The position numbers were made by a program, and so were the translations under genes. Positions 1 through 64,000 of a stretch of 64,000 nucleotides of DNA are shown piece after piece. The notes beneath the pieces are model-generated. The model saw only the letters and a program-made list of their open reading frames with translations, had not been told where the DNA came from and did no database searches. Numbering within the stretch: the first letter of the stretch is position 1; the number at the start of each line of letters is the position of its first letter. Source of the stretch: Nocardia thailandica NBRC 100428 (GTDB lineage: Bacteria; Actinomycetota; Actinomycetes; Mycobacteriales; Mycobacteriaceae); contig NZ_BAGK01000188.1 in NCBI RefSeq assembly GCF_000308795.1, forward strand, positions 1 to 64,000. Reading direction: 5' to 3'.

Positions 1-912
1 GTCGCCGAAGAGGGCCGAGAGCAGCACGCGCTGGGCGTGGCCGGTGTCCTGGTACTCGTCGAGCAGGACCAGCGCGAAGCGGGCCCGTTCGGCGGCGGCG
101 ACCTCGGGATGGTCGGCCGCGAGGCGGGCGGCCAGCGACATCTGGGAGCCGAAGTCGAGGGCGCCGCGGCGGTCGAGCGCCGCGTGCAGGGCGTGCACCA
201 GCGGCAGCAGGGCGACGCGCTCCCGCTGCGCGGCGACCACGTCGAGCAGCTTCTGGCTCGGCCCGCCGCGCTGGCGGGGGCCCGGCGGCAGCGTGTAGAC
301 GAGCTTCTCCAGCTCGATGTGGGCCTCGGCGAGCTGCTCGGGCAGGACGAGATGCTCGGCCAGCTGGCCCGAGAGCGCCAGCACCGCCTCGGTCACCGAC
401 ACCGGCGTCTTGTCCGTGTCGAGGTCGCCGTCCCAGGAGCGCACCACCTCGTAGGCGATCTGCCACAGCTGGGTCTGGGTCAGCAGCGCCGCCGACGGTT
501 CCACCGGCAGCAGCAGGCCGTGCGCGGTCAGCAGGCGGCCCGCGTAGGAGTGGTAGGTGCTGATCTCCGGTTCGCTGCCGGTGATGCGGGCGCGCAGGCC
601 GCCGGTGGGGTCCAGCTCGCGCAGCAGCGGGGCCCCCGCCAGGCGGGCGAGGCGGGTGCGGATGCGCTGGGTCAGCTGCTGGGCCGCCTTGCGGGTGAAG
701 GTCAGCCCCAGCACCTGATCCGGGGTGACCAGCTGGTTGGCGACCATCCACACCACGCGCGCGGCCATGGTCTCGGTCTTGCCCGCGCCCGCGCCCGCGA
801 CCACCAGGGTCGGCCCGGCGGGGGCGGAGATCACCGCCGCCTGTTCCTCGGTCGGCGAGGGCAGGCCGAGCGCCTCGGCCAGCCGCTGCGGGGTGACCTG
901 TCCGGCGCTCAC
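1..912 (-). CDS. adnB: AdnB-type UvrD/Rep helicase-nuclease subunit, 5-prime part only
   Basis: N-terminal 304 residues of a superfamily 1A DNA helicase; the rest lies beyond the left edge. A Q-motif-like PTEEQAAVI is followed by Walker A GAGAGKTE and motif Ia LTFTRKAAQQL, and motif II appears as LLDEYQDT near the edge, so the motor looks active. AdnB is the partner of AdnA in the heterodimeric end-resection motor-nuclease of mycobacteria and relatives, which processes double-strand breaks. The GTG start overlaps the adnA stop in a GTGA, so the two are translationally coupled. The C-terminal RecB-like nuclease expected for the family cannot be seen here. The assignment as AdnB rather than another UvrD paralogue rests on the motif wording and on the adnA neighbour. 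Confidence 0.88.
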   Translation of the reverse strand, partial: MSAGQVTPQRLAEALGLPSPTEEQAAVISAPAGPTLVVAGAGAGKTETMAARVVWMVANQLVTPDQVLGLTFTRKAAQQLTQRIRTRLARLAGAPLLRELDPTGGLRARITGSEPEISTYHSYAGRLLTAHGLLLPVEPSAALLTQTQLWQIAYEVVRSWDGDLDTDKTPVSVTEAVLALSGQLAEHLVLPEQLAEAHIELEKLVYTLPPGPRQRGGPSQKLLDVVAAQRERVALLPLVHALHAALDRRGALDFGSQMSLAARLAADHPEVAAAERARFALVLLDEYQDTGHAQRVLLSALFGD

Positions 913-3900
913 TCGTCGGTCACCTGCCTGCCCCGGTCCTGGACCGGGCAGCTCCCCTGGACGGGGCAGTGCCTGCATCCCTCGTTGCGCACCGCGAGAT
1001 AGTCCGGGCCCCGAGTGGATTCGGCGGCGTCGTGGATGGTGCCGCGCCACTCGGCCAGCGCCGCGCCGTCCAGCGGCGGCTGCTCGCGCACCGCGGCGCC
1101 GTCCTCCTTGCTGGGCTTGGCGACGTAGACCAGGCGCGCCCCGCCCGGTTCGGCCGGGCCGCCCCGGCGCGGCGCGGCGCCGTCGGCCGGGTCCGGCGCC
1201 CTGGTGTCCTCGCCGGGGTCCTCCTCGGCGCCGGGATCCGCGTGCCCGTCGAGGGCGCCCGCGGCCGCGGCGACCTGGTAGGTGGCCAGCTGGGCGTGGT
1301 CCCTGGCGGCGTCCTTGGAGATGGGGGTCTTGCCGGTCTTGATGTCGACGATGACGAAGCGGCCGAAGGCGTCCCGTTCGAGCCGGTCGATGCGGCCGCG
1401 GATGCGCACGGCGTGCTCGGAGCGGCTGCGCGGGGGCAGCACGCAGTCGACGGGCACCTCCACCCCCGCCTGGGTGAGTTCGCCGCGGGTGTTGCGGATC
1501 CAGGCCAGGAAGGTCTCGAGCATCGCCTCGGTGCGCCGCAGCTCCTGCCGCGAGTGCCAGCCGTCGGCCGGGTCGACGGCGTGCCAGGCGGCGTCGAGGG
1601 CCGCCCTGACCTCCCGCTCGGGCACGTCGCCCGCCAGCGCCTGGACCAGGGTGTGGACCAGGTTCCCCTTGAGGGCGTGCGGGTTGTCGCCGTCGGTGCC
1701 GCCGTGCCGTTCCAGGGCCCAGCGCAGCGGGCAGGTCCGCAGCAGTTCCACGGTCGACGGGGACAGGTCGACCGCCACCTGGTCGTCCTCCCAGAGCGCG
1801 CGCTCGGAACTGAGTTCGGCGGTGCCGTACCAGTCCTCGGGGTCGGTGCCGGGGACCCCGGCGTCGGCGAGCCGGGCCAGCTGCCGCGCCGCGCGGGCCC
1901 TGCGGTCGGCGTCGGCGCCGGGGTCGCAGACCACGCCGCGCAATTCGGCGACCAGCGCGTGCATGACCAGGGCGCGGCCGGGGTCGGCGATCGGCAGGAC
2001 GCCGGGCTCGCCGGTGTCGTCGTCGCCGAGCAGTTCGGTCAGGAACCGCGAGGGGACCAGATCCTGTTCACCCGCGGCGGATTCGACGGCGGTGACCAGC
2101 AGCGAGCGGCGGGCCCGGCTGCACGCGACCAGTAGCAGCCTGCGTTCCTCGGCGAGCACGGGCGCGGCGCGGCTCACCTGGGCGCCCGGTTCGGCGACCC
2201 CGGCGAGCAGGTCGATCAGTTCCTCGGTGTGCAGCAGGGTTCCGCGGGCGCGCGGGTTCGGCCAGATGCCCTCCTGGACGGCGGCGACCGCGACGACGTC
2301 CCACTCCCGGCCCGCGGCCGCGTGCGCGCTGAGCAGCGACACCGCCTCGGTGTCGACCGCCGCGGGCCTGCCCTGCTGCGGGATCTGCTGGTGCAGCAGG
2401 TATTCCACGAAACCCTCGACGCCGGCGCGGGGCAGCCGGTCGACGTAGGCGGCGGCGACGTCGAACAGCTCGACGGCGGCGTCGAGGTCGCGGTCGGCCT
2501 GCATTCCGGTCGCGCCGCCCTTGCGGGACTGGCGGAACCAGCGCCGTTCCAGCCGCGAACTGGTCCACAGGGTCCACAGCACGTCCTCGACGCCCTCGCC
2601 GCGGGCGTGCGCCGTGCTCGCCTTCTCCACCGAGCGCAGCACGCGCCGCAGCGGGGCGGCCTCGACCTCGGTGAGCCCGTCGAGCAGACGGGGTTCCCCG
2701 ATGCCGACCATGAGGTCGCGCAGCACCTCGGCCGACGACTGGTCGCGCAGGGCGGTCACCGGAAGGCGCTGGGCCGCAGCGGGTTCGGGCTCCGGCCCGG
2801 CGGGACGCGGTTCCGCGTCGAGGTCGGCGAGCGGGTCGGGGAGGTCGTCGGCGGGGTCGAAGACCGGGTCGGGTTCGGGACGCAGCCAGTCCAGGTCCGC
2901 GGTCCAGCCGGGGTCGCCGGACCCGGGCTCCGGCGGCGGGTCGTCGTCCTCCGGCGGCGGCTCCCAGGCGGGGGCGGGCTGTTCGGCCCACAGCAGGAAC
3001 TGGTCGGCGTCGTCGGGGTGGGGATCGTCGTCGGGGCGGTGCGCGGACCTGCGCTCGAGATCGAGGACGCTGCGCCGGATACCGCGGCGCAGCCGGCGCA
3101 GGGCGATCTGATCCGCGCCGCCGAGGGGGCCCGCGAGCAGATCCATCGCGTCCTCCGGGGAGAACATCGCGTCGATCGCCCGGCGGGATTGCGGGCGGCC
3201 GGCGTCACCCGCCAGCACCGCCCGCAGCGCCAGCACCATCCACGAGGCGCCGCGCCGCCGGGCCAGCGGCTCGCTCACGGCGGGCCGCCGCACCGGCACC
3301 CCCGCCGCGAGCAGCGCGCGACGCAGCGGTGCCAGCGACAGCGGCACCGACCGCACGATCACCGCCATCTCCGACCACGGCACCCCGTCGGTCAGGTGCG
3401 CCCGCCGCAGATGGTCGGCGATGAGCGCGGCCTCCTTCGCCGGGGTCGCCAGCACGCGCACCCGGACCGCCGCGAGGTCGGAGCCGGGATCCGGGGCGTC
3501 GTCCGGCGGCGGAAGGGGGTCGCCGCCGGTGTCCGGGACGCGGTTCCCCGGCGCCCGGCCGGAATCGGGCGCCGCGATCGCGGCTGTGCCGCCCGCGCCG
3601 GACTCGACCCCGCCCTGTTCGGTGAACAAGCCGACCGAGTACTGCGGCGTCGCGGGGTCCGCAGGGGACGCGGGGGACTCGGGGGACGCGGGGGACGCTG
3701 CGAGGTCGTCGGACGGCGCCGGGGGACGCGGCCCGCGGTGCGGGTCGACGCGGTGGGCGGCGGAGCCCGGGATCCGGGCGGCGATGCGCGCGGTGGTCAG
3801 CCGGATCGCGGCGGTGCCGCGGTGGTCGGTGTCCAGGACGATCCGGCGCCCCGGCGCGGGGTCGAGGCCGGTCAGGAAGTGGGGGTCGGCGCCGCGGAAG

Positions 3901-4841
3901 GTGAAGATCGCCTGGTCGGGGTCGCCCGCGATCACGGTGCGGGCGCTGCCGCTGCCGATCGCGCGCACCAGCGTGGCCGCCTGCGGGTCCAGGTGCTGGG
4001 CGTCGTCGACGAGCAGCAGGCGCAGGCGGTCGCGTTCGGCGGCCAGCAGGTCGCGGTCGGCGGCCAGGGCGTCCAGCGCGGCACCGACGAGCTCGGCCGC
4101 GTCCAGGGCGGGCGCGGTCGCCTCCGGCGCGGCCACACCCACCGACCAGCGCAGCAGCAGCGCCTCCTCGTAGCGGCGGAAGAAGCCGCCCGCCGCCACC
4201 CACTCGTCCCGGTCGTGCGCGCGGCCCAGCTCGATCAGGTCCTCCGGGCCGAGCCCGCGCTCGGTCGCCCGCAACATCAGGTCGCGCAGCTGCTCGGCGA
4301 AGCCGCCCAGCGCCAGCGCCGGATGCAGCCGCTCGGGCCACAGCCCCCGCGCGCCCGCCTCGATGTCGGCCAGCTCGCCGCGCAGCATCTCCCGCAGGAC
4401 GCCGTCCTGCTCGGCGCCCGTGAGCAGCCGGGGCGGCGGGTTGCCGTGGATCGCGGCGTGCTTGCGCAGGATCGAGAACGCGTAGGAGTGCAGCGTCCGC
4501 ACCAGCGGCTCGCGCGTCGCGCCCGGCACCCCGGCCCCGCCGCCGAGTCCCTCCGTGACCGCCGCGCGCACGGACCCCGCCGCCTGCTTCCCCGGCGTCA
4601 GCACCAGGACCGATTCCGGATCGCCGCCCCCGGCGATCCACGCCACCGCCAGGTCGACCAGCAACGACGTCTTGCCCGTGCCCGGACCGCCGAGCACCTG
4701 CCACGGCGACCATCCGGGGCGGCCGGGCGCCGACTCCGCCCGCTCGGCGAACAGCGCGCGAACACCGGCACCCCAGGTCCGCGCCCGGGGCGCCTGGCGT
4801 GTCCGGCGCACCAGTCGCACCGAGCTATCCGATCGCACCAC
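909..4841 (-). CDS. adnA: AdnA-type helicase-nuclease subunit
   Basis: About 1310 residues with an N-terminal P-loop motor (GGPGTGKTS), a motif-II-like LLLVDDAQHLD, and a C-terminal RecB-family nuclease (FVIVDIKTGK, then QLATYQ). Cysteines in CPLRWALE and in CRHCPVQGSCPV match the iron-sulfur clamp known in AdnA. It should resect double-strand breaks with AdnB, whose GTG overlaps its stop. It is clearly longer than the roughly 1055-residue mycobacterial protein as remembered; the excess looks like two low-complexity Pro/Asp/Glu/Ala-rich inserts, around 3480-3760 and 2760-3050. I chose the GTG at 4841: an open frame continues to 4970, but that stretch overlaps the divergent lipV promoter and is Arg/Pro-rich filler. 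A TGAAAT hexamer lies 7 bases upstream of this GTG, as in other leaderless starts here. Confidence 0.88.
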   Translation of the reverse strand: MVRSDSSVRLVRRTRQAPRARTWGAGVRALFAERAESAPGRPGWSPWQVLGGPGTGKTSLLVDLAVAWIAGGGDPESVLVLTPGKQAAGSVRAAVTEGLGGGAGVPGATREPLVRTLHSYAFSILRKHAAIHGNPPPRLLTGAEQDGVLREMLRGELADIEAGARGLWPERLHPALALGGFAEQLRDLMLRATERGLGPEDLIELGRAHDRDEWVAAGGFFRRYEEALLLRWSVGVAAPEATAPALDAAELVGAALDALAADRDLLAAERDRLRLLLVDDAQHLDPQAATLVRAIGSGSARTVIAGDPDQAIFTFRGADPHFLTGLDPAPGRRIVLDTDHRGTAAIRLTTARIAARIPGSAAHRVDPHRGPRPPAPSDDLAASPASPESPASPADPATPQYSVGLFTEQGGVESGAGGTAAIAAPDSGRAPGNRVPDTGGDPLPPPDDAPDPGSDLAAVRVRVLATPAKEAALIADHLRRAHLTDGVPWSEMAVIVRSVPLSLAPLRRALLAAGVPVRRPAVSEPLARRRGASWMVLALRAVLAGDAGRPQSRRAIDAMFSPEDAMDLLAGPLGGADQIALRRLRRGIRRSVLDLERRSAHRPDDDPHPDDADQFLLWAEQPAPAWEPPPEDDDPPPEPGSGDPGWTADLDWLRPEPDPVFDPADDLPDPLADLDAEPRPAGPEPEPAAAQRLPVTALRDQSSAEVLRDLMVGIGEPRLLDGLTEVEAAPLRRVLRSVEKASTAHARGEGVEDVLWTLWTSSRLERRWFRQSRKGGATGMQADRDLDAAVELFDVAAAYVDRLPRAGVEGFVEYLLHQQIPQQGRPAAVDTEAVSLLSAHAAAGREWDVVAVAAVQEGIWPNPRARGTLLHTEELIDLLAGVAEPGAQVSRAAPVLAEERRLLLVACSRARRSLLVTAVESAAGEQDLVPSRFLTELLGDDDTGEPGVLPIADPGRALVMHALVAELRGVVCDPGADADRRARAARQLARLADAGVPGTDPEDWYGTAELSSERALWEDDQVAVDLSPSTVELLRTCPLRWALERHGGTDGDNPHALKGNLVHTLVQALAGDVPEREVRAALDAAWHAVDPADGWHSRQELRRTEAMLETFLAWIRNTRGELTQAGVEVPVDCVLPPRSRSEHAVRIRGRIDRLERDAFGRFVIVDIKTGKTPISKDAARDHAQLATYQVAAAAGALDGHADPGAEEDPGEDTRAPDPADGAAPRRGGPAEPGGARLVYVAKPSKEDGAAVREQPPLDGAALAEWRGTIHDAAESTRGPDYLAVRNEGCRHCPVQGSCPVQDRGRQVTDE

Positions 4842-4968
4842 ATCGGCAATTTCAACAGATGGCGGTGACAGAGAGCGCGGGCACGCTCGGCGCGGGTCAC
4901 GGCGTGGAGGGCGTGATCGCGGGCACCTCGGGGCGCGCACCGGCGTTCGGCCGGTCAGAATGAGGCCC

Positions 4969-5748
4969 ATGTCTGCGCTTCATCTGCATCGGTTCGGTCC
5001 CGACGACGGGGTCACGGTGCTCGCGCTGCACGGGCTGACCGGCCACGGGAAGCGCTGGGAACACCTGGCCGGGCTGCTGCCGGAGGCGCGGGTGCTGGCG
5101 CCGGATCTGCGGGGGCACGGCCGTTCCACGGCGCTGCCGCCGTGGGATTTCGAGACGATCGTGGCGGACCTGGTCGCCCTGCTCGACGCCGAGGGGGCGG
5201 GGGCGGTGGCGGTCGTCGGGCATTCGTTCGGCGGCGCGGCCGGGGTGCATCTGGCGGCGCGCCACCCGGAACGGGTGCGCGCGCTGGTGCTGCTCGATCC
5301 GGCGATCGCGGTCGACCCGGAACGGATGGGCACGATCGCCCAGGCCAACCTGGACTCCCCCGACTACACCGACGTCGCCGAGGCGCGGTCGGACAAGCGC
5401 GCCAGCGCGTGGGGCCGGGACGAGGTCGCGGACGAACTGCTCGAGGCCGAGCTCGCCGAGCACTTGGTGCCGACCGCAGGCGGGCGCGTCGGCTGGCGGA
5501 TCGCGCAGCCTGCCATCACCTCCTACTGGGGGCAGCTGGCGCGGCCGTTCGTGCTGCCGCCCGCGTCCGTGCCGACGGTGCTCGTGCGGGCGGGCCGGGT
5601 GCGGCCGCCGTTCGTCACCCCGGAGTTCCGCGCCGCGCTCGCCGAGCGGCTCGGCCCGAATCTGCGTGACCTGGTGTGGGATTGCGACCACATGGTCGCC
5701 CAGGCGCGGCCTGCCGAGACCGCCGGGCTGGTGCGCTCCGTACTGTAG
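4969..5748 (+). CDS. lipV: alpha/beta-hydrolase, LipV-like
   Basis: A 259-residue alpha/beta-hydrolase. The oxyanion segment LHGLTGHG is near residue 20, the nucleophile elbow is GHSFGG (Ser in VVGHSFGGAAG), and the C-terminal catalytic His is in WDCDHMVAQ. Members of this family hydrolyse short to medium esters; LipV of M. tuberculosis (Rv3203, from memory) occupies the same place between adnA and an alkyltransferase-like gene. The substrate cannot be read from sequence. No signal peptide is visible, so it is probably cytosolic. The ATG at 4969 is preceded at 7 bases by CAGAAT, a plausible -10 of a leaderless transcript; an in-frame ATG at 4960 is the alternative. The next gene starts 4 bases after the stop. 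Confidence 0.85.
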   Translation: MSALHLHRFGPDDGVTVLALHGLTGHGKRWEHLAGLLPEARVLAPDLRGHGRSTALPPWDFETIVADLVALLDAEGAGAVAVVGHSFGGAAGVHLAARHPERVRALVLLDPAIAVDPERMGTIAQANLDSPDYTDVAEARSDKRASAWGRDEVADELLEAELAEHLVPTAGGRVGWRIAQPAITSYWGQLARPFVLPPASVPTVLVRAGRVRPPFVTPEFRAALAERLGPNLRDLVWDCDHMVAQARPAETAGLVRSVL

Positions 5749-5752
5749 AGCC

Positions 5753-6058
5753 GTGGCCACCACCGACGCCCAGATCGAACGGGTCCGCGCGCTCGTCGCG
5801 GCCATCCCGGCGGGGCGGGTCGCCACCTACGGCGACATCGCCTGCGCGGCGGGTCTGTCCACGCCGCGCACAGTCGGCTGGATCATGCGCACGGACTCCG
5901 CGGACCTGCCCTGGCACCGCGTCCTCGGCGCGAGCGGGCGGCCGTCCCCGCACCTGGCCGCGCGGCAGCTGCGGCTGCTCGCCGAGGAGGGCGTGCCCGT
6001 CACCGACGGCCGGGTGGATCTGCGGGCCGCGCGGCACCACTTCGCGATCGAGCCCTGA
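5753..6058 (+). CDS. alkyltransferase-like DNA repair protein (ATL)
   Basis: A 101-residue protein of the O6-alkylguanine alkyltransferase DNA-binding family. The winged-helix part reads IPAGRVATYGDIA, then TPRTVGWIM with the probable base-flipping arginine. Where true MGMT has PCHRV with the acceptor cysteine, this protein has PWHRV, Trp at about residue 54. That replacement defines ATL proteins, which bind O6-alkylguanine and hand the lesion to nucleotide excision repair instead of removing the alkyl group. GTG start, 4 bases after lipV, so co-transcribed. Rv3204 of M. tuberculosis (from memory) is the positional equivalent. Confidence 0.88.
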   Translation: MATTDAQIERVRALVAAIPAGRVATYGDIACAAGLSTPRTVGWIMRTDSADLPWHRVLGASGRPSPHLAARQLRLLAEEGVPVTDGRVDLRAARHHFAIEP

Positions 6059-6105
6059 CGCGGCGCGGGCGACCGCCGGACCCGCCCGCGCGCCACGGTC
6101 CGGAC

Positions 6106-6145
6106 TAGCATCGGGTCCATGACTCCGGCCCCCGTCGTCCCGTGA
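6106..6145 (+). promoter_or_regulatory. leaderless-type promoter with 8-codon upstream ORF
   Basis: A TAGCAT hexamer (6106-6111) lies 7 bases before an ATG at 6119 that encodes MTPAPVVP and stops at 6143-6145. Its TGA overlaps the GTG start of the MobA-MoeA fusion in a GTGA. The layout suggests a transcript starting at or next to this ATG, with the small ORF coupling ribosomes into the downstream gene. That reading is inferred from the sequence layout alone. Confidence 0.5.
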
Positions 6146-7878
6146 CCGCCGCCGACGCCATCGTGCTGGCGGGCGGCCGCGCCAGCCGGATGGGCGGGGT
6201 CGACAAGCCGGGCATCGTCATCGGCGGCCGCTCGATGCTCGACGCCGCGCTGCGCGCGGTCGACGGCTGCGCGACCACGGTGGTCGTCGGGCCGTACCGC
6301 CCGGAACTGGACCCGAAGATCCGGCAGACCCGCGAGGTTCCGCCGGGCTCGGGGCCGGTGGCCGCGGTCGGGGCCGGGCTGCGCGAACTCGGGGACGGCG
6401 CGGCGCCGTGGGTGGTGGTGCTGGCCTCGGACATGCCCTTCCTCACCGCCGACACGGTGCGCGCCCTGCTCGCCGCCGCCGGGCAGTCGGGCGCGGAGGC
6501 GGTCTTCGCCATCGACGACTCCGGGCGTCCGCAGTACCTCGTCGGCGTGTGGCGGCGCACGGCGCTGAGCGCGCGGCTGGCAAGCCTCGGCACCTGGGAG
6601 AACCAGCCGATGAAGGCGCTGGTTCCGGCCGAGACCCGGCTGGTCGCCGTGGCCGGCACCGCCGACTGCGACACCGAGGACCAGGTCGCCCGGGCCCGGG
6701 CCGCCGTGGGCACGGAGCCCCCGCCGACCATCGAGACCGCGAGACAGCTGCTCGCCGAACAGCTCTCGCCCCTGGTCGCCTACGGCGCCGACCTGCGGGA
6801 GGTGCGCGGCGCCGCCCTCGCCGAGCCGCTCGCCGCGGCCGGGCCGCTGCCGCGGTTCGACGTCTCCGCGATGGACGGCTACGCCGTGTGCGGCGACGGG
6901 CCGTGGCGGCTGCGCCGTGACATCGGGTTCGCCGGCGGCGCGCGACCGGCCGGCCTGCTGCCGGGCGAGGCCGTCCGGATCGCCACCGGCGCGCACGTCC
7001 CCGACGACACGACCGCCGTGCTGCGCGACGAATTCGCCTCCCGGGACGGCGATCTGCTGTCCCGCCTGCCCGAGGCGCCCGTGCGCGAGGACATCCGCCG
7101 CCGGGGCGAGGACCGCCGGATCGGCGACCCGGTCGCCCCGGCGGGCACCCCGGTGACCGCGGCGCTGATCTCCGCGGCGGCCTCGGTCGAGGTCACCGCG
7201 GGCGTGGTGCGCGGACCCGTGCGCGCCCGGCTGGTCATGACCGGCGACGAGATCCGGGCCGAGGGTCCGCTGCAGGCGGGCCAGACGCGCGACTCGATCG
7301 GCCCGGTCATGCCGGACCTGCTGTCCCGCTGCGGGATCCGCGTCGTCGACCACGTCCACCTGCGCGACACGACGCGCGGTTTCGACGACATGCTCGCCGC
7401 CACCGGCGGCGTCGACCTGATCCTGGTGGTCGGCGCGACCGGCGGCGGCGCGGCGGATCAGCTCCGCACGGCGGTGGCCCGCACCGGCGCGCGCGTGCCC
7501 GTGCCCCGGCTGCGCCTCCGCCCCGGCGGTTCCACCCTGGTCGCCGAACTCCCCGACACCACGACCGTGGTCGGCCTGCCCGGTAACCCGTTCGCCGCCG
7601 TCGCCGTGCTGCTCGCGCTGACCCCCGCCGTGGTGGCGGGCCGCATCGGCGCCCCGCTCCCCCGGCCCCTGCGCGGGCCCCTGCACAACGCGGCCGAATG
7701 CGCCACGACCGTCACCCGGCTCTGCCCCGCGCGCCACGCGCCCGAGGGCGGCTGGCTGGCCGACCCTACCGTGCGCACCGCTCACCTGGCCGGCCTGGTC
7801 GGCCGCGACGGCATCGTCCTCGTCCCGCCCGGCGCCGCCGACGGCGCCACGGTCGAGTTCCTGCCGCTCACCGTCTGA
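6142..7878 (+). CDS. MobA-MoeA fusion (molybdenum cofactor guanylyltransferase + molybdenum insertase-like)
   Basis: A 578-residue two-domain protein. Residues 1 to about 195 are MobA-like (LAGGRASRMGGVDKP nucleotide-binding loop, DMPF), the domain that adds GMP to molybdopterin. Residues about 196-578 are MoeA-like: SAMDGYAV, GEAVRIATGAHVP, MTGDEIR and GLPGNP, the domain that inserts molybdate into adenylylated molybdopterin. The MoeA half is divergent: the usual GG-V-S-V-G-x-x-D segment reads GATGGGAADQL, and PGNPVS reads PGNPFA, so insertase activity is less certain than the fold. The start is the GTG coupled to the preceding tiny ORF. A molybdoenzyme (narG) lies 15 kb downstream. It could supply a specialised cofactor or be a regulator built on the two folds. 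Confidence 0.8.
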   Translation: MTAADAIVLAGGRASRMGGVDKPGIVIGGRSMLDAALRAVDGCATTVVVGPYRPELDPKIRQTREVPPGSGPVAAVGAGLRELGDGAAPWVVVLASDMPFLTADTVRALLAAAGQSGAEAVFAIDDSGRPQYLVGVWRRTALSARLASLGTWENQPMKALVPAETRLVAVAGTADCDTEDQVARARAAVGTEPPPTIETARQLLAEQLSPLVAYGADLREVRGAALAEPLAAAGPLPRFDVSAMDGYAVCGDGPWRLRRDIGFAGGARPAGLLPGEAVRIATGAHVPDDTTAVLRDEFASRDGDLLSRLPEAPVREDIRRRGEDRRIGDPVAPAGTPVTAALISAAASVEVTAGVVRGPVRARLVMTGDEIRAEGPLQAGQTRDSIGPVMPDLLSRCGIRVVDHVHLRDTTRGFDDMLAATGGVDLILVVGATGGGAADQLRTAVARTGARVPVPRLRLRPGGSTLVAELPDTTTVVGLPGNPFAAVAVLLALTPAVVAGRIGAPLPRPLRGPLHNAAECATTVTRLCPARHAPEGGWLADPTVRTAHLAGLVGRDGIVLVPPGAADGATVEFLPLTV

Positions 7879-8069
7879 GGACACCGACACGCCGCACCCG
7901 GGCCGTTCCGGCGGCCATTTCGCGCGCATCGCCGCAGGTCGGGGCGGGTCGGGCTATCGTGGATCCGTCAGGCGTAGCCCGCCCTGCACAACGTTCGAAC
8001 ATGACGGACCACGTCGGACGCAGTTTTCATCAGGCGATTGTTTGATCCCTCGGAAAGGACCGTGTGGAG

Positions 8070-8225
8070 ATGGCTGATCGACAGAAGAAGACGCCGAAGA
8101 AGCCCAAGCAGATGTCGCGGCAGCAGCAACAGCAGCAGAAGCGGCAGGAGCAGGGTGACGCAGTGCAGGGTGAGATGCGAGCGGGCGAGGAGCGGCGCGA
8201 GGACCGCCGCCCGGGCCGCATCTGA
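8070..8225 (+). CDS. small Gln/Lys/Arg-rich protein, 51 aa
   Basis: I do not recognise a family. The peptide starts MADRQKKTPKKPKQMSR, continues with six consecutive glutamines, then KRQEQGD, and ends in an acidic/basic mix (AGEERREDRRPGRI). It is strongly basic at the N-terminus, likely unstructured, with no membrane segment. AAAGGA at 8054-8059 lies 10 bases before this ATG and 4 bases before an in-frame GTG at 8064, which would add two residues. A near-perfect terminator follows at once, so it looks like an independent single-gene unit. An RNA- or ribosome-associated role would be a guess. Confidence 0.6.
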   Translation: MADRQKKTPKKPKQMSRQQQQQQKRQEQGDAVQGEMRAGEERREDRRPGRI

Positions 8226-8243
8226 GTTCCGGTAGCGCACGCG

Positions 8244-8273
8244 ACCGCCGGAGTCCCTCGGGACTCCGGCGGT
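8244..8273. terminator. bidirectional intrinsic terminator
   Basis: Perfect 14-base inverted repeat (8244-8257 and 8260-8273) with a two-base loop, between the small + strand gene and the 3-prime end of the - strand ABC operon. Confidence 0.7.
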
Positions 8274-8291
8274 TCGCTGTTTCCGGGCCGG

Positions 8292-9965
8292 TCAGGCGCC
8301 GAGCCGGACGAGGTCGCCCGCGCCGGGCTCGCCGCCGCGGCGCGCGAGCGCCGGGTCGGGCACGGGGACGGCGGCCAGCAGGGCGCGCGTGTAGTCCTGT
8401 CGCGGGGTCGCGAAGACCTCGGTGACCGGCCCGGTCTCCACGACCCGCCCCTGTCGCAGCACCACGACCCGGTCGGCGACCTGGTGTACGACGGCCAGGT
8501 CGTGGCTGATGAACAGGCAGGCGAATCCGTACTCCTCGCGCAGGTCGGCGAACAGGTCGAGGACCTGCGCCTGGACCGAGACGTCGAGCGCGCTGGTCGG
8601 CTCGTCGGCCACGAGCAGCCGCGGCGCCAGGGCCAGCGCGCGGGCGAGGGCGACCCGCTGGCGCTGTCCGCCGGAGAGTTCGCCGGGGCGCCGGGCGGCG
8701 AACTCGGCGGGCAGCCGGACGGATTCGAGCAGTTCGGCGACGCGGGCGCGGGCCAGCGCGCCATCGGCGACGCGGTGCACGCGCAGCGGCTCGGCGATGG
8801 CGTCGGCGACGGTGCGCCGCGGGTCGAGCGAGGCGCTGACGTCCTGGTGGACCAGCGCGACGTTCTTGCGCAGCGCCCGCAGCTCGCGCAGCGACAGGCC
8901 GCGCAGCCGTTCGCCCCGCAGTTCGACGACGCCCGAGGTCGCCGGGACCAGCCCGAGCGCGGCGCGCCCGAGCGTGCTCTTGCCGGAGCCGGACTCGCCG
9001 ACCAGCCCGAGGACCTCCCGGGGCGCGAGCGTCAGCGACACCTCGCGCAGCGCCGGGAACGGTGGGTTGCCGCCGCGCGCGGGATAGACGACGGAGAGGT
9101 CCTCGATCCGCAGCACGGGCGCGGGCGGCGCCGGCTCCTCGGCGGCCTCCCCGACGACCCGGATCGGGGCGGGCTCGCCCCCGCCGGGCAGCCGTGGCAC
9201 CGCGCCGAGCAGGTCCCGGGTGTAACCGGCCGCGGGCTCGGCGAACAGGTCGAAGACCGGCCGGTCCTCGACCACCTCGCCCGCCCGCATGACCACCACC
9301 CGGTCGGCGATCTCGGCGACCACCCCGAGATTGTGGGTGATGAACAGCACCGCGGTGCCGTGGCTGCGCTGCAGCGACCGCAGCAGCGCCAGGATCTCGG
9401 CCTGCACGGTGACGTCGAGCGCGGTCGTCGGCTCGTCGGCGATGAGCAGATCCGGTTCGCCCGAGAGCGCCAGTGCGATGGCGACCCGCTGCTTCTGGCC
9501 GCCGGAGAGCTGGTGGGGGTACCAGTCGACGCGCTGCTCGGGCTCGGGGATGTCCACGGCGGCGAGCAGCTCGACCGCGCGGGCGCGGGCGGCGGCCCGG
9601 CCGATCGGGCGGTGCGCGCGCAGCGCCTGGGTGATCTGGGTGCCGATGCGCTGCACGGGGTTCAGCGCGACCTGCGGCTCCTGGAACACCATGGCCGCCC
9701 GCACGCCGCGCAGGCCGCGCAGGTCGGTCTCGGTCGCGCCGATCACCTCGGTGCCGGTCAGCCGGACCGAACCGGTGGCGTGCGCGGCGGGCGGCAGCAG
9801 ACCCAGCGCCGCGCGGGCGGTCAGCGACTTGCCCGACCCCGACTCGCCGACCAGCGCGACCACCTCGCCGCGGTCGACCCGCAGGTCGACCCCGTCGACC
9901 ACGACGCGCTCGCCGAAGGCGACCCGGAGGCCGGTGACCTCGAGGACGGTGCTCTCCTCGCTCAT
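8292..9965 (-). CDS. oligopeptide-type ABC transporter, duplicated ATP-binding protein
   Basis: A 557-residue protein with two complete ABC cassettes in tandem, equal to DppD and DppF fused. Each half has Walker A GESGSGKS, a signature (LSGGQKQRVAIALAL; LSGGQRQRVALARAL), Walker B (LLIADEPT; LLVADEPT) and a switch His. It powers import through the two permeases encoded just upstream. Its ATG overlaps the permease stop in an ATGA. It is the last gene of the operon and ends 19 bases before a terminator shared with the converging gene. The DppDF type transports peptides, nickel, opines and other small solutes, so the substrate is not fixed by sequence. Confidence 0.9.
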   Translation of the reverse strand: MSEESTVLEVTGLRVAFGERVVVDGVDLRVDRGEVVALVGESGSGKSLTARAALGLLPPAAHATGSVRLTGTEVIGATETDLRGLRGVRAAMVFQEPQVALNPVQRIGTQITQALRAHRPIGRAAARARAVELLAAVDIPEPEQRVDWYPHQLSGGQKQRVAIALALSGEPDLLIADEPTTALDVTVQAEILALLRSLQRSHGTAVLFITHNLGVVAEIADRVVVMRAGEVVEDRPVFDLFAEPAAGYTRDLLGAVPRLPGGGEPAPIRVVGEAAEEPAPPAPVLRIEDLSVVYPARGGNPPFPALREVSLTLAPREVLGLVGESGSGKSTLGRAALGLVPATSGVVELRGERLRGLSLRELRALRKNVALVHQDVSASLDPRRTVADAIAEPLRVHRVADGALARARVAELLESVRLPAEFAARRPGELSGGQRQRVALARALALAPRLLVADEPTSALDVSVQAQVLDLFADLREEYGFACLFISHDLAVVHQVADRVVVLRQGRVVETGPVTEVFATPRQDYTRALLAAVPVPDPALARRGGEPGAGDLVRLGA

Positions 9966-10831
9966 GCGAGCCTCCTTGCCCGGCCGAGTGCCTGGGCGAT
10001 CAGCAGGAATCCGAGGGTCAGCGCGGACACCACGACCAGCGGGCCCACCGCCATCCACGGGTTGGCGTCGAGATTGGCGATGGACTCGCCGATGAGCGAC
10101 CCGAGGGACGGATCGGGCGGCCGCACCCCGATGCCGATGAAACTCATCGCGCCCTCGAGGAAGACCGCCACCGACAGCGACAGCGCCAGCTGCACGACCA
10201 GCGGTTCGACGGCGTTGGGCAGCACATGCTTGCGCAGCGTCCACCAGGTGCTCGCGCCGATGACCTCCGAGGCCTCGACGAAGGGCTGTTCGCGCACCGC
10301 GAGCACCGCGGTGCGGACCTGGCGGCCGAAGATCGGCACCTCGGAGGCGACGATCACGATGACCACCGCGTGCCAGCCGGGCCCGGTGACCGCGGCGAGC
10401 GCGATCGCGAAGATCAGCGCGGGGAAGGCCAGGATCAGGTCGAACACCCGCTGGGTGAGGACGTCGGCGACCGGGTTCACCGTGGCGAGCAGCCCGGCCA
10501 GCGAGCCGACGAGCGCGCCGAGCGGGACGGCGAGGAACGCGATCAGCAGATCGATCCGGATGCCGTGCAGGACGCGGGAGTACACGTCGCGGTTGAGCTG
10601 GTCGGTGCCCAGCAGGTGGTCGCCGCTCGGGCCGACCAGGTTGGCGCCGGGGATCTGGGCGAGCGGGTCGTGGTCGGCCAGCACACCGGCGAGGACACCG
10701 AGCAGCACCACGACGCCGACCAGGATCACCCCGGCCAGGCCCTGCCCGCGGGTCAGCGCCCGCAGCAGGGGGTGCCGCCGCCGCGACGAATCCGTGCTCG
10801 GCACCGGAGTTCTCGTCAGCGCCTCGGTCAT
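9962..10831 (-). CDS. ABC transporter permease, DppC type
   Basis: A 289-residue inner-membrane permease with an N-terminal cytosolic stretch, a first transmembrane helix (ILVGVVVLLGVLAGVLA), the DppC-typical LGTDQLNRDVYSRVLHGIR, and an EAA loop (EASEVIGASTWWTLRKHVLPN) that docks on the ATPase. It pairs with the DppB-type permease upstream. Both ends overlap their neighbours by four bases, so expression is tightly coupled. Confidence 0.9.
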   Translation of the reverse strand: MTEALTRTPVPSTDSSRRRHPLLRALTRGQGLAGVILVGVVVLLGVLAGVLADHDPLAQIPGANLVGPSGDHLLGTDQLNRDVYSRVLHGIRIDLLIAFLAVPLGALVGSLAGLLATVNPVADVLTQRVFDLILAFPALIFAIALAAVTGPGWHAVVIVIVASEVPIFGRQVRTAVLAVREQPFVEASEVIGASTWWTLRKHVLPNAVEPLVVQLALSLSVAVFLEGAMSFIGIGVRPPDPSLGSLIGESIANLDANPWMAVGPLVVVSALTLGFLLIAQALGRARRLA

Positions 10832-11787
10832 GACCTGCCCCCGATCCGGACGCGCGGGTCGAGCCAGGCGTGCGCGATGTCGGTGATCAGCTGGATGATC
10901 ACGAACACCGCGACCGACAGCAGGAGCAGGATCTGCACGACCGGGTAGTCCCGGCGACTGATCCCCTGCTCGATCAGCTGGCCGATCCCGGGCCAGGCGA
11001 AGGCCGCTTCGACCAGCACGGCGCCGCCGAGCAGGTTGCCGGTCTGGATGCCGAGGGCGGTCAGCATGGTCGGCAGGGCGTTGCGCAGCGCGCCGCGGGT
11101 CACGATCTGCCACCGGGAGACGCCGAGCGAACGGGCGGTGAGTACATAGGGTTTCGCCAGCTCGGTCTCCAGTGCCTCGGTGAGGAACCGGGTCAGCGCC
11201 GCGCCGACGGGCAGCGCCAGGCAGATCGCGGGCAGCAGCAGGTACTGCACCGCGATGTCGGGGCGGGCGATGAAGCCGTCCGGAGGGATGCCACCGGCGG
11301 GCAGCACCGGCAGCGCGATGGCGAACACCAGCACCAGCAGCGGCCCGGTGACGAAGGTGGGCAGCGCCACCGACACCGTATTGGCGGCCGCGATCACCGA
11401 TTTCAGCCATCGGCTCGGCCACAGCACCGACGACACGCTCAGCACGAGGCTGGTCACCACGGCCAGCAGCAGCGCGGTCGCGGTGAGCACGATCGTGTTG
11501 GTCAGGCCGCGCGCGACCAGGTCCCCGATCTGCCCGCCGATCAGGTAGGAGCGGCCGAGGTCGAGGGTGAGCACGTCGCCGATCCAGCTCAGGTACTGGG
11601 CCACGATCGACCGGTCGAGGCCGAGCTGATGCCGGATCGCCGCGATCGACTGCGGGGTGGCGTCGTTGCCCGCCAGGATCGTGGCCGGGTCGCCGGGGAC
11701 GAGGCGCAGCAGCAGGAAGATCAGCACCGACGCCCCGAACAGGACGAGCAGGGCCGAGGGGAGCCGGCGCAGCAGGTAGCGCGTCAC
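10828..11787 (-). CDS. ABC transporter permease, DppB type
   Basis: A 319-residue permease starting at a GTG that overlaps the binding-protein stop (GTGA). It begins with the typical TRYLLRRLPSALLVLFG helix, followed by RLVPGDPA, a hallmark of DppB/OppB proteins, and an EAA loop (KPYVLTARSLGVSRWQIVTRGALRNA). It forms the heterodimeric channel with the DppC-type partner. Confidence 0.9.
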   Translation of the reverse strand: MTRYLLRRLPSALLVLFGASVLIFLLLRLVPGDPATILAGNDATPQSIAAIRHQLGLDRSIVAQYLSWIGDVLTLDLGRSYLIGGQIGDLVARGLTNTIVLTATALLLAVVTSLVLSVSSVLWPSRWLKSVIAAANTVSVALPTFVTGPLLVLVFAIALPVLPAGGIPPDGFIARPDIAVQYLLLPAICLALPVGAALTRFLTEALETELAKPYVLTARSLGVSRWQIVTRGALRNALPTMLTALGIQTGNLLGGAVLVEAAFAWPGIGQLIEQGISRRDYPVVQILLLLSVAVFVIIQLITDIAHAWLDPRVRIGGRS

Positions 11788-13370
11788 GAGAGGAACGCGT
11801 CCGTGAGCAGCGTTTCGCGGCGCTTGGTCCAGGCGAACCGGTGCAGCTTGTTCGCCACCGACACCTGGCCGTAGTGCACGCCGATCTCGATGAGGAACAG
11901 GGCCTCGAGCAGCTGGTCGCTGACGGCGTTGTAGGCCTTGACCGCCTCGGGCCCGGTGGCGGCCGGCTGCTGCCAGGCGGCGTCGGCGGCGGCGACGTAG
12001 GCCGGGGACTCGTAGCGGGAGGCGTTGCGGCGGGCGTTGAACGGGTAGGCCGAGACGTTCAGCGTCGAGGGGACGAACTGGGCCCAGGAGTGGTCGGTGA
12101 CCCACAGCCCGGCGAACTGGGCGCCGGTCAGGCGCTTGACGAAGGTGGCCTCGTCGATCGGGTCGAGGGTGACCTCGATGCCGATCTCGGCGAGGTTGGC
12201 CTGCACGATCTGGGCGGTCTGCTCGTAGAACGGGTAACCGGTGGAGAAGGTCAGCGGCAGCTTCGGCGGCCTGGTGGTCTGGGCCAGCACGGCCTTGGCC
12301 TTGTCCAGGTTGCGGGCGTAGCGGGTGTTGCGTTCGGCGTCGTAGGCCGGGGACTCCTTGGGCCACGGCACGTTCAGCGGGTAGCCGGCGCCGCGGTAGA
12401 CCTCGGCGATGATGCGGTCGCGGTCGATGGCGTAGGCGATGGCCTGACGCACCTTCACGTCGGCGAGCGCGGGCTCGGTGACGTTGACCCCGACATAGGT
12501 CTGCAGCTCGGCGCCCTTCTGGTCGAGGGTCTTGAAACCGCCGCTCTTGGCCAGGGTCTCGTTGTCGCGGTAGCTCAGGCCGCCCGCGGCGTGCACCTGC
12601 CCGGACTTGAGCGCGTTGAGCGCGGCCTGGGGGTCGGCGATGATCGAGACCTCGGCCCGGTCCAGGTAGGGGCGCTCGGGCACCCAGTAGGACGGGTTCT
12701 TCTGGAACACGATCTGCTGGTTGGGGATCCGCTGGACGAAGGTGAACGGACCGGTGCCGATGTAGGCCTCGCCGGTCGGCAGCTTGTCGGCGGTCTCACT
12801 GTCCAGGATCGGCACCGTGTCGAGCAGATCGAAGATGTTGCTCAGCGGGGTGGCGAAGCGCAGGGTGATGCGGGTCGGCGATATGATGTCGTAGCCGGTG
12901 ATCGCGGCGGCGGTGCTCTTGAGCTGCGCCGACCACTTGGGATCGGCGTAGGTGCGGATGGCGAACTCCACATCCTTGGCGGTGAACGGGCGCCCGGAGT
13001 GGAACTTCACGTCGTCGCGCAGGTCGAGGGTGATGGAGCGACCGTCGGCGGCGAGCTGCCACGACTTCGCCAGTAACGGCTGCGGATCGAGCTTGTCGTT
13101 GGGGTAGCGGACCAGCGACTCGTAGACGAGGCCGATGATCGTCGGCGAGGCGCCGGTGTTGGTCAGCAGGTTGCCCGGCACCAGGTCGCCCGGGATCGAG
13201 GTCTTCAGCACGCCGCCGCGCACGGGCGCCGCGTCGTCACCACTGCCCTTCTGTTCGCCCACCGCCGAGGTGCAGGCCGCCAGCGCGCCCGCCCCGAAGA
13301 TCGCGGCGGCCGCGATACCGCCGGCACGCAGGAAGTTACGGCGGTCGAAGCCACCGGGGACAGAGTTCAT
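11784..13370 (-). CDS. solute-binding lipoprotein, family 5 (peptide/nickel type)
   Basis: A 528-residue extracytoplasmic binding protein. The N-terminus carries a twin-arginine-like RRNFLRAG followed by a hydrophobic stretch and a lipobox LAAC, so it is exported (probably by Tat) and lipid-anchored. SBP family 5 hallmarks include GGVLKTSIPGD, LAKSWQLAADGRSITLDLRDDVKFHSG and the IAYAIDRDRII segment. It captures solute for the transporter below. The ATG at 13370 has 91 bases of leader sequence after the stop of a cysteine-containing leader peptide (13461-13517), and the gene is divergent from an arylsulfatase. That context suggests a sulfur-containing or sulfated solute, which is an inference. 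Confidence 0.88.
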   Translation of the reverse strand: MNSVPGGFDRRNFLRAGGIAAAAIFGAGALAACTSAVGEQKGSGDDAAPVRGGVLKTSIPGDLVPGNLLTNTGASPTIIGLVYESLVRYPNDKLDPQPLLAKSWQLAADGRSITLDLRDDVKFHSGRPFTAKDVEFAIRTYADPKWSAQLKSTAAAITGYDIISPTRITLRFATPLSNIFDLLDTVPILDSETADKLPTGEAYIGTGPFTFVQRIPNQQIVFQKNPSYWVPERPYLDRAEVSIIADPQAALNALKSGQVHAAGGLSYRDNETLAKSGGFKTLDQKGAELQTYVGVNVTEPALADVKVRQAIAYAIDRDRIIAEVYRGAGYPLNVPWPKESPAYDAERNTRYARNLDKAKAVLAQTTRPPKLPLTFSTGYPFYEQTAQIVQANLAEIGIEVTLDPIDEATFVKRLTGAQFAGLWVTDHSWAQFVPSTLNVSAYPFNARRNASRYESPAYVAAADAAWQQPAATGPEAVKAYNAVSDQLLEALFLIEIGVHYGQVSVANKLHRFAWTKRRETLLTDAFLS

Positions 13371-13460
13371 GGGATCGATCCTCGAGAAGACGCACCCGGC
13401 TCCGCGACACGCGGGCCGGCAGGACATGACGACGGCGGCCCACCCGCCCGCGAGGGGCGG

Positions 13461-13517
13461 TCAGCCGCGCGACACGCGACACGAACAGCGGCGGGGTGCG
13501 AACCGGTTCGTGTGCAT
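13461..13517 (-). CDS. putative 18-aa cysteine-containing leader peptide
   Basis: The peptide reads MHTNRFAPRRCSCRVSRG. It lies upstream of the binding-lipoprotein gene on the same strand, ending 90 bases before that start. The ATG is about 8 bases after a good -10, so the transcript would be leaderless. Actinobacteria are known to place short Arg/Cys-rich leader peptides before sulfur-assimilation and transport genes, where cysteine-dependent ribosome pausing sets downstream expression. The CxC pair and the arginines fit that type. It is an inference from layout and composition; the sequence does not match a consensus I can recite exactly. Confidence 0.5.
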   Translation of the reverse strand: MHTNRFAPRRCSCRVSRG

Positions 13518-13525
13518 GGTCAGTG

Positions 13526-13554
13526 ACGCTAACAAGGTGCCGGGGGCCGGTCAC
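13526..13554 (-). promoter_or_regulatory. promoter of leader peptide and ABC operon
   Basis: Read on the - strand: -35 GTGACC (13554-13549), 17-base spacer, -10 TAGCGT (13531-13526), then 8 bases to the leader-peptide ATG. Spacing and hexamers fit a SigA-type actinobacterial promoter. Confidence 0.5.
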
Positions 13555-13616
13555 CGATTCCGCGCAGGATGCACATAACCCTGGCTACCTGCTGTTTCGG
13601 TCCGTTTACTGCGAGA

Positions 13617-15929
13617 ATGCCTGTTCCACCCCATGCTCGTGGTTACGACGATTTCCGCGGTACCGCCGGCCGGACCGCCGCCGACTCCACCCCCGCCTGG
13701 ACCGCCGCGCCGACCGCGCCCGCGGGGGCGCCGAACATCGTCGTCGTCCTGGTCGACGACATGGGTTACAGCGACACGGGCCCCTACGGCTCCGAGGTCG
13801 AGACACCCACGCTGGATCGTCTGGCCGCCACCGGCGTCCGGCTGTCGAACTACCACACGACGCCGCTGTGCTCGCCCTCGCGCGCCTCGCTGCTGACCGG
13901 GATCAACGCGCACCGCGCCGGTTTCGGGTTCGTCGCCAACGCCGACCCCGGCTACCCGGGCCTGCGGCTGGAACTGGCCGACAACGTGCTGACGCTGCCG
14001 GAGATCCTGCGCGCCAACGGCTACGCCACCTACGCGGTCGGCAAGTGGCACCTGGTGCGCGACGCCACCATGAACCCGGCGGCCCACCGCGACTCCTGGC
14101 CGACCCAGCGCGGCTTCGACCGCTACTACGGGTCGCTGGAGGGGCTGAACTCCTTCTACTACCCCAACCAGCTCGTGTCGGACAGTTCGGTGGTCGACGT
14201 CGAGGAGTATCCCGAGGGCTATTACCTCACCGACGATCTCACCGACAAGGCGCTGACCTACATCAAGGACCTGCGCGCCCACGACGCGACCAAGCCGTTC
14301 TTCCTCTACTTCGCGCACGTGGCCATGCACGGCCCGCTCCAGGCCAAGCCCGAGGACCTGGCCAAGTACCGGGGCCGCTACGCCGAGGGCTGGGACGAGG
14401 TGCGGCGCAAGCGGTTCGCGCGGCAGCTGGCGCAGGGTCTGTTCCCGCCCGGCACCGAGCAGAAGCCCCGCAACACCGAACCCGGCTACGAGGCCGCGGA
14501 ATGGGATTCGCTGTCGGCCGACGAGCAGCGCCGCTACGCCCGCTACATGGAGGTGTACGCGGGCATGGTCGACAGCATCGATCAGAGCCTCGGCCGGATC
14601 ACCGCCCTGCTCGAGGACCTGGGCGAGCTGGACAACACCATCATCGTGTTCACCTCCGACAACGGCGGCACCGCCGAGGGCGGCCCCGAGGGCACCCGCA
14701 GCTACTTCGCCGAGTTCGCCCACATCGACGACCCCGACTGGATCGGCGACGTGCCGCACGACGAGGAGCTCATCGGCACCGCGAAGCTCGGGGTGCACTA
14801 CCCGCGCGGCTGGGGACAGGCGTCGAACACGCCGTTCCGCTTCTACAAGGGCCAGACCTTCGCGGGCGGGGTGCGGGTGCCGCTGATCGTGTCCTGGCCC
14901 GCGGGATTGCCGCGCGCCGAGGGCGACGACGGGATCCGGCACGAGTACACCTACGTCACCGACCTGGCGCCGACCCTGCTCGACCTGGCCGGGCTCGCGC
15001 GGCCCACCCGGCGGCACGGGCGCCCGGCCGAGGAGTTCGACGGGGTGTCCGCGGCCGCGGTGCTGCGCGACGCCGCCGCGACCACCGACCACCGCGAACA
15101 GTATTCGGAGATGACCGGGCATCGCGGGTTCTACCGCGACGGCTGGAAGCTGCTGTCCCTCTACGATCCCGCCGCCGACATCGACGCCCCGAACTGGCAG
15201 CTGTTCGACGTGCGCAACGACCCCACCGAACTGCACGACCTGGCCGCGCAGTTCCCGGAGAAGGCCGCCGAACTCGCGGCCGCCTGGGACGAATCCGCCT
15301 GGGCCAACACGGTGTTCCCGCTGCTCACCCGCGCCGACCTGTTCCGCCGCAGGCCCGAGGAGGCGCGCTTCGCCGACCCGGTCCGGCTGTTGCCCGGCAC
15401 ACCGACGCTGGAGCGCTACCGCTCCCAGCGGCTCATCGCCTACCGCGACTTCACCGTCACCGCGGAACTGAGCGGCTACGTCACCGGCGACGCCGGTGTC
15501 CTGGTGGCCCACGGCGATCCGCTGGGCGGCTACATCCTCTACATCGAGGACGGCCGGGTCACCCTCGGCGTCAACGGTTACGGCCGCTGGGACTCCGTCA
15601 CCACCGCGGCGGTCCCCGCCGGCACGACCTCGATCACCGTGCGCGGCGAGATCCGGCCGCGCCTGCGCACCGATTTCACCGTCGAGGTCGACGGGGTCGA
15701 CCCGGTCACGCTGCCCGACCAGATCCAGCTCGTCGGCATGTCCCCGTGGACCGGCATCTCGGTCGGCGTCGACGCGCGCGGCCCGGTCTCCTGGGACCTG
15801 CGCGAACGCCGCGGGACCTTCCGCTACACCGGCGGCCTGCGCGCGGTGACCTACCGCCCCGGCCCCATCCGGGTCCCCCGGGCCACCATCGACGCCGTCG
15901 AACGGGAGGCCGAGTACGTCGCGGAGTGA
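13617..15929 (+). CDS. arylsulfatase family hydrolase
   Basis: A 770-residue type I sulfatase. Metal-binding VVLVDDMG is at about residues 43-50, and CSPSRASLLTG has Cys85 as the site for formylglycine conversion. GKWHL and the FTSDNGGT metal segment follow. The C-terminal 150 residues form an extra beta-rich domain, as in the long AtsA-type enzymes of about 780 residues. No signal peptide is visible, so it should act in the cytosol on imported sulfate esters, releasing sulfate. It is divergent from the leader-peptide/ABC operon, so the two probably form one sulfur-supply unit. The start is uncertain: an in-frame ATG at 13569 would add MHITLATCCFGPFTAR, less protein-like for the family. Confidence 0.87.
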   Translation: MPVPPHARGYDDFRGTAGRTAADSTPAWTAAPTAPAGAPNIVVVLVDDMGYSDTGPYGSEVETPTLDRLAATGVRLSNYHTTPLCSPSRASLLTGINAHRAGFGFVANADPGYPGLRLELADNVLTLPEILRANGYATYAVGKWHLVRDATMNPAAHRDSWPTQRGFDRYYGSLEGLNSFYYPNQLVSDSSVVDVEEYPEGYYLTDDLTDKALTYIKDLRAHDATKPFFLYFAHVAMHGPLQAKPEDLAKYRGRYAEGWDEVRRKRFARQLAQGLFPPGTEQKPRNTEPGYEAAEWDSLSADEQRRYARYMEVYAGMVDSIDQSLGRITALLEDLGELDNTIIVFTSDNGGTAEGGPEGTRSYFAEFAHIDDPDWIGDVPHDEELIGTAKLGVHYPRGWGQASNTPFRFYKGQTFAGGVRVPLIVSWPAGLPRAEGDDGIRHEYTYVTDLAPTLLDLAGLARPTRRHGRPAEEFDGVSAAAVLRDAAATTDHREQYSEMTGHRGFYRDGWKLLSLYDPAADIDAPNWQLFDVRNDPTELHDLAAQFPEKAAELAAAWDESAWANTVFPLLTRADLFRRRPEEARFADPVRLLPGTPTLERYRSQRLIAYRDFTVTAELSGYVTGDAGVLVAHGDPLGGYILYIEDGRVTLGVNGYGRWDSVTTAAVPAGTTSITVRGEIRPRLRTDFTVEVDGVDPVTLPDQIQLVGMSPWTGISVGVDARGPVSWDLRERRGTFRYTGGLRAVTYRPGPIRVPRATIDAVEREAEYVAE

Positions 15930-16135
15930 GCGGCTGCGCACGCCGGCGGCACCGCGACCGGTCCGTGCCCCGCGGGGGCGGGCGCCTCGGCTCGAGGTGC
16001 GCCGAACCCTGCACCGGGGGCGGGGGCGCCGAGTACCCTGCGGCGACGGCACGGTCCGGCGGTCGCGGCGCGGGGCCGATCCGATACCGTTGACCAGCGA
16101 CAACAGCGGTTTATGGGCGGAAGGCGAGACACCTG

Positions 16136-17764
16136 ATGGACGACAGTTCCCTGATCTGGGACGACGGCGTCCTCGTCACGATCGATCAGCGCCGGCTGCC
16201 GCACGAGGTGCGGGAGCTGCGGCTGGGCACGGTCGACGAGGTCATCGAGGCCATCACCACCCTCGCGGTGCGCGGGGCGCCCGCCATCGGGATCGCCGGC
16301 GCCTTCGCGGTGGTCATCGCGACCCGCGCGCACACCGTCGACGGCGTTGTCGACACAGCGGCGGTCCAGGCGGAAGCGGACCGGATCGCCGCCGCCCGGC
16401 CCACCGCGGTCAATCTGGCCTGGGCGGTGCGCCGGGTCCGGACGCGGATCGCCGACGGCGCGGACGCCGTGCTCGCCGAGACGCTCGACCTGCTGGCCGA
16501 GGACGCCCGGGTCAACCGGGCCGCGGCCACCCACGCCGCCGACCTGGTGCAGCGCCTGTGCGGCGACGGGCCGCTGCGGCTGCTCACCCACTGCAACACC
16601 GGGCGCCTGGCCACCAGCGCTTTCGGCACCGCCATCGGCGCCCTGCGGGTGCTGCACGAGCGCGGCGCGGTCGCCGACGTGATCGTCGACGAGACCCGGC
16701 CCCTGCTCCAGGGCGCCCGGCTGACCGCGTGGGAGCTGGCCGAGGCGGGGATCCCGCACCGGCTCACCATCGACTCCGCCGCCGCGTGGGCCATGGCGAC
16801 CGGCCAGGTCGACGCGGTGCTGGTCGGCGCGGACCGGATCACCGCCAACGGCGACGTCGCCAACAAGATCGGCACCTTCCCCCTTGCGCTGGCCGCGCGC
16901 CACCACGGCATCCCGTTCGTCGTGGTCGCCCCGGAATCCACCCGCGATCCCGCCACGGCGACCGGCGGGCAGATCGTCGTCGAGCAGCGCGCGGCCGCCG
17001 AGGTCACCGGGTTCGCCGGGGTGGCGTCCGCGCCCGCCGGGACCGCGGTGTTCAACCCGGCCTTCGACGTCACCCCGGCCGACCTGATCACCGCCGTGGT
17101 CACCGAGAACGGTGTCGTGTACGGGGATTCCGACGCCTACGCCGCCCCCGGCCGCGCGATCGCCGCGGTCGCCCGCGGCCTCTACGCCCGCGGCTGGATG
17201 CCGGGCACGGCGGGCAACATCTCGGTGCGGATCGGCGAAGACGCCCTGGTCACCGGCAGCGGCCTGTCCAAGGGCGAGCTGACCGAGCACGACATGGCGC
17301 GCGTCGCGATCGCCGACTCGACCGCGCGGCCCGGCCGGGCCCGCACCCCGTCCGCCGAGACCGCGATCCACACCGCGGTCTACCGGACGCGGCCGGCGGG
17401 CGCGGTCGTGCACGTGCACTCGCCCTTCGCCACCGCCCTCGCCACCGCGCACGCCCCCGGCATCGACGCGGTGACCACCCTGCGCGTCACCGACCTGGAA
17501 CTGCTCAAGGGGTTCGGCCTGCCCGACCCGAGCGCCGCCGACATCCCCGTGTTCCCCAACTGGCCCGACGTCGCCCGCATCGGCGCCGACATCGAGACCT
17601 ACCTGCGCGAGCACCCCGCCGCGCCGCCGATTCTGTTCATCACCGGGCACGGCATCACCGCCTGGGGCGATGATCTGTCCCAGGCGCGCGATCGCGCCGA
17701 ATGCCTCGAGGCGCTGTGTGAACTGTTCACCCGCGTCGCATCCCCGCCGCTCGAGATCGGATAA
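16136..17764 (+). CDS. MtnA-MtnB fusion: methylthioribose-1-phosphate isomerase / methylthioribulose-1-phosphate dehydratase
   Basis: A 542-residue bifunctional enzyme. The N-terminal MtnA part (to about residue 335) has LAVRGAPAIGIAGAF, the catalytic Cys in THCNTG and the Asp in VGADRI. The C-terminal MtnB part is a class II aldolase-like dehydratase with GTAGNISVR, SGLSKG, the zinc pair in HVHSPFAT and GHGITAWG. Together the two steps convert methylthioribose-1-phosphate to diketo-methylthiopentyl-1-phosphate in the methionine salvage pathway. mtnD starts 6 bases downstream. AAGGCGAG sits before the ATG as a ribosome-binding site. Confidence 0.93.
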   Translation: MDDSSLIWDDGVLVTIDQRRLPHEVRELRLGTVDEVIEAITTLAVRGAPAIGIAGAFAVVIATRAHTVDGVVDTAAVQAEADRIAAARPTAVNLAWAVRRVRTRIADGADAVLAETLDLLAEDARVNRAAATHAADLVQRLCGDGPLRLLTHCNTGRLATSAFGTAIGALRVLHERGAVADVIVDETRPLLQGARLTAWELAEAGIPHRLTIDSAAAWAMATGQVDAVLVGADRITANGDVANKIGTFPLALAARHHGIPFVVVAPESTRDPATATGGQIVVEQRAAAEVTGFAGVASAPAGTAVFNPAFDVTPADLITAVVTENGVVYGDSDAYAAPGRAIAAVARGLYARGWMPGTAGNISVRIGEDALVTGSGLSKGELTEHDMARVAIADSTARPGRARTPSAETAIHTAVYRTRPAGAVVHVHSPFATALATAHAPGIDAVTTLRVTDLELLKGFGLPDPSAADIPVFPNWPDVARIGADIETYLREHPAAPPILFITGHGITAWGDDLSQARDRAECLEALCELFTRVASPPLEIG

Positions 17765-17769
17765 CCCCA

Positions 17770-18345
17770 ATGACCCTGCTCCAAGTCATGGCCGCCGACA
17801 ACGCCGCCGACGTGCGCGTGCGCACCACCGACCCCGCCGAGATCGCCGCCGAACTCGCCCGCCACGGCGTGGAATTCGCGCGCTGGGAGGTCCTCGACGA
17901 CGCCGCGGGCACCGACTCCGACACCCTGCTCGCCCACTACGCCCCGCAGGTCGCCGAGCTGAACGCCTCGGGCCGCTACAAGCACATCGACATCGCCCGC
18001 ATCCACCCCGACGACGCGAACCCGGAATGGCCCGCCGTCGCCGCGGGCGCGCGGGGCAAGTTCCTCGACGAGCACCGCCACGCCGAGGACGAGGTCCGCT
18101 TCTTCGCCGCGGGAACGGGCTGCTTCTACCTGCACATCGGCGACGCGGTCCTGGCGACGGTGTGCGAGGGCGGCGACCTGCTCTCGGTGCCCGCGGGCAC
18201 CCTGCACTGGTTCGACATGGGCACCCGTCCCGACTTCATCGCGATCCGCTTCTTCGAGGAGGAGGACGGCTGGGTCGGCGACTTCACCGGCGACGCGATC
18301 AGCGCGGGCTTCCCGTCCCTCGACGAACTGCTCGCCGCCCCGTGA
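17770..18345 (+). CDS. mtnD: acireductone dioxygenase (ARD)
   Basis: A 191-residue cupin. The metal ligands H102, H104, E108 and H146 (in EHRHAEDEVRFF and GTLHWFDMG) have the same spacing as in Klebsiella ARD. It oxidises acireductone to 2-keto-4-methylthiobutyrate and formate with iron, or runs an off-pathway reaction with nickel. It lies 5 bases after the mtnAB fusion and overlaps mtnC by a GTGA. Confidence 0.95.
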   Translation: MTLLQVMAADNAADVRVRTTDPAEIAAELARHGVEFARWEVLDDAAGTDSDTLLAHYAPQVAELNASGRYKHIDIARIHPDDANPEWPAVAAGARGKFLDEHRHAEDEVRFFAAGTGCFYLHIGDAVLATVCEGGDLLSVPAGTLHWFDMGTRPDFIAIRFFEEEDGWVGDFTGDAISAGFPSLDELLAAP

Positions 18346-19022
18346 CCCGCGCCGTCGTCGTCGACATCGAGGGCACGACCAGCCCCACCGACGCCGTCCG
18401 CACCGACCTCTACGGCTACACCGCCGCGCGGCTGCCCGCCTGGCTCGCCGAGAACGCGGGCGGCGCGGCCGATCCCGTGCTCTCCGCCACCCGCGTGCTG
18501 GCGGGCGAGCCGACGGCGGACCCCGACCGGGTCGCGGAGATCCTGCGCGGCTGGCTGACGTCGGACGTGAAGGCCGAGCCGCTCAAGGCCGCCCAGGGCG
18601 CCATCTGCGCGCAGGGATTCCGGGAGGGTGCGCTGAAGGGCCGCTTCTTCCCCGACGCGGTGGCCGCGCTGCGCGCCTGGCGGGCGGCGGGCCTCGACCT
18701 CTACGTCTACTCCTCGGGTTCGGAACGCAATCAACGCGATTGGTTCACCTACGCCGACGCGGGCGATCTGTCGGGGCTGATCGCCGGCTACTTCGACCTG
18801 GTCGGCGCCGGCCCCAAGCGGGAGGCGTCCTCCTACGCGACGATCGCCGCGCGCATCGGGGTGCCGCCGGAGGAGATCCTGTTCCTCTCCGATCACCCCG
18901 ACGAGCTCGACGCGGCGGTGGCGGCGGGGTGGGCAGTGCTGGGCGTGCACCGCGACGGCGAACCGAACGAACCGCGGCCACCGCACACCTGGGTCGGCTC
19001 GTTCGACGAGGTGCGGGTCTGA
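18342..19022 (+). CDS. mtnC: enolase-phosphatase E1
   Basis: A 226-residue HAD-family enzyme starting at a GTG that overlaps the mtnD stop. The nucleophile motif is VVVDIEGTTSPTD (Asp-x-Glu as in E1 enzymes), followed by the motif II Ser in YVYSSGSERNQ and motif IV LFLSDHPDELDAA. It enolises and dephosphorylates diketo-methylthiopentyl-1-phosphate to acireductone, the substrate of MtnD. Methylthioribose kinase or methylthioadenosine phosphorylase, needed earlier in the pathway, is not in the window. Confidence 0.94.
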   Translation: MTRAVVVDIEGTTSPTDAVRTDLYGYTAARLPAWLAENAGGAADPVLSATRVLAGEPTADPDRVAEILRGWLTSDVKAEPLKAAQGAICAQGFREGALKGRFFPDAVAALRAWRAAGLDLYVYSSGSERNQRDWFTYADAGDLSGLIAGYFDLVGAGPKREASSYATIAARIGVPPEEILFLSDHPDELDAAVAAGWAVLGVHRDGEPNEPRPPHTWVGSFDEVRV

Positions 19023-19047
19023 CCGGTCCGCGCCGCGGACGGTGCAG

Positions 19048-19084
19048 GGCCCGCCCGCTCCGGGAGGGACGGAGCGGGCGGGCC
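19048..19084. terminator. bidirectional intrinsic terminator
   Basis: Perfect 14-base inverted repeat (19048-19061 and 19071-19084) around a 9-base loop, between the converging mtn operon and the hypothetical gene at 19101. Confidence 0.75.
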
Positions 19085-19100
19085 AGGGTGGGCAGGTCGA

Positions 19101-20003
19101 TCAGCCGAGGGCGCGGATGGGGGCCGGGCGGCTGGGGGCGGCGAAGATCCGGCGGGCGTGGACCGCGACCGGGCTGGACGACCACGGCGCCAGCGAGGTG
19201 GTGAACATCAGTTCGCACCAGGACAGGGCGGGTTCCTCCCCGGCGGACAGCGTGGCGATGAGCGAGAGTTCGGTGTCGTGGCCGAGCCAGGCGGCGATCA
19301 GCCAGGCCGCGTCGAGGCGGCCGAGGAACTCCTCGGCGTCCTCGGGTAGCCCGTGCGGGGTGTCCACGGCCAGGTGGACGACCGCGGCGACGGCGTGCCG
19401 CATCCTGGCGTCCATGCCGACCGAATCGTGCAGCAGCAGGCTCTCGAGCGCGGCCCGCAGTTCGCGGCCCGGATCGGTGTCGTCGGTGGTGGCGTAGGGA
19501 TCGGTGAACATGGCGGACCCTTCCTTCGTCGGTGCGGTGCGGCCGCCGGCGATCGAGCGCAGGGCGGGGAGTTCGGGCAGTTCGTCGTCCTCGATCAGGC
19601 CGGGCAGGGACCCGGGGTTCCAGTCGAGCCTGCCGAAGGCCTGGCACCAGTCCAGTGCCGGATTGTCCTGGGTCACCTGCAGGTCGAGCGCGATACCGGA
19701 CATGGACGCCGTGCAGGCCAGGGTGACCACGTCCAGCGCGGGTTCGCTGACCGACAGGTGCAGGGTGGCCCGCGCGGCGCCCACGTCCCGCATGGCACGG
19801 GCGGCGAGCCAGATCGCCCGGCCCGCCGCGCCCATGGCGGCGGCGTGCCTGCTGCCGCGCGGGTGGTCGACGTCGTTGTCGAGGTAGGGCCCGTACCACA
19901 GCGCCCGCCCCTCCGCCCCGCAGATGGCGAACGTCGAGGACACATCGTCCCCCGCCGCGGCCAAACTGACGTGCGCCTGCCGATTCCGTTCGTCCACCCT
20001 CAT
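19101..20003 (-). CDS. hypothetical protein, 300 aa
   Basis: I recognise no family. The protein begins MRVDERNRQAHVSLAAAGDD, has no signal peptide or membrane segment, and is acidic in the middle (TDPYATTDDTDPGRELRAALES). Two roughly equal halves (about 1-160 and 175-300) each end in a Trp-Cys segment (NPALDWCQAF; EPALSWCELM), which might mark a divergent internal duplication. The ATG at 20003 is chosen because a GGGGAG-type ribosome-binding site lies just upstream; an in-frame ATG at 20045 is possible. It stands alone between a terminator and a divergent hydrolase gene. Confidence 0.65.
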   Translation of the reverse strand: MRVDERNRQAHVSLAAAGDDVSSTFAICGAEGRALWYGPYLDNDVDHPRGSRHAAAMGAAGRAIWLAARAMRDVGAARATLHLSVSEPALDVVTLACTASMSGIALDLQVTQDNPALDWCQAFGRLDWNPGSLPGLIEDDELPELPALRSIAGGRTAPTKEGSAMFTDPYATTDDTDPGRELRAALESLLLHDSVGMDARMRHAVAAVVHLAVDTPHGLPEDAEEFLGRLDAAWLIAAWLGHDTELSLIATLSAGEEPALSWCELMFTTSLAPWSSSPVAVHARRIFAAPSRPAPIRALG

Positions 20004-20212
20004 CACTCCCCGCTGTGCGTGTCCGGCGCTGCTCGTGTATTCCATGAAACAGGACGTGAACACCGATGTCCATATTTTCGCGACAATGCGAAGGCCCCCT
20101 GAGGTACATACACTCCCCAGTGAATTCACCTCGCCGATGGCGCCCTGTCCGGTATCACAACGAATTTCGGCATTTGCCCGGAACACCGCGCTCGTCTTTG
20201 TATTGTTCGGGC

Positions 20213-21022
20213 ATGCCCCTCGCGCACTCCGGGTCGGTGCCCGTGCATTTCCGCACCACCGGCACCATCGGCCCCGGCCCCACCATTGTCCTCGGACACG
20301 GTTTCCTGCTCGACGAGACCATGTTCGACGGCCTCCGGGAAATACTGGAGGCACACGGCGTCACCGTGGTCACCTGGGACGCGCGCGGGCACGGCCGGAC
20401 CGGCTACGGCGACGGCGCGCCCTTCGACTACTGGGACCTCGCCCGCGACGCGCTGGCCGTCCTGGACGCGATCGGCCTGGAGAGGGCCGTTTTCGGCGGC
20501 GTGAGCCAGGGCGGCTACAGCGCCCTGCGCGCGGCGCTGCTCGCGCCGGACCGGGTGAGCGGGCTCGCCCTGCTCGACACCGAGGCAGGCGCCTGCACCG
20601 CCGCCGATGTCGCCTGGTATTCGGATTTCTTCGACAATTGGTGGGGCGCGGCGGATCCGGCGCCGTCGGCCGCGGCGCTCGCGCCGCAATTGATCGGTGG
20701 CGATCCGTCGTATTGGCCGCGCTGGCAGGAGAAATGGCGAACCGGCGACCGGGCCGGATTACGCCCGGCCGCCGCCGCCCTCGTCGGCCGCGACGACGTG
20801 ATCGACCGATTGCCGGAAATCCGCGTCCCGGCGCTCGTCGCCCGCGGGGAATTCGACGGTTCGAGCACGGCCGAGAAATGCGCGGTACTCGCCGCGGGAT
20901 TGGGCGGTCCCGTCGAATCGGTCACCGTGGCGGGTGCCGGGCACGGGTGCGCGCTCACCGATCCCGCGCCGGTCGCCGGCGCGCTGCTGCGCCTGATCGC
21001 GGCGAGCGCGGGTCATTCCTGA
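20213..21022 (+). CDS. alpha/beta-hydrolase
   Basis: A 269-residue alpha/beta-hydrolase: oxyanion region VLGHGFLLDETMFDGL, WDARGHGRTGYG, nucleophile elbow GGVSQGGYSA, acid candidate in VARGEFDGSS and catalytic His in VAGAGHGCALTD. The wording resembles the 3-oxoadipate enol-lactonase/haloperoxidase group, but the substrate is open. TATTGT lies 6 bases before the ATG, suggesting a leaderless transcript. Its last 10 bases overlap the 3-prime end of the converging XRE regulator, which could give antisense interference between the two. Confidence 0.82.
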   Translation: MPLAHSGSVPVHFRTTGTIGPGPTIVLGHGFLLDETMFDGLREILEAHGVTVVTWDARGHGRTGYGDGAPFDYWDLARDALAVLDAIGLERAVFGGVSQGGYSALRAALLAPDRVSGLALLDTEAGACTAADVAWYSDFFDNWWGAADPAPSAAALAPQLIGGDPSYWPRWQEKWRTGDRAGLRPAAAALVGRDDVIDRLPEIRVPALVARGEFDGSSTAEKCAVLAAGLGGPVESVTVAGAGHGCALTDPAPVAGALLRLIAASAGHS

Positions 21023-21807
21023 TCGGGCCCGCGCGTACCGAGATAGAACTGGATGCGGCCCGGCGAGGTGACCGAATCGACCCGGAACAACTGCACCACG
21101 ATGGTGAAGTCCGCCCCGGTGTCGAGGTCACGGAGCAACATGGCCGCATCGCTGCGCCCGTACACGGTGTCCCCCGCGCTCCACAGCCGCCGGAAATCGG
21201 GGTACTCGGCCATCTCGTCGAGGAGCTCGCCCGCCCAGTCGGCACCGCCGTCCTGGCCGAGGAGCCCGCGTAGCCAGTGCACGGTGAGGGCCGACTCCTT
21301 CTCCCACTCGCGCATCACCTTGCGCGAGAGCGGATTACCGAAGAACCAGCGCAGAATGTTGACGTCCTCCAGCAGCCCCGGAAAGGCGCGTGCGTAGGAG
21401 TCGTTGGCGGCCAGCACATTCCATCGGGTGTCGACGTAGGCGGCCAGGTTCGGTTCCTGCAGCGCCAGCCCGTGGCGCATCTCGTCGGTGATCCGCTCCC
21501 GCAGTTCGGCGACGGTCGGATACCCCGGCTCGGACAGTCCGGCCAGGTCGAACAGGTGCCTGCGCTCGATCTCGGTGACCGGCTCGATGCGGTCGAGGTA
21601 GCGCAGCAGGGCCTCGACCACGACCAGGGTCGGGCGGTCGCGGTCACCGCCCTCGAGATGGGTGATGTAGCTCGAGCTCACGCCCGCGGCGAAGGCCAGC
21701 TTCTCGCGCGAGATCCGGCGTTCGTCACGCAGACGGCGTAAGAGCCCGCCCAGGGTCGGTGGTTTCGGCGGGCCCGCCGGATCGGCCGTGGACGGTCTGG
21801 GTGGCAT
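21013..21807 (-). CDS. XRE-family regulator with MmyB-like ligand domain
   Basis: A 264-residue regulator. An N-terminal HTH_3 domain (GGLLRRLRDERRISREKLAF, then SSSYITHLEGG) is followed by the MmyB-like ligand-sensing domain (YVDTRWNVLAANDSYARAF; ILRWFFGNP; W-x-x-G near the end) seen in many actinobacterial regulators. GGGGAGGGG sits 4-5 bases before the ATG, an unusually strong ribosome-binding site. A TATAAA on the - strand (21941-21936) is a likely -10. It probably controls itself or the converging hydrolase. Confidence 0.88.
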   Translation of the reverse strand: MPPRPSTADPAGPPKPPTLGGLLRRLRDERRISREKLAFAAGVSSSYITHLEGGDRDRPTLVVVEALLRYLDRIEPVTEIERRHLFDLAGLSEPGYPTVAELRERITDEMRHGLALQEPNLAAYVDTRWNVLAANDSYARAFPGLLEDVNILRWFFGNPLSRKVMREWEKESALTVHWLRGLLGQDGGADWAGELLDEMAEYPDFRRLWSAGDTVYGRSDAAMLLRDLDTGADFTIVVQLFRVDSVTSPGRIQFYLGTRGPDQE

Positions 21808-22674
21808 CTCGCCCCTCCCCCTTGCGTCGTCGAAACGCCGACCAGCGGTGGAATCGCATGTCGACCGGTGCACGCGCCCATCCTCAGCCACACTTGAAGC
21901 TCGCACCAAACGCCGCCGTCAACCGATATCGTTTCTTTATATTGAGCGCACGGCAATTGGGCAGTTACCACCGCGAAGCATTACCCGCCGCCGCCGGATA
22001 CGTTGACCCGCAGCTTGTTCCGCGAAACGAAATTACTTCCAGTCGAGATCGAGTATGCTCTACCGCCGACCGCGGTGACCCCCGTCACAATTCGCCGGGC
22101 GGCCGCCCGGCCCGGCGCCGGCCCGGCGCCGTTGATCAGCGCCGGACTCCCGCACGGGTCCGGCCCGCCCACCCGCGCGAACGCCGCGGCCCGACGCACC
22201 CGCGCATCCTCCGCCTGCCCGGCCGCCGCACCGCGCCGACCTCGGGGATATTCGCCCTCCCGGCCGAATTCAGACCCGGATACGGCACCCTGTGCGCGCG
22301 GTCACATTTCGGGATAAACGGCGGCGCGCACACGGTCCGCGACACGCACGGCGAACGCATACGACGGGCCGAAAATATCCGGCGCGGATGTGTTAACAAA
22401 TGTAAACCGCCGGAGAAGCACCGGTTTCCGAAGCTTCACCATCGCGTGCCGGACACGCCCCACGGCGGGGTCACCGCGCCACGGAGCGCGACGTTTTCCC
22501 AGGTCGGGGTGGCCGGGAGCGCATCGGGGCGACGGCGGTAGATGACCGGCAGATTTCGGCGACCTCACAACGCACAGGCCCCTTTCGCGCATTGTGAGAA
22601 GTTCGTTTTGCGGCGCGAATTCGGCTCCTTACAGTGTCCCCATCAGCCCGGTTCAACAGCTCGAAGGGGGCGTC
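21808..22674. other. 867-bp non-coding region between XRE regulator and narG
   Basis: No convincing gene. It is more AT-rich than its surroundings in patches. Visible elements: TATAAA on the - strand (21941-21936); TATGCT (22054-22059) on the + strand; a GTGAC-CCCC-GTCAC palindrome (22075-22088); TGTTAACA (22391-22398); and the narG promoter region near the right end. Short frames of 70-100 codons here have random composition and poor starts. Confidence 0.6.
22564..22635 (+). promoter_or_regulatory. narG promoter with flanking inverted half-sites
   Basis: -35 TTGCGG (22608-22613), 16-base spacer, -10 TACAGT (22630-22635). Just upstream lies an inverted pair CTCACAA (22564-22570) and TTGTGAG (22592-22598), 21 bases apart, a candidate operator. 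The start codon follows 39 bases after the -10, with AAGGGGG as ribosome-binding site. Confidence 0.45.
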
Positions 22675-25600
22675 GTGGTCAATTCACGCACTCAGGGAAC
22701 GTCGCCCGCGACGGCCGGCGCAGGCGATGTATTGCTGAGCCTGGGCAAATACTTCCAGCGCGGTGAGGTCTCGTCCGATCAGCGTTCGGTGTTCAAGACC
22801 GGAGGCCGCCGGGCCGACGAGTTCTACCGGGACCGCTGGAGCCACGACAAGGTCGTGCGCTCCACCCACGGCGTCAACTGTACGGGCTCGTGCTCCTGGA
22901 AGATCTACGTCAAGGACGGCGTGATCACCTGGGAGTCCCAGCAGACCGACTACCCCTCCGTCGGCTCGGACAAGCCCGAGTACGAACCGCGCGGCTGTCC
23001 GCGCGGCGCCTCGTTCTCCTGGTACACCTACTCCCCCGCACGCGTGCGCTACCCATACGTGCGCGGCGTCCTGCTCGACCTGTACCGCAAGGCCAAGACC
23101 GAACTGAAGGATCCGGTGCTGGCCTGGGAGTCCATCGTCGAGGACCCGGTCAAGGCCAAGACCTACAAGAACGCGCGCGGCAAGGGCGGATTCGTGCGCG
23201 CGGAGTGGTGGGAGGCGGCCGAGATGGCCGCCGCGGCCCACGTGCACACGATCAAGCGGTACGGGCCCGACCGCGTCGCCGGGTTCTCGCCGATCCCGGC
23301 CATGTCGATGGTCTCCCACGCCACCGGGGCCCGGTTCGTCTCGCTGCTCGGCGGCTACATGCTCTCCTTCTACGACTGGTACGCCGACCTGCCCGTCGCC
23401 TCCCCGCAGGTCTTCGGCGACCAGACCGACGTGCCGGAGTCGGCCGACTGGTTCGACGCGGGCTACCTGATCATGTGGGGCTCCAACGTCCCGGTGACCC
23501 GGACCCCGGACGCGCACTACATGACCGAGGCCCGCTACCGCGGCCAGAAGGTCGTGGTCGTCTCCCCCGACTACGCCGACAACACGAAGTTCGCCGACGA
23601 GTGGGTGCCCGCGCGCCCCGGCACCGACGCCGCCCTGGCCATGGCCATGGGTCACGTGGTGCTCAAGGAGTTCTTCGTCGACCGCAGCACCGCGCCGTTC
23701 GACGACTACATCAAGCGCTACACCGACCTGCCGTACCTGATCTGCCTCGACGAGGCGGCGGACCGGGGCGGCGCCGTGCCCGGCAAGTTCCTCACCGCCG
23801 CCGACCTCGGAGAGACCGGCGAGGGCGCCGAGCACAAGCCGGTGCTGCTCGACCAGGCCGGAAACCCGGTGGTGCCCAACGGTTCCCTCGGCCACCGCTT
23901 CACCAAGGCCGACGCGGGCAAGTGGAACCTCGACCTCGAGGGCGTCGACCCGCTGCTGACCCTGCACGGGCAGGACGGCGGGGACGCGGCCGAACTGGTG
24001 CTGCCGCGCTTCGACACCGACGGCGCGGGCACCATCGTGCGCGGCGTCCCGACGACGATCGTCGCGGGCAAGCGCGTCACCACCGTCTTCGACCTGCTGC
24101 TCGCCCAGTACGGCGTCGGCCGCGCCGGACTGCCGGGGCGGTGGGCCACCGGCTACGACGACGCCGACTCGCCCTACACCCCGGCCTGGCAGGAGGCCAT
24201 CACCGGCGTGCCCGCCGCGCAGGCCGCGCGGATCGGACGCGAATTCGCCGACAACGCCGAGAAGTCCGGCGGCCGCTCGATGATCCTGATGGGCGCGGGC
24301 ACCAACCACTGGTTCCACTCCGACCAGATCTACCGCGCCTTCTTCACCCTCACGCTGCTCACCGGCTGCCAGGGCGTGAACGGCGGCGGCTGGGCGCACT
24401 ACGTGGGCCAGGAGAAGTGCCGCCCGGTCACCGGCTGGCAGACCCTGGCCAGCGCCAACGACTGGCAGCGCCCGCCGCGCCAGATGCAGGGCACCGTGTT
24501 CTGGTACCTGACCAACGACCAGTGGCGCTACGACCCCTTCAGCTCCGAGACCTTCGCCTCCCCGCTGGGCACCGGCCGGTTCGCCGGGCGCACCGCCGCC
24601 GACAACATCGCCCTGGCCTCGCGGCTGGGCTGGATGCCGAGCTACCCGACCTTCGACCGCAACCCCCTCGACCTGGTCGACGAGGCCGAGGCGGCCGGCG
24701 TCAGCCCCGCCGACCACGTGGTCGACGGGCTGAAGTCCGGTGACCTGCGCTTCGCCTGCGAGGATCCCGACGCGCCCGAGAACTTCCCGCGCGTGCTCAC
24801 CGTGTGGCGGGCCAACCTGCTCGGCTCCTCCGGCAAGGGCAACGAGTACTTCCAGAAGCACCTGCTCGGCTGCGGGTCCAACCTCCAGACCACCGACGCC
24901 ACCGGCGTGCGCCCGCAGGAACTGGTGTGGCGCGAGGAAGGCGCCGAGGGCAAGCTGGATCTGCTGCTGGCGCTGGACTTCCGCATGACCAGCACCACCC
25001 TGTTCGCCGACATCGTGCTGCCCGCGGCCACCTGGTACGAGAAGCACGACCTGTCCTCCACCGACATGCACCCGTTCGTGCACGCCTTCTCCCCGGCCAT
25101 CTCCCCGCCGTGGGAGGCCAAGACCGACTTCGAGGCGTTCCACCGCATCGCGCGCGGGTTCTCCTGGCTGGCCGAGAAGCACCTCGGCACCCGCCGCGAC
25201 CTCGTCGCGGTGCCGTTGCAGCACGACTCCCCCGACGCGCTCGCCCAGGCGGGCGGCCGGGTGCTGGACTGGAAAGCCGGTGAGTGCGAGCCGATCCCGG
25301 GCAAGACCATGCCCAAGCTGGTGGTGGTCGAACGCGACTACACCAAGATCGCGGAGAAGCTGGCCGCGCTCGGCCCGCTCGTCGACACCCTCGGCGTGAC
25401 CACCAAGGGCATCACCACCTACCCCGACGCCGAGGTCGAGTACCTCGCGGGCAAGAACGGCACCGTCGTCTCCGGCGTCGCGGCGGGCAGGCCGTCGCTG
25501 GCCAAGGACACCTACGCGGCGGAGACCATCCTCGCCCTGTCCGGCACGACCAACGGGCGCCTCGCCGTGGAAGGCTTCCACGCCCTGGAACGGCGCACCG

Positions 25601-26385
25601 GTACCGAGCTCGCCGACCTCGCCGCCGAGGCCGAGGGCAAGCGGATCTCCTTCGCCGACACCCAGGCCCGGCCCGTGCCGGTCATCACCTCCCCCGAATG
25701 GTCGGGCTCGGAATCCGGCGGCCGCCGCTACTCGCCGTTCACCATCAACGTCGAGCGGCTCAAGCCCTGGCACACCCTCACCGGGCGCCAGCACTTCTAC
25801 CTCGACCACGACTGGATGATCGAACTCGGCGAGCAGCTGCCGATCTTCCGGCCGCCGCTGGACATGACCGCGCTGTTCAGCGAACCCACCATCGGCAACG
25901 TCGCCGCGGGCGGGGTCACGGTGCGGTACCTGACCCCGCACTCGAAGTGGTCCATCCACTCCGCCTACCAGGACAACCTGCACATGCTGACGCTCTCGCG
26001 CGGCGGCCAGACGATCTGGATGTCGGACAAGGACGCCGCCAAGATCGGTGTGGCGGACAACGACTGGATCGAGGCGATCAACCGCAACGGTGTCGTCGTC
26101 GCCCGCGCCATCGTCTCCCACCGCATGCCCGAGGGCACCGTGTTCATGTACCACGCCCAGGACCGCGCGGTGGACGTGCCGCGGATCGAGGGCACCGCGG
26201 AGACCAAGGGCAAGGGCAAGCGCGGCGGCATCCACAACGCCCTGACGCGGGTGCTGATCAAGCCCTCCCACCTCATCGGTGGCTACGCCCAGCAGTCCTT
26301 CGCCCTGAACTACCACGGGCCGACCGGAAACCAGCGCGACGAGGTCACGACGATTCGCCGGCGCAGCCAGGAAGTCGAGTACTGA
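22675..26385 (+). CDS. narG: respiratory nitrate reductase alpha subunit
   Basis: A 1236-residue molybdo-bis(MGD) subunit that reduces nitrate to nitrite. The N-terminal FS0 cluster ligands are visible as His in STHGVNC and cysteines in NCTGSCSWK with the last in RGCPRG. The molybdopterin oxidoreductase body follows, and the C-terminal dinucleotide-binding part includes HSKWSIHSAYQDNLHMLTL. There is no Tat signal, as expected for cytoplasm-facing NarG. The length equals the family norm. GTG start with AAGGGGG upstream. First gene of narGHJI; narH follows after 39 bases. Confidence 0.97.
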   Translation: MVNSRTQGTSPATAGAGDVLLSLGKYFQRGEVSSDQRSVFKTGGRRADEFYRDRWSHDKVVRSTHGVNCTGSCSWKIYVKDGVITWESQQTDYPSVGSDKPEYEPRGCPRGASFSWYTYSPARVRYPYVRGVLLDLYRKAKTELKDPVLAWESIVEDPVKAKTYKNARGKGGFVRAEWWEAAEMAAAAHVHTIKRYGPDRVAGFSPIPAMSMVSHATGARFVSLLGGYMLSFYDWYADLPVASPQVFGDQTDVPESADWFDAGYLIMWGSNVPVTRTPDAHYMTEARYRGQKVVVVSPDYADNTKFADEWVPARPGTDAALAMAMGHVVLKEFFVDRSTAPFDDYIKRYTDLPYLICLDEAADRGGAVPGKFLTAADLGETGEGAEHKPVLLDQAGNPVVPNGSLGHRFTKADAGKWNLDLEGVDPLLTLHGQDGGDAAELVLPRFDTDGAGTIVRGVPTTIVAGKRVTTVFDLLLAQYGVGRAGLPGRWATGYDDADSPYTPAWQEAITGVPAAQAARIGREFADNAEKSGGRSMILMGAGTNHWFHSDQIYRAFFTLTLLTGCQGVNGGGWAHYVGQEKCRPVTGWQTLASANDWQRPPRQMQGTVFWYLTNDQWRYDPFSSETFASPLGTGRFAGRTAADNIALASRLGWMPSYPTFDRNPLDLVDEAEAAGVSPADHVVDGLKSGDLRFACEDPDAPENFPRVLTVWRANLLGSSGKGNEYFQKHLLGCGSNLQTTDATGVRPQELVWREEGAEGKLDLLLALDFRMTSTTLFADIVLPAATWYEKHDLSSTDMHPFVHAFSPAISPPWEAKTDFEAFHRIARGFSWLAEKHLGTRRDLVAVPLQHDSPDALAQAGGRVLDWKAGECEPIPGKTMPKLVVVERDYTKIAEKLAALGPLVDTLGVTTKGITTYPDAEVEYLAGKNGTVVSGVAAGRPSLAKDTYAAETILALSGTTNGRLAVEGFHALERRTGTELADLAAEAEGKRISFADTQARPVPVITSPEWSGSESGGRRYSPFTINVERLKPWHTLTGRQHFYLDHDWMIELGEQLPIFRPPLDMTALFSEPTIGNVAAGGVTVRYLTPHSKWSIHSAYQDNLHMLTLSRGGQTIWMSDKDAAKIGVADNDWIEAINRNGVVVARAIVSHRMPEGTVFMYHAQDRAVDVPRIEGTAETKGKGKRGGIHNALTRVLIKPSHLIGGYAQQSFALNYHGPTGNQRDEVTTIRRRSQEVEY

Positions 26386-26424
26386 CATGCAGGATCTCGT
26401 TCACCAGACGGAGAGGCGGAACTG

Positions 26425-28110
26425 ATGCGCGTCATGGCACAGCTCGCGATGGTCATGAACCTCGACAAGTGCATCGGCTGCCACACCTGCAGCGTCACCT
26501 GCAAGCAGGCGTGGACCAACCGCGGCGGCACCGAATACGTCTGGTTCAACAACGTCGAGACCCGGCCCGGCCAGGGCTACCCGCGCCGCTACGAGGACCA
26601 GGAGAAGTGGAAGGGCGGCTGGACGCTGAACAAGCGCGGCAAGCTCACCCTGAAGTCCGGTTCCCGGATGAAGCGGCTGATGAACATCTTCGCCAACCCG
26701 GACCTGCCGACCGTCGAGGACTACTACGAGCCCTGGAGCTACGACTACGACAACCTGCTCGCCTCCCCGCCGACCGACACCACCCCGGTCGCGCGGCCCA
26801 AGTCGCTGATCACCGGCGAGGACACCAAGGTCACCTGGGGCGCCAACTGGGACGACGACCTCGGGTCCGGCCCCGAGCAGGTGGGCAAGGACCCGCTGCT
26901 CGGCAAGCTCGAGGACAAGGTGAAACTGGAGTTCGAAGAGACCTTCATGTTCTACCTGCCGCGCATCTGCGAGCACTGTCTCAATCCCTCGTGCGCCGCC
27001 TCGTGCCCCTCCGGCGCGATCTACAAGCGCGCCGAGGACGGCATCGTGCTCGTCGACCAGGACAAGTGCCGCGGCTGGCGGCAGTGCATCACCGGCTGCC
27101 CGTACAAGAAGATCTACTTCAACCACAAGACGGGCAAAGCCGAGAAGTGCACCTTCTGCTACCCGCGCGTGGAGGTCGGCATCCCGACCGTGTGTTCGGA
27201 GACCTGCGTCGGCAGGCTGCGCTACATCGGCGTCATGCTCTACGACGCCGACGCCGTCCTCGAGGCCGCGTCGGTGCGGGACGACAAGGACCTCTACCCG
27301 GCCCAGCTCGGGGTGTTCCTCAACCCGCACGACCCGCGCGTCGTCGCCGAGGCCGAGGCCGCGGGCATCTCGCCGGAATGGATTCAGGCCGCCCAGGATT
27401 CGCCGGTCTACAAGCTGATCGTCGACTACCAGATCGCGCTGCCGCTGCATCCGGAATACCGGACCATGCCCATGGTCTGGTACGTGCCGCCGCTGTCGCC
27501 GGTGGTCGACGTGCTCAGCGAGACCGGGCACGACGGCGAGGACGCGCGCAACCTGTTCGGCGCCATCGACGCGCTGCGCATCCCGGTCGAGTACCTGGCC
27601 GAGCTGTTCACCGCGGGCGAGATCGGGCCGGTGCGCGCGGCGCTGCAACGACTGGCCGGGATGCGCTCGTTCATGCGCTCGGTGAACCTCGGCCAGGAAC
27701 CCGATCCCACCATCGCGCCCTCGGTCCGCCTCGAACCCGAGGAGATCGAGGCCATGTACCGGCTGCTCGCCATCGCCAAGTACGAGCACCGCTACGTCAT
27801 CCCGACCGGCGCCACCTCCCGCGCGCACGAACTCGATTCGCTGGCCACCGGCTGCTCGCTGGACACCGACGGCGGCCCCGGCATGACCGCCTTCGACCAG
27901 ATGGTGGAGAAGTTCTCCCTCACCGACACCAACACCGCTGCCCCCGAGCAGAAGTCGGGCCGGATCAACCTGCTCAACTGGGACGGCCGCAGCACCGAGG
28001 GCTTGGTCCCCACCACCGGGACCAACGGAAACGGTCACGGCGGCAACGGCGCCGCCGCGGCCGCCGCCGACAGCACCGCCGAGACCGCCGTCACCGGAGC
28101 CACGCCGTGA
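26425..28110 (+). CDS. narH: nitrate reductase beta subunit
   Basis: A 561-residue iron-sulfur electron-transfer subunit with four cysteine groups: CIGCHTCSVTCKQAW, CEHCLNPSCAASC, CRGWRQCITGC (the Trp marks the 3Fe-4S site) and CTFCYPR...CSETCVG. It carries electrons from NarI haem to NarG. The C-terminal 60 residues are a low-complexity Gly/Ala/Thr tail (NGNGHGGNGAAAAAAADST), longer than usual. ATG start after a GGAGAGG site; the stop overlaps narJ in a GTGA. Confidence 0.97.
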   Translation: MRVMAQLAMVMNLDKCIGCHTCSVTCKQAWTNRGGTEYVWFNNVETRPGQGYPRRYEDQEKWKGGWTLNKRGKLTLKSGSRMKRLMNIFANPDLPTVEDYYEPWSYDYDNLLASPPTDTTPVARPKSLITGEDTKVTWGANWDDDLGSGPEQVGKDPLLGKLEDKVKLEFEETFMFYLPRICEHCLNPSCAASCPSGAIYKRAEDGIVLVDQDKCRGWRQCITGCPYKKIYFNHKTGKAEKCTFCYPRVEVGIPTVCSETCVGRLRYIGVMLYDADAVLEAASVRDDKDLYPAQLGVFLNPHDPRVVAEAEAAGISPEWIQAAQDSPVYKLIVDYQIALPLHPEYRTMPMVWYVPPLSPVVDVLSETGHDGEDARNLFGAIDALRIPVEYLAELFTAGEIGPVRAALQRLAGMRSFMRSVNLGQEPDPTIAPSVRLEPEEIEAMYRLLAIAKYEHRYVIPTGATSRAHELDSLATGCSLDTDGGPGMTAFDQMVEKFSLTDTNTAAPEQKSGRINLLNWDGRSTEGLVPTTGTNGNGHGGNGAAAAAADSTAETAVTGATP

Positions 28111-28787
28111 GCCTGCTGTCGATCCGCAGGCGCCCGGCGCCCGCCACCGCACTCGCCGAACACGACCGGCGCGTGGTGTGGCGGCTGGCGGCGCTGCTGC
28201 TGGACTATCCCGGCCCGGCGACCCTCGACCTGGTCGACCGGCTGGCGGGCGCGGCGAGCGAACTGCCCGCCGAGGTCCGTGATCAGTTGCTGCCGGTCGT
28301 CGACCACCTGCGCGAGAACGACCCCATCGAACTCGCGCAGGCCTACGTCGAGACCTTCGACATGCGGCGCCGAGCCAGCCTGCACCTGACCTTCTACGCC
28401 TACGGCGACACCCGCAAACGCGGCATGGCGCTGCTGCGCTTCAAGCACGCCTACCGGCACGCGGGCGTGGAACTCGGCGACGAGGAACTGCCCGACCACC
28501 TGCCCGTCCTGCTGGAGTTCGCGGCCACCGTCGACCCGATCGGCGGCGAACGCCTGCTCGGCGAACACGTGCCGGTGCTGGAACTGCTGCGACTGTCGCT
28601 GGGCGACACCGGGTCCCCGTACGCGGGCGTCCTGGCCGCCGTCCTGGCGACCCTGCCCCCGGTGACCACCGCCGACCGCAGGCGCATCGCCGAACTCGCC
28701 GCGCAGGGACCGCCCGAGGAGGAAGTCGGGCTCGACCCCTTCGCCATCGACCCCTCGCTGTTCGACACATCGGAAGGCCGCAGATGA
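28107..28787 (+). CDS. narJ: nitrate reductase assembly chaperone
   Basis: A 226-residue all-helical NarJ/TorD-family chaperone that helps insert the molybdenum cofactor and attach NarGH to NarI. Typical segments are WRLAALLLDYP, YVETFDMRRRASLHLTFYAYGDTRKRG and LPDHLPVLLEFAA. It starts at a GTG overlapping narH, and its TGA overlaps the narI ATG, so the operon is read as one coupled unit. Confidence 0.94.
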   Translation: MSLLSIRRRPAPATALAEHDRRVVWRLAALLLDYPGPATLDLVDRLAGAASELPAEVRDQLLPVVDHLRENDPIELAQAYVETFDMRRRASLHLTFYAYGDTRKRGMALLRFKHAYRHAGVELGDEELPDHLPVLLEFAATVDPIGGERLLGEHVPVLELLRLSLGDTGSPYAGVLAAVLATLPPVTTADRRRIAELAAQGPPEEEVGLDPFAIDPSLFDTSEGRR

Positions 28788-29539
28788 ACGCCACCCTCCC
28801 CATCCCCGAAGGCGTCTGGCTGATCCTGCCCTACATCGCGGCCACCTCGTTCGTGCTCGGGCACGTGTGGCGCTACCGGTTCGACCAGTTCGGCTGGACC
28901 ACCCGGTCCTCGCAGATCTACGAGTCCCGGCTGCTGCAACTGGGCAGCCCGCTGTTCCACTTCGGCATGCTCGGCGTCTTCGGCGGGCACGTGCTCGGCC
29001 TGCTCGTCCCGGAGGCGTGGACCTCGGCCGTCGGGATCTCCGAGCACGCCTACCACGTGACGGCCGTCGGCCTCGGCTCGATCGCCGGGCTCATGGTCGT
29101 CGCGGGCGTCGGCATCCTCTGCTACCGCAGGCTGGTGGTGCCCGCGGTGCGGAAGGCGACCAGCCGCAACGACATCCTGATGTACACGCTGCTCACCCTC
29201 GCGCTGGTGACCGGCCTGCTCAACACCTGGGGCTCGAACCTGCTGTGGGGCACCTACAACTACCGCGAGACCGTCTCGCCGTGGTTCCGCAGCCTGTTCA
29301 CCATCCACCCCGAGCCCGCGCTCATGGTCGACGTGCCCTGGACCTTCCAGCTGCACGGGCTCGTCGTGCTGCTGCTGGTCGGCGTGTGGCCCTACACGCG
29401 GCTGGTGCACATGTTCAGCGCGCCGGTCGGCTACCTGACCCGGCCCTACATCGTGTACCGGAGCAAGGAGATCGACTCCCGCGACAAGACCCGGTTCGCG
29501 AAGGCCTGGGACGCGCCGGTCACCCCGGATCGGTGGTGA
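28784..29539 (+). CDS. narI: nitrate reductase gamma subunit, cytochrome b
   Basis: A 251-residue membrane protein with about five transmembrane helices that oxidises menaquinol and passes electrons through two b haems. Likely haem ligands sit in the HFGMLGVFGGHVLG pair and the C-terminal LHGLVVLLLVGVWPYTRLVHMFSAP pair. The N-terminus faces out, as in the family. Last gene of the operon. Confidence 0.95.
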   Translation: MNATLPIPEGVWLILPYIAATSFVLGHVWRYRFDQFGWTTRSSQIYESRLLQLGSPLFHFGMLGVFGGHVLGLLVPEAWTSAVGISEHAYHVTAVGLGSIAGLMVVAGVGILCYRRLVVPAVRKATSRNDILMYTLLTLALVTGLLNTWGSNLLWGTYNYRETVSPWFRSLFTIHPEPALMVDVPWTFQLHGLVVLLLVGVWPYTRLVHMFSAPVGYLTRPYIVYRSKEIDSRDKTRFAKAWDAPVTPDRW

Positions 29540-29601
29540 CACGGGCCCCGGACCAGGCATTTCCGGCCCGGCAACCGGAGGGCAACTATTAGGCTGCCGG
29601 T

Positions 29602-30309
29602 ATGACCCGTCGCACATTCGCTCTCCTGCTCGGTGCGGTGGCCGTGGCCACGGTCGCACCCTGGGCCCTGCCGCAGCCGGCCGCCACCGCCGCGGGCTGC
29701 GCCGACATCGCCGTCGTCTTCGCCCGCGGCACCGCCGAGCCGCCCGGCCTCGGCTGGACCGGCCAGTCCTTCACCGAGGCCGTCCGCGCCCGCGCGGGCG
29801 GCCGGACCGTGCAGGCCAGCCCCGTCGACTACCCCGCCAGCAGCGACTTCGGCGACACCCGCGCCTTCGCCCACACCGTGCTCGGCGGCATCCGGGACGC
29901 CCAGCAGCAGCTGATCGCCCTCGCCGCGACCTGCCCGGCCACCCGGATCGTGCTCGGCGGCTACTCCCAGGGCGCCGCGCTGGCCGGATTCACCACCATC
30001 GCCGGTGTCCCCGACGGGGTCTCGGAGGCCGACGCCGGCTATCTGCCGCCGCCGCTGCCCGCCGACATCGCCGGGCACGTCGCCGCGGTCGTCCTGTTCG
30101 GCGGGCCCTCGGACCGCTGGATGAACGACGTCGGCGCGCCCGCGGTCCGGGTCGGGCCCGCCTACGAGTCCAAGACCCTCGAGCTGTGCGTCGCGGGCGA
30201 CACGATCTGCGACGGCGCGCCCGCGGGGCCGCCCAACGGGCTGCACGTGCTCTACGCCGTCAACGGCATGACCCTGGAGGCCGCCGACTACGCGCTCGCG
30301 CGCGTCTGA
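29602..30309 (+). CDS. secreted cutinase-family esterase
   Basis: A 235-residue cutinase. The signal peptide (TRRTFALLLGAVAVATVAPWA, with twin arginine) ends near ATAAG; then CADIAVVFARGTAEPPG, nucleophile GGYSQGAAL, Asp in AGDTICDG and His in NGLHVLY. Four cysteines fit the two conserved disulfides. It hydrolyses ester bonds of lipids or polyesters outside the cell, like the mycobacterial Cut/Culp proteins. TAGGCT (29590-29595) lies 6 bases before the ATG, suggesting a leaderless message. Confidence 0.93.
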   Translation: MTRRTFALLLGAVAVATVAPWALPQPAATAAGCADIAVVFARGTAEPPGLGWTGQSFTEAVRARAGGRTVQASPVDYPASSDFGDTRAFAHTVLGGIRDAQQQLIALAATCPATRIVLGGYSQGAALAGFTTIAGVPDGVSEADAGYLPPPLPADIAGHVAAVVLFGGPSDRWMNDVGAPAVRVGPAYESKTLELCVAGDTICDGAPAGPPNGLHVLYAVNGMTLEAADYALARV

Positions 30310-30319
30310 GGTCCCCGCG

Positions 30320-30348
30320 CCGTGGGCCCGCTCAGAGCAGGCCCACGG
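30320..30348. terminator. hairpin shared by converging cutinase and LuxR-regulator genes
   Basis: CCGTGGGC (30320-30327) and GCCCACGG (30341-30348) form an 8-base stem with a 13-base loop; the right arm lies inside the last codons of the LuxR-family gene. Confidence 0.5.
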
Positions 30349-32947
30349 TGCGGGCATGGGCGATCGCCGCGGACCGGGCGTTGACGCCGAGCTTCTGGTA
30401 GATGCCGCGCAGATGGGTCTTCACGGTGTTGACCGAGACCCCCATGTCGGCGGCGATGCTCACCGCGGTCATCCCGGAGGGCAGCTGGCGCAGGACGATC
30501 AGCTCGGTGTCGGTCAGGTGCGCGGACCCCGTCGCCGTGCGGGCGCCGCGATGGCCGCGGATCTGCCCGACGAAGGTGTCGTACAGCCCGAAGCGGCCGC
30601 CGAACCGGTCGAGGATGTCCACCGCCGCGGGCACGTCGAGGAACGGGCGGACCAGGTTCTCCCCCACGGCCGCCGCGACCGCGCGCTCGAACGCCTCGTG
30701 CACCCGGCCGCCGCGGCCGAGCCGGTCGTAGGCCACCCCCGCCAGCAGCCAGGCCGTGACCTCGGTGAGCGGATGCAGGTCGCGCTCGGCGAGCAGGGGC
30801 TCGATCAGTTCCACGGTCGCGGCCGGGCGCTGGCCGTATTCGGTCAGCGCCGCCGCCGCGATCACGGTGTCGGGGGTCCGGCCGAGCACCTCGGTCGCGT
30901 GCTCGACGAGCTGCGCGGCCGTCGACTTGGCCTGCAACCGCAGCAGCAGCCACACGACCTGGGTGACCAGGCCGCCGGTGGCAGGCACGATGGGCGCCTC
31001 GTCGAGCAGCCGGTGCGCGTGGCGCACGATGCGGTCGGCGGCCACGCACCGGTCGGCCGCGTGATCGAAGTCGAGCAGGTCGCGCAGCAGCGCGGCGTGC
31101 CCCAGCGGCGCGGGCACGGTGGAGTCGGTGGGCTCGCCGGTCGGCACGGGCAGCGGCCGGGCGGCGTCCGCGCCGCGCAGGAACGCCGCGTAGGCCGCCA
31201 CGACGTGCGCGGTCGCCAGATCGGCGCGGCTGGACAGATCACCGGCTGGCGCGCAGGCGACGGCCCGGCCCGCCAGTTCCCCCATCCGGCCGACCCGCCC
31301 GAGCATGCCCTCCGCGACCGCCTCGGCCACCCGCGCGTGCAGCGCGATCCGGTGCAGGCCACGGTGTTCGGCGGTCACCAGCACGTGGCGCAGCGCGGCC
31401 GTCCCGCGCGCGGGTTCGCCGCCGTAGACCTCGGCCACGGCGCAGTGCAGCGCGGTGAAGCAGTCGAGATCGGGTTCGCCGGTGACCAGCGGCGCCCGCC
31501 GTCCGGCGGGCACCGCGGCGCCCGCCGCCACCGCCGCACCGACCGACACGGCCTGGTCCAGCGCCGCCTGCCAGGTCTCGGGCGCCGCCACCGCGTCGGG
31601 ACCGCTCGCGTGCGCCGACTCCAGATACACCTCGGCGGCCACGATCTCGCCCGCCACCACCGCCGCCGCGGCCCGCAGCAGCCGCACGAACCGGTCGCCC
31701 GCCAGCTCGGGGACCCGTTCGGCCGCCTCGATCAGCGGCAGGCCCGCGCCCTGGAACACCATGCGCGGCCCGTGTTCCCGCACGAAGCCCGCCAGGCCGG
31801 GCGCGCCCGGCACGGCGACGGTGTGGTCGAGGGCGGGCCGGAGCATGTCGGCGGCGGCGAACCAGCGCGCCGCCCGCTCGTGCCCCTCGGCCAGCAGGTC
31901 GGGGCGGGTGTGGGCCCGCTCGGCCAGCAGGTAGGCGCGCAGCATCGGGTGGTAGGTGTACCAGAGCAGGTCACCGTGGGCGACGGCGTGCAGCGGGAAG
32001 TTCGCGCGCAGCAGTTCGTCGAGGATGCGCGGGGCTCCCGGCCCGGCCAGGTCCTCGGCCAACGGCAGGCAGAACCGGTCGGGCACCGCGGTGGCCAGCA
32101 GGAAACCGAGGGTATCCTCGGGCAGGGTGTCCATGAGCTCGACGACGAGGAAGTCGGCCACCGCGTGGGCCGGGCGGGCCAGCGCGGTGAAGGCCGTCTC
32201 GCGGTCGCCGGCGTGCGCGGACAGGTAGATGGCGGCCATGCGGACCAGCGCGGCCCAGCCCTGGGTCAGGCCGGCGACGATCGCGATCTCCGGCTCGGTC
32301 AGCCGCACGTGGTGCTGGTCGAAGACGCGGGCGATCTGGCGGGACCCGAAGGCCAGTTCCGCGGAGCCGATCCGGGTGAGCCGCCGGGCCAGCTCGAGCT
32401 GGTGCCAGTGCAGCGGCGGGTCGAACCGGCCGGCGACCAGCACGGTGATCGGCGCGTGCGCGAGGAAGAGCTCGAGCGCGGCCAGCTGCATCGGGTCGGT
32501 GAGCAGGTGCGCGTCGTCGAGGACGAGCACCGTCGGGGTCGCGCGTTCCCGCAGCGCCTCGACCAGCCGCTCGGCGTAGCCCGCCGGGGCGGCCAGCGCC
32601 CCCTCGGTCACCAGGACGGCGGGCAGTCCGAGCGCCTCGGCGACGGCCGACCAGAGGTCGGCGGCCCGGGCGGGCCGGTCGGGGATCGCGAGCCACCCCA
32701 CCGTAACCTCGCCGCGGCGGGCGCCGAGGCGGGCCGTCCAGTCGGCCAGCAGGACGGTCTTGCCCGCCCCGGCGGGGCCGGTCAGCAGGACGGTGTGCCC
32801 GGCCTCGGCCATCGCCCGGTCGAGGCGGGCGATGATCTCGGGCCTGCGCACCGGCGCGAACGGCAGCGCGGGCAGGGTACCGGCGCCGAGCACAGCTACG
32901 GCCGAGCTAGCGTCGTGGCGATACGGCGAACCCGACGACATCGTCAT
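30332..32947 (-). CDS. LAL-type (large ATP-binding) LuxR-family regulator
   Basis: An 871-residue MalT/LAL-like regulator. The N-terminal STAND ATPase has Walker A LTGPAGAGKTVLL near residue 60 and Walker B TVLVLDDAHLL near residue 140. A long helical, repeat-like middle is followed by a C-terminal LuxR HTH (LTDTELIVLRQLPSGM; VSVNTVKTHLRGIYQKLG). Such proteins integrate ATP and an inducer to activate transcription. GGGGAG lies 5 bases before the ATG at 32947; a GTG two codons earlier is possible. It converges on the cutinase gene; whether it controls it is unknown. Confidence 0.92.
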   Translation of the reverse strand: MTMSSGSPYRHDASSAVAVLGAGTLPALPFAPVRRPEIIARLDRAMAEAGHTVLLTGPAGAGKTVLLADWTARLGARRGEVTVGWLAIPDRPARAADLWSAVAEALGLPAVLVTEGALAAPAGYAERLVEALRERATPTVLVLDDAHLLTDPMQLAALELFLAHAPITVLVAGRFDPPLHWHQLELARRLTRIGSAELAFGSRQIARVFDQHHVRLTEPEIAIVAGLTQGWAALVRMAAIYLSAHAGDRETAFTALARPAHAVADFLVVELMDTLPEDTLGFLLATAVPDRFCLPLAEDLAGPGAPRILDELLRANFPLHAVAHGDLLWYTYHPMLRAYLLAERAHTRPDLLAEGHERAARWFAAADMLRPALDHTVAVPGAPGLAGFVREHGPRMVFQGAGLPLIEAAERVPELAGDRFVRLLRAAAAVVAGEIVAAEVYLESAHASGPDAVAAPETWQAALDQAVSVGAAVAAGAAVPAGRRAPLVTGEPDLDCFTALHCAVAEVYGGEPARGTAALRHVLVTAEHRGLHRIALHARVAEAVAEGMLGRVGRMGELAGRAVACAPAGDLSSRADLATAHVVAAYAAFLRGADAARPLPVPTGEPTDSTVPAPLGHAALLRDLLDFDHAADRCVAADRIVRHAHRLLDEAPIVPATGGLVTQVVWLLLRLQAKSTAAQLVEHATEVLGRTPDTVIAAAALTEYGQRPAATVELIEPLLAERDLHPLTEVTAWLLAGVAYDRLGRGGRVHEAFERAVAAAVGENLVRPFLDVPAAVDILDRFGGRFGLYDTFVGQIRGHRGARTATGSAHLTDTELIVLRQLPSGMTAVSIAADMGVSVNTVKTHLRGIYQKLGVNARSAAIAHARTVGLL

Positions 32948-33079
32948 AGTCACTCCCCGAACTCGCAGCGTACGAGACGGCCATGCGGTGTTCCCACCGC
33001 GTCGGCATGCGAAACGTAACGCCGGGCACCGGCACTCAGCTATTTCGACGGCGGGCTCGTTACCAGATCGACGCCGGGC

Positions 33080-33295
33080 TCAATCGGGAAGCTGGGACAG
33101 GCCGACCAGGGTCAGCCCGAGGACATCGATGCGGGCCATGATGCCCCGCATCGCGGTGCTGTCGGGGACGGTGCCGTAGAGGGTCGTCGTGCCGGACGCG
33201 GAATGCTCGCTGCGGCGCAGTTCGGGGAAGGCCGCGATCGCGCGGTCGGAGAGTTCACCGTCGATGACGAACTGATACCGCACCGGTCCGGCCAT
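33080..33295 (-). CDS. small conserved-looking protein, 71 aa
   Basis: The family is not named here. It starts MAGPVRYQFVIDGELSDRAI and continues with FPELRRS, YGTVPDSTAMRGIMARIDVLGLTLVGL. It reads as a compact alpha/beta fold: strand, helix, strands around a GTTTLYGTVPD turn, then helix and strand, reminiscent of small ACT-like sandwiches. GAGGAGGG lies 9 bases before the ATG. It sits upstream of the LAL regulator on the same strand, about 130 bases away. Confidence 0.65.
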   Translation of the reverse strand: MAGPVRYQFVIDGELSDRAIAAFPELRRSEHSASGTTTLYGTVPDSTAMRGIMARIDVLGLTLVGLSQLPD

Positions 33296-33502
33296 CCGCG
33301 CTGCCCTCCTCGACCTCGTCGTCCGCCCGTCGGGAGCCACTCTGCCCTCCGCGCGGCGCACCCACCTCACCCACTGCGGATGAACCGCCGGACCGCCGCA
33401 CCAAGTTTTAAACGTTCATTTTTCTCAATCTTCCGCCGGGCGTTCTGTGCCGCACTACTGTCTGCTTCACCCCCGGGCCGGGGGCAGTACGAAGGAGTAC
33501 CC

Positions 33503-33928
33503 ATGAAGACTTACCGGGCACGGCGCGCCGGATTCGGGCTGACGGCATTCTCCGCGGTCGCCGCGGTATCGGTGCTGGTCGCGCCGCAGGCCTCGGCACT
33601 CGTGCAGGGCGTCACGGTGTCGGGAAGCACCCACTACGTCGGCACCGCCTACACGGTCACCGCCGACGTCACCGAGACCTCGTTCCTGTTCAAGGTGACC
33701 TTCACCGACAACGGCACCCAGATCGGCGAGCCGGTGTCGGTGAAGGACGGCAAGGCGACCATCTCCTGGACGCCGACCACCACCGGATCGCACACCATCA
33801 AGGCCGTGCAGGAGATCGTCAGCTCCAAGACGGTCACCGTCGAGGTGACCAACGCGCCGACGACCCCGGGCGGCGGCACCGGGACCGGCTCGTCGAACCT
33901 GCTGCCGACCGGCTCGGCCGGCCTGTAG
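33503..33928 (+). CDS. secreted protein with bacterial Ig-like domain
   Basis: A 141-residue exported protein. The signal peptide reads MKTYRARRAGFGLTAFSAVA with cleavage after ASA; one Ig-like domain follows (VTVSGSTHYVGTAYTVTADV...FTDNGTQIGEPVSVKDGKATISWTPTTTGSHTIKAVQ), then a short Gly/Thr/Ser tail. The domain type (Big_3-like) is found in surface and adhesive proteins, often as repeats; here it is alone. GAAGGAG precedes the ATG. An AT-rich tract (33405-33430) upstream may hold the promoter. Confidence 0.8.
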   Translation: MKTYRARRAGFGLTAFSAVAAVSVLVAPQASALVQGVTVSGSTHYVGTAYTVTADVTETSFLFKVTFTDNGTQIGEPVSVKDGKATISWTPTTTGSHTIKAVQEIVSSKTVTVEVTNAPTTPGGGTGTGSSNLLPTGSAGL

Positions 33929-34106
33929 CGCCCTCCGGCGGCCGTCGCGCTCCTCTCCGCGGCGGCCGCCGGCCCCTCCCGCTGTCCCGCGAAACAGTGC
34001 GCGGACCGCGGACTGAGCAGCGGTCACAGGATCGCGCGGGAAACGTGACCCCGTGCCCCCCGGTGGCGTTAACTCGAGGGGAAGGAGAAGTCAGAGAGGC
34101 AAGCCC

Positions 34107-35006
34107 ATGCAGACCTACGAGGGCGTCATCCGCTGGTTCGACCGGGTGCCCGCCGTCGCCGCGTTGATCGACGCCAAGCAGGACCGGCGGGTCTCGGTCG
34201 TCCTACCGACCCGCGACGACGAGACGACCGTCGCCGGCGTGCTCGCCTCGGTCCGGCCCCTGCTGGGCGGGCTGGTGGACGAGCTGCTCGTCGTCGACGC
34301 CGGGTCCGCCGACCGCACCGTCGCCCGCGCCCGTGCCGCGGGCGCGCTCGTCTACACCCGCGAAGAGGCCCTGCCCGAGGTACCGCCGCGTCCCGGACGC
34401 GGCGAGGTGCTCTGGCGGTCGCTCGCGGTGGCCACCGGCGACCTGGTGGTCTTCCTCGGCGCCGACCTCGCCCAACCCAACCCCGACCTCGTCCCCGCGC
34501 TGCTGGCACCCCTGCTCACCGACCCCGGCATCCAGCTGGTCAAGGGCTGCTACCGCCCCGGACCCGTGGCCACCGGCGGCGAGCGGATCGACCAGCTGGT
34601 CGCCCGGCCGCTGCTCTCGGCGCTGGCCCCCGCACTCGCCGAGGTCACCGAGCCCCTCGGCAGCGAATACGCCGCCACCCGCGCCCTGCTCACCTCGATC
34701 CCCTTCGCCGCGGGCGACGGCGCCGACCTCGGCGTCCTGGTCGACTGCTGGCAGCGCTACGGCCCCGGCGCCGTCGCCCAGGCCGACCTGGGCGAACCCG
34801 TGCCGCGCGCGTCCGCGCCCGAGGATCCGGGCGCGGCCAGCAGGCAGGTCATCGCGACGCTGCTCGACCGGCTCGGCATCCGCGACTCCGGCATCGGCGT
34901 CACCCGGCTGCTGCCCGACCGCGGCGCGTGGCGCCGCGAGCGCTCCGACGTCAGCCTGCTCGACCGGCCGCCGATGGCCGCGTTCGCCGGGCGGCACATC
35001 GCCTGA
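34107..35006 (+). CDS. GpgS-like glycosyltransferase with altered metal site
   Basis: A 299-residue GT81-type protein that resembles glucosyl-3-phosphoglycerate synthase: VVLPTRDDETTVAGVL, LVVDAGSADRT, TREEALPEVPPRPGRGEVLWRSLA, LVKGCYRP and SRQVIATLLDRLGI. The metal/nucleotide motif DSD reads GAD here (residues 118-120), and the metal-binding His after the NLG segment appears replaced (DLGEPVPRAS). True GpgS starts methylglucose-lipopolysaccharide synthesis with UDP-glucose and phosphoglycerate; this copy is probably a paralogue with altered or lost activity. It is preceded by the Ig-like gene on the same strand, about 180 bases away. Confidence 0.8.
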   Translation: MQTYEGVIRWFDRVPAVAALIDAKQDRRVSVVLPTRDDETTVAGVLASVRPLLGGLVDELLVVDAGSADRTVARARAAGALVYTREEALPEVPPRPGRGEVLWRSLAVATGDLVVFLGADLAQPNPDLVPALLAPLLTDPGIQLVKGCYRPGPVATGGERIDQLVARPLLSALAPALAEVTEPLGSEYAATRALLTSIPFAAGDGADLGVLVDCWQRYGPGAVAQADLGEPVPRASAPEDPGAASRQVIATLLDRLGIRDSGIGVTRLLPDRGAWRRERSDVSLLDRPPMAAFAGRHIA

Positions 35007-35025
35007 CCGGCGGCCCCGCCCCCGG

Positions 35026-35481
35026 CTAGACGCTGTCGTAGGCGCGCCGCAGCGCGGCGATGTCGAGCTTGGACATGCCACGCAGCGCGGTGCCGACCGC
35101 GATGGTGCGGGCCGGGTCGTCGCCGCCGAGCAGCGCGGGCAGCTGCGCCGGGACGACCTGCCAGGACACCCCGAACCGGTCGGTCAGCCAGCCGCACGAA
35201 CCCGGCGCGCCGCCGTCCTCGGTGAGCGCGTCCCAGATCCGATCGACCTCGTCCTGACCGTCGACCACGATCTGCAGCGAGGCCGCGTCGGTGTGCGGGT
35301 GACCGGGACCGCCGTTCATCAGCGTGACCGCGTGCCCGTCCAGGTCGAGGGTGACGATGAAGACGCTGCCGTCGCCCTGGCGGGTGGTCTCGACGACGCG
35401 CGAGTTCGGGACGACCTTCGCGTAGAGGTCGGCGGCCTCGGCGGCGGCGTTGTCGAACCAGAGGAAAGTGTTGACCGACAT
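35026..35481 (-). CDS. VOC-superfamily protein (PhnB-like)
   Basis: A 151-residue glyoxalase/bleomycin-resistance fold protein of the PhnB / 3-demethylubiquinone-methyltransferase-like group: FLWFDNAAAEAADLYAKVVPNS, VTLDLDGHAVTLMNGGP, DRFGVSWQVVP. Such proteins are common and mostly without known substrate. The next same-strand gene lies upstream at 35557. Confidence 0.85.
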   Translation of the reverse strand: MSVNTFLWFDNAAAEAADLYAKVVPNSRVVETTRQGDGSVFIVTLDLDGHAVTLMNGGPGHPHTDAASLQIVVDGQDEVDRIWDALTEDGGAPGSCGWLTDRFGVSWQVVPAQLPALLGGDDPARTIAVGTALRGMSKLDIAALRRAYDSV

Positions 35482-35556
35482 GATGTGCTCCTGACGACTC
35501 GAAGGGTTCGTGCTCTCATCACCTGGTCGGAGCCGTCACGCCGATCTCGACACATC

Positions 35557-35919
35557 TCACGGATTCTTCGCCGATTTCTTCCTCGCCGTCTTCGGCGGCA
35601 GGGTGCGGACGTAGGCCACCCCGCGTTCGACCCAGGCGCGCAGCTCGCGGTCGCCCGCCACCGCCTCGGCGGCGACCCGCAGCCAGCCGGGCATCTCCCG
35701 GCCGCGCATGACCATCGGCGCCACGGCGGGGGCGTCGGTGAGCCGCTCCCCCGCCTCGGGGTCGACCCGGACCATCAGCCCGCCACGGCCGCTGACCGCC
35801 ACGGCCATGTGCCCGTCGATCAGGAAGGCGAGGCCGCCGAACATCTTCTTCTCGGTGGGCAGCGGCCCGCCGTCGAGCACGCCGCGGACCCGCTCGGCCA
35901 GTTCCTCGTCGTATGCCAT
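35557..35919 (-). CDS. TfoX N-terminal domain protein
   Basis: A 120-residue protein with a TfoX/Sxy N-terminal-type fold: MAYDEELAERVRGVL, KKMFGGLAFLIDGHMAVAV and a basic tail KTARKKSAKNP. In actinobacteria this domain occurs alone, often beside VOC genes as here, and no competence role should be assumed. Confidence 0.82.
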   Translation of the reverse strand: MAYDEELAERVRGVLDGGPLPTEKKMFGGLAFLIDGHMAVAVSGRGGLMVRVDPEAGERLTDAPAVAPMVMRGREMPGWLRVAAEAVAGDRELRAWVERGVAYVRTLPPKTARKKSAKNP

Positions 35920-35955
35920 GGACGTAGTGTGCGCCCGGTCACCGACAAGCGCGCG

Positions 35956-36678
35956 TCAGCGCGGCGGGTACGGCGGATACGGCGGGTAGGGGTAGGGCGC
36001 GGCGGCGGGGAGCGGCAGGAAGTAGGGCGCGCACTGTTTCTGCCACAGGGCGACCACCGCGACCAGGCCCGCCACGAAGCCGAGCAGCCCCATCGCCGTC
36101 GACACGGCCTGGGCGGTGCTGGTCTGGGTGGCGGCCGCGCTCATCACCCCGACGAGGAACGACAGCGCGTTGATGCCGAAGAACACCGACGCGGTGATCC
36201 GCGCCCAGTTCTTGCCCGCCCGATTGGTGAAGGCCATCCAGGTCCACAGCCCGGCCGAGATCAGCGCCATGACCAGGCCGCCGACGAACGAGACGTAGAA
36301 CAGGGTGTCGGCGAAGTCGTCGGAGAACGCGCCCGCGAGCCTGCCCTGGGTCTCCGCCCGCAGCGCGTTCCTCTGCGCGACCCCGATCAGCGCGCCGAGC
36401 ACGGTGATCACGGCGCCCGCGATCATCGCCCAGAACGCGATCGTCACCGGCTTCGGGACAGGCGTCTCCGCCGCCGGATACGGCGTCCAGCCGCCGGGCG
36501 CCGCCGCCACGGCCGGATCCGGCGGGAAGCCGGGGACCGGCGAGGCGACCGGCGGGGGCGGGATCGCGCCGGGCGCCGATCCGGGTGTCGCGCGGTCGGC
36601 CTGCGGCCAGTCCACCTCGGGCGGATACGCGGTGCCGCCGGGCGCGGCCCACTCGGCGTCGTTTCCCTGATCGGACAT
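35956..36678 (-). CDS. proline-rich membrane protein, four TM segments
   Basis: A 240-residue protein. The N-terminal 75 residues are disordered and Pro/Ala/Gly-rich; then come about four transmembrane helices (AFWAMIAGAVITVLGALIG; DTLFYVSFVGGLVMALISAGL; ITASVFFGINALSFLVGVM; MGLLGFVAGLVAVVALW) and a C-terminal PYPPYPPYPPR tail. The layout is common among uncharacterised mycolata membrane proteins. No function can be given. Confidence 0.75.
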   Translation of the reverse strand: MSDQGNDAEWAAPGGTAYPPEVDWPQADRATPGSAPGAIPPPPVASPVPGFPPDPAVAAAPGGWTPYPAAETPVPKPVTIAFWAMIAGAVITVLGALIGVAQRNALRAETQGRLAGAFSDDFADTLFYVSFVGGLVMALISAGLWTWMAFTNRAGKNWARITASVFFGINALSFLVGVMSAAATQTSTAQAVSTAMGLLGFVAGLVAVVALWQKQCAPYFLPLPAAAPYPYPPYPPYPPR

Positions 36679-36773
36679 TCGCGGGTTCCCCCCTCGGCTC
36701 GGATTCCGGGTTCGAACCCTACTGGCCGCGCCGCCCCGGCCGCATCCCGGCGAGCGGGCGTGTGACGACCGGC

Positions 36774-37541
36774 TCAGCCCACGTTCGCCAGGGCGCGCAC
36801 GGCGGCGCGGTAGCGGTCGGCGATGAGCCCGACCACGGCCGGGTGCACGCCGATCGGTTCGGCGACCCCGTCCGCGCCCGCCTCGTGCAGGCGCTGGTGG
36901 AACAGGCCGTGGGCGAGCAGATACGAGGCGACGAACACGCGCCGGGCACCGGCGGAACGCAGGTCGGCGACCACGTCGGCCACCCGGGGCGCGCCGGTGG
37001 CCACGTAACCGATCCGTACCGGCGTCGCGAGCCGTTCGGCGAGCATGTCCGCGGCGCGGCGCACGTCGGCGAGGGCGCGCGGGTCCGAGGACCCGGCGGC
37101 CGCGAAGACCACCGCGTCGCCGGGGCGCCACCCCGCCGCCCGCAGGCGCAGCGCCATGACCCCGGCCAGCGCCGGGTCCGGTCCCATGGCGGCGGTGACC
37201 GCCACCGCCGGGTGACCGCTCTCGGCGACCTCGCGCGGCACGTCCTGGTAGACGTGGTAACCCGAGGCCAGGAAGGCCGGGACCACCACGGCGCCACCGG
37301 TTTCCGGCCCGGCCGCCAGGTCGCCGAGGACCTCCGACGGGGTCGGGCCGAGCACGTCGACGAAGGCCGTGCGCAGGGCCGGGTTGGGTGCCGCGTGCCC
37401 GGCGTCGCGCCCCGCCACCGCGGCGCCGAGTTCGTGCGAGACCGCCTCGGCCAGCGCGGCGATCATCTCCACCCCGCGCGGGCTGCGGGTGCCGTGCGCG
37501 ACGAGCACCAGGGCGGGCACGCCGTCCCGCCCGGCCGTCAC
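36774..37541 (-). CDS. sirohydrochlorin chelatase-like protein (CbiX family)
   Basis: A 255-residue protein with two CbiX-type halves: VLVAHGTRSPRGVEM near the N-terminus (metal/substrate His) and a second half with VFVASYLLAHGLFHQRL. The family inserts cobalt or iron into sirohydrochlorin. Its GTG overlaps the nnaR stop and it ends the nir operon, so it most likely supplies siroheme for NirB. Rv0259c next to Rv0260c in M. tuberculosis is the remembered equivalent. Confidence 0.85.
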   Translation of the reverse strand: MTAGRDGVPALVLVAHGTRSPRGVEMIAALAEAVSHELGAAVAGRDAGHAAPNPALRTAFVDVLGPTPSEVLGDLAAGPETGGAVVVPAFLASGYHVYQDVPREVAESGHPAVAVTAAMGPDPALAGVMALRLRAAGWRPGDAVVFAAAGSSDPRALADVRRAADMLAERLATPVRIGYVATGAPRVADVVADLRSAGARRVFVASYLLAHGLFHQRLHEAGADGVAEPIGVHPAVVGLIADRYRAAVRALANVG

Positions 37542-38779
37542 CACGCCCCCATCGGCTGGGCGTAGCGCGCGGTCCGGACCGGCGTGCCGATCCCGGCCGC
37601 ATGCGGCGGCTGGACCGGCGGACGCGGCGGGTTGTCGTTGCACTCGGCCGCGTCCAGCGCGAGGCGGTACCCGCGCTTCACCACGGTCTGGATGGCCTTG
37701 GGCGTCCCGAGGCCCGCCCGCAGCCGGGCGATGGCCGTCTCCACCGCGTGCGTGTCGTCCCCGCCGCCGGGCAGCGCGCCCAGCAGGTCCTCGCGGGAGA
37801 CCACCCGGCCGGGCTGCCGGGCCAGCGACCGCATCAGCGCCATCGGCGCGGGCGCCAGCTGGCGCACCTGGCCGTCGACCACGACGCAGCCGCCGCGCAC
37901 GCTGATCAGGTGCCCGGCCGCGTAGATGCGCGAGGCGCGCCGCGGCAGTTCCTCGGCGACGTGGCGGGCCAGCGCCCCGAGCCGGGCACGACCCGGCATC
38001 GACGTCGGCACGCCCAGCTCCTCGAGCGGGGCCGCGGTGATCGGGCCGACGCAGGCGGCCAGCACCCGGCCTCGCAGCGCGTGCAGCAGCGACTCGAGCA
38101 GCCCGGTCTCCTTGGCCCGCATCAGCATCGAGGCCACGGCGGGCGCGCTGGTGAAGGTGACGCAGTCGAGGCTGCCGGAGATGATCGACTCGATCATGGT
38201 GTCCATCGGGCCGCGGTCGGCGGGCGGCTCCCAGCGGTAGACCGGCACCGGCACCACGTCGGCGCCCGCGCAGCGCAGCACCTCGCAGAAGTCGGGCACC
38301 GGCTCCCACTCCGTCGTCGCGCCGTGCAGCTGCACCGCGATCCGCACGCCCTCCACGCCCTCGGCGAGCAGGTGATCGAGCACCTCGGCGGAGGACTCCG
38401 ACGCGGGCGACCACTCCTCGCGGAGCTCGGCGGCGCGGATGGCGCCCTTGGCCTTCGGGCCGCGGGCCAGCATGCGGGTCGAGGCCAGCGTGGTGCGCAG
38501 GTCCTCGGCCAGGCCCCAACCCTCGGCCGCCTCCATCCAGCCGCGGAAGCCGATACCGGTGGTGGCGACGGTGATCTGCGGCGGATCGGCGATCAGCTGC
38601 TCGGTGACGCGTTCGAGCTCGGTGTCGTCGGCGAGCGGGATGATCCGGATGGCGGGCGCGGACACGACGGTCGCGCCTTTGCGGTTGAGCAGGGTGGCGA
38701 ACTCGTCGGCGCGGCGGGCGGCGGTCACGCCGATCGTGAAGCCGGCCAGACACGCCGCGTTGTCGGTGGGCAGGGTCAT
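37538..38779 (-). CDS. nnaR: NnaR-type regulator: HemD-like domain + winged helix
   Basis: A 413-residue two-domain protein. Residues 1-270 resemble uroporphyrinogen-III synthase (FTIGVTAARRADEFATLL, TFTSAPAVASML, AACVGPITAAPLEELGV). Residues about 285-380 are an OmpR-type winged helix (ISVRGGCVVVDGQVRQLAPAPMALMRSLARQPGRVVSREDLL; VETAIARLRAGLG; IQTVVKRGYRLAL). NnaR of Streptomyces and M. smegmatis has this build and co-activates nitrate/nitrite assimilation with GlnR. It overlaps nirD (ATGA) upstream and the chelatase gene (GTGA) downstream. Confidence 0.88.
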   Translation of the reverse strand: MTLPTDNAACLAGFTIGVTAARRADEFATLLNRKGATVVSAPAIRIIPLADDTELERVTEQLIADPPQITVATTGIGFRGWMEAAEGWGLAEDLRTTLASTRMLARGPKAKGAIRAAELREEWSPASESSAEVLDHLLAEGVEGVRIAVQLHGATTEWEPVPDFCEVLRCAGADVVPVPVYRWEPPADRGPMDTMIESIISGSLDCVTFTSAPAVASMLMRAKETGLLESLLHALRGRVLAACVGPITAAPLEELGVPTSMPGRARLGALARHVAEELPRRASRIYAAGHLISVRGGCVVVDGQVRQLAPAPMALMRSLARQPGRVVSREDLLGALPGGGDDTHAVETAIARLRAGLGTPKAIQTVVKRGYRLALDAAECNDNPPRPPVQPPHAAGIGTPVRTARYAQPMGAW

Positions 38780-39165
38780 CCAGACACCTGCACCGGTTCG
38801 TTGGAGATCGAGACGATGCCGCCGTCGAGCTGCACCGCGTAGACCGGCAGCGACTGGCTCGCGTCGTCGAGGCAGCTGCCGTCGATCAGCGAGAAGGCCT
38901 GCTTGAGCAGGGGCGAGGCGACGACGGGAACGCCGCCGCGATCACCGACGATGCCGCGCGACATCACCGCGGCCCTGCCGAACGGGTCGATGTTGCCGAC
39001 GGCGGCCAGCGTGCCGTCGGGCAGCAGGAACAGCGCGGCCTGACGGCCACCCTTCAGCAGGACAGCCACGCCGCGGCCCGGAATCAGGAAGTCCAGCCGG
39101 CAGGCCTGGGTCCAGCCCGTGGTGGCCGTGCCGGGAGTGATGGTGGGTGTGTCGATAACGGTCAT
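38776..39165 (-). CDS. nirD: assimilatory nitrite reductase small subunit
   Basis: A 129-residue NirD with a Rieske-like fold lacking the cluster-binding Cys/His pairs, as in the family (WTQACRLDFLIPGRGVAVLLKG; NIDPFGRAAVMSRGIVGDRGG; SLPVYAVQLDGGIVSI). It partners NirB. GGAGGA lies before the ATG, 64 bases after the nirB stop. Confidence 0.94.
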   Translation of the reverse strand: MTVIDTPTITPGTATTGWTQACRLDFLIPGRGVAVLLKGGRQAALFLLPDGTLAAVGNIDPFGRAAVMSRGIVGDRGGVPVVASPLLKQAFSLIDGSCLDDASQSLPVYAVQLDGGIVSISNEPVQVSG

Positions 39166-39229
39166 CGGGTTCCTCCTCCGAACGCCTTACCTATTGGTAC
39201 CGGCGCCCTGTTTCCGCTGGGTTAAGCCT

Positions 39230-41767
39230 TTATTTCCCGGCCGAGACCGTGTCGGAAGGCACACTGGGCAGGCCGAGCAGCACAGGCACCTTGCGCTCGC
39301 CGCTGTCGTCGAAGGCGATCGTGGGATCGGCCTGGTCGGGGGCGTTGACGAAGGAGACGAAGCGCGAGAGCTTGTCCTCGTCCTCGAGCACCGCGGCCCA
39401 CTCGTCCTTGTAACCGGCGACGTGCTTGGCCATGGCTTCCTCCAGGTCGGCGGCGATGCCGAGGCTGTCGTCGCACACGACGGCCTTGAGGTAGTCCAGC
39501 CCGCCCTCGAGCGCCTCCTGCCAGGGCGCGGTGCGCTGCAGGCGATCGGCGGTGCGGATGTAGAACATCAGGTAGCGGTCGATGTAGCGGATCAGGGTCT
39601 CGTCGTCGAGCTCGCCTGCCAGCAGGACCGCGTGCTTGGGGGTCAGGCCGCCGTTGCCGCCGACGTAGAGGTTCCAGCCGTTCTCGGTGGCGATGACGCC
39701 GACGTCCTTGCCGCGGGCCTCGGCGCACTCGCGGGCGCAGCCGGAGACGGCCAGCTTGAGCTTGTGCGGCGACCGCAGGCCCCGGTAGCGCTTCTCCAGC
39801 AGCACGGCCATGCCGACCGAGTCCTGCTGGCCGTAGCGGCACCAGGTCGAGCCGACGCAGCTCTTGACCGTGCGCAGCGACTTGCCGTAGGCGTGCCCGG
39901 ACTCCATGCCCGCGTCGACCAGGCGCTTCCAGATCAGCGGCAGCTGGTCGACGGTGGCGCCGAACAGGTCGATGCGCTGACCACCGGTGACCTTGACGTA
40001 GAGGCCGAACTCCTTGGCGACCTCGCCGATGACGATCAGCTGCTCGGCGGTGACCTCGCCGCCGGGCATGCGCGGCACCACCGAGTAGGTGCCGTTCTTC
40101 TGCAGGTTGGCCAGGAAGTGGTCGTTGGTGTCCTGCAGGGCGGCCTGCTCGCCGTCGAGGATGTGGTCGCTCGAGGTGGAGGCCAGGATCGAGGCGACGG
40201 TCGGCTTGCAGATGTCGCAGCCCGAGCCCTTGCCGTACCGGGCGATCAGCTCGGAGAAGGTGCGGATGCCGGTGACGGCGACGATGTCGAACAGCTCGGC
40301 GCGCGAGTGCTCGAAGTGCTCGCACAGCGCCTTCGACAGGGCGACGCCGGACTGCTCGAGCAGCTTCTTGATCATCGGCACGCAGCCACCGCAGGACGTG
40401 CCCGCGTTGGTGCAGCTCTTGACCGAGGCGATGTCGCAGGCGCCCTCGGCGATGGCCCCGCAGATGGAACCTTTGCTGACGTTGTTGCAGGAGCAGATCT
40501 GCGCGTCGTCGGGCAGCGCGTCGGCGCCCAGCTCGGCGCCGGCCGGGGAGATCAGGGCGGCGGCGTCGGCGGGCAGCGGGCGGCCGACCAGCGGGCGCAG
40601 CGCCGCGTACTGGGAGGCGTCACCGACCAGGATGCCGCCGAGCAGGGTCTGCGCGTCGTCGGAGACGACCAGCTTGGCGTAGGTGCCCTTGGCCGCGTCG
40701 TGCAGCACGACCTCGAGGGCACCCTCGGTCGTCGCGTGCGCGTCACCGAAGGACGCGACGTCGACGCCCATCAGCTTCAGCTTGGTCGACATGTCCGCGC
40801 CGGGGAACTCGCCCGCGCCGCCGAGCAGGCGGTCGGCGACGATCTCGGCGGTGGTGTAGCCCGGGGCGACCAGGCCGTAGCAGACACCCTCGATCGCGGC
40901 GCACTCGCCGATCGCGTAGACGTCCGGGTCCGAGGTCCGCAGGGCGAGGTCGGTCAGGACGCCGCCGCGAGCACCGATCTCGAGGCCGGCGGCCTTGGCC
41001 AGCGCGTCGTGCGGGCGGATGCCCGCCGAGAACACGACCAGCGAGGCGTTGATCTCGGACTCGTCCGACAGGTGCAGGGTGACGTTGTGGTCGCTCTCCT
41101 CCTCGATCGAGACGATCCGGGCCGTGCCGACGCCGGTGTGCACGTTCAGGCCGATGTCGGTGACCAGCTTCTCCAGGATCGCGCCGCCGCCCGCGTCGAC
41201 CTGGGCGGGCATCAGGCGGTCGTTGTACTCGATGACGTGCGGGGTCATGCCCATCAGCCGCAGCGCGTTGGCGGCTTCCAGGCCGAGCAGGCCGCCACCG
41301 ACGACGACGCCGTGCGCGCCGGGACCGGCGGCCTCGGCGGCGGCGCGGATGCCGTCGAGGTCGTCGATGGTGCGGTAGACGAAACATTCGGGCAGGTCGT
41401 GGCCGGGCACCGGCGGCACGAACGGGTAGGAGCCGGTCGCCAGGACCAGCGCGTCGTAGGCGATGACGTCGCCGTTGGAGCTGGTGACGGTCTTGGCCGC
41501 GGTGTCGATGGCCTCGCCGCGCTGGCCGAGCCGCAGGTCGACCAGGGCGTCGCCGTCGTAGGTGTTGCCCGGGAGCGCGAGCTCCTCGGCCTTCCAGCTG
41601 CCGACGTAGTACGACAGGCCGACCCGGTCGTAGGCGGGCAGCTTCTCCTCCGAGAGGATGACGACCTGCCACCGACCGGCCTCGTCGCGGGCGCGCAGGG
41701 CCTCGACGAAGCGGTGACCGACCATGCCGTGGCCGACCACGACCACTGTCTTGCGAGTGCTGTTCAT
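39230..41767 (-). CDS. nirB: assimilatory nitrite reductase large subunit
   Basis: An 845-residue NAD(P)H-dependent siroheme enzyme reducing nitrite to ammonium. Order: FAD/NADH-binding part (VVGHGMVGHRFVEAL; VVVGGGLLGLEAANAL), BFD-type 2Fe-2S cysteines (CSCNNVSKGSIC near 424, then CTNAGTSCGGC), and the siroheme/4Fe-4S part with cysteines in KSCVGSTWC (about 634) and SGCARECAEA (about 674). GGAGG precedes the ATG. narK ends only 26 bases upstream, so narK-nirB-nirD-nnaR-chelatase form one operon. Confidence 0.96.
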   Translation of the reverse strand: MNSTRKTVVVVGHGMVGHRFVEALRARDEAGRWQVVILSEEKLPAYDRVGLSYYVGSWKAEELALPGNTYDGDALVDLRLGQRGEAIDTAAKTVTSSNGDVIAYDALVLATGSYPFVPPVPGHDLPECFVYRTIDDLDGIRAAAEAAGPGAHGVVVGGGLLGLEAANALRLMGMTPHVIEYNDRLMPAQVDAGGGAILEKLVTDIGLNVHTGVGTARIVSIEEESDHNVTLHLSDESEINASLVVFSAGIRPHDALAKAAGLEIGARGGVLTDLALRTSDPDVYAIGECAAIEGVCYGLVAPGYTTAEIVADRLLGGAGEFPGADMSTKLKLMGVDVASFGDAHATTEGALEVVLHDAAKGTYAKLVVSDDAQTLLGGILVGDASQYAALRPLVGRPLPADAAALISPAGAELGADALPDDAQICSCNNVSKGSICGAIAEGACDIASVKSCTNAGTSCGGCVPMIKKLLEQSGVALSKALCEHFEHSRAELFDIVAVTGIRTFSELIARYGKGSGCDICKPTVASILASTSSDHILDGEQAALQDTNDHFLANLQKNGTYSVVPRMPGGEVTAEQLIVIGEVAKEFGLYVKVTGGQRIDLFGATVDQLPLIWKRLVDAGMESGHAYGKSLRTVKSCVGSTWCRYGQQDSVGMAVLLEKRYRGLRSPHKLKLAVSGCARECAEARGKDVGVIATENGWNLYVGGNGGLTPKHAVLLAGELDDETLIRYIDRYLMFYIRTADRLQRTAPWQEALEGGLDYLKAVVCDDSLGIAADLEEAMAKHVAGYKDEWAAVLEDEDKLSRFVSFVNAPDQADPTIAFDDSGERKVPVLLGLPSVPSDTVSAGK

Positions 41768-41793
41768 GAGAGTGACCTCCTTGATGGTCGGGG

Positions 41794-43245
41794 TTATCGG
41801 CGAGCCGACGACGTGGCCGACGAAGCGGATTCGGCCTCGAGGACCAGGTTCTCGGCCTCGACCACGACAGCGGAGTCGGAGACCACGGACGACGAGGGGC
41901 GGCGCAGGAACACGGCCCAGGTGACCGCCGCGCAGAGCACGTAGAAGCCGAGGAACACCATGAACGCGGTGGTCGCCGAGGCGGTGGTCGCGTAGGAGGT
42001 GCGCAGCGCCAGGTTGATGCCGACGCCGCCGAGGGCGCCGATGGCGCCGACGAAACCGATGAGGGCGCCGGAGGTGTTCTGCGACCAGGCGGCCTGCTCG
42101 GCGGGGGTGCCGGGCAGCGAGCGGGACTTGGCGTCGAACACCGACGGGATGATCTTGGTGACGGCGCCGTTGCCGAAGCCGGAGAGCACGAACAGGGCGA
42201 TGAAACCGACGGTCAGCGCCACCATCACCCCGCCCGTCGCGACACCTTTGTTCGCGTCCGCCCGGGAGCTGGCGACCACGACGACCAGCGTGGCGGCCAT
42301 CATCGCGAAGAAGGTCGCGATGGCGACCCGCGAGCCGCCGACACGGTCGGCCAGCTTGCCGCCGTAGGGGCGGGAGATCGAGCCGAGCAGCGGGCCGATG
42401 AACGCGATCGAGGCGGCGTGCACGGCGGCCTGGGCGGCGGTGTCGCCGCCTGCCTTGAAGCTGATCTGCAGGATCTGGCCGAAGGCGAAGCTGTAGCCGA
42501 TGAACGAGCCGAAGGTGCCGATGTAGAGGAAGGCGATCGCCCACGACTGCGGCACCCGCAGGGCCTTGACCATGTAGGACAGGTCGGCCTTCTGGTTGCG
42601 CAGGTTGTCCATGTACAGGGCCGCGCCGACGCCGGCGACGCCGATCAGGACCAGGTAGACCGCGCAGATGATCGAGGCGTAGCCCTGGCCGAGGGTGGCC
42701 AGCACCAGCAGGCCGAGCAGCTGGATGACCGGCACGCCGATGTTGCCGCCGCCCGCGTTGAGGCCGAGGGCGAAGCCCTTGAGCCGCTGCGGGTAGAAGG
42801 CGTTGATGTTGGTCATCGAGGAGGCGAAGTTGCCGCCGCCGACGCCGGCGAAGGCCGCCACGATCAGGAACGTCGTGTAGGACGTGCCGGGCTGGTTGAC
42901 GAAGTACAGCGTCAGCACCATCGGGATCAGCAGCAGGAAGGCGCTGAAGATGGTCCAGTTGCGGCCGCCGAAGCGGGCCGTCGCCACGGTGTAGGGGATG
43001 CGCAGGAACGCCCCGACCAGGGTCGGCATGGCGACCAGGAAGAACTTGCCCGCCGGGTCGATACCGAACTCGTCCTGCGGCATGAACAGCACCATCACCG
43101 ACCACACCGACCACACCGAGAACCCGACGTGCTCGGCGAACACCGACCAGATCAGGTTCCGCCTGGCGATGTCCTTGCCGCCTGCCTCCCAGGCCGCGAC
43201 ATCTTCGGCATCCCAGTGCTCGATGTCGTGGTTACGCTTGCTCAC
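41794..43245 (-). CDS. narK: NarK-type nitrate/nitrite transporter
   Basis: A 483-residue MFS protein with 12 predicted helices and nitrate-signature segments GVGGGNFASSMTNINAFYPQRLKGFALGLNAGGGN and FVLSGFGNGAVTKIIP. It should import nitrate and/or exchange nitrite for the NirBD pathway encoded downstream. GTG start with GGGAGG 5 bases before it. Controlled, most likely, by the GlnR-like box at 43374-43400. Confidence 0.93.
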   Translation of the reverse strand: MSKRNHDIEHWDAEDVAAWEAGGKDIARRNLIWSVFAEHVGFSVWSVWSVMVLFMPQDEFGIDPAGKFFLVAMPTLVGAFLRIPYTVATARFGGRNWTIFSAFLLLIPMVLTLYFVNQPGTSYTTFLIVAAFAGVGGGNFASSMTNINAFYPQRLKGFALGLNAGGGNIGVPVIQLLGLLVLATLGQGYASIICAVYLVLIGVAGVGAALYMDNLRNQKADLSYMVKALRVPQSWAIAFLYIGTFGSFIGYSFAFGQILQISFKAGGDTAAQAAVHAASIAFIGPLLGSISRPYGGKLADRVGGSRVAIATFFAMMAATLVVVVASSRADANKGVATGGVMVALTVGFIALFVLSGFGNGAVTKIIPSVFDAKSRSLPGTPAEQAAWSQNTSGALIGFVGAIGALGGVGINLALRTSYATTASATTAFMVFLGFYVLCAAVTWAVFLRRPSSSVVSDSAVVVEAENLVLEAESASSATSSARR

Positions 43246-43373
43246 TCCGGCCTCCCGATTTCCTCGATGAAGCCACGGTAGGAAATCGGTATTGCCGAAA
43301 TGCTGCGGGAAATGTCGCGCGAATCAACGGTTTCTCACGAATACCCGACCGGCGGCGTGAGAACACACGCTTT

Positions 43374-43400
43374 GTTTCGGCCGTGTGACACAACGGTTTC
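43374..43400 (-). promoter_or_regulatory. GlnR-like box upstream of narK-nirBD operon
   Basis: On the - strand the site reads GAAAC-N6-GTCAC-N6-GAAAC (43400-43396, 43389-43385, 43378-43374), matching the alternating GaAAC / GTnAC pattern with 6-base spacing known for GlnR boxes. A lone GAAAC-CGTTG half-site lies nearer the gene (43334-43325). A TACCGT -10 candidate is at 43280-43275. Confidence 0.6.
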
Positions 43401-43500
43401 CGCAGGTGTCGAAGAGGCCGACAATGCCGCTGCGCGGCCGTGAGGCTGTGACCCACACAGCATTACCCGCGGCTCACACGCGCGCAACCCGAGCGGTGAA

Positions 43501-43542
43501 CAAAAAGAATGCGCTCCGCCACACGAGCGTGTGGCGGAGCGC
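43501..43542 (-). terminator. strong intrinsic terminator after MFS gene
   Basis: Perfect 14-base stem (43511-43524 / 43529-43542) with a GAGC loop; on the - strand it is followed by a T-rich run (ATTCTTTTTG), the classic rho-independent form. It ends the gene at 43560-44822. Confidence 0.85.
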
Positions 43543-43559
43543 GATTCAGCGGCGTGTCG

Positions 43560-44822
43560 TCACCACGTGTCCTCGAGCATGCGCGGCTTGCAGGCCACCC
43601 AGGCACCGGCCAGCAGCACCGCCAGCGCGACGGTGAGCATGGCGAAGGGGGCGAGCCAGCCGCCGGTGGCGGTGTGCAGCATGCCGAACAGCAGCGGGCC
43701 CGCGCAGGCGACCGCGTAGCCGACGCCCTGGGTGAAGCCCGACAGCGCCGCGGAACCGTGGGCGGTGCGGGTGCGCAGGTTGATCAGGGTCAGTGCCATC
43801 GGGAAGGTCGACGGGCCGAGACCGAGCAGCACCACCCAGAGCACGGGCACGCTCATCGGCGCGATCAACAGCCCGGCGAAGGCGACGAGGAACAGGGCGA
43901 CGCAGCCGACGACGAGGGGGAACGGATTGCGCATGCGGGAGATCAGGGTGGGCGCGGTCAGCGCGGGCACGAGGCCCATCAGAGCGAACAGCCCGACCAT
44001 CGCGCCGCCGAACCCGTCGCTCGCGCCGGCGTCGCCCAGGATCGCGGGCAGCCACGCGAAGACCGCGTAGGTGGTCAGCGACGTCATGCCGAACATGCCC
44101 GCCATGCCCCAGGCGACCGGGGACCGCCACGCCTTGTCCGCGGCGGCGGGCGTCTCGGCGGGCAGTGCGGTGACGTCGGCCCGGTCGTGGCCGCGCCGGT
44201 CGCGCAGCACGCCGATCCACGGCAGCGCCGCGGCGAAGCCGATCAGCGCCCACACGCCGAGCGAGATGCGCCAGCCGTGCGCCTGCGCCAGCGGCACCGC
44301 GACGAAGGCCGGGATGACGGTGCCCAGCTGCACCATGACGATGTAGAGCGAGCTCAGGACCGCGAGCCGGTCCGGGAAGTACCGCTTGACCAGGGGCGGG
44401 ATGACGATGTTGCCCATGCCCATGCCCATCAGCGCGACCGCGGAGAAGATCAGCAGGTCGCCGGTGCCGGACAGGAAGGCGCGCACGCCCATGCCCAGTC
44501 CCGCCAGCAGCATGGCCAGCAGGGCGGTGCGCTCGAGGCCGTAGCGGCGGGCGACGAGGGGCGCGATCAGGCCCGACAGCGCGAACATCGCGGTGGGCAG
44601 CATGCCGAACACGCCGATCGCGGCGGTGCCGTAGCCGATGTCGGCGCCGATGCGCTCGGCCAGCGGACTGAACGAGGTGACCGCGACCCGCAGGGTGAGC
44701 GCCGAGACCACGATCGCCGCCAGTACCAGGAGCCGTCCCTCGACCAGGGCGCGGACGCGACGCTGCGGTGCGTCATGGCCGGTGGGGGCGGGGGTTCTGG
44801 TCTCGGGAAGCGTCGCAGTCAC
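43560..44822 (-). CDS. MFS transporter, CynX/NimT-like
   Basis: A 420-residue major-facilitator protein with 12 helices; SALTLRVAVTSFSPLAERIGADIG, MGMGMGNIVIPPLVKRYFP and LGLGPSTFPMALTLINLRTRT are typical of the CynX/NimT (cyanate / 2-nitroimidazole) branch. Direction and substrate are unknown. The GTG at 44822 is chosen because TATGAT lies 6 bases upstream with a TTGCAC -35 at 17 bases; a GTG one codon earlier is equally possible. It is divergent from a GntR gene that probably controls it. Confidence 0.85.
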   Translation of the reverse strand: MTATLPETRTPAPTGHDAPQRRVRALVEGRLLVLAAIVVSALTLRVAVTSFSPLAERIGADIGYGTAAIGVFGMLPTAMFALSGLIAPLVARRYGLERTALLAMLLAGLGMGVRAFLSGTGDLLIFSAVALMGMGMGNIVIPPLVKRYFPDRLAVLSSLYIVMVQLGTVIPAFVAVPLAQAHGWRISLGVWALIGFAAALPWIGVLRDRRGHDRADVTALPAETPAAADKAWRSPVAWGMAGMFGMTSLTTYAVFAWLPAILGDAGASDGFGGAMVGLFALMGLVPALTAPTLISRMRNPFPLVVGCVALFLVAFAGLLIAPMSVPVLWVVLLGLGPSTFPMALTLINLRTRTAHGSAALSGFTQGVGYAVACAGPLLFGMLHTATGGWLAPFAMLTVALAVLLAGAWVACKPRMLEDTW

Positions 44823-44828
44823 CACGAA

Positions 44829-44857
44829 ATCATAGGATGACCCGATGACGGGTGCAA
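44829..44857 (-). promoter_or_regulatory. MFS promoter with embedded palindromic operator
   Basis: - strand: -35 TTGCAC (44857-44852), 17-base spacer, -10 TATGAT (44834-44829). The spacer contains ACCCG-ATGA-CGGGT (44840-44853), a palindrome placed where a bound repressor would block RNA polymerase; the divergent GntR regulator is the obvious candidate. Confidence 0.6.
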
Positions 44858-44888
44858 TAGGTTTGTGATCAGCGGTACCCTGTCCTTC

Positions 44889-45563
44889 GTGCAACCCGTC
44901 CGGCGGAACAGCCTCATCGCCCAGGTCACCGAAGCGCTGCGTGCCGAGATCCGTTCCGGCCGTTGGCCGATCGGTCATCGCATCCCCACCGAACCGGAGC
45001 TCACCGAGCTCACCGGGACCGGGCGCAACACCGTGCGCGAAGCGGTCCAGGCCCTCGTCCACGCCGGCATGCTCGAACGCCGCCAGGGTTCGGGCACCTA
45101 TGTGATCGCCACCTCCGAGGTCGGCGGCACCCTGGCCAAGTACTTCGCCGACGCCCACGAGCGCGACATCCTCGAGCTGCGCGAGGCACTGGACACCACC
45201 GCCGCCGGCCTGGCCGCGCGCCGCCGCGACGAGACCGACATCGCCACGCTGCGCCGCCTGCTCGCCGAACGGAACTCCCGCGACTGGTCCGCGCCGGACC
45301 CGCTGGCCATCGCCGCCGACGTCGAACTGCATCGCGCGATCGTGGTCGCCAGCCACAACGCGGTATACCTGGAGTTCTACGATTCGCTGCTGCCCGCGAT
45401 CGAACAGGCCATCCACACCCGCGCCACCCGCTCCGACGACGCCTACGACACCGAACACGACGAACTCGTGCAGGCCGTCATCGACGGCGACGCGGAACGG
45501 GCGATGCAGGCGACCCGCTGCTTCCTCGGTTCGCTGCTGGCCGACTACCCCGAGCGCGGCTGA
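44889..45563 (+). CDS. GntR-family regulator, FadR/FCD subfamily
   Basis: A 224-residue regulator. The N-terminal winged helix (RNSLIAQVTEALRAEIRSGRWPIGHRIPTEPELTEL; GRNTVREAVQALVHAGMLERRQGSGTYV) precedes an all-helical FCD ligand domain (LELREALDTTAAGLAARRRDETD; ADVELHRAIVVASHNAVYLEFYDSLLPAIEQAI) with metal-ligand-type Asp/His residues. GTG at 44889 lies 7 bases after TACCCT, a leaderless arrangement; GTG at 44865 would add eight residues. Confidence 0.88.
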   Translation: MQPVRRNSLIAQVTEALRAEIRSGRWPIGHRIPTEPELTELTGTGRNTVREAVQALVHAGMLERRQGSGTYVIATSEVGGTLAKYFADAHERDILELREALDTTAAGLAARRRDETDIATLRRLLAERNSRDWSAPDPLAIAADVELHRAIVVASHNAVYLEFYDSLLPAIEQAIHTRATRSDDAYDTEHDELVQAVIDGDAERAMQATRCFLGSLLADYPERG

Positions 45564-45713
45564 GGCGACTGTGTCACGCAGGTAACGCGCGTCGATCGAT
45601 CCGGAAATATCTGCGGTGAGCCTGAATTGCCACCGACGTCACCTGAGGCCACCACGGCGCAACACGCGGCTCCTACCGTTCTATCTCGACCACCACGATC
45701 GAGAGGAACGCCG

Positions 45714-47195
45714 ATGACCGCAGTCGCCGCCACCGGCCACGAGGACGCGCAGACGTTCGAGTACCAGCGCAGAGGCCGCTGGCTGAACCACTGGGAACCC
45801 GACAACCCGGCCTTCTGGGAGGCCGGCGGCAAGCAGACCGCGCGCAAGAACCTGTACTTCTCGGTCTTCGCCGAGAACCTCGGTTTCAGCATCTGGGTCA
45901 TCTGGGGCAGCATCGTCACCGCGATGGGCTCGGCCGGTTTCGACTTCCTCGCCGGCCTCGGCAAGGGCAACCCCACCGCGGTGAGCAACGCGCTGCTGCT
46001 GACCTCCATTCCGACCCTGGTCGGCGCGGCCCTGCGCATCCCCTACACCTTCGCCGTGCCCCGCTTCGGCGGCCGCGCGTTCACCGCCTTCAGCGCGGCG
46101 ATGCTGCTGCTGCCCACCCTGGGCATCATCTACTTCGTCAACCAGCCCGGCACCCCGATGTGGGTGTTCCTCGTCCTCGCCTCGCTCGCGGGTGTCGGCG
46201 GCGGCAACTTCTCCTCCTCGATGGCCAACATCTCGTTCTTCTTCCCCGAGGGCAAGAAGGGCGCGGCGCTCGGCCTCAACGCCGCGGGCGGCAACCTGGG
46301 CGTCGCCCAGACCCAGCTGATCGTGCCGCTGCTGATCACCTTCGGCACCCACCTCACGGCCAAGGACCCCGGCGGCTTCCGCTTCGGCATCACCCTCGCC
46401 GTGCTGTTCTGGCTGCCGTTCATCCTGGTCGCGACCCTGGGCGCGCTCTACTTCATGGACTCCGTCGCCGAGGCCAAGTCCGACGGCCGCTCCTACAAGC
46501 TGGCGCTGACCAACCGCCACACCTGGATCATGGCCTTCCTCTACATCGGCACCTTCGGCTCGTTCATCGGCTTCTCCTTCGCCTTCCCCACCCTGATCAA
46601 GGCCACCTTCCCCGACCTGGCCAAGATCAGCTGGATCACCACCCTGGGCAACCTGGCCTTCCTCGGCGCCCTGGTCGGCTCCTTCAGCCGCCCGTTCGGC
46701 GGCTGGGTCGCCGACAAGCTCGGCGGCGGCGCGAAGATCACCGTCTACGTCTTCGGCGGCATGTCGGTGGCGGTCGCGTTCATCGTGCTCGCCGTGGAAC
46801 TGAAGAGCTTCCCGCTCTACCTGGCCGCCTTCCTCGTCCTGTTCGTCCTGGCGGGCATCGGCAACGGCTCCACCTACCGCATGATCCCCGCGATCTTCAG
46901 CGCCACCGCCAAGAAGTACGCCTCCGAACACGGCCTCGACGCCGCCGACGCCGCCATCTCGGCCAAGCGCCAGGCCGGCGCCGCGATCGGCGTCATCGGC
47001 GCCGTCGGCGCGGCGGGCGGCTTCGTGGTCCAGCAGGCCCTGCGACTGTCCAACGTCCACCTGCACACCATGGCCCCCGCCTTCTGGGCCTACGCCGCGG
47101 TCTTCCTCGCGATGGCCGGCGTCACCTGGTGGTGCTACCTGCGCACCTCCTTCGCCACCGACCGCGCCCCGTCCCTGGCCTACGCCAGCGTCTGA
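45714..47195 (+). CDS. NarK-type nitrate/nitrite transporter, second copy
   Basis: A 493-residue MFS protein of the NarK/NasA group: GVGGGNFSSSMANISFFFPEGKKGAALGLNAAGGN and FVLAGIGNGSTYRMIP mirror the first NarK, but an added loop (about residues 215-260, HLTAKDPGGFRFGI...DSVAEAKSDGRSYK) and the N-terminus differ. It may serve the respiratory system (nitrite export or nitrate import). GAGAGGAA precedes the ATG, and a strong terminator follows. Confidence 0.92.
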   Translation: MTAVAATGHEDAQTFEYQRRGRWLNHWEPDNPAFWEAGGKQTARKNLYFSVFAENLGFSIWVIWGSIVTAMGSAGFDFLAGLGKGNPTAVSNALLLTSIPTLVGAALRIPYTFAVPRFGGRAFTAFSAAMLLLPTLGIIYFVNQPGTPMWVFLVLASLAGVGGGNFSSSMANISFFFPEGKKGAALGLNAAGGNLGVAQTQLIVPLLITFGTHLTAKDPGGFRFGITLAVLFWLPFILVATLGALYFMDSVAEAKSDGRSYKLALTNRHTWIMAFLYIGTFGSFIGFSFAFPTLIKATFPDLAKISWITTLGNLAFLGALVGSFSRPFGGWVADKLGGGAKITVYVFGGMSVAVAFIVLAVELKSFPLYLAAFLVLFVLAGIGNGSTYRMIPAIFSATAKKYASEHGLDAADAAISAKRQAGAAIGVIGAVGAAGGFVVQQALRLSNVHLHTMAPAFWAYAAVFLAMAGVTWWCYLRTSFATDRAPSLAYASV

Positions 47196-47203
47196 CCGAC
47201 CCG

Positions 47204-47242
47204 CGAAGGCGCGCCCCCGCACACCGCCGGGGCGCGCCTTCG
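47204..47242. terminator. bidirectional intrinsic terminator
   Basis: Perfect 14-base arms (47204-47217 and 47229-47242) with an 11-base loop between the second narK gene and the converging TIGR02569 gene. Confidence 0.75.
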
Positions 47243-47281
47243 TCGTCCGTCAGGGCCTCGTGTCACGGCCGAGCACGGTCG

Positions 47282-48133
47282 TCACAGTGCCAGCCGGACC
47301 ATGTCCGCGGTGCGGGCGAGGCCCGGGAAGGCCTCCGGGGTGGAGCGCGGGTGCAGGGCGTGGACGGCCAGGCGGAACATCAACGCGCGCAACAGCATCT
47401 GTGGCCAGTCCGGGAGGGAGGACCAGCGGTCGAGGAGGCCGTCGTCGGCGCCGCCCCAGGCCAGCGCGTCGACGACGATGACACCGGCGGCCCAGGCGGC
47501 GGGGCGCCAGTAGGGGGTGATGTCGGTCAGGCCGGGGGTGGCGGCGCCCGCGAAGAGGACGGTGCCGAAGAGGTCGCCGTGGACGAGCTGGTCGGGCTGG
47601 TGGACCGGTTTGCGCAGGGTGGCGAGCTGGCCGATGAGTTCGAGGCTGCGCTGGGCGTCGGGGGTGGGGACCGAGGGGACGCCGCCCGCGCGGAGGCTGC
47701 GCAGCGGGACCGCCTCCCAGGCGCAGCGGTCGGCGGCCACGAAGACGTCGACGTCGACCCACGGCGGCACCGGGGGCTGGGAGAGGAAACGGGGGCGCTC
47801 GAGCTGGTCGGTCGCCTTGTGCAGGCGCAGCGAGACCGAGACGACCTCGTCGTGCCGGGGTTCGGGCGCGCCGTCGAGGTAGGTGTCGGCGCGCCAGCCG
47901 GAGACCACGTAGCGGCCGTCGGTGGCGCGCACGGGGCGCGCCACCCGGAGACCGTCGACGTCGAGGTGCTCGCGGACCTTGGCCGACCACGCGGCGCGCG
48001 CGTGATCGGCCACCGGCGAGAGCACCACGTCACCGAGCCGCCAGCCACCGTCCCAGTCCCCGAGGGACACGGGAGTCACTTCGCGCAGCCCGAACGTGGC
48101 GCGCACGTGCTCGGGAGGTTCTACAGAAGTCAC
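47282..48133 (-). CDS. TIGR02569-family protein with degenerate kinase motif
   Basis: A 283-residue actinobacterial protein of unknown function, like Rv3205c (from memory). LVHGDLFGTVLF resembles the HGDxxxxN catalytic loop of aminoglycoside-phosphotransferase-like kinases, but the Asn is replaced and the following metal Asp context (GLTDITPYWRP) is altered, so it may not be an active kinase. GTG start; TAACGT lies 7 bases upstream, the leaderless layout. In mycobacteria it sits beside moeZ, as here. Confidence 0.78.
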   Translation of the reverse strand: MTSVEPPEHVRATFGLREVTPVSLGDWDGGWRLGDVVLSPVADHARAAWSAKVREHLDVDGLRVARPVRATDGRYVVSGWRADTYLDGAPEPRHDEVVSVSLRLHKATDQLERPRFLSQPPVPPWVDVDVFVAADRCAWEAVPLRSLRAGGVPSVPTPDAQRSLELIGQLATLRKPVHQPDQLVHGDLFGTVLFAGAATPGLTDITPYWRPAAWAAGVIVVDALAWGGADDGLLDRWSSLPDWPQMLLRALMFRLAVHALHPRSTPEAFPGLARTADMVRLAL

Positions 48134-48304
48134 GAACCGTACGTTAACCGGCCGATAACCCTGTTTCCGGCACGCCGCGCCGGGACAGGCGCGGCCGGCG
48201 CCGCGTTGTTTCGGCCTCGTGACCTCGGCGCAGAGGGGGACCGAACAGTGACGGGTGGGTCCGTCGGCGATCGCCGGAAACGATCGCCACCGGCCCTCGC
48301 CCGG

Positions 48305-49486
48305 TCAGTACACCGGCAGGCTCGGGTCCACCTGGTTGGCCCACGCGACCACGCCGCCCTGCAGGTGGGTGGCGTCGGCGAAGCCGGCGCGCTTGAGCGC
48401 GGCCAGCGCCTCGGCCGACCGGATGCCGGTCTTGCAGTGCAGCACGATCGGCTTGTTCTGCGGCAGCTCCGAGAGCGCCTCGCCGGAGAGGATGCGGTCC
48501 TTGGGGATCAGCGTCGCCCCGTCGATGTGCACGATGTCCCACTCGACCGGCTCGCGGACGTCGATCAGCTGCACCTTGTCGGCGTCGAGGAGGTCCTTGA
48601 GTTCGCGCGCGGTGATGGTCGACCCGGCCGCGGCCGCCATGCCCTCCTCCGAGACGACGCCGCAGAAGGCGTCGTAGTCGATCAGCTCGGTGATCGGCTG
48701 ACGCTCGGGGTCGCGGCGCAGCTTGATGGTGCGGTAGTTCATGTCCAGTGCGTCGTAGACCATGAGCCTGCCGAGCAGCGTCTCGCCGATGCCGGTGATC
48801 AGCTTGATCGCCTCGGTCACCATGATCGAGCCGATGGAGGCGCACAGCACGCCGAGCACGCCGCCCTCGGCGCAGGACGGGACCATGCCCGGCGGCGGGG
48901 CCTCGGGGTAGAGGTCGCGGTAGTTGATGCCGCGGCCGTCGGGGGCGTCCTCCCAGAACACCGAGACCTGGCCCTCGAAGCGGTAGATCGAGCCCCACAC
49001 GTACGGCTTGCCCGCCAGCACGGCGGCGTCGTTGACCAGGTAGCGGGTGGCGAAGTTGTCGGTGCCGTCGACGATCAGGTCGTACTCGGCGAACAGCTCG
49101 ACGGCGTTGTCCGGCTCGAGGCGGATCTTGTGCAGCCGCACGTCGATGCCGGAGTTGATCTCCAGGATGGAGTCGCGGGCGCTGTCGGCCTTGGGGCGGC
49201 CGATGTCGGACTCGCCGTGGATGACCTGGCGCTGCAGGTTGGAGGCGTCGACCTCGTCGAACTCGACGATGCCGAGGGTGCCGACGCCCGCCGCCGCCAG
49301 GTAGAGCAGCGCGGGCGAACCGAGACCGCCCGCACCGATGACGAGGACCTTGGCGTTCTTGAGCCGCTTCTGCCCGTCGACGCCCAGATCCGGGATGATC
49401 AGGTGCCTGCTGTAGCGGGCGACCTCGTCCCTGGTCAGCTCCGCGGCCGGTTCGACCAGCGGCGGTAGGGATCGGGTTGATGACAC
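48305..49486 (-). CDS. moeZ: MoeZ: E1-like adenylyltransferase/sulfurtransferase with rhodanese domain
   Basis: A 393-residue protein. The N-terminal ThiF/MoeB domain has VLVIGAGGLGSP for ATP and the adenylation Arg in NLQRQVIHG. The C-terminal rhodanese domain has the active Cys in HCKTGIRS. MoeZ activates sulfur-carrier proteins (MoaD, CysO) by adenylation and thiocarboxylation, feeding molybdopterin and cysteine synthesis. The zinc CxxC pairs of E. coli MoeB are not evident. The GTG at 49486 has GAGGAG 8 bases upstream. Confidence 0.92.
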   Translation of the reverse strand: MSSTRSLPPLVEPAAELTRDEVARYSRHLIIPDLGVDGQKRLKNAKVLVIGAGGLGSPALLYLAAAGVGTLGIVEFDEVDASNLQRQVIHGESDIGRPKADSARDSILEINSGIDVRLHKIRLEPDNAVELFAEYDLIVDGTDNFATRYLVNDAAVLAGKPYVWGSIYRFEGQVSVFWEDAPDGRGINYRDLYPEAPPPGMVPSCAEGGVLGVLCASIGSIMVTEAIKLITGIGETLLGRLMVYDALDMNYRTIKLRRDPERQPITELIDYDAFCGVVSEEGMAAAAGSTITARELKDLLDADKVQLIDVREPVEWDIVHIDGATLIPKDRILSGEALSELPQNKPIVLHCKTGIRSAEALAALKRAGFADATHLQGGVVAWANQVDPSLPVY

Positions 49487-49581
49487 GTCGATGACTCCTC
49501 GTATCGAATGGGCCGGTACCCGAGGACAACGCGGGCGGGCGGGTTGTTCTTCCCCGCTATGGTCCCGCATGGATCACATGC

Positions 49582-51526
<1,945 letters not shown>

Positions 51527-51568
51527 CCGTATCGGCTACTCCGCGCGCGGAGCGACCGTCGCGGCCCC

Positions 51569-51672
51569 GTGCCCCACGGACCGTCGTCGGCACTGTGCCT
51601 CACGGACCGTCATCGGCACTGTGCCTCACGGACCGTCATCGGCACGGTGCCTCACGGACCGTCATCGGGCAC
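51569..51672. repeat. tandem repeat, four copies of a 26-bp unit
   Basis: Units start at 51569, 51595, 51621 and 51647; copies 2 and 3 are identical except for the last base, copy 1 differs at two positions and copy 4 at its end. Each unit begins GTGCC and closes with GGCAC, so every copy is itself a short inverted repeat. Located just after the TetR stop and not in a gene. Confidence 0.85.
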
Positions 51673-51821
51673 ATCGCCCCCGGCCCTCCGTCTCCTACGG
51701 CATCTCGAAGACCGCCGTCGCCCACACCGAGGACCCTCGACAACCGCACCATCGATCACCTTCCGCCGGAACGCAACCCCGCACCGGCCGACCCCGAGGA
51801 GGCCGGCGAGCGAAGCGAGCG

Positions 51822-51911
51822 TCGCGGCCGCCCCGACGAAGAAGACCCCGACCCGATGCGGCGCAGCCGCGGGGGTCGGGGTCTTCTTCGTCGGGGCCCG
51901 AAGGGCCGCGA
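51822..51911. repeat. 90-bp palindromic element, copy 1
   Basis: Bounded by TCGCGGCC (51822-51829) and GGCCGCGA (51904-51911). Inside is a perfect 24-base stem (51831-51854 / 51873-51896) with a GC-rich loop that can fold itself. It lies between the converging TetR and DUF3107 genes and could end transcription in both directions. A second element of the same length and ends is at 63156-63245. Confidence 0.85.
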
Positions 51912-51933
51912 CTCGAGCGCGCCAGCGCTCCAA

Positions 51934-52161
51934 CTACACAGCGGCGAAGCCCACGCGCCCGCCGGTCTGCGCGCCGATCTCGACGTAGGCGACCTTGGCG
52001 GACTGGATCAGGAACTTCCGGCCCTTCTCGTCGGTCAGCGCGACGACACCGGACTGGCCGCTGAGCGCGTCGGAGACGAGGGCCTCGACCTCCTCGGGGG
52101 TCTGCGCGCTGTTGATGACGAGCTCACGCGGGCTATCCGAGATACCGATCTTGACCTCCAC
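51934..52161 (-). CDS. DUF3107 protein (TB9.4-like)
   Basis: A 75-residue protein, VEVKIGISDSPRELVINSAQ...KGRKFLIQSAKVAYVEIG, matching the small actinobacterial DUF3107 family (Rv3208A as remembered). The GTG at 52161 is favoured because GGAGG lies 6 bases upstream; a TTG two codons earlier would overlap it. It reads as a small beta-rich cytosolic protein; function unknown. Confidence 0.85.
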   Translation of the reverse strand: MEVKIGISDSPRELVINSAQTPEEVEALVSDALSGQSGVVALTDEKGRKFLIQSAKVAYVEIGAQTGGRVGFAAV

Positions 52162-52294
52162 GGCCAACCTCCGAACGTAAGAAGAGTCCTTCTGCTGTCG
52201 GTCCCAGGCTAGTGCAGGGCGGGCACGGCCGTGACACGCCCGCCTGCGCTGTGAGCGAACGGCCGGGCGGCTGTTCGGGGCGCTGTCGGGCGGT

Positions 52295-52837
52295 TCAGGC
52301 GGCCGGTTCGATCAGCTGGATCTCGAGTTCGATCTTCACCGCGTCGGAGAGCAGTCCCGGCAGCGGGCCGCCGACGCCGAAGTCGGTGCGCTTGATCTCG
52401 CCGGTGGCCGAGAAGCCCGCGTGGCGGCTGCCGTCGGGCAGGTCGTTGAGTCCGCCCCATTCGACGTCGAGGGTGACCGGGCGGGTGACGTCGCCGAGGG
52501 TGGCCTCGCCGGCGACGGTGAAGGTCTCGGCGACGCGGACCGGCCCGTTCGCGCGGAAGGTGAGGGTGGGGCGGTGGGCGACGTCGAGGAAGTCGGCGGC
52601 GCGGATGTGGTTGTCGCGGTCGGGGTTTCCGGTGTCGAAGGTGTTCAGGTCGATGGTGGCGCCGATGGTGGCCGCGCCGGTCTCGTCGACGGTGAATTCG
52701 GTGTCGAATCCGGTGAAGCCGCCGCGGACCTTGGCGATGCCGAGGTGGCGGATGGTGAAGGAGACCGAGGAGTGGGCGGTGTCGAGGGCCCAGGCGCCGG
52801 GGGCGAGGGCGGTGGTGGTGGTTTCGGAAGTCGTCAT
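52295..52837 (-). CDS. YceI-family lipocalin-like protein
   Basis: A 180-residue YceI protein: WALDTAHSSVSFTIRHLGIAKVRGGFTGFD, NPDRDNHIRAADFLDVAHRPTLTF, VTRPVTLDVEW. The family binds isoprenoid or other long lipids in a beta-barrel. No signal peptide, so cytosolic. CAGGCT lies 7 bases before the ATG. Divergent from an XRE regulator with a palindrome between them. Confidence 0.9.
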   Translation of the reverse strand: MTTSETTTTALAPGAWALDTAHSSVSFTIRHLGIAKVRGGFTGFDTEFTVDETGAATIGATIDLNTFDTGNPDRDNHIRAADFLDVAHRPTLTFRANGPVRVAETFTVAGEATLGDVTRPVTLDVEWGGLNDLPDGSRHAGFSATGEIKRTDFGVGGPLPGLLSDAVKIELEIQLIEPAA

Positions 52838-52853
52838 GGTTCCCAGCCTGACC

Positions 52854-52865
52854 GGACCGCGGTCC
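52854..52865. promoter_or_regulatory. 12-bp perfect palindrome between YceI and XRE genes
   Basis: GGACCGCGGTCC just upstream of the YceI -10 (52850-52845). Position and symmetry fit an operator for the divergent regulator. Confidence 0.4.
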
Positions 52866-52940
52866 GTTAACCACACCGCCGTTATCCTGGACCTGACAGG
52901 GCGTGGCTATCGGGCCGCCCCGCTGCCACGATCGAACGAT

Positions 52941-53774
52941 ATGACCCACCGCAGCTGCTTCGCCGAGTTCCTCGTCGCGCGCCGGGCCGAGCTGAGCCCG
53001 GCCGATGTCGGCCTGCCCGGCGGCGGACGCCGCCGCACCCCCGGCCTGCGCCGCGAGGAGGTCGCCGTCCGCGCGGGCATGAGCGCGGACTATCTGGCCC
53101 GCCTCGAGCAGGGCCGCGACACGAATCCGTCGATGGCGGTGGTCGAGGCGCTGGCCGCGGCGCTGCTGCTCAACGACGCCGAGCGCAGCCGGTTCGCCTG
53201 GCTCGCGCTGTCCGGCGGCGTCGAATCCCGGTGCCCGGAGAACGGATTCGATCCCGACTCGCTGCGGGTCGACCCCGGGGTGAGCGCCGTGCTCGACGCG
53301 CTGGGCGCGGCTCCGGCGTTCGTCCTCGGGCCGCGTCTCGAGATCCTGGCGCACAACGCGAGCTGGGCCGAGCTCGCCGACGGGCTCGGCCTGCTCGACG
53401 ACGAGCCGAATCTGGCCCGCTACGTGTTCCTCGATCCCCGGGCGCGCGCCGTCTTTCCGGCGTGGGCGGAGGTGGCCGAGCAGCTGACGGCCCAGCTCGG
53501 GCTGGCGCTGCTGGCCCGGCCGTTCGATCAGCGGCTGCGCGAGCTGATCGCGGTGCTGCGGAAGGTGCCCGATTTCGAGACGCGCTGGCAGCCGCACCGG
53601 CTCGCCGCCGACACCGCGCACGGCCTGCGCCTCGAGCATCCCGACCGGGGGACGCTGTCGTTCACCGTGCAGACGCTGGAGGCCGCCCGCGACCAGCGCG
53701 TGGTGGTGTGGCTGCCCGGCGCAGACGCGGCCCGCGCGCCCGAGCTGCGGTTGCTGCGCGGGCGCGCGGGCTGA
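52941..53774 (+). CDS. XRE-family regulator with MmyB-like ligand domain
   Basis: A 277-residue regulator of the same architecture as the one at 21013 but a different branch. HTH: RRTPGLRREEVAVRAGMSADYLARLEQGRDTNPS; ligand domain: FVLGPRLEILAHNASWAELADGL, ...NLARYVFLDPRAR, and the conserved W and H near the C-terminus. In actinobacteria such genes are commonly divergent from the enzyme they control, here YceI. Confidence 0.9.
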   Translation: MTHRSCFAEFLVARRAELSPADVGLPGGGRRRTPGLRREEVAVRAGMSADYLARLEQGRDTNPSMAVVEALAAALLLNDAERSRFAWLALSGGVESRCPENGFDPDSLRVDPGVSAVLDALGAAPAFVLGPRLEILAHNASWAELADGLGLLDDEPNLARYVFLDPRARAVFPAWAEVAEQLTAQLGLALLARPFDQRLRELIAVLRKVPDFETRWQPHRLAADTAHGLRLEHPDRGTLSFTVQTLEAARDQRVVVWLPGADAARAPELRLLRGRAG

Positions 53775-53783
53775 GTGCCGGGG

Positions 53784-54479
53784 CTAGAGGCCGAGTTCGG
53801 CCATGCGGGCCGCGTGCGAGGTCTGCATGCGGTCGAAGAGCGCGGCGATGCCGTTGAGGTCGCCGGTGACCGCGAGGACCAGCTCGGCCAGCTCGTCGCG
53901 CTGGGCCATCACGTGCTGGGCCTGGGTGATCGCCTCGCCGAGCAGGCGGCGGCCCCACAGGGTCAGGCGGTCGCGGGCCGAGCGGCTGGCGGCGACGGCG
54001 TTGCGCACCTCCTCGACCACGAACTGCGAGTGCGAGGTCTCCCCCAGCACCTCGCGCACCACGTCGGCGACCTCGGCGGGCAGGGCGCCCGCGATCTCGG
54101 TGTAGAAGTCGGCGGCCAGGCCGTCGGCGACGTAGAACTTCACCATCGACTCGAGCCAGGTCGAGGGGTCGGTGGAGGCGTGGTAGGCGTCGAGGGCGGA
54201 GCGGTAGTGCTCCATCACCGATTCGGTCTCGACCCCGCGCGCGGTGAGCGCGGCGTCGAGGACCTCGTAGTGGCCGAGTTCGGCGGCGGCCATGCGCGCC
54301 ACCGCGACCCGGCCGCGCAGGTCGGGGGCGAGCGCGGCCTCCTCGGCGAGCCGGTAGAAGGCGGAGATCTCACCGTAGGCGAGCACCGCGAACAGTTCGG
54401 TCACGCCGGGGTGGTCCACCGGCAGGGTCGTGGTGGTCGGTTCGGTCGCATCCGGCGCGGCAGAGGTCTGTGCTCCCAT
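53784..54479 (-). CDS. ferritin-like fold protein (Rv3210c-like)
   Basis: A 231-residue helical protein. ExxH-type motifs (AAAELGHYEVLD; VLGETSHSQFVVEEVR) and an early Glu (LAYGEISAFYRL) could form a di-iron site like that of MiaE/ferritin-like enzymes. Function is unknown. Located next to the rhlE region as in mycobacteria. TAAGCT lies 8 bases before the ATG, consistent with a leaderless message. Confidence 0.75.
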   Translation of the reverse strand: MGAQTSAAPDATEPTTTTLPVDHPGVTELFAVLAYGEISAFYRLAEEAALAPDLRGRVAVARMAAAELGHYEVLDAALTARGVETESVMEHYRSALDAYHASTDPSTWLESMVKFYVADGLAADFYTEIAGALPAEVADVVREVLGETSHSQFVVEEVRNAVAASRSARDRLTLWGRRLLGEAITQAQHVMAQRDELAELVLAVTGDLNGIAALFDRMQTSHAARMAELGL

Positions 54480-54507
54480 GGTTGCCGAGCTTAGCCCCGG
54501 CGCGGAC

Positions 54508-55554
54508 TCAGCCGCGCTCGGCAAGGAACTTGTCCAGCAGCGGCCAGGTGGTCTCCCGGGCGGTGGGCCCGGCCAGGATGCCCAGGTGGCTGCCGGGCAC
54601 CTCCTCGTAGGTCACCGAGGGCGATCCCGTCAGCGTGCGCAGGCCGGCCCGCACCATCGCGCGCGGCACGATGACGTCGGCGGTGCCGCCGATCAGCAGC
54701 ACGGGCACGGTCACCTTCGACAGCTCGATGGTGTGCCCGGTGAGCTCGAGCCTGCCGCGGCCCAGGTCGTCGGCCAGGATGGCCCGGCCCCACAGCTGGC
54801 CGTAGAAGCGCCCCGGGTAGCCGGGCATGCGCGCCTGGAACCGGTCGATGGATTCCATGCGGGCCAGGGTGTCGGTCGCGGTGATGTTGGAGGCGATGAA
54901 CCAGGGCCGCTTGACCTCGCGGTCGAGGGCGGTGAGCCGATAGCTGAGCCGGGTCACCGGCGCGGGGACGCCGCCGAGGGCGCGGATGGCCGAGGAGACG
55001 ACGCGGCCGCCGGTCGGGCGGGCGACCGCGCGCAGCTGCGGGACCATCGGCAGCCTGCTGTAGTCGAGCGGCGGGCCGACGGCGGTGACCGAGCGGATCG
55101 GCAGTTCCTCGTTCGCGGCGGCGGTGAGCAGGGCGAACAGGCCGCCGATGGACCAGCCGATCAGGTCGACCGGGGCGCCGCCGCGGTCCTCGCTGACCCG
55201 GCGCACGGCCTCGGGCAGGATGTCGGCGACCCAGTCCTCGAAGCCCATCGCGCGGTCGGCGAAGCCGATGTCGCCGTAGTCGACGAGGTAGGGCGCGCGA
55301 CCGGTGTCGACGAGGTGGCGGGCCAGGCTCTGGTCGGGGCGCAGGTCGAAGCACAGCGCGGGCGCGGCGAGCGGGGGCACCAGCAGGACCGCGCCGTCGG
55401 CCGCCGGATCGGCGCCGTCGTAGCGGCGGAGCAGGCGGTGCGGCTCGTCGAACAGCACGGTGGAGGGCGCGGGATCGACGGGTTCGATCCCGCCGCCGAA
55501 GGTCAGCGCCCAGGCGTTGCGGGCCGCGAGGGCGACGGTGTCGGTGATGCTCAC
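54508..55554 (-). CDS. alpha/beta-hydrolase, PHA-synthase-like
   Basis: A 348-residue hydrolase: VLLVPPLAAPALCFDLRPDQSLARHLV, YLVDYGDIGFADRAMGFEDWV, nucleophile IGWSIGGL, GGTADVIVP and final His in VPGSHLGILAG. The PPL...FDLRPxxS and DYGD..D wording matches the polyhydroxyalkanoate-synthase/depolymerase group, but the protein is short and has Ser instead of the synthase Cys, so a lipase/esterase role is likelier. GTG start. Confidence 0.8.
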   Translation of the reverse strand: MSITDTVALAARNAWALTFGGGIEPVDPAPSTVLFDEPHRLLRRYDGADPAADGAVLLVPPLAAPALCFDLRPDQSLARHLVDTGRAPYLVDYGDIGFADRAMGFEDWVADILPEAVRRVSEDRGGAPVDLIGWSIGGLFALLTAAANEELPIRSVTAVGPPLDYSRLPMVPQLRAVARPTGGRVVSSAIRALGGVPAPVTRLSYRLTALDREVKRPWFIASNITATDTLARMESIDRFQARMPGYPGRFYGQLWGRAILADDLGRGRLELTGHTIELSKVTVPVLLIGGTADVIVPRAMVRAGLRTLTGSPSVTYEEVPGSHLGILAGPTARETTWPLLDKFLAERG

Positions 55555-56016
55555 GACAGAAATGTCTCACAGGCGGTACCGGCGGTACCAAGTGAGCTCG
55601 ATTACACCGGCGTCGCCGGGCGCCCGGCGGCGATCGAATTGCGGTGCGCCACAGCGCCGTCACGCAGGCGCGCGGGCGCCGCGCCGGCCAATTGCCCGCC
55701 AATTGCCGGGCGTGTAATTCGGGCGCGGCACAATATCACGCTACAATAACCTCGGACAACGCTCATTTGCCGCCACGGTTGCCCCCGGTGACCGGCTCGG
55801 CGGCGCGAAGTCCACGGAAAATGTGCGCGCACTCGGATCCGCATCACCGACGCGCCGCGCCGCGACCCTCCCGAGCGGCCACGCGAAACGCCTGGCCCGG
55901 GCAGGTGGCCGGCGGTGGCCGCAGTGAACATCACAGGCGGATATGTGGTCGTCGCGGGCCGACCGGCCCGCCCCACCTCGTGCGTGCGAGATGCGATACG
56001 AGGAAAGGCGCGAACC
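55555..56016. other. 462-bp non-coding region upstream of rhlE
   Basis: No gene is supported. It holds AT-rich patches, a TACAAT -10-like hexamer (55742-55747) and, at the right end, a 9-codon ORF (ATG 55991, MRYEERREP) whose TGA overlaps the CTG proposed as the rhlE start. A long 5-prime leader of the helicase mRNA is plausible. Confidence 0.5.
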
Positions 56017-57888
56017 CTGAGCAAGATCAGTGTCGAACAGGAACCCGGTGTCACCGACACCCTGCTGACGGCCGAACTGGACACCACCCATACCGCCCCC
56101 AGCTTCGCCGAACTCGGCGTGCGCGACGAAATCGTGCGGGCGCTGGGCGAGATCGGCATCGAACGCACCTTCGCGATCCAGGAACTCACCCTGCCGCTGG
56201 CGCTGGCCGGTGAGGACCTCATCGGCCAGGCCCGCACGGGCATGGGCAAGACCTTCGGCTTCGGCGTGCCGCTGCTGCACCGCGTCGCCACCGCCGGCTC
56301 GGGCACCACCCCGCTCGACGGCACCCCCCGCGCGCTGGTCATCGTGCCGACGCGTGAGCTCTGCATCCAGGTCACCAACGACCTGGAGAACGCCAGCAAG
56401 TACCTCACCAACCACAAGGGCGCGCTCAAGGTCGCGGCCATCTACGGCGGGCGCCCCTACGAGTCGCAGATCGAGGCCCTGCGGGACGGCGTCGACGTGG
56501 TCGTCGGCACGCCCGGCCGACTACTCGACCTGGCCAACCAGAACCACCTGATCCTCGGCAAGATCGGCGTGCTGGTGCTGGACGAGGCCGACGAGATGCT
56601 CGACCTCGGCTTCCTGCCCGACATCGAGCGCATCCTGAACATGGTGCCCGAGGCCCGCCAGACCATGCTGTTCTCGGCGACGATGCCCGGCCCGATCATC
56701 ACCCTGGCCCGCACCTTCCTGACCCGCCCGACGCACATCCGCGCCGAGGAGGCCAGCGATTCCGCGGTGCACGATCGCACCGCCCAGTTCGTCTACCGCG
56801 CCCACGCCCTGGACAAGAGCGAGCTGGTCGCGCGCGTGCTGCAGGCCGAGAGCCGCGGCGCGACCATGATCTTCACCCGCACCAAGCGCACCGCGCAGAA
56901 GGTCGCCGACGACCTGGCCGAGCGCGGGTTCGCCGTCGGCGCGGTGCACGGCGACCTCGGCCAGATCGCCCGTGAGAAGGCGCTCACGAAGTTCCGCGAG
57001 GGCAAGATCGACGTGCTGGTCGCCACCGACGTCGCCGCCCGCGGTATCGACATCGACGACGTCACCCACGTCATCAACTACCAGTGCCCCGAGGACGAGA
57101 AGACCTACGTCCACCGCATCGGCCGCACCGGCCGCGCGGGCCGCACCGGCGTCGCCGTCACCCTGATCGACTGGGACGAGCTGCACCGCTGGGCGTCCAT
57201 CGACAAGGCGCTCGGCCTCGGCATCCCCGAGCCGGTGGAGACCTACTCCCGCTCGCCGCACCTGTTCAGCGACCTCGGCATCCCGGAGGGCGTCACCGGC
57301 ACCGTCCGCAAGCCGCGCCCGGCCCGCGAGGAGGGCGACACGGTCGTCGAGCGCGCCGAGCGGCCCAAGAGCACCCGCAACCGTCGCCGCACCCGGGGCG
57401 GCCGCGCCACCGAGGCGGGCCAGGCGGGCACCCCGCAGACCGCCGAGGCCGCCGAGGCCGCCGAGGCCGCCGAGGCCACCACTGAAGGCGGCGCGGACGA
57501 GGGCGTCAAGCCCGCGCGCCGTCGCCGTCGCCGCCGCACCGGCGGCCAGGGCGACGCCGCGGGCGCCGAGACCACGCAGGCACCGGCGGAGTCCGCGCAG
57601 GGCGAGGCCGCCGTGGACGTCGTCCCGGCCGCCGAGTCGCAGGGCGACGCCGCCGCGCAGGCCGCGCAGGCCGACTCCGGTGACGCGCCCGCCGACAGGC
57701 CCGCCCGCCGCCGTCGCCGTCGTACCTCCGCCGAGGGCGCCGACACCGATTCCGCCGCAGCGGATTCCGCGCCCGCCGAGGGAGGCGACGCGGCCGCCGA
57801 CAAGCCGGCCCGCCGCCGTCGCCGCAAGCCCGCCGCCGCGGAGTCCGACGCGCCCGCGACCGCCGATCCGGTGCCCGCGCGCGCCTGA
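56017..57888 (+). CDS. rhlE: DEAD-box RNA helicase, RhlE type
   Basis: About 623 residues. Q motif FAIQELTLP, Walker A ARTGMGKT, PTREL, TPGR, DEAD, SAT, ARGID and HRIGRTGRAGRTG are all present, so the RNA-unwinding core is intact. The C-terminal 170 residues are low complexity, with Ala/Glu runs and five or six clusters of four to eight arginines, probably for RNA binding. No ATG or GTG with a good context precedes the conserved part; a CTG at 56017 has AGGAAAGG 8 bases upstream and is chosen tentatively. Positional match of Rv3211. Confidence 0.9.
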   Translation: MSKISVEQEPGVTDTLLTAELDTTHTAPSFAELGVRDEIVRALGEIGIERTFAIQELTLPLALAGEDLIGQARTGMGKTFGFGVPLLHRVATAGSGTTPLDGTPRALVIVPTRELCIQVTNDLENASKYLTNHKGALKVAAIYGGRPYESQIEALRDGVDVVVGTPGRLLDLANQNHLILGKIGVLVLDEADEMLDLGFLPDIERILNMVPEARQTMLFSATMPGPIITLARTFLTRPTHIRAEEASDSAVHDRTAQFVYRAHALDKSELVARVLQAESRGATMIFTRTKRTAQKVADDLAERGFAVGAVHGDLGQIAREKALTKFREGKIDVLVATDVAARGIDIDDVTHVINYQCPEDEKTYVHRIGRTGRAGRTGVAVTLIDWDELHRWASIDKALGLGIPEPVETYSRSPHLFSDLGIPEGVTGTVRKPRPAREEGDTVVERAERPKSTRNRRRTRGGRATEAGQAGTPQTAEAAEAAEAAEATTEGGADEGVKPARRRRRRRTGGQGDAAGAETTQAPAESAQGEAAVDVVPAAESQGDAAAQAAQADSGDAPADRPARRRRRRTSAEGADTDSAAADSAPAEGGDAAADKPARRRRRKPAAAESDAPATADPVPARA

Positions 57889-57918
57889 CGGATCGCGCCG
57901 CGGCGCGACCCGGTGACC

Positions 57919-57959
57919 ACGGTCGCCGCCACTCCCCGACCGGAAGTGGCGGCGACCGT
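57919..57959 (+). terminator. intrinsic terminator after rhlE
   Basis: Perfect 15-base arms (57919-57933 and 57945-57959) around an 11-base loop, followed by TTCGTTT on the + strand. Confidence 0.8.
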
Positions 57960-58055
57960 TTCGTTTCCCCGTGCGCGTCACGGCCTCGCACCGTTCGGTC
58001 GCGTGCCGTCGCCGCGCCGGGCCAACCCCCTCGGCCGCGCACGGCCACTTTCCCC

Positions 58056-58061
58056 TACACT
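58056..58061 (+). promoter_or_regulatory. -10 element of a leaderless promoter
   Basis: TACACT, a strong actinobacterial -10, exactly 7 bases before the GTG start at 58069. Confidence 0.5.
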
Positions 58062-58068
58062 CGGCCCC

Positions 58069-59304
58069 GTGCTCGCACCGGAGCGGCGGACGCGCGCCGA
58101 TATCTTTGCCGCAGTGGCGATCGCCGTCGCCGTCGCGGTGGCGGCGATCGTGGTATGGGCCCGTGCCGATGTCACCGGGACCGAATCCGCGACGGCCGAG
58201 ACGCCGGTCACCACGCCGGTGGCGGCCACGGCGCTGCCCTCGGCCCTGCGCGAACTGTGGAGCGCGGCCGACACGACGAGCAGGCGGGCTCTGGTCTCCG
58301 GCGGCGTGGTCGTCACCGGCGAGGACGGGACGGTGAGCGGGCGCGACCCGGTGACCGGCGAGCAGGTGTGGTGGTACCGCCGGGACATGCCGCTGTGCGC
58401 GCTGGAGTCGCAGTTCGGCATGGTCATCGCGGTGTACAGGGACCAGCGCGGGTGCAGCCAGGTCACCATGCTCGACGGCGACACCGGCGCCCGACGCGGC
58501 GCGCGGAGCAGCTACTCCGATCCCGAGATCACCCTGACCGGCGACGGCACCTACCTGCTGGCGCGCGGCGCCGAACGCCTGGAGCTGTGGCGCTCGGACC
58601 TGGTGCGCACCCTCGAGTACGGCTACGTCGACGCGCCGGTCAATCCGCGCACCCAGCCGCGCAAGGACTGCGAACTGCTCTCCGGCGCCTCGAGTTCGGC
58701 CCGCCTGGCGGTGCTCGAGCGCTGCCCGGACGACCCGTCCAACCGGCTGACGGTGCTCACCCCGGCCCCCAAGGACTCCACCGTCCCCGAGGAGCAGGGC
58801 TCCCACGTCCTGACCGAACCCGGCGCCGACTCCCCCGACGCGCGCGTGGTGGCGACCTCCGACACCAAGATCGCGGTCTACCTGCCGCCCGCCCCGGCCA
58901 CCGCGACCGGCCCGGAGACCCCGCCCCGGCTGGCGATCTACGACGCGTCCGGCAACCCGGTCACCACCCACCGGCTGACCGCCCCGCTGACGAAGGACAC
59001 CGCGACCACCCGCATCGCGGCGACCTACTACGTCTTCACCGGCGACGGCCTCATCGCCCTGAGCGCCGCCACCATGGACGTGCTGTGGAGCGTGTCCGGC
59101 GTGCTCGGCCCCCCGGCGTCCATGGCCGGTGACCTGCTCGTGCCCGTCCCCGACGGGGTGCTGGCCCTGGATCCGCAGACCGGCGCCACGGTCACCCGCA
59201 TCCCGGTGACCCGCGGCGACTATCACGGCGGCCCCATCTCCACCGCCGTCGTCGGCACCACCGTGGTCGAGCGCCGCGGCGACCGCACCTACGCCCTGGG
59301 CTGA
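58069..59304 (+). CDS. membrane-anchored beta-propeller (PQQ-like) protein, Rv3212-like
   Basis: A 411-residue protein with an N-terminal signal-anchor (ADIFAAVAIAVAVAVAAIVVW) and an extracytoplasmic region of WD/PQQ-like blades: VVTGEDGTVSGRDPVTGEQVWWYRRD, ITLTGDGTYLLARG, YVFTGDGLIALSAATMDVLWSVSG, GVLALDPQTGATVTRIPV. Two Cys pairs (LCALES/GCSQ; DCELL/RCPDD) may form disulfides. It should act as a scaffold or sensor outside the membrane; no enzyme residues are seen. Confidence 0.8.
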   Translation: MLAPERRTRADIFAAVAIAVAVAVAAIVVWARADVTGTESATAETPVTTPVAATALPSALRELWSAADTTSRRALVSGGVVVTGEDGTVSGRDPVTGEQVWWYRRDMPLCALESQFGMVIAVYRDQRGCSQVTMLDGDTGARRGARSSYSDPEITLTGDGTYLLARGAERLELWRSDLVRTLEYGYVDAPVNPRTQPRKDCELLSGASSSARLAVLERCPDDPSNRLTVLTPAPKDSTVPEEQGSHVLTEPGADSPDARVVATSDTKIAVYLPPAPATATGPETPPRLAIYDASGNPVTTHRLTAPLTKDTATTRIAATYYVFTGDGLIALSAATMDVLWSVSGVLGPPASMAGDLLVPVPDGVLALDPQTGATVTRIPVTRGDYHGGPISTAVVGTTVVERRGDRTYALG

Positions 59305-59327
59305 ACGCCCGCGCCTGCCGGGCTGCC

Positions 59328-59954
59328 ATGATGGCTCCCATGGCGGCTTCCGAAGAATCCCGGCTCGTCGTCCTGCGGCACGGCGAGACCGAATGGGCAA
59401 GGGCCCGCAGGCACACCAGCACCACCGACGTCCCCCTGACCCCGCACGGCGAGGCGCAGGCGAAGCAGGCGGGCGCCGTCGTGGCGGCGCTGGACCTGCG
59501 GAATCCCCTGGTGCTCACCAGCCCCCGCAGGCGCGCGGTCCACACCGCCGAGCTGGCGGGGTTGCCCGACCCGCGCGTCGACGACGACCTGGTGGAGTGG
59601 GACTACGGCGACTACGAGGGCACCACCACCGCCCAGATCCGCGAGACCGTCCCCGGCTGGACGGTGTGGACCGCGCCGGTGCCCGGCGGCGAGACGGCCG
59701 AACAGGTCCGGGTGCGCGCCGACCGGGTGCTCGGGACGGTCACGCCGCTGCTGGCGGACCGCGATGTGGTGCTGGTCGGGCACGGGCACTTCTCCCGGGT
59801 CCTCATCGCCCGCTGGGCCGAGTTCCCGGTCACCGAGGGCCGCCGGTTCGCGCTGTCCACCGCCGGGGTGAGCGTCCTCGGCTACGAGCACGACACGCGC
59901 ACGATCCTGCACCACAACCTCACCACCCACCTCGATCCCGGAGGAGCCCGATGA
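59328..59954 (+). CDS. histidine phosphatase family protein (Gpm2-like)
   Basis: About 208 residues with LRHGETEW (phosphohistidine), SPRRRAVHTAEL, EWDYGDYEG and VGHGHFSRVL, i.e. all catalytic groups of the branch-2 histidine phosphatases. Rv3214 (Gpm2/EntD), an acid phosphatase rather than a mutase, is the remembered homologue. Start may be the ATG at 59328, 59331 or 59340. The stop overlaps the next ATG. Confidence 0.88.
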   Translation: MMAPMAASEESRLVVLRHGETEWARARRHTSTTDVPLTPHGEAQAKQAGAVVAALDLRNPLVLTSPRRRAVHTAELAGLPDPRVDDDLVEWDYGDYEGTTTAQIRETVPGWTVWTAPVPGGETAEQVRVRADRVLGTVTPLLADRDVVLVGHGHFSRVLIARWAEFPVTEGRRFALSTAGVSVLGYEHDTRTILHHNLTTHLDPGGAR

Positions 59955-60433
59955 GCCTCACCGTGCGTCGCGCCGTGCCCGCCGACGTGCCCGCGCTGGT
60001 CGACCTCGTCTACGACCTGGCCGAGTACGAGAAGGCCCGCGACGAGTGCACGCTGACCGCCGAGCAGCTCGACGCGGCGCTGTTCGGCGACCGGCCCGCG
60101 CTGTTCGCCCATGTCGCCGAGCTCGACGGCGTCGTGACCGGTTGCGCCATCTGGTTCCTCAACTTCTCCACCTGGGACGGCGTGCACGGTATCTACCTGG
60201 AGGACCTCTACGTGCGCCCCGCCGCGCGCGGGGCCGGGCTCGGGCGCGCGCTGCTGGCGGCGCTGGCGGCCGAGGCCGTCGAGCACGGGTACAGCAGGGT
60301 GGCGTGGTCGGTGCTCACCTGGAACACCCCGTCGATCGGCTTCTACGAGTCCCTCGGCGCCGACGCGCAGGACGAATGGGTCGGCTACCGCCTCTCCGGC
60401 GACGCGCTGGCCGCCCTGGCCGCGAAGGGCTGA
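59951..60433 (+). CDS. GNAT N-acetyltransferase, SSAT-like
   Basis: A 160-residue acetyltransferase. Acetyl-CoA loop YLEDLYVRPAARGAGLGRALLAAL and the SSAT-typical LNFSTWDGVHGIYLEDLYV and WNTPSIGFYESLGA point to the spermidine/spermine N1-acetyltransferase-like group. The true amine acceptor is unknown. GGAG precedes the ATG, which overlaps the phosphatase stop. Confidence 0.85.
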   Translation: MSLTVRRAVPADVPALVDLVYDLAEYEKARDECTLTAEQLDAALFGDRPALFAHVAELDGVVTGCAIWFLNFSTWDGVHGIYLEDLYVRPAARGAGLGRALLAALAAEAVEHGYSRVAWSVLTWNTPSIGFYESLGADAQDEWVGYRLSGDALAALAAKG

Positions 60434-60435
60434 GG

Positions 60436-61131
60436 GTGCGCATCGACCGGCCGCGGGAATGGCCCGCCACCCCGGACGAGGCGATCGCGCTGCAGGACCG
60501 GCTGCGGCCCGCGGTCCGCGCGGAGAACCCGGCGCCGCCGCGGTTCGCGACGGTCGCCGGGATCGACTCGGCCTACGCCGCCGACGGCACCGTCGCCACC
60601 GCCGCGGTCGTCCTCGACACCGCCACCCTGGACACCGTGGAAACGGCGGTGGCGCACGGGGTCTCGACGTTCCCCTACGTCCCCGGCCTGCTCGCCTTCC
60701 GTGAGCTGCCCGCGACGGTCGCGGCCCTGGAGCAGCTCGCCGTCACCCCCGACCTGCTGGTGTGCGACGCGCAGGGGCTGGCGCACCCGCGCCGGTTCGG
60801 GCTGGCCTGCCACGTCGGGCTGCTCGCCGGCCTGCCGACGATCGGCGTCGCCAAATCGGTGTGGGGCGACTACGCCGAGCCCGGCCCGCGGCGCGGTGAC
60901 GCCACCCCGGTGACCATCGACGGCGAGGTCGTGGGGCGCGCGCTGCGCACCCGCGACGCGGTGAAGCCGCTGTTCGTCTCGGTGGGCCATCTCATCGACC
61001 TCGACACCGCGTGCGCGCAGGTGCTGGCGCTGACGCGGGGATTCCGCCAGCCCGAGACCACCCGCCGCGCCGATCACCTGTGCAGGGAGGCGCTGAAGGC
61101 CGCCGGTCAGTCGGCGGGCAGCTCGCCGTAG
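60436..61131 (+). CDS. nfi: endonuclease V (deoxyinosine 3-prime endonuclease)
   Basis: A 231-residue repair nuclease: catalytic Asp in VAGIDSAY, the wedge PYVPGLLAFRELP, and LLVCDAQGLAHPRRFGLACHVG with the second Asp and His. It nicks DNA (or RNA) 3-prime to deaminated bases, chiefly deoxyinosine. GTG start 3 bases after the acetyltransferase stop. Its last 25 bases overlap the 3-prime end of the converging gene. Confidence 0.93.
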   Translation: MRIDRPREWPATPDEAIALQDRLRPAVRAENPAPPRFATVAGIDSAYAADGTVATAAVVLDTATLDTVETAVAHGVSTFPYVPGLLAFRELPATVAALEQLAVTPDLLVCDAQGLAHPRRFGLACHVGLLAGLPTIGVAKSVWGDYAEPGPRRGDATPVTIDGEVVGRALRTRDAVKPLFVSVGHLIDLDTACAQVLALTRGFRQPETTRRADHLCREALKAAGQSAGSSP

Positions 61132-61529
61132 TCGCGCGCCATCCAGCGGTTGGACGGCGGCGCGAACAGCGTCGCCAGGGTGGCGATCACGACGACACCG
61201 AGCAGCACGCCGTAGAGCGGCTGGTGCGAATCGGTGAGCAGCGACCAGGCGACCGGGAGCAGCAGCAGGTTGGCGATGGCCGCGATGGCCCGGCCCCAGC
61301 GTTTGCCCAGCAGCAGCGAGACGCCCGCCGCCAGGACGCCGCCGCCGATGGCGCCGAACCAGATCGCGTTGCCGACGCCGCTCACGATCGACTGGTCCTC
61401 GCCGAGGGCGGCCCGCACCACGTTCACGATCGCCGCGACGACGCCGGTCACGCCCTCCAGCGTGACCAGCACGCCCGCCGCGCGCACGGTCGCCGGGACA
61501 CCGGCCTCGGTCTCGTCTCGCTCTGCCAC
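61107..61529 (-). CDS. small integral membrane protein (Rv3217c-like)
   Basis: A 140-residue protein with about four transmembrane helices (TVRAAGVLVTLEGVTGVVAAIVNVV; GVGNAIWFGAIGGGVLAAGVSLL; WGRAIAAIANLLLLPVAWSLL; LYGVLLGVVVIATLATLFA). It matches the small actinobacterial membrane family seen next to whiB1. TACGCT lies 7 bases before the GTG, the leaderless layout. Function unknown. Confidence 0.8.
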   Translation of the reverse strand: MAERDETEAGVPATVRAAGVLVTLEGVTGVVAAIVNVVRAALGEDQSIVSGVGNAIWFGAIGGGVLAAGVSLLLGKRWGRAIAAIANLLLLPVAWSLLTDSHQPLYGVLLGVVVIATLATLFAPPSNRWMARDYGELPAD

Positions 61530-61589
61530 GCGGCCCAGCGTACGACGCGGCGGGCAGTGGCCCCGCGCACAGCCACTACCCTCGATGGT

Positions 61590-62534
61590 GTGCGCACGCT
61601 GCTCATCGTCAACCCGAATGCCACCTCGACCACCCCGGCGACCAGGGACCTGCTGGCCCACGCCCTGGAGAGCCGCACGCAGCTGACCGTTGCGCACACC
61701 CAGCACCGCGGCCACGCCGCCGAGCTGGCCCAGTGGGCCTCCACCCAGCAGATGGACCTGATCGTCGTGCACGGGGGCGACGGGACGGTCAACGAGACCA
61801 TCAACGGTTTCCTGCCGCTGCCCCAGGTCGGCGACGAGGAGGTGTGGCGCCCGCGCCTCGGCATCATCCCCGGCGGTTCGGCCAACGTCTTCGCCCGCGC
61901 GCTCGGCCTGTCCCCCGATCCGGTCACCGCGACCAACCAGCTCATCGACCTGCTCGCCCGCGACGCCGACCGCCGGATCGGGCTCGGCCTGGCCGACGAC
62001 CGCTGGTTCACCTTCAGCGCGGGCGTCGGCCTCGACGCCGACGTGTGCGAATCGATCGACGCCGCGCGCGCCAAGGGACACAAAGCCACCCCGGCCCGCT
62101 ATCTGCGCACCACCGTGAGCCGGTTCCTGCACGCGAAGGGCAATGCGCCGACGGTCACCGTCGAGGTCCCCGGGCATGATCCGGTGGACGAGGTTCATTA
62201 CGCCTTCGTCACGAATTCGAGCCCGTGGACCTATCTCGAGGACCGCCCGATTCGCACGAATCCGGGAACGTCCTTCGAAACCGGGCTCGGCGTGTTCGCC
62301 ATGCGGTCCATGGGACTGATCGACACCCTGCTCGTCGCCCGACAGTTGCTGTCGACCTCGGGAAACCCGAAGTCGGACGCCCTCTTTCGGGTCGACGACG
62401 CGCCGTCGGTCCGGATCGAGACGCCGGAGCCGATCGGCCTGCAAATCGATGGCGACTTCCTCGGTAAACGCAACATGGTGCATTTCACATCCGTGCCCGA
62501 GGTACTGGATGTGGTCGCCCCCAAGCCTTCCTAG
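61590..62534 (+). CDS. diacylglycerol/sphingosine kinase family protein (DagK-like)
   Basis: A 314-residue lipid-kinase-family protein: VNPNATSTT, LIVVHGGDGTVNETINGF (ATP-site GGDGT), GIIPGGSANVFARAL, FSAGVGLDADV and IGLQIDGDFLGKR. It likely phosphorylates a lipid diol or polyol. TACCCT lies 7 bases before the GTG start. Positional match of Rv3218 in mycobacteria (from memory). Confidence 0.88.
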   Translation: MRTLLIVNPNATSTTPATRDLLAHALESRTQLTVAHTQHRGHAAELAQWASTQQMDLIVVHGGDGTVNETINGFLPLPQVGDEEVWRPRLGIIPGGSANVFARALGLSPDPVTATNQLIDLLARDADRRIGLGLADDRWFTFSAGVGLDADVCESIDAARAKGHKATPARYLRTTVSRFLHAKGNAPTVTVEVPGHDPVDEVHYAFVTNSSPWTYLEDRPIRTNPGTSFETGLGVFAMRSMGLIDTLLVARQLLSTSGNPKSDALFRVDDAPSVRIETPEPIGLQIDGDFLGKRNMVHFTSVPEVLDVVAPKPS

Positions 62535-62664
62535 CGGGGAAACGCCGCGAAAAATCTCCCGGTTGCGCTGCAAAAACCCGCGGGTGCGAGTACAAAGGAC
62601 CGGGCAGGTCCCCCATGCAGGGGCCTTCACAGCGTGAGCTTCCCCACGGTGCACTGGATACCTA

Positions 62665-62697
62665 TTGACATCTACGGTGTTCGTGAAAGCATTCACA
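62665..62697 (+). promoter_or_regulatory. whiB1 promoter with CRP-like site
   Basis: A consensus -35 TTGACA (62665-62670) is followed by CGTGA-AAGCAT-TCACA (62682-62697), one base from the CRP consensus TGTGA-N6-TCACA. No clear TANNNT hexamer is at the right spacing, so the -10 (about 62688-62693) probably overlaps the site. CRP control of whiB1 is known in M. tuberculosis. Confidence 0.55.
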
Positions 62698-62787
62698 AGC
62701 AACCGTGCGGAAACATTCGAGTCGCACAAGTGAACGATCCACCAACCAGCGGTGCCCTTTGGGGTGCCCATGCAAAGGAGCAGAGGA

Positions 62788-63042
62788 ATGGACTGGCGCC
62801 ACAAGGCCATCTGTCGCGACGAGGACCCCGAGCTGTTCTTCCCGGTGGGTAACAGTGGTCCTGCGCTCGCGCAGATTGCCGATGCCAAGCTGGTCTGCGC
62901 CCGCTGCCCCGTCACCGCCGATTGCCTGTCGTGGGCCCTGAAGTCGGGACAGGATGCCGGCGTGTGGGGTGGCATGAGCGAAGACGAGCGTCGCGCGCTC
63001 AAGCGTCGCAACGCGCGCACCCGTACGCGCACCGTCGTCTGA
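62788..63042 (+). CDS. whiB1: WhiB1 iron-sulfur transcription factor
   Basis: An 84-residue WhiB protein. Four cluster cysteines C9, C37, C40, C46 (C-x27-CxxCxxxxxC), the GVWGG turn (after GQDAG) and the basic tail RRALKRRNARTRTRT are all as in WhiB1. Its nitric-oxide-sensitive 4Fe-4S cluster and sigma-factor binding make it an essential redox regulator in mycobacteria. AGGAGCAGAGG precedes the ATG; 250 bases of leader/promoter region lie upstream. Confidence 0.96.
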   Translation: MDWRHKAICRDEDPELFFPVGNSGPALAQIADAKLVCARCPVTADCLSWALKSGQDAGVWGGMSEDERRALKRRNARTRTRTVV

Positions 63043-63100
63043 CCCGGACGACAACGGCGTTGCCGGGCCATCACAGCCCGGCCCGGTAACGCAGGTAGAA

Positions 63101-63137
63101 AGCCCGGCACCGCGAAGGTGCCGGGCTGTTTTGTTTG
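63101..63137 (+). terminator. intrinsic terminator after whiB1
   Basis: 11-base perfect arms (63101-63111 / 63117-63127), GCGAA loop, then GTTTTGTTT. A weaker inverted repeat (GCCGGGC / GCCCGGC) lies just before it. Confidence 0.88.
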
Positions 63138-63155
63138 GGCGCTGGTGCGCCCTGG

Positions 63156-63245
63156 TCGCGGCCCCTTCTGTCCCGCCGAAGCGCGGGGGTTTTCGTGCGA
63201 CTTCGCTGCTACGAAAACCCCCGCGCTTCGGCGGGACGGCCGCGA
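63156..63245. repeat. 90-bp palindromic element, copy 2
   Basis: Bounded by TCGCGGCC (63156-63163) and GGCCGCGA (63238-63245), the same ends and total length as copy 1. The inner stem is 27 perfect bases (63170-63196 / 63211-63237) around a 14-base loop. Reversed, its start G-T-CCCGCCGAAG aligns with copy 1 G-C-CCCGACGAAG; the inner stem differs but stays self-complementary. Confidence 0.85.
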
Positions 63246-63283
63246 CGCCCGCTGCGCGGGCGGGCCTCCTCGAGGTCGGCCCA

Positions 63284-63407
63284 CGACTCACGGGAGGGCA
63301 GCTCACACGCGGGACGACCCACGGGAGGCCGGCCCACACCCGAGGCGACCCACGGGAGGCCGACCCACACCCGAGGCGACCCACGGGAGGCCAGCCCACA
63401 CCCGGGG
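63284..63407. repeat. 31-bp tandem repeat (minisatellite), four copies plus partial
   Basis: Units begin at 63284, 63315, 63346 and 63377, with a degraded fifth from 63408. The middle two differ at one base. 31 is not a multiple of three and no gene spans it. It lies between whiB1 and pdtaS and resembles the MIRU/VNTR type. Confidence 0.88.
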
Positions 63408-63531
63408 CGAGCCACGAGGCTCGGACCACGCCGGGGTCCGGCCCGCGGTAGTGCGGGCCGAGCGGTGCGGCCCACGTGGAGCATGGACCTCGCGCGACTT
63501 GACGGAATCGGTTGTGGCCCTTGGGGATCTA

Positions 63532-64000
63532 TCAGCGTCCGCCGCGGCGGCCGAGGGGGACCCGGAGGACGGCGTCGGTGCCGATGTCGGCGCCGGGGTG
63601 CAGGCCGATGGAGCCGCCCAGTTCCGAGGTCACGAGGGTGCGGACGATCTGCAGGCCGAGGCGGTCGGAGCTCTCCAGGCGGAAGCCGGGCGGGAGGCCG
63701 CGGCCGTCGTCGCTGATGATCACGTCCAGCCAGCGGGCCGAGCGCTCCGAGCGGATCGTGACGGTCCCCTCCTGGCCCGCGTCGAAGGCGTGCTCGATGG
63801 CGTTCTGGACGAGCTCGGTCAGCACCATCACCAGCGGGGTGGCCCGCTCGGCGGAGAAGACGCCGAGCGAGCCCGCGCGGCGCACGGTGATCCGGGCGGT
63901 GTGCACGGTCGCCACGTCGGCCATGATCGGCAGCAGCCGGTCGACGACCTCGTCGAGGTCGACCTCTTCGTCCACCGACATCGACAGCATCTCGTGCACC
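63532..64000 (-). CDS. pdtaS: PdtaS-type sensor histidine kinase, C-terminal part
   Basis: The last 156 residues of a histidine kinase whose beginning lies beyond the right edge. HATPase_c features: N box ELVQNAIEHAF, G1 SDDGRGLPPGF and G2-like LGLQIVRTLVTSELGGS. The wording fits the HisKA_2-type kinase PdtaS (Rv3220c) and the gene sits beside whiB1 as in mycobacteria. It phosphorylates the antiterminator PdtaR in that system. The sensor and HisKA_2 parts cannot be seen. Confidence 0.85.
   Translation of the reverse strand, partial: VHEMLSMSVDEEVDLDEVVDRLLPIMADVATVHTARITVRRAGSLGVFSAERATPLVMVLTELVQNAIEHAFDAGQEGTVTIRSERSARWLDVIISDDGRGLPPGFRLESSDRLGLQIVRTLVTSELGGSIGLHPGADIGTDAVLRVPLGRRGGR

Follow-up and report, generated by a model that had tools for sequence, protein, structure and literature searches.

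Introduction

The closest described counterpart of the operon analysed here is narK3-nirBD-nnaR-sirB of M. abscessus, which matches it in all five genes and in their arrangement, has an NnaR palindrome before narK3 and was found by RT-PCR to be transcribed as one mRNA (PMC11162112, available part). In the same part of that paper, internal promoters are not excluded, and the expression of sirB is not explained by a single NnaR-driven mRNA and would need an internal promoter. In M. smegmatis, an NnaR motif is followed downstream by a GlnR motif and then by the transcription start (PMC6277429, PMC3662644, in the parts available), and separate GlnR peaks are described for nirBD, which is divergent, nnaR and narK3; the ChIP peak at nnaR (42.9) is higher than those at nirB (8.4) and narK3 (8.4) in the available text of PMC3662644. 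In S. coelicolor, GlnR activates nnaR, and binding of the nirB promoter by NnaR and GlnR is cooperative (Amin et al. 2012, as cited in the parts available of PMC10704036, PMC6277429 and PMC11162112). As far as the available parts of PMC10704036, PMC6277429, PMC3662644 and PMC11162112 go, it is unsettled how NnaR is first supplied if nnaR is itself part of the operon that NnaR activates.

Here, we describe the corresponding locus in a 64,000-nucleotide stretch of the Nocardia thailandica NBRC 100428 genome (contig NZ_BAGK01000188.1; hereafter, the window). The circuit is a Nocardia variant of the GlnR-NnaR circuit published for Streptomyces and mycobacteria, and its likeness to that of S. coelicolor lies in the predicted path from GlnR to nnaR and in the predicted joint control by NnaR and GlnR. 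The useful additions are a corrected anatomy of the control region, a putative internal GlnR-like promoter and a predicted NnaR site before narGHJI. No title on a narK-nirBD-nnaR operon in Nocardia was found in searches of mostly open literature with Nocardia, GlnR and nitrite reductase.

From 155 NnaR-encoding stretches, we kept the 80 best for comparison; all 80 are from Nocardia, and several come from one species. Seven of the 80 were dropped from the analysis of narK upstream regions, i.e. L025, L030, L033, L034 and L036, which have no narK before nirB and were examined apart, L016, which meets a contig end, and L061, which has no narK; the remaining 73 loci together with the window gave 74 narK upstream regions.

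Organization of the locus

Open reading frames and family scans confirm that the minus strand carries narK-nirB-nirD-nnaR-chelatase in this order, as had been read from the sequence (Table 1). The last three genes are tightly joined, with nirD and nnaR overlapping by ATGA and nnaR and the chelatase gene by GTGA. The original prediction that the operon encodes NnaR also holds, as the protein combines the N-terminal PF02602 domain (residues 25-270) with the C-terminal PF00486 domain (residues 306-373), and its relatives in named Nocardia are 84-93% identical among the best 80 of the 155 stretches. Because a strong terminator-like hairpin separates the operon from the upstream cynX-like gene, narK is likely the first gene. 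The CynX-like transporter is a neighbour in 73 of the 80 Nocardia loci, and some of the others end at a contig boundary. Two genomes of the same family (L138, L142) have an additional short match to nnaR, which follows another copy of narK.

Table 1. Positions of genes and predicted control elements in the window.
Feature	Position	Strand	Description
NnaR-type palindrome before narG	22571..22598	+	left arm CGCAC (1 mismatch)
-10-like element before narG	22630-22635	+	TACAGT
Chelatase gene	36774..37541	-	CbiX family, SirB-like; PF01903 89 bits
nnaR	37538..38779	-	HemD-like and OmpR-type DNA-binding domains; PF02602, PF00486; PRK07239 598 bits
nirD	38776..39165	-	nitrite reductase small subunit; TIGR02378 78 bits, above cut-off
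Predicted internal -10	39193..39199	-	TACCAAT, separated from GAAAC by 10 bp; predicted transcription start near 39187
Internal GlnR-like box	39210..39236	-	GAAAT-n6-TTAAC-n6-GAAAC; overlaps nirB stop codon; predicted site
nirB	39230..41767	-	nitrite reductase large subunit; TIGR02374 1081.7 bits
narK	41794..43245	-	nitrate/nitrite MFS transporter; TIGR00886 254 bits, under the 311.7 cut-off
Predicted -10 of narK promoter	43275..43280	-	TACCGT; predicted transcription start near 43268
Promoter-proximal GlnR-like half-site array	43291..43327	-	TTGAT-n6-GACAT ... GCAGC-n6-GCAAT; degenerate; same-family register
NnaR palindrome	43334..43361	-	CTCAC-N18-GTGAG; matches the motif in PMC6277429 and PMC11162112 (available parts); predicted site
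Upstream GlnR box	43374..43400	-	b-a-b, GAAAC-n6-GTCAC-n6-GAAAC; feature of the original prediction; predicted site
Terminator-like hairpin after cynX-like gene	43511..43542	-	14 pairs and T-run
CynX-like transporter gene	43560-44825	-	adjoins operon
Divergent GntR/FCD-type regulator gene	44865-45563	+	adjoins operon

A glnR gene is present in the genome (C287, L104; ORF 985-1836 of L104). Among PDB entries, its product matches 4o1h ('Transcription regulator GlnR') with an E value of 3.7e-32, and its top match is 8hih ('Transcriptional regulatory protein', E 1.5e-115), which we take to be the GlnR activation complex of M. tuberculosis; among the best 25 of 38 NCBIfam matches, no model exceeded its cut-off with this product. 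The gene is located close to one end of its contig, and mshD is found where another contig (L093) begins; the assembly has probably split two neighbours here, presumably in the glnR-mshD arrangement known from mycobacteria.

A classic GlnR target is glnA1. Upstream of glnA1 in this genome (TIGR00653), we found the array GTAAC-n6-GAAAC-n6-TTGAC-n6-GAAAC-n10-TACCGT, a b-a-b array of the same layout as the upstream GlnR box. From this array, we derived, in this analysis and without a source in the papers, the rule that a GlnR-dependent promoter would have a b-site directly before the -10 element, as in GAAAC-n10-TACCGT. At the two ammonium-transporter loci, no b-n9/11-TA match was found, so that amtB is of no use as a control and glnA1 is the only positive control from the genome itself.

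The NnaR palindrome and the core of the narK promoter

The NnaR motif is printed as CTCAC, 18 bases and GTGAG in the available parts of PMC6277429, where its form is c-t-C-A-C-a/c-(16N)-t/g-G-T-G-a-g, and of PMC11162112, where 15-18 bases are permitted between the arms. The palindrome in the window has the 18-base form, for which 0.06 occurrences per window are expected, and begins 12 bp downstream of the upstream GlnR box. Each of the 74 Nocardia narK upstream regions has it, and a search that permitted N14-19 returned N18 every time. In the whole genome, exact palindromes occur at 6 places, which is near chance; therefore, the evidence is the conservation in place, and the palindrome was rejected as a genome-wide target finder. 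No nitrogen gene was recognized by eye in the flanks of the 5 other exact copies. A second promoter inside the palindrome (TATTCG) was rejected because it is not conserved.

Downstream of the palindrome, the narK upstream regions share a core block, AACCGTTGATT..GTCATTT..GCAGCAT..GCAATACC..TTTCCTACC. Counted from GTGAG, GCAAT is found at +43 and TACC.T, TAAC.T or TACG.T at +58, each in 74 of 74 regions. With GCAAT as the b-site, the proximal array follows the promoter rule and has the b-n10-TACCGT spacing in common with glnA1. Its half-sites are degenerate, and we name it a putative GlnR site because of its register and its same-family counterparts: at loci of other genera, in a comparison that took in only places with such a -10 element, the same register reads GTGAG-n6-GTGAC-n6-GTCAC/ATCAC and then GCGAC-n6-GCAAC/T, n10 and TACCGT or similar, with shifts of one base in L132 and L133 and of two bases at the nirB promoter of L128. 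The register also agrees with the order published for M. smegmatis. A scan with the sigma-70 consensus returned 0 promoters, as expected for activator-dependent promoters. In the five narK-less Nocardia, N. brasiliensis among them, there is no narK between cynX and nirB, and the NnaR-plus-core promoter is kept directly before nirB, with a clear upstream GlnR box in three of the five and a degraded one in two.

It had been proposed that GlnR, acting on the box ahead of the operon, and the NnaR made from that operon form a feedback. The feedback is suggested by the NnaR palindrome in all 74 regions, not by the GlnR box.

A predicted GlnR-like promoter inside the operon

A scan for further boxes, which the original prediction had proposed, revealed a second GlnR-like box within this operon, located between nirB and nirD. 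When up to 2 mismatches to GAAAC-n6-GTNAC-n6-GAAAC are allowed, these two boxes are the only matches in the window, compared with 0.09 expected from shuffled sequences, and two matches were reached in 1 of 100 shuffles.

The internal box, taken as GAAAT-n6-TTAAC (or GTAAT)-n6-GAAAC, was found within 110 bp of nirD in 78 of 81 loci (72 with 2 mismatches, 6 with 3), and its start lies 70-75 bp before nirD in all 78. When the three initial misses were searched again over up to 320 bp, the box was recovered at -139 (L053) and -138 (L054) relative to the assigned nirD start, each time with 2 mismatches, bringing the total to 80 of 81; L061, for which 135 bp were available, showed no box. TACC stands exactly n10 after the box in 75 of the 78 and TATC in one; the other two have no TA there. 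Thus, the internal box conforms to the rule that relates b-site and -10 element (GAAAC-n10-TACCAAT).

Beyond Nocardia, we surveyed 39 nnaR starts from 38 loci, the 17 same-family loci being those other than two Nocardia. In 12 of these 17, nnaR or nirD-nnaR is preceded by a box that has at most 3 mismatches, with TA at exactly n10 in 11 of the 12; when 2280 stretches of 303 bp were drawn at random from the same loci, 0.65% had such a box. In the other 5 of the 17, no box was found (at least 5 mismatches). Outside the family, 3 of 22 nnaR starts have a box, each with 3 mismatches, i.e. there is no clear counterpart. Where nnaR comes after narK rather than after nirD, the box is found immediately upstream of nnaR; thus, the box tracks nnaR through rearrangement.

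An alternative is that the element between nirB and nirD acts as an RNA hairpin or ribosome-site element, such that nnaR would be made only from the narK promoter, in the simple feedback originally envisaged. Indeed, the GAAAT of the box overlaps nirB codons, TACC lies within a possible RNA hairpin, and the spacer between the box and the nirD ribosome site contains a conserved hairpin, ACGCC...GGCGT (39180-39208, minus strand), whose stem has two-sided changes at two pairs with a covariation score above all 500 shuffles and is retained in L044 and L047, in which TACC is lost. This alternative would have to account for the conservation of the half-sites TTAAC/GTAAT and GAAAC outside the stem and for the equivalent boxes before nnaR in rearranged loci without an intervening nirD. 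Moreover, two inner pairs of the hairpin are broken in 7-8 of 35 sequences while TACC is near-invariant, its pairing partner is more variable than TACC itself, and the spacer hairpin has no Rfam match. We therefore regard an exclusive role as an RNA element as unlikely, and we infer that the internal box is part of a GlnR-driven promoter for nirD-nnaR-sirB. In the same spacer, an IdeR-like reading of TAGGTAAGGC, compared with what we take to be the IdeR motif, was dropped because many relatives break the motif.

Set beside the question of sirB expression in M. abscessus, the conserved internal GlnR-like promoter proposed here would lie ahead of nirD-nnaR-sirB. In M. smegmatis, nnaR has a GlnR peak of its own; in the window, the genes form one operon, and the predicted GlnR box for nnaR lies before nirD. 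As a consequence, the claim that the regulator is produced from the operon holds in so far as the operon encodes NnaR, but the narK promoter would not be required for its production, given the second conserved GlnR-like box and the -10-like element.

The upstream GlnR box as a probable accessory site

The box that drew attention to the locus reads GAAACCGTTGTGTCACACGGCCGAAAC on the minus strand, i.e. GAAAC-n6-GTCAC-n6-GAAAC with CGTTGT and ACGGCC as spacers, exactly as originally given. It agrees with the published GlnR pattern (PMC10704036, PMC3662644, in the parts available) in having 5-bp half-sites (gTnAC/GaAAC) at an exact 11-bp pitch, and all three half-sites have the adenine at position 4 that is called irreplaceable in the available part of PMC10704036. 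The box is the sole match with 0 mismatches in its own genome (G000, 6,820,093 bases, 311 contigs); the next-best matches, at 5 places, have 2 mismatches each.

Among the 74 Nocardia narK upstream regions, the box is present with up to 2 mismatches in 65 and with up to 3 in 68, and an A followed by C or T occupies positions 4-5 of all three half-sites in 70. The start-to-start distance from box to NnaR palindrome is 39 bp in 62 of the 68, 38 bp in 2 and 29 bp in 4; the last are N. cyriacigeorgica loci, in which it is about one helical turn shorter. In the 62 loci selected for a box at 39 bp, the half-site columns contain 1.80 bits and the 12-bp gap 0.69 bits, and the gap sequence is distinct in 45 of the 62, with the distinct sequences averaging 46% identity.

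A scan for the composite of box and palindrome at fixed spacing, which would miss species with the 38- or 29-bp register, gave a hit in 36 of 52 genomes of the genus Nocardia and in 1 of 349 from other genera of the family; it gave none in 16 of the 52 and 348 of the 349. A reversed control pattern was found in 1 of 401 genomes. The lone hit outside Nocardia does lie upstream of narK, in a locus from a different genus that shares the gene order, and its GlnR box is degenerate. M. abscessus, known here only from the available part of PMC11162112, differs from the window in that the window has the additional GlnR box upstream of the NnaR palindrome. Apparently, the box was gained in the Nocardia lineage. 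In 6 of the 74 regions, the box has more than 3 mismatches and the NnaR palindrome and the core are retained; because the box is lost or degraded in some Nocardia while NnaR site and core persist, it is not essential.

The box was thus correctly read as a match to the GlnR pattern ahead of the operon, and it is conserved in most Nocardia examined, but it is upstream of the NnaR palindrome and not the promoter-proximal GlnR site. The distance from its 3' end down to the GTG start codon of narK is 129 bp, and that to the predicted transcription start is about 106 bp; the box is, therefore, clear of the predicted promoter. As the narK promoter has its own weak, putative proximal GlnR-like array, the box would be a second, stronger site upstream. 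Judged by sequence and conservation, it is a real conserved GlnR site that is predicted to be accessory to the NnaR site.

The box could instead be bound mainly by another regulator of the OmpR family with a near-identical motif, MtrA or PhoP. MtrA and GlnR have nearly identical motifs and DNA-binding domains, and MtrA binds the mycobacterial nirB promoter (PMC6277429, available part); in addition, the genome has 21 matches to OmpR-type DNA-binding domains. The GAAAC b-sites, however, match those of the glnA1 array of the same genome, the box belongs to a nitrogen operon with NnaR and nirBD, and in M. smegmatis GlnR is found by ChIP at nirB, nnaR and narK3 (PMC3662644, available part), which together make a predominantly non-GlnR occupant quite improbable. 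With its three half-sites, the box is a strong array in the orientation of the operon, which might also suggest a GlnR-dependent promoter of its own, giving a longer transcript that starts before the NnaR palindrome. Such a promoter is very improbable, as the box, unlike those of glnA1 and narK, is not followed by a b-site-to--10 arrangement: neither the window nor the relatives listed with the box have TAnnnT 10 bp past the last half-site, and the following 12 bp are the least conserved part apart from the interior of the palindrome. Finally, that the box is a relic, similar by inheritance and without present function, would fit its absence or degradation in some Nocardia and at fixed spacing in nearly all other-genus genomes of the family, but is highly unlikely given half-sites that are conserved across a diverged linker of near-constant length.

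A model for the control of nitrite reduction genes

We consider it likely that GlnR alone starts nirD-nnaR-sirB, that NnaR and GlnR then switch on the whole operon, and that the upstream GlnR box is an accessory site in a composite control region. In this model, in which binding, the direction of regulation, transcription starts and cooperation are read from the observed sequences, their conservation and their fixed registers, GlnR would become active under nitrogen limitation and act at the internal promoter GAAAT-n6-TTAAC-n6-GAAAC-n10-TACCAAT, giving nirD-nnaR-sirB transcripts and, as a consequence of GlnR action alone, NnaR and the siroheme chelatase. NnaR on its palindrome and GlnR on the weak proximal sites would then direct transcription of narK-nirB-nirD-nnaR-sirB, and a positive feedback loop would close because nnaR lies inside the activated operon. 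On the operon strand, the predicted order is GlnR box, 12-bp gap, NnaR palindrome, weak proximal GlnR half-sites, -10 element TACCGT and narK. The upstream box would probably raise the local occupancy by GlnR and cooperate with NnaR on a fixed helix face.

For the question of how NnaR is first supplied, the internal box offers a precise, testable sequence. Similarly, with its fixed registers, the narK upstream region is a compact natural system for testing how one promoter may be shared by two regulators of the OmpR type.

narGHJI as a predicted NnaR target

The window contains narG and narH on the plus strand (TIGR01580 and TIGR01660, both above cut-off); narG probably starts at 22675, and the ORFs after narH resemble narJ and narI by eye. 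Before narG, an NnaR-type palindrome is closely preceded by an additional CTCAC half-site (region 22564-22635, plus strand). We scanned 30 Nocardia loci, the window included, from matches in 39 of 40 genomes, and the palindrome, placed relative to TAC..T, was found in all 30. The distance from GTGAG to TAC..T is 36 bp in 29 of these (22 exact with N18, 7 with one mismatch) and 37 bp in one (exact). In this genome, only the narG of the window, among 10 molybdopterin loci, has the palindrome at the tested distances from TA...T.

Based on this arrangement, narGHJI appears to be controlled by NnaR and to have no clear GlnR site, and it is added here as a predicted NnaR target in Nocardia. No report of NnaR control of narGHJI was found among the listed papers that name both, mostly from the open literature, or in the available part of PMC6277429.

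More tentatively, and with somewhat less than even confidence, three promoter types may be built from the same parts, i.e. GlnR only at the internal promoter, a GlnR-NnaR-GlnR sandwich at narK and NnaR only at narGHJI, such that GlnR would start NnaR, NnaR alone would open nitrate reduction and both would open nitrite reduction, with the upstream box phase-locked to NnaR. In this scheme, the narG promoter would correspond to the narK promoter with two 11-bp half-sites removed: the NnaR arm lies 36 bp before the -10 element at narG and 58 bp before it at narK, a difference of exactly 22 bp, or two GlnR half-sites.
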